Positions 1 through 35,161 of a stretch of 35,161 nt of DNA are shown here, in pieces (position 1 is the first letter of the stretch; each line of letters begins with the position of its first letter). The position numbers and the translations under genes are program-made. The DNA lies in NCBI GenBank assembly GCA_902775485.1, contig CACYMJ010000002.1, positions 112,031-147,191 of the forward strand, read 5' to 3'. Source of the stretch: an uncultured Lachnospiraceae bacterium. Its GTDB lineage: Bacteria; Bacillota; Clostridia; Lachnospirales; Lachnospiraceae. Below the pieces are notes generated by a model, which saw only the letters and a program-made list of their open reading frames with translations, made no database searches and was not told the DNA's origin.

Positions 1-83
1 GGACAGGTAAACCCGCCGTTTAGAGCTATCTTATATATCTTGCATCCGAACCTGTCTTTAAGGTGCTCGCTCAGCATTTTCAT
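1..83 (-). CDS. Radical SAM protein, TIGR01212/YhcC-like, 5' end only
   Basis: Reading leftward from an ATG at 83, the first 27 codons give a peptide containing the stretch DRFGCKIYKIALNGGFTC before the window ends. This matches the N-terminus of the TIGR01212 radical SAM family (YtqA/YhcC-like), in which the last Cys begins the segment leading to the CxxxCxxC iron-sulfur motif. That motif itself is outside the window. An in-frame TAA two codons upstream limits the start to 83, or to the second Met at 77. A TATAAT hexamer on the same strand at 137-142 could be its -10, but no good -35 is visible. The gene follows the tRNA-Trp terminator, so it is probably its own transcription unit. The substrate of the family is uncertain. 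Confidence 0.65.
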   Translation of the reverse strand, partial: MKMLSEHLKDRFGCKIYKIALNGGFTC

Positions 84-144
84 AGGTTACTTTGTTCTCT
101 TTCTTTACGGCTCTTTGCCCGTCTTTTACGATGACCATTATAGC

Positions 145-190
145 AAAAAACAAGAGTTCCAAAAGCTGTTTGGCGCATTTTGGAACTCTT
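145..190 (-). terminator. Rho-independent terminator of tRNA-Trp
   Basis: A perfect 13-bp inverted repeat (arms 152-164 and 178-190) encloses a 13-nt loop. On the minus strand it is followed by a run of six T (plus-strand A145-150). It lies about 30 nt past the tRNA 3' end. Confidence 0.85.
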
Positions 191-220
191 ATCGTATAGG
201 TTCGACACTTAGTGTCAAAG

Positions 221-291
221 CAGGGGATGAGAGAATCGAACTCCCACCAAAGGTTTTGGAGACCCCTATCATACCATTTGACCAATCCCCT
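221..291 (-). tRNA. tRNA-Trp (anticodon CCA)
   Basis: On the minus strand, 71 nt fold into a full cloverleaf. The acceptor stem AGGGGAT/ATCCCCT is perfect with discriminator G, and the D arm is GTCA/TGAT. The anticodon stem GGGGT/ACCTT has loop CTCCAAA, giving anticodon CCA for UGG codons. The variable loop is 4 nt and the T arm GGGAG/CTCTC has loop TTCGATT. The acceptor AGGGG...CCCCT and the CTCCAAA loop are hallmarks of bacterial tRNA-Trp. Several stem pairs are G-U (10-25, 27-43, 28-42). CCA is not encoded, so CCA-adding enzyme is needed. Confidence 0.93.
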
Positions 292-328
292 GTGTACAAT
301 ATAATAGGCGGCCGACGACCGCCTAATC

Positions 329-358
329 TTTATATCACACTCTGTCAGTTGATGTCAA
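329..358 (-). promoter_or_regulatory. Sigma-A promoter for tRNA-Trp
   Basis: On the minus strand a perfect -35 TTGACA (353-358) is separated by 18 nt from TATAAA (329-334). It lies between the flagellin-like stop and the tRNA. A 7-bp hairpin (arms 305-311 and 319-325) sits near the expected start site. It could belong to the precursor leader or help end flagellin transcription. Confidence 0.7.
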
Positions 359-389
359 GATTATCCTGACACCGACCGCTGCGACAATC

Positions 390-1157
390 TCAGAATCTGA
401 ACAGCCCCATCATATTGTTCTGCTCATTCTGCTGCTGTCTTCTCTGCATCATAAGCTGATACTGATTGAGAACCTCATTCTTCTTCTGAGCGCTTATTGC
501 CTTGGCCATATCAAGATCTTCAAGCCTTGAACGGGAAGCAAGAGTGTTCTCTGCAGCATAATCATTGTACCTTATAGCCGATTCAAGCGCATTTGTCTGG
601 GCTCCCATGCTGCTTCTGGCCTCGGAAACCTTATCGATGGCCTTCGTGATCGTGTTTAGATCAAAATCTTTGGTCACATCAAAGCCCTCGATACCGAGAT
701 TTTCCAATGTCGCGCTGACCATCTTGATACTCTGTCCGCCACCGTCGGGCTTGGTTGCCAGATTGATATCACCCTGACTTCCGTCAAGTATCTTCATTGT
801 ATTGAATTCGGTATTCTTGCCGATACCTTCGATATCAGACAGGAGCTGGTCGACCTCTCTCTGGATCGCACCGAGTTCCTCACCGGTATTAAGGCCGTTT
901 TTAGCCTTCATGCCGAGTTCATATATTCTCTGGAGGCTGTCGGTCATCTGTCCGAGAGCTCCATCCGCCACATTCAGAAGACTCCTGCCGTCCTTCGCAT
1001 TGTCGGATCCGACGTTAAGTCCCGTCTCCTGACTGGTCATCTTCTGGGCGATCGTAAGTCCCGATGCATCGTCTGCAGCCGAATTGATTCTCTTGCCGCT
1101 GGCGATCTGGGAATACATCATATTATTCTGAGAGGAAACACCGCTTATAGCTGCCAT
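390..1157 (-). CDS. Flagellin-like protein lacking the usual terminal D0 sequences
   Basis: A 255-residue protein with clear flagellin D1 signatures: GKRINSAADDASGLTIAQKM near residues 22-41, a DNAKDGRSLLNVADGALGQM-type segment, and a C-terminal block (SRSRLEDLDMAKAIS). Ordinary flagellins begin with about 10-20 further residues (MxINxNxxAxxAxRxL type) and end in a hydrophobic ALSLLR-like tail. Here the N-terminus starts almost at D1 and the tail is Gln/Met/Arg/Asn-rich, ending GLFRF. The start at 1157 is chosen because AGGAGG lies 8 nt upstream; the in-frame GTG two codons earlier is too close. Flagellins polymerise into the filament through D0/D1. This variant may be a minor flagellin, a cap or junction subunit, or a non-filament relative. 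No clear sigma-28 promoter was found upstream. Confidence 0.85.
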   Translation of the reverse strand: MAAISGVSSQNNMMYSQIASGKRINSAADDASGLTIAQKMTSQETGLNVGSDNAKDGRSLLNVADGALGQMTDSLQRIYELGMKAKNGLNTGEELGAIQREVDQLLSDIEGIGKNTEFNTMKILDGSQGDINLATKPDGGGQSIKMVSATLENLGIEGFDVTKDFDLNTITKAIDKVSEARSSMGAQTNALESAIRYNDYAAENTLASRSRLEDLDMAKAISAQKKNEVLNQYQLMMQRRQQQNEQNNMMGLFRF

Positions 1158-1253
1158 GATCACTCCTCCTTCTGTTAAGGCGATCGTTTATCACATAGGC
1201 CGTCCCATGTAACATTAATTGGGATTTTATTCTACCACCGATGCTGCGTAAAA

Positions 1254-2615
1254 TCAAGCATTTTCGGTATTTTCGGCGGAAACGTTCTCATATGTTTTTA
1301 CGACGGTATCATATGATCTCTTCAAAATGATACGGATCCTGGTACCAAGTTCTTCTCTCGAAGTGATCTCAAAATGACCGCCGTGTTTGTCTATTATCCA
1401 TTTCGCTATCGACAGTCCCAGTCCGGTACCTCCGATCGATCTCGCTTCATCCGAGCGATAAAATCTCTCAAACATATGCTCAACATCTTTCTCGCTCATT
1501 CCCATTCCGGTATCTTGAACCTGGATGTATATATCGTTTCCCGGCAATATCCCTACACCCAGAAGAATCTCGTCCTTCTCATTTGTGTATTTTGCAGCAT
1601 TGTCCACAAGTATGCGTACAGCCTGCTTTAACATGCCCTCATCCGCCATCGTAAAGACATGTTCTTCAGGAAATGAATACCTGTATATATGCTGCTCATC
1701 GATCATAAGGGATTCTTCGTAAACAGACTGCATCATCTCACACAGATCGACATTCTCCCTGTTTATGACCGTCCTTCCGGCATCACCTCTTGCAAGGAAC
1801 AGGAGCTGTTCGACCAGATGCTTCATATGCGCCGATTCGTTCTGAATGGCAGTGATCGACTCATCGAGAACCTTCTCGTCCTCACGTCCCCATCTGGCCA
1901 GCATGTTCGCATATCCTTCTATTACGGCTATGGGAGTACGCAGTTCATGTGATGCATCATTTACAAAACGAGCCTGCTGTCTGTTGCTTTCCCTTATACG
2001 TGTAAGAAGACTGTTCATGGCGCGCTCTATACCGCGAAGATCCTCGTCCCCGAATGAAAGCTTTGCCTCATCGGTCGGTTCAAGGCTTGTGATCTTCTCT
2101 TCTATCAAATGATATTTATCCTCTGACAGATCGATCCTCGAGATCTCCTCGGCACGCTCAGCGATCTCATCAAGAGGTGCCAGTACTCTCCTGATCCTGC
2201 GCAGTTGTCCCGAATATGACAAAAGATCAATGAAAAGTTCCAGTGCAAAAAGCACGGATGTGAAGCTAAGTATAAGAGCTGCCGGTACAAAGACCAATTC
2301 ATCTATGATCAGCGCACCCGTTGATTTTGCTGCAACTGTATAGCGTAGCGTTCTTAGAAGCTTATCTACCTTCTCAGGTGTGTTTATCGGGCCTATAAAC
2401 GGAGAGACCGTAACACTGCGGTTTCTCTCAAAAAACGACACATCGGGAGCAGCCATATACTCCCTTGCCGCCAGCCAAACGGCAAACATTATAAGTGCAA
2501 GAAAAAAGCAGTGCCGAAAATGCATGCCGATCTTCATACGGACACGCTGTCCCGCGAGACGCCGGCTTATCGAAGAGACACGTCCCCTTACGGAATTATT
2601 CTGATTTGATGACAT
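1254..2615 (-). CDS. Membrane sensor histidine kinase (HisKA/HATPase_c)
   Basis: Numbering from the upstream GTG at 2624, a membrane segment lies near 37-52, an external loop near 53-107 and a second membrane segment near 108-136. A HAMP-like linker leads to the H-box ASHELRTP with phospho-acceptor His226. The N-box VDNAAKYT (Asn342), G1 box DTGMGM (371-376) and G2 box GGTGLGLSI (398-406) form the ATP lid and pocket. ATG 2615 is preferred because AGAGGTG precedes it by 6 nt. It overlaps the response regulator stop by 20 nt, so the two are translationally coupled. The kinase should phosphorylate that regulator. The extracellular loop is short and its signal is unknown. Confidence 0.92.
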   Translation of the reverse strand: MSSNQNNSVRGRVSSISRRLAGQRVRMKIGMHFRHCFFLALIMFAVWLAAREYMAAPDVSFFERNRSVTVSPFIGPINTPEKVDKLLRTLRYTVAAKSTGALIIDELVFVPAALILSFTSVLFALELFIDLLSYSGQLRRIRRVLAPLDEIAERAEEISRIDLSEDKYHLIEEKITSLEPTDEAKLSFGDEDLRGIERAMNSLLTRIRESNRQQARFVNDASHELRTPIAVIEGYANMLARWGREDEKVLDESITAIQNESAHMKHLVEQLLFLARGDAGRTVINRENVDLCEMMQSVYEESLMIDEQHIYRYSFPEEHVFTMADEGMLKQAVRILVDNAAKYTNEKDEILLGVGILPGNDIYIQVQDTGMGMSEKDVEHMFERFYRSDEARSIGGTGLGLSIAKWIIDKHGGHFEITSREELGTRIRIILKRSYDTVVKTYENVSAENTENA

Positions 2616-3336
2616 ATCCCACACCTCTGACAGTCTCGATCATTTTGACATCAAAGACTTCATCTATCTTAGTCCGCAGGAATCTGACATATACATCAAC
2701 CACATTTGTCTCACCTACATAGTCGTAGCCACAGACTTTTTCAAGAAGCGTATCCCTTGTAAGAACGATATCCTGGTTGGTAAGGAACACTTTAAGCATT
2801 TCAAACTCACGGTTCGTAAGTGTTATCTCCTTACCGTCGTACGTTACCCTGTGCTTTCGCTCATCAAGCATCAGGCCCTTCCAGCGATATATTCCGTTTG
2901 CTTTATCATCCGCAGCCGCATTTGCCGCAGAACCGGCAGAGGTATCCTGTGAGTTCACCGGGTGAAGTTTGAGCGCAACCCTTACTCTTGCCAGCAGTTC
3001 TTCTATTGCAAAAGGCTTGGTGATATAATCGACTGCTCCGGCATCCAAACCTGAAACCTTATCCATGACCGCATCCCTTGCGGTAAGAAGGATAACGGGG
3101 GGTTTGTTTACTCCATGCTCCTGTCCGGGATTATTGATCCTGCGTAAAACTTCCAGGCCGTTTAGGCCCGGAAGCATAATATCGAGCAATATAAGATCAT
3201 AAGCATTGTTTGTGGCAAGTTCGAGTGCTTCCCGTCCGTCGCCGCATTTCGTCACTTCATATCCTTCATGAACAAGCTCAAGTTCAACGAAACGTGCCAG
3301 TTTTTCCTCGTCTTCCACGATCAGTATATGTGCCAT
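2596..3336 (-). CDS. OmpR/PhoB-family response regulator
   Basis: 246 residues: an N-terminal receiver with acidic pocket E8/D9, phospho-acceptor Asp52 in LLDIMLPG, the conserved Thr/Lys switch (LLTARDA, ITKPF), and a C-terminal winged-helix DNA-binding domain ending GVGYVIKSE. Two oddities are a short insertion before the LLTARDA strand and an unusually long Ala/Asp/Ser-rich linker (about residues 131-150) between the domains. The start has AAGGAG 6 nt upstream. It lies 9 nt after the UBA/DUF4342 gene and overlaps the kinase, so the three form one leftward operon. Target promoters are not evident here. Confidence 0.93.
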   Translation of the reverse strand: MAHILIVEDEEKLARFVELELVHEGYEVTKCGDGREALELATNNAYDLILLDIMLPGLNGLEVLRRINNPGQEHGVNKPPVILLTARDAVMDKVSGLDAGAVDYITKPFAIEELLARVRVALKLHPVNSQDTSAGSAANAAADDKANGIYRWKGLMLDERKHRVTYDGKEITLTNREFEMLKVFLTNQDIVLTRDTLLEKVCGYDYVGETNVVDVYVRFLRTKIDEVFDVKMIETVRGVGYVIKSE

Positions 3337-3345
3337 GACTGCTCC

Positions 3346-3849
3346 TTACAGTTTGTCGTAACTTTCCTTTACCTTGTCTGCGGCTTCCGAAACCTTGTCG
3401 CAGACATCATTTGCAAGCTTCATCTCATCTGCTCCCCTGAAGCTGTATTTGCAGCCGAAGAAAAGAGCCACGACCATAACGATGAGAGTTACATGCCATG
3501 TAAAGAGAATGATTATTATAAATGCCCATATGGGAATGTTGATGATAACATCATCGTTACGTTCTACAACGAAATTGTTCTCACATGATTTATGCCATAA
3601 AACCTTGCACTTGTCCGTAAATGCATTGCCGCGCTTCTTTTCCTTCTTCTCAGGCTGGTCAACGACCATAAGATCCGCATCTTCCTTTGTGGAAAACTTT
3701 TCCTTACGTGCTTCGGTCTTGCCCTGCTTCTCGAGAACTATCATGGCATCGAGAAGATCCCAGTTTGATTCCTCAAGTGCTGCCTTTGCTTCCTCAAAAG
3801 AAACGTTTGCTTTCTCTCTTAACTTCTCAACTTTTTCAAAATTATCCAT
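3346..3849 (-). CDS. UBA-like / DUF4342 membrane protein
   Basis: About 167 residues. The N-terminus (EKVEKLREKANVSFEEAKAA then LEESNWDLLDAMIVLEKQG) is a UBA/TS-N-like three-helix domain of the kind found in EF-Ts. A charged Lys/Glu linker follows, then the DUF4342 core with two closely spaced hydrophobic segments (IPIWAFIIIILFTWHVTLIV and the following VVALFFG), and an amphipathic charged tail. The start is taken at 3849, where AGGATGG stands 8 nt upstream; the first Met at 3861 has no spaced ribosome binding site. Its stop is 9 nt before the response regulator. Function is unknown; the context suggests a membrane accessory of the two-component system. The upstream gap (3850-3996) is AT-rich with no confident terminator or promoter. 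Confidence 0.75.
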   Translation of the reverse strand: MDNFEKVEKLREKANVSFEEAKAALEESNWDLLDAMIVLEKQGKTEARKEKFSTKEDADLMVVDQPEKKEKKRGNAFTDKCKVLWHKSCENNFVVERNDDVIINIPIWAFIIIILFTWHVTLIVMVVALFFGCKYSFRGADEMKLANDVCDKVSEAADKVKESYDKL

Positions 3850-3996
3850 TTTTGTATCCATCCTTTCCGTACATCGTGTTTTTTTCTGTCAGGTAACGGA
3901 TCCTGTGTTTTTTGCTCCGTCCTTGAAACACAATATACAGGAGGAATCTTAAACGGTCTTTTAGAGATTATTAAAACTTCATTAAAATCCGCTTTA

Positions 3997-5766
3997 TTAT
4001 TTTTCAGTATCTTCCGGCATAACGATCGCTATGTGAACATCGTCAAGCTGCTTTTTATCCACGGCCGACGGTGCACCCATCATCACGTCCATTGCCATCT
4101 TGTTCATCGGGAACGGGATTATCTCTCTTATGCTCTCTTCGCCTGCAATGAGCATTATCATTCTATCGACACCCGGTGCTATACCTGCATGCGGAGGTGC
4201 TCCGTAGCAGAATGCATTGTACATCGCAGGGAACTTTGCCTTAACATCTTCTTCGCCCAGTCCCACCAGTGAGAATGCTTTCACCATTATCTCCGGATCA
4301 TGGTTTCTTACCGCGCCTGATGAAAGCTCAACTCCGTTGCAAACAAGGTCATACTGATATGCTAGGATCGAAAGAGGATCGTCATTCTCAAGCGCCTTCA
4401 TGCCTCCCTGCGGCATTGAGAACGGATTGTGGCAGAATTCAAGTTCGCCCGACTCCTCTCCTATTTCATACATGGGGAAGTCAACTATCCAGCAGAATTC
4501 GTAGCAGCCCTTCCTCATATGTCCTTCAGAAGCCTCTCCGAGGAGTTTTCTGAGCACTCCTGCGCCTTTTAACGCATCCGCGCGCTTACCTGCACACAGC
4601 CCGACAAAATCTCCGGGTTTTAATGACATCTTATCTATTACTTCCTGCTTCTTATCCTGCAGGAACTTTGCTATTCCTCCGATGATCTCACCGTTCTCGT
4701 CAAGTCTGAACCAGTATGATTTCTGACCGCTTATGACTTCGGTATCTGAGACGATCTTATCTATCACTTTTCTGGTACCGGTAAACTTATCTACGACTAT
4801 CGCTTTGATCGTCTGTGAATCAAACGGTGCAAATCCGATACCCTGCATAAGACCGGAAACATCCGTAAGTGTCAGATCTATCCTAAGATCCGGCTTGTCG
4901 GTACCGTATGTCTCGAGCGAATCAAGATATGATATCCTCTTAAACGGTGCCGCTGAAGCGGTTTTGTAAGTTCCGTACTTTGCAAATACCGGCGGGAGCA
5001 CATCCTCCATTACCGCAAACACATCTTCCTGATCGGCAAATGCCATCTCCATATCAAGCTGGTAAAACTCGCCGGGGGATCTGTCCGCTCTCGCATCCTC
5101 ATCCCTGAAGCACGGAGCGATCTGGAAGTATCTGTCGAATCCGCTTGTCATCAGTATCTGCTTGAACTGCTGCGGAGCCTGCGGGAGTGCATAAAACTTA
5201 CCCGGATGGTTTCTTGACGGAACCAGATAATCCCTTGCACCCTCGGGTGATGAACACGTCAGTATCGGAGTGGTTATCTCGAGAAAATCATGCTCGGTCA
5301 TGCTGCGACGCAATTCCGCAACAACCTTGCTTCGAAGTACTATCTTCTCCTTAACCGCCGGATTACGCAGATCGAGATAGCGGTATTTGAGCCTTACAGC
5401 CTCATCCGCATCCTTCGATCTTGCGATCTCAAACGGAAGTTCATTATATATACACTTTCCAAGAACCTCGACCGATTCGGGCACAACTTCGATATCGCCG
5501 GTCGGAATGTTCGGGTTTTTGCTTGAACGTTCCCTTACTGTTCCGGTAACAGAAAGAGTTGATTCGTTATTTACGCCCGCCAGAGCCTCCATCATCTCCT
5601 CTGTCTCTATAACCGCCTGCGTGACCCCGTAGAAATCACGCAGTATCAGGAAGCCGAGATTTTTACTGACCTTTCTCATGTTGTCGTACCAGCCGACGAT
5701 AGTTACCTTTTCACCGACATTTTCGATACGAAGTTCGTTACAGTTGTGTGTTCTTGATTGTGTCAT
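3997..5766 (-). CDS. aspS: Aspartyl-tRNA synthetase
   Basis: 589 residues, the bacterial AspRS length. It charges tRNA-Asp with aspartate in the cytoplasm. An N-terminal OB-fold anticodon-binding domain (about 1-110) is followed by the class II catalytic core. Motif 2 includes APCFRDEDARADR at about 217-229 and motif 3 is APGVDRMIML near 530-539. The GAD insertion domain lies between. Motif 3 reads APGVDR where many bacteria have ALGLDR, a conservative family variant. GAGGAT precedes the ATG by 5 nt. It begins 24 nt after the trkH stop, so it probably shares the trkA-trkH transcript. That leaves no room for a T-box leader directly upstream. Confidence 0.97.
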   Translation of the reverse strand: MTQSRTHNCNELRIENVGEKVTIVGWYDNMRKVSKNLGFLILRDFYGVTQAVIETEEMMEALAGVNNESTLSVTGTVRERSSKNPNIPTGDIEVVPESVEVLGKCIYNELPFEIARSKDADEAVRLKYRYLDLRNPAVKEKIVLRSKVVAELRRSMTEHDFLEITTPILTCSSPEGARDYLVPSRNHPGKFYALPQAPQQFKQILMTSGFDRYFQIAPCFRDEDARADRSPGEFYQLDMEMAFADQEDVFAVMEDVLPPVFAKYGTYKTASAAPFKRISYLDSLETYGTDKPDLRIDLTLTDVSGLMQGIGFAPFDSQTIKAIVVDKFTGTRKVIDKIVSDTEVISGQKSYWFRLDENGEIIGGIAKFLQDKKQEVIDKMSLKPGDFVGLCAGKRADALKGAGVLRKLLGEASEGHMRKGCYEFCWIVDFPMYEIGEESGELEFCHNPFSMPQGGMKALENDDPLSILAYQYDLVCNGVELSSGAVRNHDPEIMVKAFSLVGLGEEDVKAKFPAMYNAFCYGAPPHAGIAPGVDRMIMLIAGEESIREIIPFPMNKMAMDVMMGAPSAVDKKQLDDVHIAIVMPEDTEK

Positions 5767-5790
5767 GGTTTATCCTCTTTTTTTATATAT

Positions 5791-7233
5791 TTATCTTTGC
5801 CTTCTCCACGTCATTGGCATGAACAGCAGGAGCATCGGGAACAGCTCAAGCCTTCCGGCGAGCATATCAAACATCAGCACATATTTGGAAAACGCCGAGA
5901 ACTGGGAATAGTTCCCGAGCGGGCCGACCATATCGAGGCCGGGACCGATATTGTTGAATGTTGCGATAACGGAAGTGACGGTGGTCGTAAAATCCTTGCC
6001 GTCAAACGCAACGAGCAGTATCGATACCGCAAATACGCAGAAGTATGTAAGGAAATATACATTGATCCCTCGAAGCACGGCATGCTCTATCGGCTTACCT
6101 TCAAACTTCAGTATTCTCACGCTCCTCGGATGAACCAGATGCTCGAGTTCCTTGCGTATGGTTTTAAGTCCGATAACGATCCTGCTGACCTTGATCCCGC
6201 CGGCGGTCGAACCGGCGCAGCCGCCTATGAACATCGCCACAAGCAGCATGATCCTGGAAAAATTCGGCCACAGGTTGAAATCCGTCGTTGCAAAACCGGT
6301 GGTCGTCATTACCGATGCAACGTTAAAGAAACTGTGGTGAAGGGCCTGTCCGAAGGAAGCGAACATATCCCTTACGTTTATCGCGACCGCTATGACTGCA
6401 GCCGCATATATTGACAGATATGCGATGACCTCTTCGGAAGTAAACGCTTCCTTAAATTTTCTGGCGACGAGAAGGAAGTAAACATTAAAGTTTGCTCCGC
6501 ATATGACCATAAAGACCGTAAGAACGCTCTGCTGTGCCGAGGTAAGATCTATGCATCCGGTGTTTCTTACGGCAAAACCTCCGGTACCGACTGTTCCAAA
6601 TGTGAGTACCGCCGATTCATATAATGACAGTCCCGTGATCTTTAATATTATTATCTCGATCACCGTGATCGCAAGGTAGATGCAATAAAGAATCTTTGCG
6701 GTCTCTCTGACCTTAGGAACAAGTTTTCCGACCGACGGTCCCGGGCTTTCTGCACGCATCAGATATATATTTTCGCCGCTTGCCGTGGGAAGAAGTGCAA
6801 GAACGAATACCAGTATCCCCATTCCTCCGACCCAGTGCGTAAAGCTCCTCCAAAACAATATTCCCTTTGGAAGAGACTCTATCTCGGTAAGTATGCTCGC
6901 CCCTGTTGTGGTAAACCCGGAGATCGTCTCAAACAAAGCATCGGTAAACCCGATATGTTCAACGGCATGCCACATCGGTATCGCTCCGAATACCGACATG
7001 AGTATCCATGAAAGTGCCACTGACATTATGCCTTCACGCGTATAGAAGGACATATTTGCCGGTTTTCTGATGCTTAACGCACTGCCGACGATAAAGCTCA
7101 ATACTATCGGAGCGGCTATATATATCCACTCTTCTTCCCTGTATATTAACGAAACCAAAAGCGGCAGCAACATCAGCGCCGCCTCGATGCGGAGGACGGA
7201 TCCGACGAAATAAGCCACCATTCTCTTATTCAT
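5791..7233 (-). CDS. trkH: Trk-type potassium uptake channel subunit TrkH
   Basis: 480 residues, typical of TrkH. The protein has four membrane-pore-membrane repeats. The four selectivity-filter loops are visible: ISGFTTTGAS, VGTGGFAVRNTG, MTTTGFATTDF and FNNIGPGLD, each with the central Gly expected for K+ passage. It forms the membrane pore that is gated by cytosolic TrkA. Its ATG overlaps the trkA stop by 4 nt (ATGA), so translation is coupled, and aspS follows after 24 nt. Sodium- or proton-coupled uptake cannot be told apart from sequence. Confidence 0.95.
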   Translation of the reverse strand: MNKRMVAYFVGSVLRIEAALMLLPLLVSLIYREEEWIYIAAPIVLSFIVGSALSIRKPANMSFYTREGIMSVALSWILMSVFGAIPMWHAVEHIGFTDALFETISGFTTTGASILTEIESLPKGILFWRSFTHWVGGMGILVFVLALLPTASGENIYLMRAESPGPSVGKLVPKVRETAKILYCIYLAITVIEIIILKITGLSLYESAVLTFGTVGTGGFAVRNTGCIDLTSAQQSVLTVFMVICGANFNVYFLLVARKFKEAFTSEEVIAYLSIYAAAVIAVAINVRDMFASFGQALHHSFFNVASVMTTTGFATTDFNLWPNFSRIMLLVAMFIGGCAGSTAGGIKVSRIVIGLKTIRKELEHLVHPRSVRILKFEGKPIEHAVLRGINVYFLTYFCVFAVSILLVAFDGKDFTTTVTSVIATFNNIGPGLDMVGPLGNYSQFSAFSKYVLMFDMLAGRLELFPMLLLFMPMTWRRQR

Positions 7234-8588
7234 GCAAGAATATCCTCCAGATCGTTAAGACCGCGTTCAACCGAAATGACCACGACCAGATCTCCCTTTT
7301 CTATAACGCTCTGACCGTTCGGGATAACAACATTGTTTCCCTTCGTTATGCAGGCGATAAGTATCCCGTGTTTTAACTTAAGCTGCATAAGCGGTTTCCC
7401 GACCACTTTCGACTCATCCCTTACACGGAATTCAAGAGCCTCCGCACGGCCCTGTGCGATCTTGTAAAGCGTCTCAACGTTACTTCCCTTGCTGTTGTTG
7501 AGCGCACGCACAAAAGAGACAATGTTATCACTCGTTATGCTGTTCTTATTGATGATGCTGCCGATGTTAAGAGATGCAATGACCTCCTCAAATGTTATCC
7601 TGTTGATCTTGGTGAGAAGCTTTGCGCCGCTCATCTGTCTCTCATAAAGCGATAAGAGAATATTTTCCTCGTCTATGCCGGTAAAGTTTCCGACAGCATC
7701 TACAACTCCTATACCTTCCTCATCAAGAAGCTTCTTATCCGTTCCGTCCCCGTTTATAATAACGGCGGAGGGAAGCATTGTGGAAAGCTCCTGACATCTT
7801 TCAAAATCCTTCTCGATTATCTTGACGTTTATCTTAGTCTCTTCAAGCCATTTCGCAACGTAATAGCTCATCATACCCCCGCCGATTATCATAACGGACT
7901 TGACGGTATTTGATGTGTTGGCTCCTCCTGCCTTGAAGAATGAGAGCGCTACGGAATGAGGTGCTATAAACGACACAACATCCCCTGCCGTAAGCATAAA
8001 ATCTCCGTGTGGGATCAGAAGTTCATCTCCGCGCTCCACGATACATATAAGAACCTTGCAGTGCAGCTTTGACTCCATATCCGTAAGTTTCAGGCCGGCA
8101 AGTTTGGAGTCATCGGGGATCTTTATCTTTATAAGTTCCACCCTTCCTCTTGCAAAAGTATCAACCTTCATGGCTGAAGGGAACTTGATTATCCTTGCGA
8201 CCTCAGCTGCGGCAGCCTGTTCCGGATTGATGACAAGAGAAAGGTTAAGCTCGTCGCGGATAAACCTCATCTCATTGTAATATTCCGGATCCCTGATCCT
8301 GGCTATCGTCTGACAGTTTCCGGTTTTCTTTGCTATAAGACAGCACAGGAGATTAAGTTCATCGGAATTGGTCGTTGCGATAAGGATATCGGCATTCTGT
8401 ACACCGGCCTCCCTCTGTGTGGAGATGCTTGCACCGTTCCCCTGAACACCGAGCACATCTATACCGTCGGAGATATACTTAAGTCTCTCCCACTGCTTAT
8501 CTATTATCGTAATGTCATGACCTTCCTGATCAAGATGCTCGGCCAGCGTTGATCCGATCTTTCCGCATCCCACTATAATGATCTTCAT
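7230..8588 (-). CDS. trkA: Trk potassium uptake regulator TrkA
   Basis: 452 residues with the duplicated TrkA layout: RCK_N (Rossmann, GCGKIGSTLAEHL near 8-20), RCK_C, a second RCK_N (IIGGGMMSYYVAKWLEE in the second half) and a second RCK_C. The protein binds NAD(H) or nucleotides and sits as a ring on the cytoplasmic face of TrkH. GAGG stands 7 nt before the ATG. A hairpin-plus-T-run ends only about 22 nt upstream of the start (see 8611-8652). The pair is therefore either expressed by read-through from the DUF5067 gene or from a promoter overlapping that hairpin. Confidence 0.95.
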   Translation of the reverse strand: MKIIIVGCGKIGSTLAEHLDQEGHDITIIDKQWERLKYISDGIDVLGVQGNGASISTQREAGVQNADILIATTNSDELNLLCCLIAKKTGNCQTIARIRDPEYYNEMRFIRDELNLSLVINPEQAAAAEVARIIKFPSAMKVDTFARGRVELIKIKIPDDSKLAGLKLTDMESKLHCKVLICIVERGDELLIPHGDFMLTAGDVVSFIAPHSVALSFFKAGGANTSNTVKSVMIIGGGMMSYYVAKWLEETKINVKIIEKDFERCQELSTMLPSAVIINGDGTDKKLLDEEGIGVVDAVGNFTGIDEENILLSLYERQMSGAKLLTKINRITFEEVIASLNIGSIINKNSITSDNIVSFVRALNNSKGSNVETLYKIAQGRAEALEFRVRDESKVVGKPLMQLKLKHGILIACITKGNNVVIPNGQSVIEKGDLVVVISVERGLNDLEDILA

Positions 8589-8610
8589 CTGATATCCTCA
8601 CAAAACTGTA

Positions 8611-8652
8611 AAAATGCAAAGGAGTCGGAACATAAGCTGTCCCGACTCTTTA
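8611..8652 (-). terminator. Rho-independent terminator (or attenuator) before trkA
   Basis: On the minus strand the arms AAAGAGTCGG (8643-8652) and CCGACTCCTTT (8619-8629) pair with one bulged C. They are followed by GCA and a run of five T (plus A8611-8615). The hairpin ends the DUF5067 gene but lies immediately upstream of trkA. Confidence 0.75.
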
Positions 8653-8672
8653 TACTTATGATACCGGTAATG

Positions 8673-9332
8673 CTAGCTGATAGGGATCTCCGTGGATCCG
8701 ATATCCGTGAACGTCGAATAATTGTCATGAATCGTCAGCGTCAGCGGACTCGTCTGATCCGAAAGTTTGAATGCATAACAGCATTCCACGGACTGGCCTG
8801 CGGAAACCTGCATGTCCTTGTTTGCTATCTCGGGAGGTGTCTCCGTAAGATTAGTATCCTCAGGACAATCAGCTCCGTTCTGTGTTACCTTGGGCGGGAA
8901 TACACCGCTCATAGCCAGAGGATTATCAGTCTTGTTCACGAACGTGAAATACACAAGCGCTGCCGTATTATTATCGGCATCCATAACCAGCTGTACCTTG
9001 GTACATGTAAGCGAGAAGTCCTCGCTTTCAACATTTACCCCGTTATTTGTTGTCGACTCTGCAGCAGTTGCTTCCGATGATGATCCGCTATCGACTATCT
9101 TGGCCTTAAGAACGAAGAAAAGTGCGATAAGGGCAATAAAAACAACTATCTCAACTATCAGGATTATTATGCTGGTCGTATCTGTTTTCTTGCGTCTTGA
9201 CGCAGAAGCGCCACGACCGCCTCTTGAGCCCGCACCACGACCGGCCGGCTCACGTCTCGGTGCCCTGTGGACCGGACGATCACGAAGCTCGTCATCCTGC
9301 ATTTCAAAATCAAGATCTAAGTCTCTTGGCAT
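8673..9332 (-). CDS. Membrane-anchored DUF5067 protein
   Basis: 219 residues. An N-terminal cytoplasmic tail of about 50 residues is rich in Asp, then Arg/Gly/Ala (RGAGSRGGRGASASRRKK). One strong membrane helix follows (about 54-80), then a Ser/Thr-rich linker and an extracellular beta-rich domain matching DUF5067 (YFTFVNKTDNPLAMSG, then the segment around CCYAFKLSDQTSPLTLTI). Two cysteines could pair outside. Clostridial DUF5067 proteins are usually exported lipoproteins or anchored proteins of unknown role. The start is at 9332, with AAGGAG 7 nt upstream. A TTG two codons earlier lacks spacing. It has its own promoter (9378-9406) and terminator. Confidence 0.75.
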   Translation of the reverse strand: MPRDLDLDFEMQDDELRDRPVHRAPRREPAGRGAGSRGGRGASASRRKKTDTTSIIILIVEIVVFIALIALFFVLKAKIVDSGSSSEATAAESTTNNGVNVESEDFSLTCTKVQLVMDADNNTAALVYFTFVNKTDNPLAMSGVFPPKVTQNGADCPEDTNLTETPPEIANKDMQVSAGQSVECCYAFKLSDQTSPLTLTIHDNYSTFTDIGSTEIPIS

Positions 9333-9356
9333 AATCAAACTCCTTTAAAAACTTTT

Positions 9357-9376
9357 GGTAAGTTTACATTCTTACC
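9357..9376. repeat. Short perfect inverted repeat at the DUF5067 transcript start
   Basis: GGTAAG (9357-9362) and CTTACC (9371-9376) are perfect complements separated by 8 nt. They lie just downstream of the -10 of the DUF5067 promoter. This may be an operator or a 5' leader hairpin. Confidence 0.4.
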
Positions 9377-9377
9377 C

Positions 9378-9406
9378 ATTTTATTCTTTTTACCGCAAAA
9401 AATCAA
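9378..9406 (-). promoter_or_regulatory. Sigma-A promoter of the DUF5067 gene
   Basis: On the minus strand TTGATT (9401-9406), a 17-nt spacer and TAAAAT (9378-9383) lie about 45 nt upstream of the ATG at 9332. Confidence 0.65.
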
Positions 9407-9433
9407 GTAAATGACGTATTTATTGGCCTTTTC

Positions 9434-10609
9434 CTATTTGAGATGTCCCGGTGCGATCTTTGTTGCGATCCTGAACACAAAGTTTTCAAACCTTCTCTTT
9501 ACATGGCCGAGCTCATTTCTGATCTGTATCTGCTGAGGACAATGCGACTCGCATTTTCCGCATTTTTTACACAAAGATGCCATGGATCTCTCATTTTTCA
9601 TGCCCGTACACATGAAATACTCTCTCCAGGCATTTGCATAACCGTCGGTGTAGGATGAATTATAGATCTTAAAGCATCCCGGTATGTCGACTCCTGCGGG
9701 GCATGGCATACAATAACCGCATCCCGTACACTTAACCTTGATCTTCTTCTCAATCTCCGCCAGAACCTTCGCATACGTGGACATATCATCTTCAGTAAGC
9801 GACCCTTCGACAGTCTCAGAGGCGATCCTTATGTTCTCCTTAACCATATCCATCGAGTTCATCCCCGAAAGTACGGTCGTAACCTCAGGCTGGTTCCACA
9901 GCCATTTGAGTCCGAATTCAGCCGGAGTCCATCCGGGTGTCATCGTGGATATAAGCTCTCCGGCCTTTTCGGGCAGCTGATTTACCAGCCTTCCTCCGCG
10001 GAGAGGCTCCATGATTATGACAGGGATCCCCTTTGCGGCCGCAGCCTTCAATCCGCGTCCTCCCGCCTGGGAATTCTCATCCATGTAGTTATATTGTATC
10101 TGGGCAAAATCCCAATCATATGCATCCAGTATCTTTACAAACTGTCCCGATGATCCGTGGAACGAAAATCCTGCCCTTCTGATCTTTCCCTGACTCTTTT
10201 TCTCCTCAAGCCATTTATCTATACCGCGCTCAACAAGCGCTTCCCATGTTTTAAGGTCAGGCAGCATATGCATGAGATAATAATCGATCCTGTCGGTACG
10301 AAGGCGTGACAGCTGTTCGTCAAAGCGCTTCTGGGCCTCCTGCGTACTCTTCATCATATAATGGGGCATTTTCGATGCGATCATGATCTTATCCCTTGCC
10401 CCTATCTTCTCAACAACTCTTCCGAATTCCTCTTCGCAGCCATGATAAATATAAGCGGTATCAAAATAATTGACACCGTTTTCAATTGCGTACCTGATCT
10501 CGCGCTCGATCTCTTCGTGATCAAAACCGTTTCCCTTTTTCGGAAAACGCATACATCCGAACCCAAGCGCTGAAAGTGAATCGGGATTGTTGAGTTGTCT
10601 GTACTGCAT
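9434..10609 (-). CDS. Aldo/keto reductase with C-terminal 4Fe-4S ferredoxin domain
   Basis: 391 residues. The N-terminal TIM barrel of the AKR family carries the catalytic set: Asp/Tyr in YFDTAYIYHG, Lys in IASKMP and His in YLMHML. The C-terminal domain has two cysteine clusters, CTGCGYCMPCPAGVDIP and CKKCGKCESHCPQ, typical of the ferredoxin-type AKRs of anaerobes. These reduce carbonyls and may exchange electrons with ferredoxin rather than only NADPH. The start at 10609 has GAGGAG about 7 nt upstream; a TTG one codon earlier is rejected. The gene is divergent from the orphan ORF at 10742. The substrate is unknown. Confidence 0.9.
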   Translation of the reverse strand: MQYRQLNNPDSLSALGFGCMRFPKKGNGFDHEEIEREIRYAIENGVNYFDTAYIYHGCEEEFGRVVEKIGARDKIMIASKMPHYMMKSTQEAQKRFDEQLSRLRTDRIDYYLMHMLPDLKTWEALVERGIDKWLEEKKSQGKIRRAGFSFHGSSGQFVKILDAYDWDFAQIQYNYMDENSQAGGRGLKAAAAKGIPVIIMEPLRGGRLVNQLPEKAGELISTMTPGWTPAEFGLKWLWNQPEVTTVLSGMNSMDMVKENIRIASETVEGSLTEDDMSTYAKVLAEIEKKIKVKCTGCGYCMPCPAGVDIPGCFKIYNSSYTDGYANAWREYFMCTGMKNERSMASLCKKCGKCESHCPQQIQIRNELGHVKRRFENFVFRIATKIAPGHLK

Positions 10610-10630
10610 CAACTTTCTCCTCTTTTATGT

Positions 10631-10657
10631 TAACCCACGGACCAAAAAAGCCGATAT
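10631..10657 (+). promoter_or_regulatory. Sigma-28 (SigD)-type promoter
   Basis: TAAC (10631-10634), a 15-nt spacer and GCCGATAT (10650-10657). The -10 is an exact match to the Bacillus SigD consensus GCCGATAT and the -35 matches TAAA at three of four positions with ideal spacing. It lies about 85 nt upstream of the small ORF at 10742. Confidence 0.6.
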
Positions 10658-10741
10658 AAATAATATAAAAGAATAACTGTTACTGGCGCACAGGGAACGG
10701 ATTCCCCGGCAGCATCCAATGGTCTACACGGAGGTAGTAAA

Positions 10742-11002
10742 ATGACAGGATACGGTAACAATGAATTCAGAAAGGTAACGGAAATAGGCTCTATCAACCG
10801 GACAGGTCCGGATGCGGGCGGATCGGGCGCTATGTACCATCAGAACCGCCGCAAACGGGAAGGTAATGATTTTGCGCAGATCCTCGCCGGTGAACAATCG
10901 ATCCGGGAAAGCGGTGACATCTCGGTCAAATCGACCGGATACGGCCCCAAGGGACTGCCGCAGAAGGTCCTGATACAGATGAAGGATTACACTTTTCAGT
11001 GA
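10742..11002 (+). CDS. Small orphan protein, putative SigD/flagellar regulon member
   Basis: 86 residues preceded by a strong site (GGAGG, about 7 nt before the ATG). I do not recognise a domain. The N-terminal half is polar and Gly/Asn/Arg-rich (GYGNNEFRKVTEIGS and following) and looks disordered. A helix-like segment GNDFAQILAGEQSIRES lies in the middle. The C-terminus (LPQKVLIQMKDYTFQ) is amphipathic. There is no signal peptide, membrane segment or cysteine. A sigma-28-like promoter stands upstream, with a small GGGAA/TTCCC hairpin in the 5' leader. Its stop overlaps the convergent GT2 gene stop by 7 nt. The promoter suggests a flagellar or chemotaxis-linked role, but nothing in the protein proves it. 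Confidence 0.65.
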   Translation: MTGYGNNEFRKVTEIGSINRTGPDAGGSGAMYHQNRRKREGNDFAQILAGEQSIRESGDISVKSTGYGPKGLPQKVLIQMKDYTFQ

Positions 11003-11982
11003 TCTTCAGCTTTCTTTGCGTCCTGATCACCGGTATCCTTTTCCGAATCATATTCAATTCTCTTGACATGAAACTGCACATCCTGCAGTATCCTTCTGTT
11101 GGATGCGATAGTATCCGCCAAAAGCCCCATTACAAGTATTAAAAAACCTATGATTATGAGCGTACAGCCGAGTATAAGCGACTGGACATGTCCCATGCTC
11201 TCACCGCGCGCCATGAAGATCAGGAATCTGACGCCTATCGCAAAACCTACCGTAATGAACGGGATACACAGGATGGAAAATGCCATCAGCGGCTTGTACA
11301 TTATATATGCCCGAACGATCGTGAGCATCGATTTCTTGACATAGCCCCACAAACTGTTAAACAGCCTTGAAGGACGCAGTTCACCGTTAGTTCTGATCGG
11401 AACGCTCGTCATCGGGATACGCTCTCTTCCCGCCTGAACGATCGTCTCAAGAGTGTAGGTATAATCGTTAACAACATTCATCTTCATCGCGGCTTCCCTG
11501 CTGTATGCACGAAATCCGCTCGGTGCGTCGGGGATATCGGTATTTGATGCCTTTCTGACCGTCCAGCTTCCGAGATGCTGGAGCTTCTTCTTGATAAACG
11601 AAAAATGCTCCGTCTCATCGATGGGTCTTGCACCGACAACTATATCCGCCTCGCCGTCGATAATGGGCTTTACTATCTTCTCGATATCATCACCCATATA
11701 CTGATCATCGGCATCGGTGTTAACTATTATATCCGCTCCGCATCGAAGACAGCCGTCAAGTCCGGCGATAAATCCCTTTGCCAGTCCCTGGTTCTGTCTG
11801 AAATTGACGATATGATGCACTCCCCAGGCCCTGGCAACCTCGACGGTATTGTCCGTACTTCCGTCGTTTATTATCAGGTATTCGATCTCATCTATCCCGT
11901 CTATATGTTTGGGCAGATGATTAAGGGCTACTTCGAGGGTTTCGGCCTCATTGTAACACGGTATCTGAATGATTAATTTCAT
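10996..11982 (-). CDS. GT2 glycosyltransferase, DPM1/GtrB-like, with two C-terminal TM helices
   Basis: 328 residues. The GT-A domain starts IIQIPCYNEAETLEVAL and shows the NDGSTDNT loop and the metal-binding DADDQY (DxD-type) motif. Near the C-terminus are two long hydrophobic helices (about 236-257 and 269-290) followed by a charged tail. This is the architecture of polyprenyl-phosphate mannosyl/glucosyl transferases, which move a sugar from a nucleotide donor to undecaprenyl phosphate on the inner face of the membrane. AAGGGAG stands 7 nt upstream of the ATG. It is driven leftward from the mirror promoter at 12011-12046 that also serves the heptose operon. Confidence 0.85.
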   Translation of the reverse strand: MKLIIQIPCYNEAETLEVALNHLPKHIDGIDEIEYLIINDGSTDNTVEVARAWGVHHIVNFRQNQGLAKGFIAGLDGCLRCGADIIVNTDADDQYMGDDIEKIVKPIIDGEADIVVGARPIDETEHFSFIKKKLQHLGSWTVRKASNTDIPDAPSGFRAYSREAAMKMNVVNDYTYTLETIVQAGRERIPMTSVPIRTNGELRPSRLFNSLWGYVKKSMLTIVRAYIMYKPLMAFSILCIPFITVGFAIGVRFLIFMARGESMGHVQSLILGCTLIIIGFLILVMGLLADTIASNRRILQDVQFHVKRIEYDSEKDTGDQDAKKAEDH

Positions 11983-12010
11983 CAGGGTTCTCCCTTACTC
12001 ATTTACGGAT

Positions 12011-12046
12011 AGTATAGTTGATTTGTCGGTCAAGTTCAACTATACT
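12011..12046. promoter_or_regulatory. Perfect palindrome containing two overlapping mirror-image promoters
   Basis: AGTATAGTTGA (12011-12021) and TCAACTATACT (12036-12046) are perfect 11-bp complements separated by 14 nt. Rightward: TTGATT (12018-12023), 17 nt, TATACT (12041-12046). Leftward: TTGAAC (12034-12039), 17 nt, TATACT (12011-12016). The promoters fully overlap, so polymerase can bind in only one direction at a time, and a dimeric regulator could bind the repeat. Confidence 0.75.
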
Positions 12047-12074
12047 TACATAAGTTGGGAGGTTGTACGGCAGC

Positions 12075-13211
12075 ATGAAGATCGTAATGGTTGGTCCTGT
12101 ATATCCGTTCACATCGGGACTGTCATACTATGTGGCACTTTTATACAAACAGCTATCAAAGTCTCACGATGTCACGCTGCTTTCCTACACGATGCAGTAT
12201 CCGCGTCTGATGTACAAAAGGCCTCAACGGGACTATGAAGATGATACCCTTAAGATCGACGAGGCCAGGTACGTTCTTAATTCGGCCAATCCCGTAAGTT
12301 GTGTGAAAACGGCGAAACTGATAAACTCTCTTAAACCTGATCTTGTGATCTTTCAGTGGCTTCATCCGTACTTTGCGCCGTGCTATACGATAATCACCAA
12401 AAAGCTTAAGAACACAAAGATACTGTTCATGTGTCATAACGTCTTCCCGCATGAGAGATTTCCCATGGACAGGGCACTTACGAAAATGACATTGAAAAAC
12501 GGAGACTACTTTACCGTACACGCAAACAGCGATGCCGATGATCTCAAATCGATACTTCCCGATGCCAGCATTAAGGTTACCGTCCATCCGGCATACAACT
12601 TTTTCAAGATAAAGAATATGACAAGATCAGAAGCCAGAGCGACGCTTAAGTTAAATGACAACGAAAACGTGCTCCTCTTCTTCGGACTTGTCAGACCGTA
12701 CAAGGGACTTAAGCACCTGCTGGGTGCACTTGGCATCATCAAAAAGGAGGATCCCGAAAACCGCCGCCGTCTGCACCTTCTTGTTGCCGGCGATTTCGGA
12801 GGGAGCCGCCCGGAATACGATGAGATGATAAAATCTTACGGCATCACGGATATGATAACCGTAGATGACGAACATCTGCCCATAAATGAGGTGGAAAAAT
12901 ATTTTGCGGCCTGCAACATGGTCGTTCTTCCCTACGAGGATGCTACTCAGAGCGGGGTCATACAGGTTGCCTACAGTTTTGACAGACCGGTTCTTGCCAC
13001 AAGAGTCGGCGGACTTCCCGATGTTGTCATAGACGGTGAGACCGGATATCTGACCGAGCCGCAAAGGCCGGATCTTATAGCCGATGCCGTAAAGGATTTC
13101 TTTGACAACGACCGGGCAGCTTCCTATGCGGCCGGCATAGAACGGGAGCGTTACAAATACTCCTGGGAAAAGATGGAGAGCATTATTATGGAGTTTGGAG
13201 CAGATAAATGA
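12075..13211 (+). CDS. GT4-family glycosyltransferase
   Basis: 378 residues from ATG 12075. The N-terminus KIVMVGPVYPFTSGLSYYVA is the Gly-rich acceptor-side loop of GT-B enzymes. The C-terminal half holds LLFFGLVRPYKGLKHLL and then VLPYEDATQSGVIQVAYSFD, the EX7E-type donor-binding region, followed by a Gly-Gly-Leu-Pro-Asp-Val motif. GT4 enzymes transfer NDP-sugars with retention at the cytoplasmic face. GGGAGG lies 12 nt upstream of this ATG; the in-frame TTG at 12063 directly abuts it and is rejected. It opens the rightward operon and overlaps hddA by 4 nt, so it may use the GDP-heptose made downstream (inference). Confidence 0.9.
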   Translation: MKIVMVGPVYPFTSGLSYYVALLYKQLSKSHDVTLLSYTMQYPRLMYKRPQRDYEDDTLKIDEARYVLNSANPVSCVKTAKLINSLKPDLVIFQWLHPYFAPCYTIITKKLKNTKILFMCHNVFPHERFPMDRALTKMTLKNGDYFTVHANSDADDLKSILPDASIKVTVHPAYNFFKIKNMTRSEARATLKLNDNENVLLFFGLVRPYKGLKHLLGALGIIKKEDPENRRRLHLLVAGDFGGSRPEYDEMIKSYGITDMITVDDEHLPINEVEKYFAACNMVVLPYEDATQSGVIQVAYSFDRPVLATRVGGLPDVVIDGETGYLTEPQRPDLIADAVKDFFDNDRAASYAAGIERERYKYSWEKMESIIMEFGADK

Positions 13212-14233
13212 TAATCACTCAGACACCCTTCCGTATGTCGTTTTTCGGCGGCGGAACAGACATGGAAAGTTTTTTCAGAACGCACGGGGGTGCGGTTTTG
13301 TCCACAACCATCGACAAATACTGCTACGTAAACGTACGTCATCTGCCGCGTTTTTTTGATTATTCGACGGAACTGGCATACTCAAGGATCGAGCGTGTCA
13401 CAAATGTTGACGATATACTTCACCCTGCGATCCGAAATGCCATGAAGATGATGGATATGCATGAGATAAGACTTGATTACGAAGCCGATCTTCCGGCACG
13501 TTCCGGTCTTGGCACATCAAGTTCGTTCGCGGTCGGAATGATCAATGCGTTCTATGCTCTGAAGGGCAAATATGCCGACAAGAAGCGTCTGGCGGATGAT
13601 GCCATACGTCTCGAGAGAGACCTGTGCAATGAGTCCGGCGGATGGCAGGACCAGATCGCCGCGGCTTACGGCGGACTTAACAAGATCGTTTTTGACTCAC
13701 AGGGATACGAGGTCCTTCCGGTCATCATTTCACCCGAACGGAAGGAAACTCTTAATGATAACCTGATGATGTTCTTTACCGGATTTACAAGACTCTCTTC
13801 CGCAATACAGACGGCAAATGCGCAGTCCGTCAAAGATGAGGACCTCAGGATCGAACGTCTCATCAAAATGCGCGATCTTGTGGACGAAGCGGAGCAGATC
13901 CTCGTAAACAAAAACGCGGATCTGGCAGATTTCGGCCGTCTCCTTGACAGGACATGGAATCTTAAGCGTGAAACGGGAGAGCTCGTTTCAACCGACAAGA
14001 TCGACATGCTGTATGAAAAGGGACGATCAGCCGGTGCGATCGGCGGAAAACTGCTTGGTGCCGGCGGAGGCGGCTTCCTGTTGTTCTATGTTGAAAAGGA
14101 CCGGCAGGACGCCGTAAAGAAAGCAATGTCCGATCTGTTGTACATTCCTTTCAGATTCGAGACCGGCGGCTCAAGAGTCATTCATTTTACACCCGAAACA
14201 TACGAGCCCGACGAAACAAGGCAGGATGACTGA
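13208..14233 (+). CDS. hddA: D-glycero-alpha-D-manno-heptose-7-phosphate kinase (GHMP family)
   Basis: 341 residues. The enzyme phosphorylates C1 of D-glycero-D-manno-heptose 7-phosphate using ATP. GHMP motifs are in order: N-terminal TPFRMSFFGGGTD (6-18), the ATP loop PARSGLGTSSSFAVG (96-110), and the C-terminal GGKLLGAGGGGF (279-290). The FFGGGTD start and overall length match HddA rather than galactokinase or homoserine kinase. The ATGA overlap with the GT4 stop shows translational coupling. Together with the next two genes it completes the GDP-heptose branch. A fucokinase-like specificity is the main alternative, but gmhA and gmhB argue for heptose. Confidence 0.9.
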   Translation: MIITQTPFRMSFFGGGTDMESFFRTHGGAVLSTTIDKYCYVNVRHLPRFFDYSTELAYSRIERVTNVDDILHPAIRNAMKMMDMHEIRLDYEADLPARSGLGTSSSFAVGMINAFYALKGKYADKKRLADDAIRLERDLCNESGGWQDQIAAAYGGLNKIVFDSQGYEVLPVIISPERKETLNDNLMMFFTGFTRLSSAIQTANAQSVKDEDLRIERLIKMRDLVDEAEQILVNKNADLADFGRLLDRTWNLKRETGELVSTDKIDMLYEKGRSAGAIGGKLLGAGGGGFLLFYVEKDRQDAVKKAMSDLLYIPFRFETGGSRVIHFTPETYEPDETRQDD

Positions 14234-14236
14234 TCA

Positions 14237-15517
14237 ATGAAGACCGTTATAATGGCCGGAGGGGCCGGAACAAGAATATCCTCCGTATTCCCGGATATCC
14301 CGAAACCCCTTATACCTATAGACAACGTCCCCGTTCTCGAACGCGAGATAAGGGAGCTGGCCTTACAGGGATTTGACGATATAATACTCACGCTCTCCCA
14401 CAAGGCCGAAGCGATAGTCGCGCATTTTGGCGACGGCTCGCACCTTGGCGTTAAGATAGAATATTTCATCGAGGAAACTCCTCTCGGAAATGCAGGCGCT
14501 CTTTATGAGCTGAAGGATAAGCTGACAGACGATTTTCTGTTGTTAAATGCCGACACGATGTTCTCGGTCGATTTTAACAGGTTTGTTGAATATCACCGCA
14601 AAAAAGGGGCGGCGGCCACACTCTTTACCCATCCTAACGACCACCCGTATGACAGCGGCCTTATAGTCGCGGATGAGCTCGGAGCGGTCACAAAATGGTT
14701 CGCAAAGGAAGATGAGCGTCCGCTTTACTATAAGAACCGCGTCAACGCGGGGCTGCACGTACTGTCTTCCGAAATACTGAAGGTCAGACCCGGCACACCA
14801 AAGGTCGATCTGGACAGGCAGCTGTTAAAACCGCTTGCCGGCACCGGACGGATGTTTTGCTATGACAGTCCGGAGTATGTAAAGGACATGGGAACACCCG
14901 AAAGATTCGAAAGTGTATGCTCGGATCTTGCGAGTGGAAAGGTTTGTCACCGGAATCTTAAGAACAGACAAAAGGCCGTTTTTCTTGACAGGGACGGTAC
15001 GATAAACAGGTACGTGGGTTTCCTGCGCTCATGCGATGAGTTTGAACTTGAACCCTGCGCTGCCGAAGCGATCAGAATGATCAACTCTTCGGAATATCTT
15101 GCCGTAGTAGTCACAAACCAGCCGGTCATCGCCCGCGGAGAAGTCACGGTCAGCGAACTGGATATGATCCACAACAAAATGGAGACCCTTCTCGGAAATG
15201 AGGGGGCGTATGTCGACCGGATATATTACTGCCCTCATCATCCCGACAGCGGATTTGAAGGCGAGATCGCATCGCTCAAGATCGATTGCAGCTGCCGCAA
15301 GCCCAAGCCCGGACTGCTCCTTAGAGCGGCTTCGGACCTTAACATAGATCTTGAAGCCTCGTGGATGATCGGCGACGGCATGAACGATATCGGCGCGGGA
15401 ATTAACGCCGGTACGAAAACCGCATTTATCAAAAGAGAAGATTCCGAAATGAAATATAAGCCCGATATCACCGGCAGCGATCTTGCCGATGTCGTAAGGC
15501 AGATATTAAGGAGATAA
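14237..15517 (+). CDS. Fused heptose-1-phosphate guanylyltransferase (HddC-like) and heptose-bisphosphate phosphatase (GmhB-like)
   Basis: 426 residues with two enzymes in one chain. Residues 1-235 are a nucleotidyltransferase: AGGAGTR loop (7-13), PKPLIPI (22-28), NADT (104-107). Residues 245-426 are a HAD-III phosphatase with nucleophile Asp251 and acid Asp253 in FLDRDGTIN, the GmhB zinc site (Cys332, His334, Cys351, Cys353) and MIGDGMND (377-384). The phosphatase would remove the C7 phosphate from heptose 1,7-bisphosphate and the transferase would add GMP to give GDP-D-glycero-alpha-D-manno-heptose. The nucleotide specificity (GTP) is inferred from the pathway. It begins 3 nt after hddA; the ribosome binding site is modest (AGGA about 10 nt upstream). 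Confidence 0.88.
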   Translation: MKTVIMAGGAGTRISSVFPDIPKPLIPIDNVPVLEREIRELALQGFDDIILTLSHKAEAIVAHFGDGSHLGVKIEYFIEETPLGNAGALYELKDKLTDDFLLLNADTMFSVDFNRFVEYHRKKGAAATLFTHPNDHPYDSGLIVADELGAVTKWFAKEDERPLYYKNRVNAGLHVLSSEILKVRPGTPKVDLDRQLLKPLAGTGRMFCYDSPEYVKDMGTPERFESVCSDLASGKVCHRNLKNRQKAVFLDRDGTINRYVGFLRSCDEFELEPCAAEAIRMINSSEYLAVVVTNQPVIARGEVTVSELDMIHNKMETLLGNEGAYVDRIYYCPHHPDSGFEGEIASLKIDCSCRKPKPGLLLRAASDLNIDLEASWMIGDGMNDIGAGINAGTKTAFIKREDSEMKYKPDITGSDLADVVRQILRR

Positions 15518-15521
15518 CATA

Positions 15522-16181
15522 TTGAACACAAACAGCATTAATGTTTTACGACATATCGATGAACTTACAAACAGGTACCCTTCTCTTGCCGGATGCAGGA
15601 ATGACATCGAAAAAGCCTTTTATATATTAAAGGATGCCTACGAAAACGATCACAAGCTGCTTGTTGCGGGAAACGGCGGTTCCGCTGCGGATGCGGAGCA
15701 TATCGCGGGCGAGATGATGAAAAAATTCCGGCTTACCAGGCACGTTCCCGAAGAGTTTGCCGAAAAGCTTACCTGTATCGATCCCGAAAGAGGACAAAAC
15801 CTTGCCGATAACCTCGAACAGAGCCTTACGACCATACCGCTCGTTACCTGCGAGGCGATCACCACCGCTTATATGAACGACGTTGATGCGATAGGAGTAT
15901 TTGCCCAGCAGTTATACGGTTTCGGAAGACACTCCGATGTATTTCTCGGGATCTCCACCTCAGGAAACAGTGAAAACATCATAAGTGCTGCCATTGTCGC
16001 CAAAGCGCTCGATATGAAAGTGATCGTTCTGACCGGAAAAAACGGCGGAATGCTTGCAGACTATGCCGATGTGGCTATCCGTGTCCCCGAAAGCGAAACC
16101 TACCTTGTCCAGGAACTGCATCTTCCCGTATATCACTGCCTGTGCATGATGCTCGAAGAACAGTTCTTCGGTAAAGCATAA
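15522..16181 (+). CDS. gmhA: Sedoheptulose-7-phosphate isomerase
   Basis: 219 residues, SIS-domain fold. It converts sedoheptulose 7-phosphate to D-glycero-D-manno-heptose 7-phosphate, the first step of the pathway. Motifs: LLVAGNGGSAADAEHIAGE, then GISTSGNSENI (phosphate loop) and the ending ELHLPVYHCLCMMLEEQFF. It is longer than the roughly 190-residue E. coli enzyme because of an insertion between the GEMMKKF and LTTIPLVT segments. The start is TTG at 15522, with AAGGAG 8 nt upstream, a rare but well-placed start that may lower expression. It follows the HddC-GmhB fusion by 4 nt. Confidence 0.93.
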   Translation: MNTNSINVLRHIDELTNRYPSLAGCRNDIEKAFYILKDAYENDHKLLVAGNGGSAADAEHIAGEMMKKFRLTRHVPEEFAEKLTCIDPERGQNLADNLEQSLTTIPLVTCEAITTAYMNDVDAIGVFAQQLYGFGRHSDVFLGISTSGNSENIISAAIVAKALDMKVIVLTGKNGGMLADYADVAIRVPESETYLVQELHLPVYHCLCMMLEEQFFGKA

Positions 16182-16202
16182 ATATCTTTGCGAGGAAATG
16201 AC

Positions 16203-17258
16203 ATGCCGCAGATCGCGATCTCAGTGATCATACCCGTATACAAAGTCAAACCGGAATATCTCCTGGACTGCCTGCAAAGTGTTACTCAGCAGTCTCTTAA
16301 CGATATAGAGATCATACTTGTCGATGACGGGGCCGATGAAGATGTTGCTGCCGTAATGCTTAAGGCTGCTTCCTCGGACTCCCGTATAAAACTGATAAAG
16401 CAGGAACATGCCGGCGTATCTGTTGCAAGAAACAACGGCATCGCATCAGCCTCGGGAAAATATGTGACCTTTGTTGATTCGGATGATCATATCCTTCCTG
16501 ACAATCTTGCCGCAGCCTACGATTTTTCCGAACAAAACGGGCTTGATATATCGATATGGGGAACGTACAAATGCTATCCCGGCCACAAGGACGAGTACAT
16601 GCCCTTTACAGAGACTATCCCTCTTTTATCGGATGATGAGAAACGCGATCTGACACTTAAGACAATGGTCGGATATGTCCCCGTATACGGCAGGAAATGT
16701 ACAAGATGCGGATCCGGTGCCTGCTGTGCAAAGCTGTATCTGCGATCATTTCTTGTCTCGTGCGATATCAGATATCCCGAAGGCGTAGTGCGCTCGGAAG
16801 ACGTGAATTTTAATCTGAGAGCCTATGACAAAGCATCAAGGATCGGTTATCTTCACCGGTTTTTCTACTGTTACAGGATGCATGATGACTCGGCAACATT
16901 TTGTTACCGCGAAAACGGCATCCGCGTTTTCGAAGATGCCCTGCGTGCCATGAGATCCTATCTGGACGAGGCGGGCAAGAGTGAGATCTTCTATCAGGTC
17001 TACTATATGCGCTGCGTATTCTTCTTCCTCGAAAGCATGGATATGGACTATTTTAACAGTGCCAATCCCAATCCTCTGCCCATCAGGCTTAAAATGATGA
17101 AAAAAAAGCTTGACGACGCTCCGTTCTCGGATGCCGTCAGGCTTATTGACAAACATTATCTGACATTTGCGAGACGCATTCCCGTGCTGCTCATGAAGCA
17201 CCGTATGGCTGCATCTCTTGCTCTTTTTTACCGCGTATACAAAAAAATACTCGGATGA
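16203..17258 (+). CDS. GT2-family glycosyltransferase
   Basis: 351 residues from ATG 16203 (GAGG 7 nt upstream; the in-frame TTG at 16188 is rejected). The GT-A domain has ISVIIPVYKVKPEYL, ILVDDGA, ARNNGIASASGKYVTFVDSD with the DSD metal motif, and a C-terminal helical region of the EpsJ/capsule GT2 type. A four-Cys cluster KCTRCGSGACCAK lies in the middle and is unusual for this family; it could bind metal. This is the last gene of the heptose operon. Its stop codon directly abuts the stop of the convergent GT10 gene with no spacer. Donor and acceptor are unknown. Confidence 0.88.
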   Translation: MPQIAISVIIPVYKVKPEYLLDCLQSVTQQSLNDIEIILVDDGADEDVAAVMLKAASSDSRIKLIKQEHAGVSVARNNGIASASGKYVTFVDSDDHILPDNLAAAYDFSEQNGLDISIWGTYKCYPGHKDEYMPFTETIPLLSDDEKRDLTLKTMVGYVPVYGRKCTRCGSGACCAKLYLRSFLVSCDIRYPEGVVRSEDVNFNLRAYDKASRIGYLHRFFYCYRMHDDSATFCYRENGIRVFEDALRAMRSYLDEAGKSEIFYQVYYMRCVFFFLESMDMDYFNSANPNPLPIRLKMMKKKLDDAPFSDAVRLIDKHYLTFARRIPVLLMKHRMAASLALFYRVYKKILG

Positions 17259-18239
17259 CTACCTGCGGTATCTCATCCTGTTCTGCAGCCAGAATACCGC
17301 ACGCCTGGGGTAGTATAATACCCTGTCTATCTTCTGGTAAAACGCAGCCTTTTCCTCATACCGTTTTCCAACATATATCCTGTTGCGCCTGTATGCGCTC
17401 TCTTTGTCCTGAGACAATATCATCTGAAGATAGTCCGAAACATAGTCCTTATCCAGGCAGCATCGTGCATCTGAATCCGGTGCGAGTACCGGCTCATGTA
17501 TCATCTCCATGAATCTTTCGTCATCACCGTCAATCCGCCTGACCTCTTCTAGAACATCTTCAAATGACTCAAAATCGTGACAGTTGATAAATGCCTTCGG
17601 ATTGAATTCCGATGCTATGTCGGGATTTCCCCAGTATATCGGTACGGTACATCCCGCAAAAGCTTCCACTATCTTCTCGGTAGTGTACCCTCTAGCCGAT
17701 GAGTTCTCAAAACACATGGTAAACTTGTAGTCTTTTTCGAATTCTATCTTATCCTTAACGGGGCCGCCGACATTATTACGGTATCTTCCGCCGGAATCCA
17801 CATGTTTGTATCCCTCAAGAAGATCTATCATCTTATCACGCGCCGGATCGCTGATGGCATTGCTGATAACGTAATTGCAGAATTTCATTTTTGCCGGATC
17901 GCACTCAGATGCCTGCTCATGCTTTTTAAGCGCCCAGCTCACCGCACGGTCATAAAGCACATACAGCGGAAGCCTTAAATACCTGTCATTAAACGATATC
18001 TGCTGGAATCCCATGGCATAATCGACGAGATTAAAATCGGGACACAGATTCTCACCCGTGTAGAATATCTTTACACAGTCATATTTCAGATGGCGGTTTC
18101 CGAAATTCGAGCAGAACACGAAATCAGGCTCATCTGACAGAACAACATCGAAGTGTTTTTTCAGTGCTTCGGTTATGAAATTATCATTAGGATCAAAATC
18201 GTCCCAGAAGTCCGAAAATGCTATCTTAACAGTGTTCAT
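17259..18239 (-). CDS. GT10 (alpha-1,3-fucosyltransferase-like) glycosyltransferase
   Basis: 326 residues. The C-terminal GT10 signature is clear: YKFTMCFENSSARGYTTEKI followed by EAFAGCTVPIYWGNPDI, the GDP-sugar binding core of bacterial FucTs. The N-terminal half (PDFVFCSNFGNRHLKYDCVK, IFYTGEN) fits the acceptor domain. The C-terminus is basic (Arg/Tyr-rich). GT10 enzymes use GDP-L-fucose. No gmd/fcl genes occur in the window, while the neighbouring operon makes GDP-heptose, so another GDP-sugar donor is conceivable. GGGGG precedes the ATG by about 4 nt. The gene overlaps the upstream GT2 by 14 nt, indicating coupling. Confidence 0.88.
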   Translation of the reverse strand: MNTVKIAFSDFWDDFDPNDNFITEALKKHFDVVLSDEPDFVFCSNFGNRHLKYDCVKIFYTGENLCPDFNLVDYAMGFQQISFNDRYLRLPLYVLYDRAVSWALKKHEQASECDPAKMKFCNYVISNAISDPARDKMIDLLEGYKHVDSGGRYRNNVGGPVKDKIEFEKDYKFTMCFENSSARGYTTEKIVEAFAGCTVPIYWGNPDIASEFNPKAFINCHDFESFEDVLEEVRRIDGDDERFMEMIHEPVLAPDSDARCCLDKDYVSDYLQMILSQDKESAYRRNRIYVGKRYEEKAAFYQKIDRVLYYPRRAVFWLQNRMRYRR

Positions 18240-19053
18240 TCTGCCCCCTGTGTATACGTTGAAGTTTCCTGATGAGCATGATCACCCATCTCGGAAAACG
18301 GTCCATAACAAACTGTTTTATCTTAAGTGATCGTATCTTTTTATCGTAAGCATCGCCCGGATACAGATCGATACCGTGTTTTCTCTGGATCGCAGCCGTT
18401 TCGACAAAGGTGTTCAGAATATTTACCGAAGACAGCCCGTCAAGCGTTACCTTGCAGACGCGGACACCAAGATCATGAAATGCCGTGCCGCTTTGAAACG
18501 CATTTAAGAGAAAATCGTAATCAGCACCGATCCTGTATGATTCGTCAAACGGGAATTTTTCAAGCAGTTTTCTTGAAGCGAAAACCGACTGATGCGAGAA
18601 CGGCATCTTCTGTTCCATAACGGAAATATCCTTGATAAAGCGATAGGTCTGTCCGAATTCAACGGCCGCACAATCCCCGTAGAAAACACATCCGTCACCG
18701 GATGCATCTTCCGTTTCCGAGATAACGGCAGCCACATCCGTAAGAGTACGGGAGGTATATAAACAGTCATCTGCGTTCATAAAGTTCACATACTGTCCGA
18801 GTGCATGTCTGACGGCATTGTTCATTCCCTCATATATCCCGTGATCGGCCTGCGAGAAGACCTTATAATCTATCCCCGCCGCAGCAAAAGCATCCTCATA
18901 TGAACGGGCGACAGCGACAGTATCATCCGTTGAGGCACCGTCCATAACGATATACTCAAAATCCCGACAGTCCTGTGCCAGCACCGACTCTATCGTCTTC
19001 TTTATACAGTTTTGCGCATTCCGGCACGTTGTGATCACGGAAATAAGCGGCAT
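18226..19053 (-). CDS. GT2-family glycosyltransferase (WcaA/PGL-like)
   Basis: 275 residues from ATG 19053, which has AGAGGG 7 nt upstream. The TTG at 19077 would place that site inside the gene. Motifs: ISVITTCRNAQNCIKKTI, IVMDGASTDDT, GIYEGMNNAV and FMNADD (DxD-like). These define GT2 enzymes related to colanic acid and PGL-type transferases. A basic amphipathic tail (FPRWVIMLIRKLQRIHRG) may dock at the membrane. It is co-transcribed with the GT10 gene and lies 63 nt after mntP on the same strand. Sugar specificity is unknown. Confidence 0.88.
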   Translation of the reverse strand: MPLISVITTCRNAQNCIKKTIESVLAQDCRDFEYIVMDGASTDDTVAVARSYEDAFAAAGIDYKVFSQADHGIYEGMNNAVRHALGQYVNFMNADDCLYTSRTLTDVAAVISETEDASGDGCVFYGDCAAVEFGQTYRFIKDISVMEQKMPFSHQSVFASRKLLEKFPFDESYRIGADYDFLLNAFQSGTAFHDLGVRVCKVTLDGLSSVNILNTFVETAAIQRKHGIDLYPGDAYDKKIRSLKIKQFVMDRFPRWVIMLIRKLQRIHRGQNEHC

Positions 19054-19116
19054 GTCATATCCCTCTTTCAATCGCAATCTTCTGTAATTCTACATGGACA
19101 CTGAAGATATCGCAAA

Positions 19117-19704
19117 TCACGCAAGCATTCCCTTTACGAATATCTCGATACCGATACCGATAAGTATCACTCCGCCCAATATCGAAGCCTTTCCGGCCAG
19201 TTTTGTTCCAAATCTTTTTCCCAATACAAGACCTGCAAAACAGATCACAAACGTCACCGCTCCGATGATAACAGATGCGGTAAATGCCATGAGCAGTCCG
19301 TATTCCGCAATTGTAAAACCGACAGATAGAGCGTCTATGGAAGTGGCTACCCCCTGAACCAGGATCGTTGCTGCGCCGGTTCCGCTTTGAGGTTTATCAG
19401 CGTCTTTATTCCCGATCCCTTCAAGGATCATTTTTCCGCCTATGAACAGCAACAGAACAAGAGCTATCCACGGCACCGCTTTTTCAAATTCCGTAAAAAA
19501 AGAGACGAGCGTATGGACACATATCCATCCGATCATCGGCATAGCCCACTGAAAAAGAGAAAATACACCTGCAATGGTACACATTCTCTTTCTGCTCATA
19601 AAAGACTCTCTTAATCCGTTTGCAAGGGATACGGAAAATGCATCCATTGCAAGTCCCGTCCCAAGCAGGGCGCTGTTTAGCACGAACAGCATGTTCAGAT
19701 CCAT
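19117..19704 (-). CDS. mntP: Manganese efflux pump MntP
   Basis: 195 residues, six membrane helices, the MntP/YebN length. The two symmetry-related motifs with membrane aspartates, GLAMDAFSVSLANG and ATSIDALSVGFTI, are intact. The protein exports Mn2+ from the cytoplasm and protects against manganese overload. No yybP-ykoY manganese riboswitch is seen upstream. Instead the ATG comes one base after the stop of a truncated CDF transporter fragment, in the operon of an OhrR-like regulator and a peroxidase. Manganese handling thus appears tied to oxidative stress here. The ribosome binding site is weak (GGTAAGTG), consistent with coupling. Confidence 0.93.
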   Translation of the reverse strand: MDLNMLFVLNSALLGTGLAMDAFSVSLANGLRESFMSRKRMCTIAGVFSLFQWAMPMIGWICVHTLVSFFTEFEKAVPWIALVLLLFIGGKMILEGIGNKDADKPQSGTGAATILVQGVATSIDALSVGFTIAEYGLLMAFTASVIIGAVTFVICFAGLVLGKRFGTKLAGKASILGGVILIGIGIEIFVKGMLA

Positions 19705-19705
19705 A

Positions 19706-19867
19706 TCACTTACCGGTCGTCATTTCTCCAAAATCGGTATCCATCGCGATCGAACTGCATAGCAGCCCTATTGCGGCCTTAAATGCCGCAAGCATTACGT
19801 TAGCGGCGATCCCGATGATGCTGGTTTTGACTATTATCTTTTCTCTCGAATAACCGTTCCCGTTCAT
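19706..19867 (-). pseudogene. Truncated cation diffusion facilitator (CDF) transporter, N-terminus only
   Basis: A 53-codon frame opens at an ATG that overlaps the regulator stop by one base (TGATG). Its sequence (SREKIIVKTSIIGIAANVML, then AAFKAAIGLLCSSIA) is the N-terminus and first membrane helix of CDF metal exporters of Clostridia. There the next residues are normally an Asp-bearing VLDAVNNLSDA helix. Here it instead reads MDTDFGEMTTGK and stops. The rest of the transporter (about 300 residues) is absent; mntP begins immediately. It looks like a deletion remnant. A short functional peptide is possible but has no support. Confidence 0.7.
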
Positions 19868-20301
19868 CATGCTTCATCAAGGAACATATACAACAGTCTG
19901 TATAACTGCTCTGCGTCCTTCTTGTTGAGGACCGGACCTTTTTTGCCGAGTTCCAGAGGTATATCCTTGCACTTTTCCTTAAGCTCGTTACCCTTTTCTG
20001 TGACGGAAACTATCGTAACCCTTTCATCTTCCTTCGAACGCTGTCTGGTGACGTAACCTTCCTTCTCAAGATTTTTAAGAAGAGGTGTGAGCGTTCCGGC
20101 ATCCAGATGAAGAATGCTGCCAAGCTGTCCGACATTTACGCTTTCCTTTTCCCACAGTACCATAAAAACGATATACTGTGTATATGTGAGTCCGAGCGGT
20201 TTAAGATAGGGCGTATATGCGTTCACTATCTTTCTTCCGCATGCATACATCGGAAAACACAACTGGTTTTTGAGTAAAAGCTGTTCGTATTCCTGTGCCA
20301 T
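19867..20301 (-). CDS. MarR-family regulator, OhrR-like (peroxide-sensing)
   Basis: 144 residues, winged-helix MarR fold. The N-terminus NQLCFPMYACGRKI places Cys15 exactly where OhrR repressors carry their reactive cysteine, followed by the Tyr residues that contact it (YTPYL, LTYTQY). Cys21 is a second cysteine that could form a disulfide. The recognition helix region is VGQLGSILHLDAGTLTPLLK and the wing is RQRSKEDERVT. OhrR represses peroxidase genes until oxidised by organic hydroperoxide. The gene follows gpx by 37 nt and probably autoregulates through the 20927-20955 promoter. AGGAGG lies 14 nt before the ATG, unusually far; a CTG at 20313 is a less likely start. Confidence 0.85.
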   Translation of the reverse strand: MAQEYEQLLLKNQLCFPMYACGRKIVNAYTPYLKPLGLTYTQYIVFMVLWEKESVNVGQLGSILHLDAGTLTPLLKNLEKEGYVTRQRSKEDERVTIVSVTEKGNELKEKCKDIPLELGKKGPVLNKKDAEQLYRLLYMFLDEA

Positions 20302-20338
20302 GATAATCTGCAGTACCTCCTAAAGCACCTGTTCTGTA

Positions 20339-20881
20339 TTATAACAGACTCTCAACACATTCGGCCACTTTTTCCATCTTCTCGGTAGGCTCAAATCTGG
20401 CAATAACGTTTCCCGACCTGTCAACAACAAACTTGGTAAAGTTCCATTTGATCTCGGGATTGTTCTTGTAATCCTTGTCTATCTTTGCGAGCATCGCACT
20501 CATTGCAAATGCTTTGGGACCTTTGCCGAAACCTTCGAAACCCTTCTGCTCCTTCAGGTATTTGAACAGAGGGATCGCATTCTCCCCGTTAACGTCTGAC
20601 TTCTTCATCTGAGGGAACTGCGTATTGTACTTAAGCGAACAGAATTCGTGTATCTCTTCATCGGTTCCGGGTGTCTGGCCCGCAAACTGGTTGCAGGGAA
20701 CGTCCACAACCTCAAATCCTCTGTCGTGATACTTCTCATACATGTCTTCGATATCCTTGTACTGGGGAGTGAATCCGCATCCGGTAGCGGTATTTACCAC
20801 AAGTACCACCTTACCTTCGTAATCCTTCATTGATATCTCTTCGCCCGCTGCATTTACTACACTCTGATCATAAAATCCCAT
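20339..20881 (-). CDS. Glutathione peroxidase family thiol peroxidase (Cys type)
   Basis: 180 residues, thioredoxin fold. The catalytic tetrad of the family is present: peroxidatic Cys35 in NTATGCGFTPQ, Gln69 in FAGQT, and Trp146/Asn147 in KWNFTKF. Cys81 in CSLKYNTQFP is positioned as the resolving cysteine of thioredoxin-dependent GPx enzymes, so it likely reduces hydroperoxides with thioredoxin rather than glutathione. The active site codon is TGC, so it is not a selenoprotein. AGGAGG stands 8 nt upstream. It is the first gene of a leftward unit with the OhrR-like regulator, the CDF stub and mntP. Confidence 0.93.
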   Translation of the reverse strand: MGFYDQSVVNAAGEEISMKDYEGKVVLVVNTATGCGFTPQYKDIEDMYEKYHDRGFEVVDVPCNQFAGQTPGTDEEIHEFCSLKYNTQFPQMKKSDVNGENAIPLFKYLKEQKGFEGFGKGPKAFAMSAMLAKIDKDYKNNPEIKWNFTKFVVDRSGNVIARFEPTEKMEKVAECVESLL

Positions 20882-20926
20882 GACTTATACCTCCTTTAAA
20901 ATAGATTGTTATTTATCTTTGTTCAT

Positions 20927-20955
20927 ATTATATTTTATCCAATATATTTTGTCAA
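20927..20955 (-). promoter_or_regulatory. Sigma-A promoter of gpx with palindromic operator in the spacer
   Basis: On the minus strand TTGACA (20950-20955), 17 nt, TATAAT (20927-20932), a full consensus. The 18-bp palindrome TATATTnnATnnAATATA (20929-20946) fills the spacer and overlaps the -10. The same arrangement recurs at 23314-23342 with 27/29 identity. Confidence 0.8.
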
Positions 20956-20976
20956 CATCATTTTTTGTTTTCTCAT

Positions 20977-20996
20977 AAAACCGCAAAGGTTTACGG
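20977..20996 (-). terminator. Weak terminator of the AlkZ-related gene
   Basis: On the minus strand CCGTAAA and TTTGCGG (20981-20996) can pair around the stop codon with a tiny loop, followed by TTTT (20977-20980). The stem is short, so it is only a possible terminator. Confidence 0.35.
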
Positions 20997-21752
20997 CCTT
21001 TTGCCGATCATCTTCGTTATGGCCGGATCATCGGCGCCGGGGAACATATCCTTAATGCGCCCCGTTATCCTGTCATAACTTACCGCAGGGCTTTCATCAT
21101 ACGCTTTGGTCACAGCCTCATATCCCCATACGGCTTCCGGAGGGAGCATGACCGAAACAGGCATGCCGTACTCTTCGCCGCGTTTATTCGTACGTCTGTG
21201 AAAATCGGTTATCACAAGATACGTCTGCATCTGAAGACCGGTGACGATCCCGGGATAATTTTTCAGTCCGCCCTTTCCGAATCCGGCCTTTTTCTTAAGT
21301 TCGGTAGACAGTATCTGATCATCGGGAAACGTGACATCGCCGTCCTCATCCCTTCCGGTGAGCATATCCATGATCTTCTTTTCCCTCTGACCGGCCAGGC
21401 CGTCTTCCCAGCGGGCATCAAAATCATATCCGCCTCTTCTGTAATTACAAAAGTACGGGAGCCACTCGAGACTTATGAATCCTGCCTTCTGATCGAAGAA
21501 CTTGCCGTATGCCACCTTATGGCTTGCCGCGATGATCTCTCGCCATTCCCACGGATCCTCCTGCCTTATACCTGTCCACCAGTAGTCCGCACAAACGTGT
21601 TCCTCCGCGGAAAACCCCTCGACCGGATTGGCAAACAACGGCAGAAACCCCACTTCGTTGATCCAGTTGACAAGTTCCTGCCATGTCCTGATCCTGTACG
21701 GATCATCCGCGTCAAGTCCTTTCATGATCCATATTCCGTCTTCAACCGCCAT
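20991..21752 (-). CDS. AlkZ-related protein (function unproven)
   Basis: 253 residues, no signal peptide or membrane helix. The sequence is rich in Trp and Tyr (YWWTGIRQEDPWEWREIIAA, then ISLEWLPYFCNYRRGGYDFD). I associate this pattern with the AlkZ-related proteins of Clostridia, distant relatives of the AlkZ/YcaQ winged-helix DNA glycosylases. The C-terminal half (LQMQTYLVITDFHRRTNKRG) is predicted helical. I cannot point to the QxQ catalytic motif of true AlkZ, so glycosylase activity is uncertain. AGGAAGG stands 7 nt before the ATG. It lies 36 nt after flavodoxin on the same strand, within the redox island. Confidence 0.55.
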   Translation of the reverse strand: MAVEDGIWIMKGLDADDPYRIRTWQELVNWINEVGFLPLFANPVEGFSAEEHVCADYWWTGIRQEDPWEWREIIAASHKVAYGKFFDQKAGFISLEWLPYFCNYRRGGYDFDARWEDGLAGQREKKIMDMLTGRDEDGDVTFPDDQILSTELKKKAGFGKGGLKNYPGIVTGLQMQTYLVITDFHRRTNKRGEEYGMPVSVMLPPEAVWGYEAVTKAYDESPAVSYDRITGRIKDMFPGADDPAITKMIGKRP

Positions 21753-21788
21753 ATATATACCTTCCTGCCATCTTTTCCTTTAACCGTA

Positions 21789-22226
21789 TCAGATATCGGA
21801 TGCGGATTTTACAAGTTTTGCGTCCACCGAAAGGGCACCCTTAAGTGACGGAGCCAATTTCTCGGCCGTCTTACCGATACCGCTTCCGCCCGATGTTGCA
21901 AATGCGTGTACGGTCTTGTTGCTCCAGTCATACGATGCGGCAAACGTATGGATGACTCTCGGGGCCTGTCCGTACCAGATCGGGAATCCTATATATACAT
22001 TATCGTATTCGCCAAAATTTTCAATCCTTCCCTCCACGGGAACATCCTTACCGCCGATCTGCTCTCGGTTACATCTTGAGACCGGATTGATATAATTGAT
22101 ATCCGATTTCGTATACGGCTCCTTCGGAACTATCTCAAAAACGTCTGCTCCGATCTTTAGTGCATACTCCCGGGCCACCTTTGCCGTTGTGCCCTGTGCG
22201 CTGAAAAATGCTACAAGTGTTTTCAT
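21789..22226 (-). CDS. Flavodoxin
   Basis: 145 residues. The FMN phosphate loop FFSAQGTTAKVA lies at residues 8-19. GFPIWYGQAPRV carries the Trp and Tyr that flank the isoalloxazine, and ATSGGSGIGKT is the second flavin loop. The length and motifs fit the Flavodoxin_4 group, small FMN electron carriers often found with nitroreductases and aldo/keto reductases in anaerobes. GGAGG is 7 nt upstream. It could supply electrons to the nitroreductase or to other reductases of the window (inference). Confidence 0.88.
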   Translation of the reverse strand: MKTLVAFFSAQGTTAKVAREYALKIGADVFEIVPKEPYTKSDINYINPVSRCNREQIGGKDVPVEGRIENFGEYDNVYIGFPIWYGQAPRVIHTFAASYDWSNKTVHAFATSGGSGIGKTAEKLAPSLKGALSVDAKLVKSASDI

Positions 22227-22264
22227 AATTTACCTCCGTTTCATTGATCCGTTTAAAATCATAT

Positions 22265-22384
22265 CTATGCGCTGATCGCGCCCTTTATCAGCTGCTCGAC
22301 CAGCTCGCGTTTTTCATACAATACGCATCCGCCGTCATGATCATCCTTTAAGATATCACCGCCCTGCAGCTTCTTTCTGACAGC
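22265..22384 (-). pseudogene. C-terminal gene fragment of unknown family
   Basis: Between nitroreductase and flavodoxin, a minus-strand frame of 39 codons reads KKLQGGDILKDDHDGGCVLY, then EKRELVEQLIKGAISA and a TAG stop. Its codon usage resembles real genes, but it has no start codon. An in-frame TGA precedes it, and the adjacent frame continues plausibly upstream, as if a frameshift had occurred. I do not recognise the family. It is probably the tail of a deleted gene. Confidence 0.3.
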
Positions 22385-22449
22385 TCATTTGCATGGCAAT
22401 ACATCCTTATGGTATCTTCATATCATTTACAGGCATCATAATTATGTGG

Positions 22450-23259
22450 TCAGTGCATACTTACACTTGCAACATACTCGGCATCATCCGGTATTTCCAG
22501 GCCCGGATCGTTAACATTAACATCCGCCTTGATTCCCTTTTCCTCAAGTCCCGACATGAAGTGGCATATCGCGATACCTACGTCTATCTTCTGCAGATCT
22601 CCTGTTGCATCACTTACGTATCCATTATCCTTCTTTTCATAGAAATGGTAAATACCGTCTGCAAGTATGATCCTCCATGGCTGTTTGTTCACCGCCGAAG
22701 GTGCCCATCTTACCATTTCAAGAATATCCTTCATTTCCTCATCCGCTTCGAGAGGCCGGCCCCATGCACCGTCAAAGAAGAGCTTTTCCGCCGGAATACG
22801 GCTATCGGCACCGATCCCCTTTCTCATCATCGTCTCTTTGAGGGATCTCTTCTTCGCAGGATATCCGAGGGGACTGATGCACGGCATCATGCTGTCCTGC
22901 GTAAGTCCTGCCGCGCGTTCGAACAGATCTCGCTTCATCGTTCCTCCGATCCAGACCGTACCTATCCCAAGCTTCCATGCATACAATACAAGCTTCTCAA
23001 ACGAATAACCGAATGCCACATCCGCATAAGGCTTCTTCTCCACGATACCTGCCACATACAGCTGCTCACCGGAAAGGACCGGACTTGAAAGTCCGTATTC
23101 CTTCGCATCAAGAAGTTTGAATCTGACGGGGATATCGAACGGATTCGGAATATCCCTGATATATTCTTCGACTGCATTACGGTCCTCTTCACTCAGCGGT
23201 CTTTGTTCAAATGAACGCACGCTTTTTCTTCCCTTTACTGTTTCCAACAGATTACCCAT
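22450..23259 (-). CDS. Nitroreductase family protein (TM1586-like)
   Basis: 269 residues from ATG 23259 (AAGGAG 7 nt upstream; the ATG at 23277 would swallow that site). It begins LLETVKGRKSVRSFEQRPLS, the RxS/RxF FMN-binding signature of nitroreductases, and continues with LVLYAWKLGIGTVWIGGTM and MVRWAPSAVNKQPWRI. The last is the second FMN-binding segment, typical of the single-chain TM nitroreductase family. It reduces nitro or quinone-type compounds with NAD(P)H. It is the first gene of its unit, and its promoter (23314-23342) is nearly identical to that of gpx. Confidence 0.88.
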   Translation of the reverse strand: MGNLLETVKGRKSVRSFEQRPLSEEDRNAVEEYIRDIPNPFDIPVRFKLLDAKEYGLSSPVLSGEQLYVAGIVEKKPYADVAFGYSFEKLVLYAWKLGIGTVWIGGTMKRDLFERAAGLTQDSMMPCISPLGYPAKKRSLKETMMRKGIGADSRIPAEKLFFDGAWGRPLEADEEMKDILEMVRWAPSAVNKQPWRIILADGIYHFYEKKDNGYVSDATGDLQKIDVGIAICHFMSGLEEKGIKADVNVNDPGLEIPDDAEYVASVSMH

Positions 23260-23313
23260 ATCATATCTCCTTTTCATTCGATATTAACGTAATGACTTTT
23301 TACCTTTTGTCAC

Positions 23314-23342
23314 ATTATATTTTATGCAATATATTCTGTCAA
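23314..23342 (-). promoter_or_regulatory. Sigma-A promoter of the nitroreductase gene with palindromic operator
   Basis: On the minus strand TTGACA (23337-23342), 17 nt, TATAAT (23314-23319). The palindrome TATATTnnATnnAATATA occupies 23316-23333, matching the gpx site in sequence and in position relative to -35/-10. Confidence 0.8.
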
Positions 23343-23357
23343 GGATATTTTCTTTCC

Positions 23358-23387
23358 TTGACAGGGTATCCGGCGGCTCAATATAAT
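23358..23387 (+). promoter_or_regulatory. Sigma-A promoter of the YczE/YitT-like gene
   Basis: TTGACA (23358-23363), an 18-nt spacer and TATAAT (23382-23387), 31 nt before the ATG at 23418. It starts 15 nt from the -35 of the divergent nitroreductase promoter, so regulators bound there could affect both. Confidence 0.75.
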
Positions 23388-23417
23388 ATCACAAAAGTTT
23401 TTGACAGGAGAACAACC

Positions 23418-24065
23418 ATGAAAAGAGATGATCTCGGAAAACGTATAGCAATGTCACTTTTCGGCGTGATCATATGTGCGATAAGCGTCGGTATATTCAA
23501 GATCGCTGCACTCGGAGTCGATCCGTTCCAGTCATTTATGGCAGGCCTTGATGCCGTTGTTCCCATAAAGTTCGGAACACTGTATGTTATAACAAATGCC
23601 GTACTTCTGCTGTTTGCTCTTGTATTTGACAGACACTATATCGGCATTGCGACATTCATAAATCTGTTCCTTCTCGGCTACATCACACAGTTTACATATG
23701 AATATCTTCAGAGTGTTATCGTCGATCCGTCGATGGCGGTCCGTATCATCTGCCTTGTGACCGGTGTTGTCATCATATGCTTCGGATCCGCGTTTTACAT
23801 GACCGCAGATCTCGGTGTTTCGACCTACGATGCGATAGCGCTTATCATTTGTAACACATGGAAAAAAGGGAAGTTTCAGTATGTAAGGATCATCACGGAT
23901 CTCATATGCGTGACAGCAGGATGTGTGCTGTTTGTCATCTCCGGCGGCAGCTTTTCGCAGATTCCCACAATAGCAGGGATCGGAACGATAATCACCGCTT
24001 TCTTCATGGGACCGCTCATAGAGTTCTTTAATGTTCACATAGCAAGGCCGCTGTTAAACAGATGA
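23418..24065 (+). CDS. YczE/YyaS/YitT-like integral membrane protein
   Basis: 215 residues, about five or six membrane helices. The conserved block around IFKIAALGVDPFQSFMAGLD and its repeat (MTADLGVSTYDAIALI) are typical of the YczE/YitT-like family, whose transport or scaffold role is unknown. CAGGAG stands 7 nt upstream of the ATG at 23418. The frame is open further upstream, but that stretch covers the divergent promoters and has no ribosome binding site. The 3' end overlaps the convergent tcdA gene by 12 nt. Confidence 0.85.
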   Translation: MKRDDLGKRIAMSLFGVIICAISVGIFKIAALGVDPFQSFMAGLDAVVPIKFGTLYVITNAVLLLFALVFDRHYIGIATFINLFLLGYITQFTYEYLQSVIVDPSMAVRIICLVTGVVIICFGSAFYMTADLGVSTYDAIALIICNTWKKGKFQYVRIITDLICVTAGCVLFVISGGSFSQIPTIAGIGTIITAFFMGPLIEFFNVHIARPLLNR

Positions 24066-24812
24066 TACCAGGTCATTGACCACCTCGCCGGCGATGATCA
24101 GTCCGACAACCGAGGGGACAAATGCCGTCGAGCCCGGGATGTCCCTTCGCACGGTGCATTTTCTCTCCGTTCCGGGAGGACAGATACAGTTCTGTCTGCA
24201 GCTTACGGACTTTTCCTCGAGCGGTCTTAACGGCGGCTCTTTGGAGTATACGACCTTAAGCGAATCTATTCCTCTTTTTTTGCACTCATGCCGCATCACC
24301 TTGGCAAGAGGGCATATGGAGGTCTCATAAATATCAGCTACTTCAAACAGTGATGGATTGACCTTGTTCCCGGCTCCCATAGAGGAAATGACCGGGACGC
24401 CCTCATTCTTCGCCTTTTCTATTATCGCAAGCTTTCCCGTGACCGTATCTATCGCATCTATGACATAATCATATTCTTTAAAATCGAACTGATCCGCTGT
24501 CTCGGGCAGGAAAAACGTTTTGTATGTCCTGACTTCGCAGTCGGGGTTTATATCATATATCCGCTCTTTTGCCACATCCACTTTGTATTTGCCGACTGTT
24601 TTTCTTGTTGCGATTATCTGACGGTTGAGATTGGTAAGACAGACCTTGTCATCATCTATCAGATCGAGTGATCCTATCCCGCTTCTTGCCAGCGCCTCAA
24701 CGGCATATCCGCCGACTCCGCCTATACCGAAAACGGCGATTCGGGACGATGCGAGCTTTTTCATCGCTTGTGCTCCGTATATCAATTGTGTTCTTGCAAA
24801 CTGATCCGGCAT
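24054..24812 (-). CDS. tcdA: tRNA threonylcarbamoyladenosine dehydratase (ThiF/MoeB superfamily)
   Basis: 252 residues. The N-terminal Rossmann fold has FGIGGVGGYAVEALARSGIG (28-47) and the DDDKVCLTNLNRQ segment, both diagnostic of E1-like adenylating enzymes. The C-terminal CRQNCICPPGTERKC cluster occurs in TcdA-type proteins. TcdA uses ATP to cyclise t6A at tRNA position 37 to ct6A. AGGAG stands 6 nt before the ATG. It lies 20 nt after the ABC permease gene and may be the last gene of that operon, although the functions are unrelated. Confidence 0.9.
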   Translation of the reverse strand: MPDQFARTQLIYGAQAMKKLASSRIAVFGIGGVGGYAVEALARSGIGSLDLIDDDKVCLTNLNRQIIATRKTVGKYKVDVAKERIYDINPDCEVRTYKTFFLPETADQFDFKEYDYVIDAIDTVTGKLAIIEKAKNEGVPVISSMGAGNKVNPSLFEVADIYETSICPLAKVMRHECKKRGIDSLKVVYSKEPPLRPLEEKSVSCRQNCICPPGTERKCTVRRDIPGSTAFVPSVVGLIIAGEVVNDLVSSV

Positions 24813-24832
24813 ACCCAGCTCCTATAGCACCT

Positions 24833-25849
24833 TCAGCGCTTGTCGTGATCTATAAACTCAAGGAAAACAACGGTAATTATGGCAAATACGACGCCAAGTA
24901 ACAGAAGATATCTCCAGCTCTCGGCAAGATTCTGAACACTCGCGACAAAATCCTCCCTGCTGTTTGCTTCCGAGAGTTTTTGAAGAACGGTGTCTCTCAT
25001 TCCCTGCTCTTCCACGATGTTCATTATGTCCTTTACCGTTACTCCGCCGCCTACATCTATCCTGTCACCGCCTGAAGACATCCTGTTCCATATCATCACG
25101 GCTGGCAGACTGTTGTAATCTGCTATGACGCACAGGCCCTGCACACCCCATTTGGACAGCATAAGATCGGATATATCGGAAAAAGATGCCGGAAGTGCTA
25201 TAAAACCGGAGAAAACAAGCTGGATAATGAGCACGAAAGGCATGACCGTCATTGCTGCCATTTCGGAATGGACTATCGCCGATATCATCAGAGCGAGCAG
25301 ATCTGCCGCAAATGTTATCAAAAACATCGTTATGAACAGTTCCGTCGTAAACTGCGGAACCATCACCCAGCCGCCTGAGGCCGCATCAATACCGTGCTGT
25401 GCCATTTGGGTTCCGACGTTCAATGACAAAACATGTTCGGCAGGATAATCAACCCCCGTTGCGCCGAGCACAATAATGGTAATGATCGATTGTGCCGCAC
25501 ACAAAAGAGCCTGGTATATCACATGCGCACCGACATACGATGTGATGTGCATTCCTGCCCTGTGTTCCCTTTTGATGATGGCTCTTTCCCTGCATATCGA
25601 CTGTATGGAATTGAAAAAACCGTTCCATATGCATACACATGTAAGCGCGAACGTTCCCTGAAACGTTCCTTCCATCGTTTTAAACAATCCCTTTCCGACT
25701 GCAAGAGAAACCATCGCGGCTATGATGGCAGCCATCGGAAGTACTTTCCAGTCGTTCTGAAGAATGAACAGTCTGAATAGTTTGTTAAGATATATGATCA
25801 GCTGTCTGAGGCGGCCGATGTGTTTAAGATCAGTCTGTACTTCACTCAT
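24833..25849 (-). CDS. ABC-2 type permease, ABCG-like
   Basis: 338 residues with six predicted membrane helices: two N-terminal (about 38-55 and 65-82), three in the middle and one near the C-terminus before FLEFIDHDKR. The region AFMFLITFAADLLALMISAI-like to VMPFVLIIQLVFSGF is the core of ABC2_membrane permeases of the ABCG type. An extracellular loop lies between helices 5 and 6 (about 225-315). Its start overlaps the ATPase gene end by 8 nt, so they form one exporter. Substrates of bacterial ABCG-like pairs are mostly unknown. Confidence 0.82.
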   Translation of the reverse strand: MSEVQTDLKHIGRLRQLIIYLNKLFRLFILQNDWKVLPMAAIIAAMVSLAVGKGLFKTMEGTFQGTFALTCVCIWNGFFNSIQSICRERAIIKREHRAGMHITSYVGAHVIYQALLCAAQSIITIIVLGATGVDYPAEHVLSLNVGTQMAQHGIDAASGGWVMVPQFTTELFITMFLITFAADLLALMISAIVHSEMAAMTVMPFVLIIQLVFSGFIALPASFSDISDLMLSKWGVQGLCVIADYNSLPAVMIWNRMSSGGDRIDVGGGVTVKDIMNIVEEQGMRDTVLQKLSEANSREDFVASVQNLAESWRYLLLLGVVFAIITVVFLEFIDHDKR

Positions 25850-27182
25850 TTTTCTCCTCCGATGTTATCTTTTCCAATCCGGCACTGTAGTTTTCAACGA
25901 ATTCATCGGCCCTTCCTTCTCCGCCCTCGTCCTTCTGGTTTATGCACAGAAGTATCTCTTCCATGGACTTCTTACCGAAGAAATCATACGATTCCCCGAT
26001 CGGACCATAGTATGCCAGTCTTCCGACCCGTGCGGCATCCTTCGCAAGCACGATCACATCATCAAACAGGTCTATGACCCTGTCCGGAGTGTGGGTTATA
26101 ACGATAACGATCTTTCCCTCGTCAGCGATGTTGCGGAGTGTGACGAACAGATTTCTGGCAACGACTCCGTCCAGTCCCGAATCAGGTTCATCAAGAATGA
26201 ACAGCGTCGGATCGGATATGAGTTCCTGCGCGATCGACAGTCTCTTTCTCTGTCCCCCGGACAGTTTCCCTACCTGACTGCTTTTGACCGAAAGAAGTCC
26301 GAGCTTATCCATGACCTGCACCACTCTTTCCCTTTTTTCCTTTCGGGACAGACTCGTCGGCAGCCGTAGATTTGCCATATCGTTTAGTGTCATCCGGACA
26401 GTATCGTTTACCCTCATCAGATCCTGCTGTGGAACAAAACCGAGATCATATTTCATGCTTTCATAATTATTGTAGAAATCACGTCCGTGAAGGAGTATCT
26501 GCGCATCGGCCTTTTCGTACCCGGTTACCGCATTTAGGAACGTTGTCTTGCCGGCACCTGATCCTCCGAGAAGCAGTACCATGTGGCCTACGGGAATGGA
26601 TAAATGTATGTCCTTGAGAAGATATACCCTTCTGCCCATATTCATGACAGATCTGCCGGTCAGGTTAACGGTCAGCCCGTTCTGTATCGCCTCGACCGTA
26701 GTTTCGCTTATCTTTGCCGCCTTTTCGAAATCATATTCGACCGCTGTTTTGTGCTGTGGTACAAACTTCGGCGAAAATCCCCATATCAGCGATGTGATCC
26801 CGGGAAACAGGATCCACAGCAGAGTCCATATCCTTTTTTGGACAAAAACATCACACAATGAAATGTATATCCTTATGCCAAAAAGGAACAGTGCCAGCAG
26901 CAGAGCCATCCCCGCCATATTCCACATGGTCTCCATTCGGGATCCGTCCTTAAAAAGAGCAGCCATAACAGCGGTAATATGTCTGCACAGATCGAGCATG
27001 AAGAAGGTTTTTCCGTCCTCTTCCCTTTCGGCCTCTATAGCAAGATAATAATCTCTGATGCCCGGGATAAAGGCATATATGACCTTAATGCCATCCTTCT
27101 TAAACAACAGGGAATATCCGATCCCGCATATCAGCAGGTCACTTATGATACCCGTCAGGGTAAAATAATCACTAACGCCCAT
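25842..27182 (-). CDS. ABC transporter ATPase with N-terminal membrane extension (ABCG-like)
   Basis: 446 residues. Residues 1-135 hold about four hydrophobic helices (10-27, 60-75, 88-112, 118-134), unusual for an ABC ATPase. The nucleotide-binding domain follows: Walker A GGSGAGKTT (206-214), Q-loop region FVPQQDLM, signature LSGGQRKRLS (307-316), Walker B LFILDEPDSGLD (327-338) and a His-switch in ITHTPD. The order ATPase then separate permease resembles an ABCG protein divided into two genes. The N-terminal helices may contribute to the membrane domain. AGAGG stands 6 nt before the ATG. It lies 30 nt after the acyltransferase gene. Confidence 0.87.
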   Translation of the reverse strand: MGVSDYFTLTGIISDLLICGIGYSLLFKKDGIKVIYAFIPGIRDYYLAIEAEREEDGKTFFMLDLCRHITAVMAALFKDGSRMETMWNMAGMALLLALFLFGIRIYISLCDVFVQKRIWTLLWILFPGITSLIWGFSPKFVPQHKTAVEYDFEKAAKISETTVEAIQNGLTVNLTGRSVMNMGRRVYLLKDIHLSIPVGHMVLLLGGSGAGKTTFLNAVTGYEKADAQILLHGRDFYNNYESMKYDLGFVPQQDLMRVNDTVRMTLNDMANLRLPTSLSRKEKRERVVQVMDKLGLLSVKSSQVGKLSGGQRKRLSIAQELISDPTLFILDEPDSGLDGVVARNLFVTLRNIADEGKIVIVITHTPDRVIDLFDDVIVLAKDAARVGRLAYYGPIGESYDFFGKKSMEEILLCINQKDEGGEGRADEFVENYSAGLEKITSEEKNE

Positions 27183-27212
27183 TTTTATCCTCTCCGGTAT
27201 GATCTATTGTTC

Positions 27213-28454
27213 TTAAGATTTTACTTTATTCAATCTTCCGATCCAATTTATCAGCAGTTCATTCAATTTGTGATAGATCAAGGCAAGTACTATCGTTACG
27301 GCAAAAACGCATATGACAAACGATCCCATTGCAAGATCGGCATCTTTTATGATCCTGCCGGGAAAATCAAGAAGAAGCGGTCTGAATATCAGGAGCGCCA
27401 TAAGATTCATCATATACGTATCAAGCGAATATTTCCCGAAAAACTTTGATATCGGATTTATGGTGCGTATTTTCATTGTAAATACGATAATAAACAGCGT
27501 GAACAGTATGATATGCGGCAGCTGCGTCAGATACGTGATGATCTTTTCCGTGATAGCCGGCCCGTTACCTGCATACTCGGTCCAGAAGCCGAAAACGGCC
27601 CTCGTATAATTGGTAAGTACATCCGCAGCAAGCGTGAGAATAATAAGAACAGCCATCTTAAGCGGATATTTTTTATGGAAAAATTCCGTCAGTTTCTTCT
27701 CATATGTCTCATAGATCATTCCGAGCAGGAAAGCGATCGGAGAGTTGACCCACCATTCACCTGAAAACCAGAACACTTTCTGTCCGAGCCACCATTTTTT
27801 CTGATCGGCACCGTACGGATTCATCCACCAGTTCGGCCCGCTTCCCGCCCACCACAGGAAATGCCCTCCGATACAGAAGATCATGCCCAGCGCGATTATC
27901 ACCAGGAACAAACGAAACAGCTGTCTCCTTCTGTTGCCCTCTTTCCTGAAAATAAGATAAAAGGCGATATAAAGTATGGTAAGAACGACCGGATACCATG
28001 CATATTCATTCATGGCGGTAACGCCGAGAATGTTTGTTATCCACTGCAGCGCTTCAAGATGGTTTCGGGCTATGATGTTGTAAATACCGTAAAACAGTAT
28101 ACTCGTATAATACGGGATAACGATGACCGGAAGCCTTCTTCCGAGAAATCCGTTCATGTAATCCGGCCTGTTATCAAGGTTTTTTAACAAGCCGTATCCT
28201 GAACTGAAGAAGAACAGGGATACAAACAGATAACCCGTCTCCCTGAACAGATCGAGTTCTCCGGCAGCCGCAAATACTTCCTCCTGCGATATGTGATGAA
28301 GTATAACGCCGATCGCAGCCAATCCGCGCATGGATCTCATCACATCGATCGACAGGTAATCCTCATGAAACATGTGGGGCTTTGCGACTGAAATGCCCCA
28401 GATAAAAAGTAGCAGACATAATATTGTTACTATAACGGTAATGCCAATCTCCAT
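27213..28454 (-). CDS. Acyltransferase family 3 membrane protein
   Basis: 413 residues, about ten membrane helices. The N-terminal RSMRGLAAIGVILHHIS carries the catalytic-type His of the acyltransferase-3 (OafA/NodX) family and FFSSGYGLLKNL matches the second conserved loop. A Trp-rich extracellular loop (WWAGSGPNWWMNPYGADQKK) is notable. These enzymes O-acylate cell-surface sugars or other exported molecules. The start has a short-spaced AGGAAAG. It is 14 nt after the ICMT-like gene and 30 nt before the ABC ATPase, in one leftward operon. The substrate may be a glycan or an exported lipid (inference). Confidence 0.88.
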   Translation of the reverse strand: MEIGITVIVTILCLLLFIWGISVAKPHMFHEDYLSIDVMRSMRGLAAIGVILHHISQEEVFAAAGELDLFRETGYLFVSLFFFSSGYGLLKNLDNRPDYMNGFLGRRLPVIVIPYYTSILFYGIYNIIARNHLEALQWITNILGVTAMNEYAWYPVVLTILYIAFYLIFRKEGNRRRQLFRLFLVIIALGMIFCIGGHFLWWAGSGPNWWMNPYGADQKKWWLGQKVFWFSGEWWVNSPIAFLLGMIYETYEKKLTEFFHKKYPLKMAVLIILTLAADVLTNYTRAVFGFWTEYAGNGPAITEKIITYLTQLPHIILFTLFIIVFTMKIRTINPISKFFGKYSLDTYMMNLMALLIFRPLLLDFPGRIIKDADLAMGSFVICVFAVTIVLALIYHKLNELLINWIGRLNKVKS

Positions 28455-28468
28455 CTTTCCTGCCCCGG

Positions 28469-29140
28469 TTACCAGATCAGTGGAATAACCTTGTATTTTA
28501 CTTTTTTCTTATAATCCGAATATCCCTCAAGTCCTTCTTCAAGTACCTGTTCTTCATTGCGGATGCGTTTAGCGATTATTGGTATATATACAAGCATGAT
28601 GACAAAGGAAATGACCGATCCAAGTACAAGCGGCATTGATAAAAACAAAAGAAATGTGCTCATGTACATAGGATGTCTGACAACTCCATAAAGACCGGTG
28701 TCTATAACCTTTTGATTTTCCTGGACCTCAACAGTTCTGGAAAGGTACGCGTTTTCCCTCAGAACCTCCGCATAAAGTATATAGCCAAGCAAAAACACTG
28801 CAGTTGAGACATAGACGACCCATTTGGGCAGAATGATCCAGCCAAATCTGAAATTTAGTCCCGCCACGATAAAAGCGCCAAGAAACATCAGTCCGCTCAA
28901 TGCGATGACTGTTTTCTGTTCGGATTGTTCTTCTTTTGCATTTAGTCGTTTTTGCAGTAACTCCGGGCTTTTTTTCATCATAACAAATCCCGCAGTGATC
29001 ATGGGGACAAACAAAACTGCCATAAACAGCCAGCCATTCCAATAAGAAAAAGAGCCTGCAGGCAAAAAAAGAAGTAAACCTACCAGGATCACTCCCGATA
29101 TCACTTTTATCATTGCTTGTGCAAACAACTTACTATTCAT
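28469..29140 (-). CDS. Isoprenylcysteine carboxyl methyltransferase (ICMT)-like membrane protein
   Basis: 223 residues, about five to six membrane helices. The C-terminal motif GLYGVVRHPMYMSTFLLFLS, followed by a charged segment with EEQVLEEGLEGYSDYKKKV, is the SAM-binding core of the ICMT/PEMT family. Bacterial members methylate lipids, polyketides or unknown substrates rather than CAAX proteins. GGGGGA precedes the ATG by about 6 nt. It precedes the acyltransferase and ABC genes and follows the decayed carboxymuconolactone decarboxylase stub. Confidence 0.85.
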   Translation of the reverse strand: MNSKLFAQAMIKVISGVILVGLLLFLPAGSFSYWNGWLFMAVLFVPMITAGFVMMKKSPELLQKRLNAKEEQSEQKTVIALSGLMFLGAFIVAGLNFRFGWIILPKWVVYVSTAVFLLGYILYAEVLRENAYLSRTVEVQENQKVIDTGLYGVVRHPMYMSTFLLFLSMPLVLGSVISFVIMLVYIPIIAKRIRNEEQVLEEGLEGYSDYKKKVKYKVIPLIW

Positions 29141-29190
29141 AGCCGATCCCCCAATTCAAAGAGCATTCATGTAATACAGTAGTATGTTAA

Positions 29191-29319
29191 TTATATCCTA
29201 CGATGAAACCCTTCATTCTGTAAACCCAAACTTCGTGAATTATCCTTTAAATGTGCGAACATCGGTGCAAACTCACCAAGCTGTTCTCTTCCTGCTGTCT
29301 GTACGATTTTTTCTGCCAT
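29191..29319 (-). pseudogene. Truncated carboxymuconolactone decarboxylase family gene, N-terminus only
   Basis: A 42-codon frame starts two bases after the stop of the aldo/keto reductase, using a GGAGG that lies inside that gene's last codons. It reads MAEKIVQTAGREQLGEFAPM then FAHLKDN, which is the N-terminus of CMD-family (AhpD-like) proteins, usually followed by DVLFGEVWSR. Here it diverges after LKDN to a short unrelated tail and stops. The CxxC-bearing CMD core is missing, so this is a deletion remnant. AKR-CMD pairs are common in Clostridia. Confidence 0.65.
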
Positions 29320-29320
29320 C

Positions 29321-30373
29321 TTATTTCTCGCCTCCCAATATTTTCTGTGCTCCTGTTGTCCAATTTTTCTTTGATGCATCAGTTCTTTTATTCTGCGCCA
29401 TGACACCTGCAAGCGGATGAGGGACATATGGCTCTTCAAGGTAATCAAGCTCTTCATCCGTCAGTTCCAGATCTACCGCTTTTGCTGCACCTTCTATATG
29501 ATGAAGCTTAGTCGCACCTACCACAGGCGATGCCACTTTTGTAAGGAGCCACGCCAGTGATATTTCCGTCATAGTCACGCCATGTTTCTCAGCCAGCTGC
29601 GCCACACGCCCAATGATCACTTCATCCTGCTCCGCCGTAGCATCATATTTAAACCTGGCATAGGTATCTTCGGCAGCTCTCTTGGTATTTCCTTCACCCG
29701 GCTTTCTGGATAGTCTTCCGCTTGCCAGTGCGCTGTAAGGAGTGAGTGCGATATTCTCCTCCTCACAGTATGGAACCATCTCACGCTCTTCTTCACGGAA
29801 GATCAGATTATAATGTCCCTGTATAGAAACAAACTTTGCAAAGCCCTCCTTTTCCGCCAGGGCATTGGCCTTTGCGATCTGCCAGGCAAAACAGTTTGAA
29901 ATGCCGATATATCTTGCCTTGCCTGCTTTCACTATACGGTTTAAACCGTCCATGATATCGTAGATATCTGTATTCCAGTCCCACATGTGATAGATATACA
30001 GATCCACATAATCCAAGCCAAGGTTCTGAAGGCTTGTATTTATCATGTTCTCGATGTGCTGCTGACCGGTGATTCCCTTTTTAATCTCTTCGGATGTCCT
30101 GGGAAGGAACTTCGTTGCAACAACCACGTCCTCACGCTTTGCAAAATCTCTAAGAGCACGGCCCACATACTGCTCGCTGGTTCCGCTCTGATAAGCGATC
30201 GCAGTGTCATAAAAATTCACTCCAAGGTCCAAGCCTCTTTTTATGATCCCTCTTGAATGCTCCTCATCTATCGTCCAGCTGTGCTGTCCTTTTTGGGCAT
30301 CACCAAATCCCATACAGCCCATACAGATACGTGATACATTCAGATCAGAATTTCCAAGTTTTGTATATTTCAT
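29321..30373 (-). CDS. Aldo/keto reductase
   Basis: 350 residues, a simple TIM-barrel AKR without a ferredoxin domain. The catalytic set is present: Asp and Tyr in FYDTAIAYQSG, Lys in VATKFLP and His in YIYHMWDW. The cofactor region IGRVAQLAEKHGVTMTEIS and VVGATKLHHI is typical of NADP-dependent members. The start at 30373 is chosen because GGAGG lies 9 nt upstream; the 11 codons before it have no site. Its stop is coupled to the decayed CMD stub. The substrate is unknown. Confidence 0.9.
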   Translation of the reverse strand: MKYTKLGNSDLNVSRICMGCMGFGDAQKGQHSWTIDEEHSRGIIKRGLDLGVNFYDTAIAYQSGTSEQYVGRALRDFAKREDVVVATKFLPRTSEEIKKGITGQQHIENMINTSLQNLGLDYVDLYIYHMWDWNTDIYDIMDGLNRIVKAGKARYIGISNCFAWQIAKANALAEKEGFAKFVSIQGHYNLIFREEEREMVPYCEEENIALTPYSALASGRLSRKPGEGNTKRAAEDTYARFKYDATAEQDEVIIGRVAQLAEKHGVTMTEISLAWLLTKVASPVVGATKLHHIEGAAKAVDLELTDEELDYLEEPYVPHPLAGVMAQNKRTDASKKNWTTGAQKILGGEK

Positions 30374-30434
30374 TATCCGGCTCCTCCGTTTACAGTACTT
30401 CATCAAGCCGCTTTTTCATCAGGACGGCTGCCCT

Positions 30435-30578
30435 TTATAAAAGCTTCAGCAGACAATTATTTGTTATCTCAAATATCACTACAAAGCGTATAAAGAATTG
30501 CAAAAAAGAATACTCACTTCTCAATCCGTCCCAGATTGCGATCACGCCCACTCCAAGGATCAGCAGGACGCTGAACAC
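30435..30578 (-). pseudogene. Short hydrophobic fragment following an aldo/keto reductase
   Basis: Immediately after the TGA of the AKR gene at 30582, the same frame remains open: GTG at 30578, then FSVLLILGVGVIAIWDGLRS and further hydrophobic residues to a TAA at 30437-30435 (47 codons). No ribosome binding site is visible. The peptide has one membrane-helix-like segment. It may be the remnant of a membrane protein gene or a chance frame; I do not recognise a family. Confidence 0.3.
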
Positions 30579-30581
30579 AAT

Positions 30582-31724
30582 TCAACCAAATTGAGAGGCC
30601 ACCAGCCTAAGGTTTGTTCGAATCGGCAGATGCTGAGGACAGATTTTCTCGCACTTGCCACAGCCTATGCAGTCCCCTGGCTTACCATACACCTGAGTAA
30701 GTCTGTCATAGTATTCACCCTGCGGGGTGAACGGTTTTCCCTCATACTCCTGCAGCTCAGCGTTGTATACGGAAAAATATTTTGGTATCGGAATGTTTTT
30801 CGGGCATCCATCCACACAGTAAGCGCAGCCCGTACAAGGTATAACTATGCTCGCGTTGATCACATCGGTTGCCTTTTTTATTATCTCCATCTCTTCGTCG
30901 TTCAATGGAATAAAATCCTTCATATAACCGGTATTGTCCTTCAGCATATCCATGTTTCCCATACCGGACAGGACCATCTTTACATTCGGCTGACTTGCCG
31001 CAAATCTGATAGCCCAGGATGCGATCGACATATCAGGCGCATAATCTTTAAACAGTTTTTCAACATCCGGAACTACGTTAGACAAAGTTCCACCTTTGAC
31101 AGGCTCCATGACGATCACGGGCTTACCGTGTTTTTCACAAACTTCATAACATTTTTTCGACTGTATTACGTCGTTCTCCCAGTCAAGATAATTAAGTTGA
31201 AGCTGAACAAATTCAACCTCGGGATGTTCAGTAAGTATCCTGTCAAGCAGATCAGCCCTGTCATGATACGAAAAGCCCATATGTCTGACATATCCGGCTT
31301 TCTTCTTATCAGCCAGCCATTCAAAACATCCGAATTTCTGATACTTTTTATAATGGTCCTCTCCCAGATCATGAAGAAGGTAGTAGTCAAAATAATCCAC
31401 CCGTGTTTTCTCAAGCTGGGTATTAAACACCTTCTCTCTTTCTTCTTCGTTATTAAAAAATCCCGAATGAAGCTTTGTGGCCAGTGTGAACCCGTTTCTG
31501 TCATGTCTGCTTACAAGGGCTTCACCGGCAGCATCCTCACTCTTGAACCCGCAATACATCCAGGCGGTATCAAAGTAAGTAAAACCTTCGGATATAAAGT
31601 GATCCACCATCTTCTTGGTAAGATCGATATCGATATTTCCAAATTTTCCGGATGTGGCTAGTTCAGGAAGCCGCATCATTCCAAAGCCGAGCTTCTTCGT
31701 TTTTTCATCAAAAGGATTGTTCAT
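30582..31724 (-). CDS. Aldo/keto reductase with C-terminal 4Fe-4S ferredoxin domain
   Basis: 380 residues from ATG 31724 (AGGAG 10 nt upstream; the longer frame to 31760 lacks a site). AKR barrel residues are Asp/Tyr in [11 protein letters not shown], Lys in LATKLH and His in YLLHDLG. The C-terminal cluster [18 protein letters not shown] and second cluster [17 protein letters not shown] can hold two 4Fe-4S centres. It shares its architecture with the AKR at 9434 but is clearly divergent (for example GFGMMRLPE versus GFGCMRFPK), so the two are not a recent duplication. Confidence 0.9.
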
Positions 31725-31827
31725 GTTTCTCGTTCTCCTCAGCTTTCTGTCATTTTTCAATAATCGGGGGTATCTTCAATCAGTTTATTCGTGACCATTC
31801 CTAAGATACAAAACTATTTCATAATCC

Positions 31828-32661
31828 CTACCACTCTCGCCTCACCTTTTCAAAATCAATGGTCTTCCCAACCTTCTTCCATACAATAAACGTCAGGACT
31901 GCATTTATTGCAGCAATTACAAAGTATGTAACAAGCATCCGTATCCCATCTTCACCGGTATTAATATACGATGAACCTGAGTTTTTCGCTGAAACAAACA
32001 GTCCTTCCGTATAACCGGCAAAAAAGTCAAACAATCCATGCGCCACACCGCAGGCCCATATATTTCTGGTCTTCCAATACAGTATAAGAAGAGCCAGTCC
32101 AAAAAAGCCTGATTCCAACGTTTTGGCTACAGCCTGTCCCCATGCAACAGGGGACGAGGAATCAAATCCCAAAACATGTACAGCTCCGAATACTAATGAT
32201 GAGACCACTGCACTCAAAATAAAAACATATTTCTTTTCCCTGAACTTATAGATGATCGCATCGTTTATAACCGCCCTGAAAGCCAGTTCCTCAAAAAGGC
32301 CTACGGAAATGAACATAAGAAATATAATGATAAATCCCAATACCGGGTTCTCCTTAAGGGGTACCTTCTCTTCTATATCCGAGATCAGCAGGACAGAACC
32401 CATAATAAGTGACATCACCAAAAACCCTATGGTGTTTTTAATGACATATCCTGTAGAAACATAGCAGGATGCAAGTGTCTTATCTCCGGATATCTGGTAC
32501 AGAAAAAAGCACACCGCTCCGCAAAGCATGGTTCTAACTATAAAGAACTGAAAATTTGTCTCTGTAGGTACCATCTTGAAACATACAACCACGTATACTA
32601 TGCAGAGCGCAGCAGTTATCAGCGGAGATCTTTTCATGAATTCAATATATTTTTTAAGCAT
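31828..32661 (-). CDS. CPBP (CAAX/Abi) family intramembrane metalloprotease
   Basis: 277 residues, about eight membrane helices. The catalytic motifs are in order (numbering from ATG 32661): FEELAFR (Glu124, Glu125, Arg129), FGAVH (His162) and the HGLFD motif (His208, Asp212). The family includes eukaryotic Rce1 and bacterial bacteriocin-immunity and processing proteases. The start is 32661 with AGGAG 7 nt upstream, inside the last codons of the PrsW gene; upstream Met codons lack this site. The overlap is 8 nt, so the two proteases are translationally coupled. The substrate is unknown. Confidence 0.88.
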   Translation of the reverse strand: MLKKYIEFMKRSPLITAALCIVYVVVCFKMVPTETNFQFFIVRTMLCGAVCFFLYQISGDKTLASCYVSTGYVIKNTIGFLVMSLIMGSVLLISDIEEKVPLKENPVLGFIIIFLMFISVGLFEELAFRAVINDAIIYKFREKKYVFILSAVVSSLVFGAVHVLGFDSSSPVAWGQAVAKTLESGFFGLALLILYWKTRNIWACGVAHGLFDFFAGYTEGLFVSAKNSGSSYINTGEDGIRMLVTYFVIAAINAVLTFIVWKKVGKTIDFEKVRREW

Positions 32662-33463
32662 TGGCATTCTCCTGCTCTGTACAGTTTGCATCCCGGAAAG
32701 AAAGTGCTGCAAGATTTGCGGCGTTTCTCTTAAGTCGTCTGAATATGTAGATCTGGAATATAAATATCGGAATTACAATGATCAATACCATACCTGCACC
32801 AATATATACTGTTCTCTCTATTTCCGGTGTCATGGTCTCTACGTTATCCCCGGCATGTATGAGCATGTTTGCAGCAAAAAAGTCAAAAACAGTATGACAA
32901 AACACAGGGACAAAATATGCAAGAAGGTATTCTTTTACCACAGGCCCTCTGCCTGTTACTTTGTTATATCTGGCAAGTCCAAGATGTCTTCCCATGGCAA
33001 GCCCGAGCATCACATGCACTGTTATATTCGGCAGCCTCATAAAAAGACCTGCAAGGTCGGTACTATATACAAAATCTTCGATAAGTGTAAATCCGAATCC
33101 GACAGCCCCTGCTATCAGCATATATTCATATACATTTCTCAATTTCTTTCTGAAAATGTATATTACACCAAGTGTAATGATCAGTTTTGCGAGTTCTTCA
33201 TTCAGTGCTGCTGAAAAAAGCGCATGATCGAAACTGGCAAGTAATGCAGGTCCCTCTGTAGGGGTAAACCCGGTTACGGCCTTGAATCCAAGTCCGATTA
33301 TTATGAAGAAAACAAATGAAATCGGCACTGATAAAAGTCCAAGTAATACCGGTAGCAAAGCCTGTCCTCTTGAAATCCTGCAGACTCCTTCCCAGGCAAT
33401 CATATTCTTGTAAAGAATACCAATAATAATCAAACATAGAACAAAACTGATAATCGATGCCAT
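32654..33463 (-). CDS. PrsW-family intramembrane protease
   Basis: 269 residues, about eight membrane helices. PrsW motifs are present: NEELAK (Glu89, Glu90, Lys93), IEDFVY (Glu129), His150 and His160 in the HVMLGLAMGRH segment, and CHTVFDFF (His190, Asp194). In Bacillus subtilis PrsW performs site-1 cleavage of the anti-sigma factor RsiW. No sigma/anti-sigma pair is visible here. AAAGGG lies 7 nt upstream of the ATG. A TATAAT at 33552-33557 on the minus strand could be the -10, but the -35 is poor and the element may be part of the IS left end. Confidence 0.83.
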   Translation of the reverse strand: MASIISFVLCLIIIGILYKNMIAWEGVCRISRGQALLPVLLGLLSVPISFVFFIIIGLGFKAVTGFTPTEGPALLASFDHALFSAALNEELAKLIITLGVIYIFRKKLRNVYEYMLIAGAVGFGFTLIEDFVYSTDLAGLFMRLPNITVHVMLGLAMGRHLGLARYNKVTGRGPVVKEYLLAYFVPVFCHTVFDFFAANMLIHAGDNVETMTPEIERTVYIGAGMVLIIVIPIFIFQIYIFRRLKRNAANLAALSFRDANCTEQENANA

Positions 33464-33572
33464 ATTTTTACCCTTTCTATTTCCATGATCTTATGATTAC
33501 CAAACAGAAACTCAATTATCCCGGAAGATGCTCTTTAAATGCTGACAAATTATAACATTGCTACTTTATAAG

Positions 33573-33710
33573 TGGTAGAAATGGTAACCTCCAGTTATAC
33601 ATCTACCATCCGGTTATCTAAGCTACAATAATGGTGGGTAATGGACTGACGACAACATCCATCCACCTGTTGTAGCGTTCGTTTCAGCGGGTTGAATCAC
33701 CTTTAAGGTG
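33573..33710 (+). ncRNA. Candidate IS110 bridge RNA
   Basis: The non-coding stretch left of the transposase contains strong nested helices. Hairpin 1: TGGTAGA (33573-33579) with TCTACCA (33602-33608). Hairpin 2: GCTACAA (33622-33628) with TTGTAGC (33670-33676), GGTGG (33633-33637) with CCACC (33663-33667), and ATGGA (33641-33645) with TCCAT (33658-33662). Hairpin 2 has internal loops TAAT/TG and GTA and a 12-nt apical loop. A third perfect arm pair CACCTT/AAGGTG occupies 33698-33710. Position and shape fit the bridge RNA known from IS110 elements, whose loops pair with target and donor DNA. Ends are uncertain and may extend to the ribosome binding site near 33780. Confidence 0.55.
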
Positions 33711-33794
33711 CATTCGCGTCACTAAGCAATCAGAATCGGTAACAGGTAAAGATGGAATCACCATTACACTAAGCTTATAAAGGAGCATATGCCT

Positions 33795-35018
33795 ATGTCC
33801 AACGAACCACACAATGTAGTCGGGATAGACGTTTCCAAAGGGAAGAGCACGATTGCAGTCATGCGTCCCTTTGGAGAAATCGTCATATCCCCATTTGAAG
33901 TAAAGCACACATCAAGTGATTTAAAGGTGCTTGCGGATACCCTAAATAAACTTGATGGTGAGACCAGAGTTGTTATGGAGTATACCGGCAAATACTACCA
34001 GCCTATAGCCCGATATCTCTATGAATCCGGTCTTTATGTTAGCGTTGTCCATGCAAAGATCATTCATGATTTTGCCAACAACTCTATACGTAGAATTAAA
34101 ACAGATAAGGCCGACGCTGTAAAGATTGCGAATTATGGCCTATCCAACTGGGAGGTTCTGCCTTCTTATACGAAAGAGGATGATACACGATTGATGCTGA
34201 AAACTCTCAATCGTCAGTATAATCATCTGATGAATCAATACGTTGTTGCCCGGAATGTACTTATTTCCATTGCTGATCAAACGTGTCCCGGGCTGAATGA
34301 AGTCTTTACAAATCCTCGGAAGGCAGACGGGCGAATAAAATGGGCCGAAGTCTATAGACGTTTTTGGCACTGTGAATACATCACCGGTTTTTCCCGTAAT
34401 AAATTTATATCATTGTATAACAATTGGTGCGTGAAAAACGGCTTCAGAGGAAGCGATGAAAAAGCATCCGAACTATACCTTCTTGCCAAAGAATGTGTCC
34501 CTACACTTCCCAAAACAGAGTACACAAAAAAAATCGTAGAACAGGCTGCGTCGGAACTTATTTCTTTATCTGATGCGATGGCTTCCGTTCATAGAGAAAT
34601 GCTCTCAATAGCAAAGACATTGCCTGAATACCCCGCAGTGTTGAGTATAAATGGCATCGGTGAGACTCTGGGACCCCAGCTTATGGCCGAGATTGGTGAT
34701 GTGCGTCGTTTCTTAAAAAGATCGAACATTACCGCTTTTGCTGGAGTAGATGCTCCTCCATTCCAGTCTGGAAAATTCGATTCAAAAAGTCGAAGGATAT
34801 CCAAACGTGGATCCTGTGAGCTTCGTAAGCAACTCTTTCAGGTTGTACGTATCATCGTGCAACTCAACTTGTACGACGATCCGGTATATCAATTCGTCAT
34901 GCGCAAAAAGGCTGAAGGAAAGCCTTATTACGTATATATGGTGGCCGGATGTAATAAACTCCTGAGAATCTATTATGCTCGGGTGAAAGAATACTTAGCG
35001 GCTGAGAACGCCATCTAA
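33795..35018 (+). CDS. IS110-family transposase
   Basis: 407 residues. The N-terminal RuvC-like DEDD domain shows GIDVSKGKSTIAV, MEYTGKYYQPIARYL and KTDKADAVKIANY, with the expected acidic residues. The C-terminal Transposase_20 domain has PAVLSINGIGETLGPQLMAE and AFAGVDAPPFQSGKF, where the Ser of QSG is the likely nucleophile. Length and both domains are normal, so the gene seems intact. Start 33795 has AAGGAG 9 nt upstream; the Met at 33789 is only 3 nt from it. IS110 enzymes are RNA-guided recombinases that excise as circles and insert without the usual DDE chemistry. Confidence 0.95.
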   Translation: MSNEPHNVVGIDVSKGKSTIAVMRPFGEIVISPFEVKHTSSDLKVLADTLNKLDGETRVVMEYTGKYYQPIARYLYESGLYVSVVHAKIIHDFANNSIRRIKTDKADAVKIANYGLSNWEVLPSYTKEDDTRLMLKTLNRQYNHLMNQYVVARNVLISIADQTCPGLNEVFTNPRKADGRIKWAEVYRRFWHCEYITGFSRNKFISLYNNWCVKNGFRGSDEKASELYLLAKECVPTLPKTEYTKKIVEQAASELISLSDAMASVHREMLSIAKTLPEYPAVLSINGIGETLGPQLMAEIGDVRRFLKRSNITAFAGVDAPPFQSGKFDSKSRRISKRGSCELRKQLFQVVRIIVQLNLYDDPVYQFVMRKKAEGKPYYVYMVAGCNKLLRIYYARVKEYLAAENAI

Positions 35019-35161
35019 ACACTTAATAACCAATTAATTCTCTATGCTGGCCTAACTTATATATTAGTGCAGCCTTATTAAAGTATGCCTTTTTTGTCGG
35101 TAAAAACTTCAAATATTCCATTAAATACTCTTGACATTAATTAGCGGGTTTCCGGTATAAC

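What the first reader, a model, noticed from the sequence alone, without database searches (positions are those of the whole stretch)
20927..23342. Twin promoter-operators shared by the peroxidase and nitroreductase units
The promoters at 20927-20955 and 23314-23342 agree at 27 of 29 positions. Each holds the palindrome TATATTnnATnnAATATA at the same place between a consensus -35 and -10. Neighbouring sequence is not similar, so this is a conserved regulatory unit and not a duplicated gene region. An OhrR-like MarR protein with a redox Cys15 is encoded in the first unit and is the obvious candidate. The core differs from the Bacillus OhrR operator (TACAATT-type), so it may be a new specificity.
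Basis: partly seen in the sequence, partly recalled or inferred. Interest (0 to 1): 0.7.

Follow-up and report, generated by a model that had tools for sequence, protein, structure and literature searches.

The report
OhrR-like regulon with new operator
Two matching DNA switches in front of antioxidant genes of a gut bacterium belong to a recurring control site, not the one known for this protein family, that is probably read by a peroxide-sensing repressor encoded next to them.

Summary
In detail: 27 of 29 positions agree, the only such pair in the window, with unlike flanks. On the minus strand each site is a perfect TTGACA-N17-TATAAT promoter with an 18-bp palindrome in the spacer. Conservation runs ~43 bp, from -35 to about +8, including a probable extra half-site. 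It is very probably a real operator. Of 80 relatives of the window's MarR chosen by protein alone, 74 carry the palindrome (0-1 mismatch) within 1.5 kb upstream; 0 of 400 shuffles do. In the genus it precedes marR, gpx, nitroreductase, flavodoxins, a radical-SAM protein, glutamate-cysteine ligase and an AlkZ-related gene. Exact sites occur in 8 of 13 family genomes with a close MarR and 6 of 384 others. Several relatives at 54-58% identity have the classical OhrR box TACAATTNAATTGTA instead; the two operator types lie on different sides of the protein tree, as do changes at residues 58 (a DNA-contact position of B. subtilis OhrR) and 68. Best reading: an autoregulated thiol-switch repressor on a new operator. 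Binding and signal are untested.

The parts
20913..20955 (-). 43-bp promoter-operator of unit 1: TTGACA (20955-20950), palindrome 20929-20946, TATAAT (20932-20927), downstream probable half-site CAAAGATAA ending at 20913
20929..20946 (.). 18-bp palindrome TATATTTTATCCAATATA (inner operator)
20339..20881 (-). gpx, glutathione peroxidase family protein (cysteine type by eye), first gene of unit 1
   Evidence: Pfam GSHPx 1.9e-37
19867..20301 (-). OhrR-like MarR regulator (Cys15, Cys21, Cys111; Tyr29, Tyr40), second gene of unit 1
23300..23342 (-). 43-bp promoter-operator of unit 2: TTGACA (23342-23337), palindrome 23316-23333, TATAAT (23319-23314), downstream probable half-site CAAAAGGTAA ending at 23300
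23316..23333 (.). 18-bp palindrome TATATTTTATGCAATATA (inner operator)
22450..23277 (-). nitroreductase (TM1586 type), first gene of unit 2; likely true start 23259, since the ORF start at 23277 lies before the AAGGAG ribosome-binding sequence
   Evidence: Pfam TM1586_NiRdase 5.2e-36; sequence
21789..22226 (-). flavodoxin (Flavodoxin_4), unit 2; relatives stand first behind a copy of the operator in L232, L234, L239
20991..21752 (-). AlkZ-related protein, unit 2; a relative stands first behind a copy of the operator in L226

Best explanation
The two sites are operators of the OhrR-like MarR protein encoded in unit 1. Reduced protein binds as a dimer to TAYATT-N6-AATATA, which lies between a consensus -35 and -10 and shares its right arm with the -10, so RNA polymerase is shut out of an otherwise near-ideal promoter. 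A second dimer or an extra contact probably uses the half-site YMAAAGATAA 15 bp downstream, around the start point. Oxidation of Cys15, probably by organic (lipid) hydroperoxides, releases the protein. This derepresses gpx-marR and nitroreductase-flavodoxin-AlkZ-related together, and marR resets itself. Shown by sequence: palindrome, promoter register, conservation, recurring gene set, linkage to the regulator lineage, conserved Cys/Tyr residues. Inferred: binding, repression (not activation), inducer, second dimer, start point.
For: Perfect consensus promoters with the palindrome in fixed register. In 80 loci chosen by protein alone, 75 have a promoter of at most one mismatch; in these the left arm is within 1 mismatch of TATATT in 66 and within 2 in 74. 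74 of 80 loci have TAYATTKNNNNMAATATA at 0-1 mismatch, 0 of 400 Markov shuffles (that consensus was refined on these loci). With the arms as read in the window, 68 of 80 loci have a match at 0-1 mismatch anywhere on the + strand. Of 110 operator-bearing promoters 104 precede nine gene classes (49 gpx, 34 marR, 7 radical-SAM, 4 Flavodoxin_3, 3 nitroreductase, 3 Flavodoxin_4, 2 glutamate-cysteine ligase, 1 AlkZ-related, 1 with a Lip_C match), 3 precede unrelated ORFs, 3 have no ORF. Genus: a site at 0-1 mismatch in 24 of 24 genomes with a close MarR (73% identity or more), 2 of 13 without. Family: exact site in 8 of 13 versus 6 of 384 (65% cut set after seeing the list). Tree: all 87 class-A operators on one side (99 rows), 0 on the other (25 rows). 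Best solved relative is B. subtilis OhrR (1z91/1z9c, E 3e-33); Cys15, Tyr29, Tyr40 invariant in 87 of 87.
Against: No binding or expression data. G158 and G169 carry sites but no MarR was found at 1e-15 (94% and 89% complete). G085 and G268 have an exact site and no MarR hit at 1e-40; the G085 one precedes an unrelated ORF. In G320 the best match within 1.5 kb upstream of the close marR has 3 mismatches (L280). Much of the co-occurrence is the marR promoter itself: for sites away from marR operons it is 13 of 24 versus 2 of 13 genomes (p = 0.024), or 12 of 24 (p = 0.040) if a site at a contig edge in G165 is left out. In the tree 11 unassigned rows and one class-b row lie among the A rows, so label A needs 10 changes, at least 7 forced by well-supported branches, if unassigned rows count as lacking it; the two sides themselves have support 91/82, below the program's mark.
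Confidence: 0.85

Rival explanations
1. The arms are part of an unusual core-promoter type (a spacer preference), not an operator.
For: The right arm overlaps the -10, the surroundings are AT-rich, and the promoter hexamers are perfect.
Against: 158 distinct consensus promoters from these loci fall into two groups by left arm (110 with 0-1 mismatch, 12 with 2, 36 with 3-6); the 36 also lack the right arm outside the -10 (AA in 8 of 36 against 107 of 110) and the downstream AAA (4 of 36 against 94 of 110). The site follows one regulator lineage and one gene set.
Confidence: 0.05
2. Another regulator (PerR, Rex, Fur or an unlinked MarR) binds the site; the MarR gene is only a target.
For: Sites without a close MarR in G158, G169, G085, G268.
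Against: PerR, Fur, Rex and LexA consensuses (recalled) lie on average 4.95, 8.98, 5.78 and 3.76 mismatches from operator promoters, much as from other promoters (5.33, 8.50, 5.86, 3.25). Operator type changes where the MarR lineage and its residues 58 and 68 change.
Confidence: 0.1
3. The MarR binds here but senses something other than organic hydroperoxide (hypochlorite, electrophile or quinone, reactive sulfur, or fatty acid), or acts as an activator.
For: Target genes include a nitroreductase, flavodoxins, radical-SAM and lipase-like proteins rather than the classical ohr gene; the cysteine set differs from the classical-box relatives (Cys111 instead of Cys121).
Against: Cys15/Tyr29/Tyr40 are invariant (their role in OhrR sensing partly recalled); the operator covers both promoter hexamers, as repressor sites do.
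Confidence: 0.3

Closest known systems
Bacillus subtilis OhrR and its ohrA operator (1z9c)
   Same: Closest solved relative; Cys15 sensor; inverted-repeat operator.
   Different: Its box is TACAATTNAATTGTA (PMC6034001, passages); 0 of 110 operator promoters come within 2 mismatches of it. K58 of B. subtilis OhrR, listed among its DNA-contact positions (PMC4027180, passages), is G58 here; S68 in the recognition helix is A68 here.
Pseudomonas aeruginosa OspR, regulator of gpx
   Same: OhrR-like protein controlling a glutathione peroxidase; footprint +12 to -56 over the gpx promoter (PMC4999210, passages).
   Different: Proposed box AATTCAA-N-TTGAATT: 0 of 110 operator promoters within 2 mismatches.
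Chromobacterium violaceum OhrR
   Same: Thiol-based MarR repressor whose sites overlap -10 and -35 and which represses its own gene (PMC3469484, passages).
   Different: Candidate operators there are ATAGTGCACTAT or AATT-like repeats; the target is ohrA.
Enterococcus faecium AsrR
   Same: OspR/OhrR-like oxidative-stress MarR protein that binds its own and the ohr promoter (PMC3410868, passages).
   Different: Cysteines at 11 and 61; linked to ohr; its repeat is only called AT-rich in what I read.
Lachnospiraceae OhrR-like proteins of clade B here (7 with a box at 0-1 mismatch, 54-58% identical to the window's)
   Same: Same protein group, Cys15, same bacterial family.
   Different: Upstream TACAATTNAATTGTA-like boxes; in the 16 rows scored B or b, K58 in 13, S68 in 15, Cys121 in 16, against G58 in 85, A68 in 80, Cys111 in 81 of 87 class-A rows.

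Membership tests
MarR family regulator | MarR winged-helix domain | tested here: met
   Pfam MarR 4.9e-16, above cut-off; the best Pfam model is SarA/Rot, 8.2e-23
OhrR subgroup of MarR | Closest characterised relatives are OhrR proteins | tested here: met
   PDB best hit B. subtilis OhrR 3e-33; best NCBIfam model is an OhrR one, but 151.9 bits is below its cut-off of 200
OhrR subgroup of MarR | Reactive N-terminal cysteine with paired tyrosines (tyrosines recalled) | tested here: met
   Cys15, Tyr29, Tyr40 in 87 of 87 class-A and 16 of 16 class-B/b proteins
OhrR subgroup of MarR | Operator with AATT-N-AATT core / TACAATTNAATTGTA | tested here: not met
   0 of 110 operator promoters within 2 mismatches; best match 3-6 mismatches within 1.5 kb upstream in all 80 loci
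OhrR subgroup of MarR | Linked ohr (OsmC-type) gene | tested here: not met
   None among the 8 window proteins or 10 regulon representatives scanned; the rest of the genome was not searched for ohr
OhrR subgroup of MarR | Derepression by organic hydroperoxide | not testable with these tools
   needs biochemistry
OspR-type gpx regulator | Operator AATTCAA-N-TTGAATT at gpx | tested here: not met
   0 of 110 within 2 mismatches

The most novel reading that the evidence does not exclude
A branch of OhrR-like repressors in Lachnospiraceae switched operator from TACAATTNAATTGTA to TATATT-N6-AATATA, together with changes at DNA-contact position 58 (K to G) and recognition-helix position 68 (S to A) and a move of the second cysteine from 121 to 111. 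It thereby insulated and built a thiol/peroxide regulon (gpx, glutamate-cysteine ligase, nitroreductase, flavodoxins, radical-SAM protein) that also travelled, regulator with operator, to rumen Treponema. Some members at 57-59% identity keep forms in which an OhrR-box-like core (2 mismatches) overlaps or adjoins the new half-sites (L272, L273, L276), so the path of a specificity switch might be read.
Probability: 0.45. Interest if true: 0.7.

Novelty: new variant of a known kind. Interest (0 to 1): 0.55.

Why it matters
It gives strict anaerobes of the gut a defined peroxide/thiol regulon with a searchable operator, and a natural experiment in how a repressor family changes DNA specificity: two operator words, a protein tree that separates them, a short list of residues to swap, and possible intermediate forms. 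It also points to a function for unassigned partners such as the radical-SAM protein.

Tried and rejected
Duplicated gene region: rejected, flanks 20 of 60 identical on each side. Third genomic site (C9, one mismatch): rejected, reads as coding sequence. Chance: rejected for exact sites, but not for matches with two mismatches (25 against 24 control places). Compensatory pairing of core bases across the dyad as proof of a dimer site: weak, complementarity 0.65 against 0.49 expected at the centre and 0.39 against 0.26 next to it; TG and GC half-site types occur in mixed pairs, so I treat half-sites as interchangeable. Fully symmetric 36-bp operator including the -35: partly seen but not claimed.

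Circularity and dropped rows: the logo set and the 36 'other' promoters were split by the left arm, so left-arm differences between them are no evidence; only the right arm, the downstream element and gene classes are. One search used 17-bp spacers only and dropped promoters near locus ends. The consensus was refined on the same loci. Five of 80 loci have no promoter within one mismatch in 1.5 kb (L016, L020, L021, L025, L073). Tree: 124 rows; L315 gave no protein and was dropped; L288 and L296 were fetched because of exact sites, L294 and L295 as close MarRs; the 40 were taken's list, most from its upper part with some skipped, G325, G320 and G342 added as close MarRs; for G280, G370 and G342 I already knew of an exact site. 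Literature (open-access library only): searches found 0 papers, the palindrome strings occur in 0 papers; of the other searches only the listed part was seen, and no listed title concerned this operator.
Full report
What is there. On the minus strand the window holds two tandem transcription units. Unit 1: promoter at 20955-20927, then gpx (20881-20339) and an OhrR-like marR (20301-19867). Unit 2: promoter at 23342-23314, then a TM1586-type nitroreductase (ORF 23277-22450, probable start 23259), a flavodoxin (22226-21789) and an AlkZ-related protein (21752-20991); that these form operons is inferred from order and strand. Both promoters are perfect TTGACA-N17-TATAAT, with TATATTGGATAAAATATA or TATATTGCATAAAATATA in the spacer. 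The right arm of the palindrome runs into the -10. The two 29-mers agree at 27 positions and are the only such pair in the window, while flanks agree at 20 of 60 on either side.

Is it more than chance. The palindrome is found exactly twice in the 2.33-Mb draft genome, at these two places. A third place with one mismatch reads as coding sequence. With two mismatches allowed there are 25 places, against 24 for the reversed pattern, so looser matches mean nothing. The stricter promoter-plus-palindrome pattern gives two exact matches in the genome; the six others have two or three mismatches, and the one with two is the second site read backwards.

Conservation, tested on loci chosen by protein. 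Eighty loci were fetched by similarity to the MarR protein alone (227 confirmed, best 80 kept). Within 1.5 kb upstream of marR (less where the contig ends), 74 of 80 have TAYATTKNNNNMAATATA with at most one mismatch; Markov shuffles of the same sequences gave 0 of 400. That consensus was refined on these loci; with the arms as read in the window 68 of 80 loci have a match at 0-1 mismatch anywhere on the + strand. Seventy-five of 80 have a consensus promoter with at most one mismatch; 72 of these have a 17-bp spacer, the left arm is within one mismatch of TATATT in 66 and within two in 74, and AAA at positions 7-9 after the -10 is present in 64. The promoter lies 500-760 nt before marR in 46, less than 130 nt before it in 24, elsewhere in 5; in 37 of the 46 one search shows gpx as the next gene. 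Four loci are from Treponema records (L083, L084, L091, L092), where both regulator and operator are present; horizontal transfer or misbinning of metagenome contigs could explain this.

Size of the unit. Among 158 distinct consensus promoters with 17-bp spacers in the fetched loci, 110 have a left arm within one mismatch, 12 with two, 36 with three to six. The 110 are conserved from the -35 to position 42 counted from its first base. Parts not used for the split separate the groups: AA at 21-22 in 107 of 110 against 8 of 36, AAA at 35-37 in 94 of 110 against 4 of 36 (8 of 12 in the middle group). The downstream element reads as a half-site repeated at 15 bp: among direct-repeat offsets 6-30, 15 scores highest (0.166; next 17 with 0.119; no significance test). 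In 2 of 14 upstream regions printed, those of L273 and L281, this half-site is canonical: they read TATRTTTGA-N15-TCAAATATA. This suggests a second binding position near the start point.

Regulon. In 37 genomes of the genus and in fetched loci the same promoter-operator precedes a recurring set of genes. Of 110 operator promoters: 49 gpx, 34 marR, 7 radical-SAM, 4 Flavodoxin_3, 3 nitroreductase (one is the window's), 3 Flavodoxin_4, 2 glutamate-cysteine ligase, 1 AlkZ-related, 1 protein with a Lip_C match, 3 unrelated ORFs, 3 without ORF (families from representatives). These counts mix the genus genomes with the 80 loci, and some genomes may occur in both; identical 79-bp segments were merged. 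Relatives of each gene of the window's unit 2 stand first behind the operator elsewhere (nitroreductase L218 and L088, flavodoxin L232/L234/L239, AlkZ-related L226). By eye, in L288 flavodoxin, nitroreductase and marR follow one operator, and in L293 radical-SAM and nitroreductase do. By my reading, 17 of the 20 exact family sites precede one of these classes or a related membrane protein; the exceptions are those of G085, G370 and one of G390.

Who binds. In the genus, 24 of 24 genomes with a close MarR (73% identity or more) have a site with at most one mismatch, against 2 of 13 without (p = 9e-8). Much of this is the marR promoter itself. Counting by hand only sites away from marR operons it is 13 of 24 against 2 of 13 (p = 0.024); one of the 13, G165, rests on a site at a contig edge, and without it p = 0.040. 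In 397 family genomes, exact sites occur in 8 of 13 with a MarR of 65% identity or more and 6 of 384 others (p = 3e-10; the cut was set after seeing the list, and the window's genome is one of the 8). Four of the six have a 52-59% MarR (G242, G280, G370, G390), two have no hit at 1e-40 (G085, G268). The tree of 124 regulators (few columns, rough supports, midpoint root) puts all 87 class-A operators on one side of a branch with support 91/82; the other side (25 rows) has 7 classical boxes at 0-1 mismatch, 8 at 2 mismatches and 10 unassigned. One class-b row and 11 unassigned rows lie on the A side. Markov shuffles of the 80 upstream regions gave the classical box at 2 mismatches in 5 of 400 and never closer, so class b is the weaker label.

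Specificity residues. Positions that are near-fixed in the 87 class-A rows and different in the 16 B/b rows include 58 (G in 85 against K in 13), 59 (Q against E), 65 (H against Y/F), 68 (A in 80 against S in 15) and 96 (T against L). Passages of PMC4027180 give V57, K58, D67, R77, R86, E93 and R94 as the B. subtilis OhrR positions of conserved DNA-binding residues, and name S68 as the place where its own protein may make a base contact; I saw passages only. So 58 is a DNA-contact position and 68 a plausible one, and both change with the operator. The second cysteine differs too: Cys111 in 81 of 87 class-A rows, Cys121 in 16 of 16 B/b rows. Cys15, Tyr29 and Tyr40 are invariant in both. By analogy with the two-cysteine OhrR of C. 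violaceum (Cys21, Cys126; PMC3469484, abstract passage), clade B looks like a two-cysteine sensor and clade A like one with a moved or absent partner; this is inference.

Mechanism. Steric repression by the reduced dimer on the -35/-10 spacer, release on Cys15 oxidation, and autoregulation through gpx-marR. The inducer is most likely an organic or lipid hydroperoxide, given GPx and the sensor residues, but nitroreductase, flavodoxin and glutamate-cysteine ligase would also fit electrophile or disulfide stress.

Compared with what is known. OhrR boxes in print are TACAATTNAATTGTA and AATT-N-AATT variants (PMC6034001, PMC4999210, PMC3469484; passages seen). None of the 110 operator promoters comes within two mismatches of TACAATTNAATTGTA or of the OspR box. 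Regulation of gpx by an OhrR-like protein is known for P. aeruginosa OspR (PMC4999210). So the kind (thiol-switch MarR repressor) is known; the operator, its link to a clade, and the gene set were not met in the listings of the searches made.

Noticed in passing
window 23358-23395 (+ strand), before ORF 23418-24065: The divergent gene (a membrane protein without Pfam match, YczE-like by eye) has a consensus promoter TTGACA-N18-TATAAT whose right part, CTCAATATAATATCACAAAAG, resembles the right half and downstream element of the operator but lacks the left arm.
   Followed up: partly
L110, L111, L115, L116, L117, L123 around position 1501: A second recurring promoter class in the family, TTGACAnnnTATATTATACGAyATATAAT, sits before PadR-like/DUF1700-like genes (names by eye), possibly an autoregulatory PadR operator.
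   Followed up: partly
L264 and L267: In two genomes the OhrR-like marR lies behind thioredoxin reductase-like and thioredoxin-like genes (by eye); the best palindrome match upstream has 5 and 4 mismatches.
   Followed up: no
L227:56-2677 (-) and L231:1699-2973 (-): Glutamate-cysteine ligases (873 and 424 aa) directly behind the operator, suggesting that thiol synthesis belongs to the regulon in some species.
   Followed up: partly
L003 (own genome C9) about 1320-2552 (-): A Cys/Met-type PLP enzyme-like gene (by eye) appears frameshifted near position 1578 (two frames continue each other).
   Followed up: no
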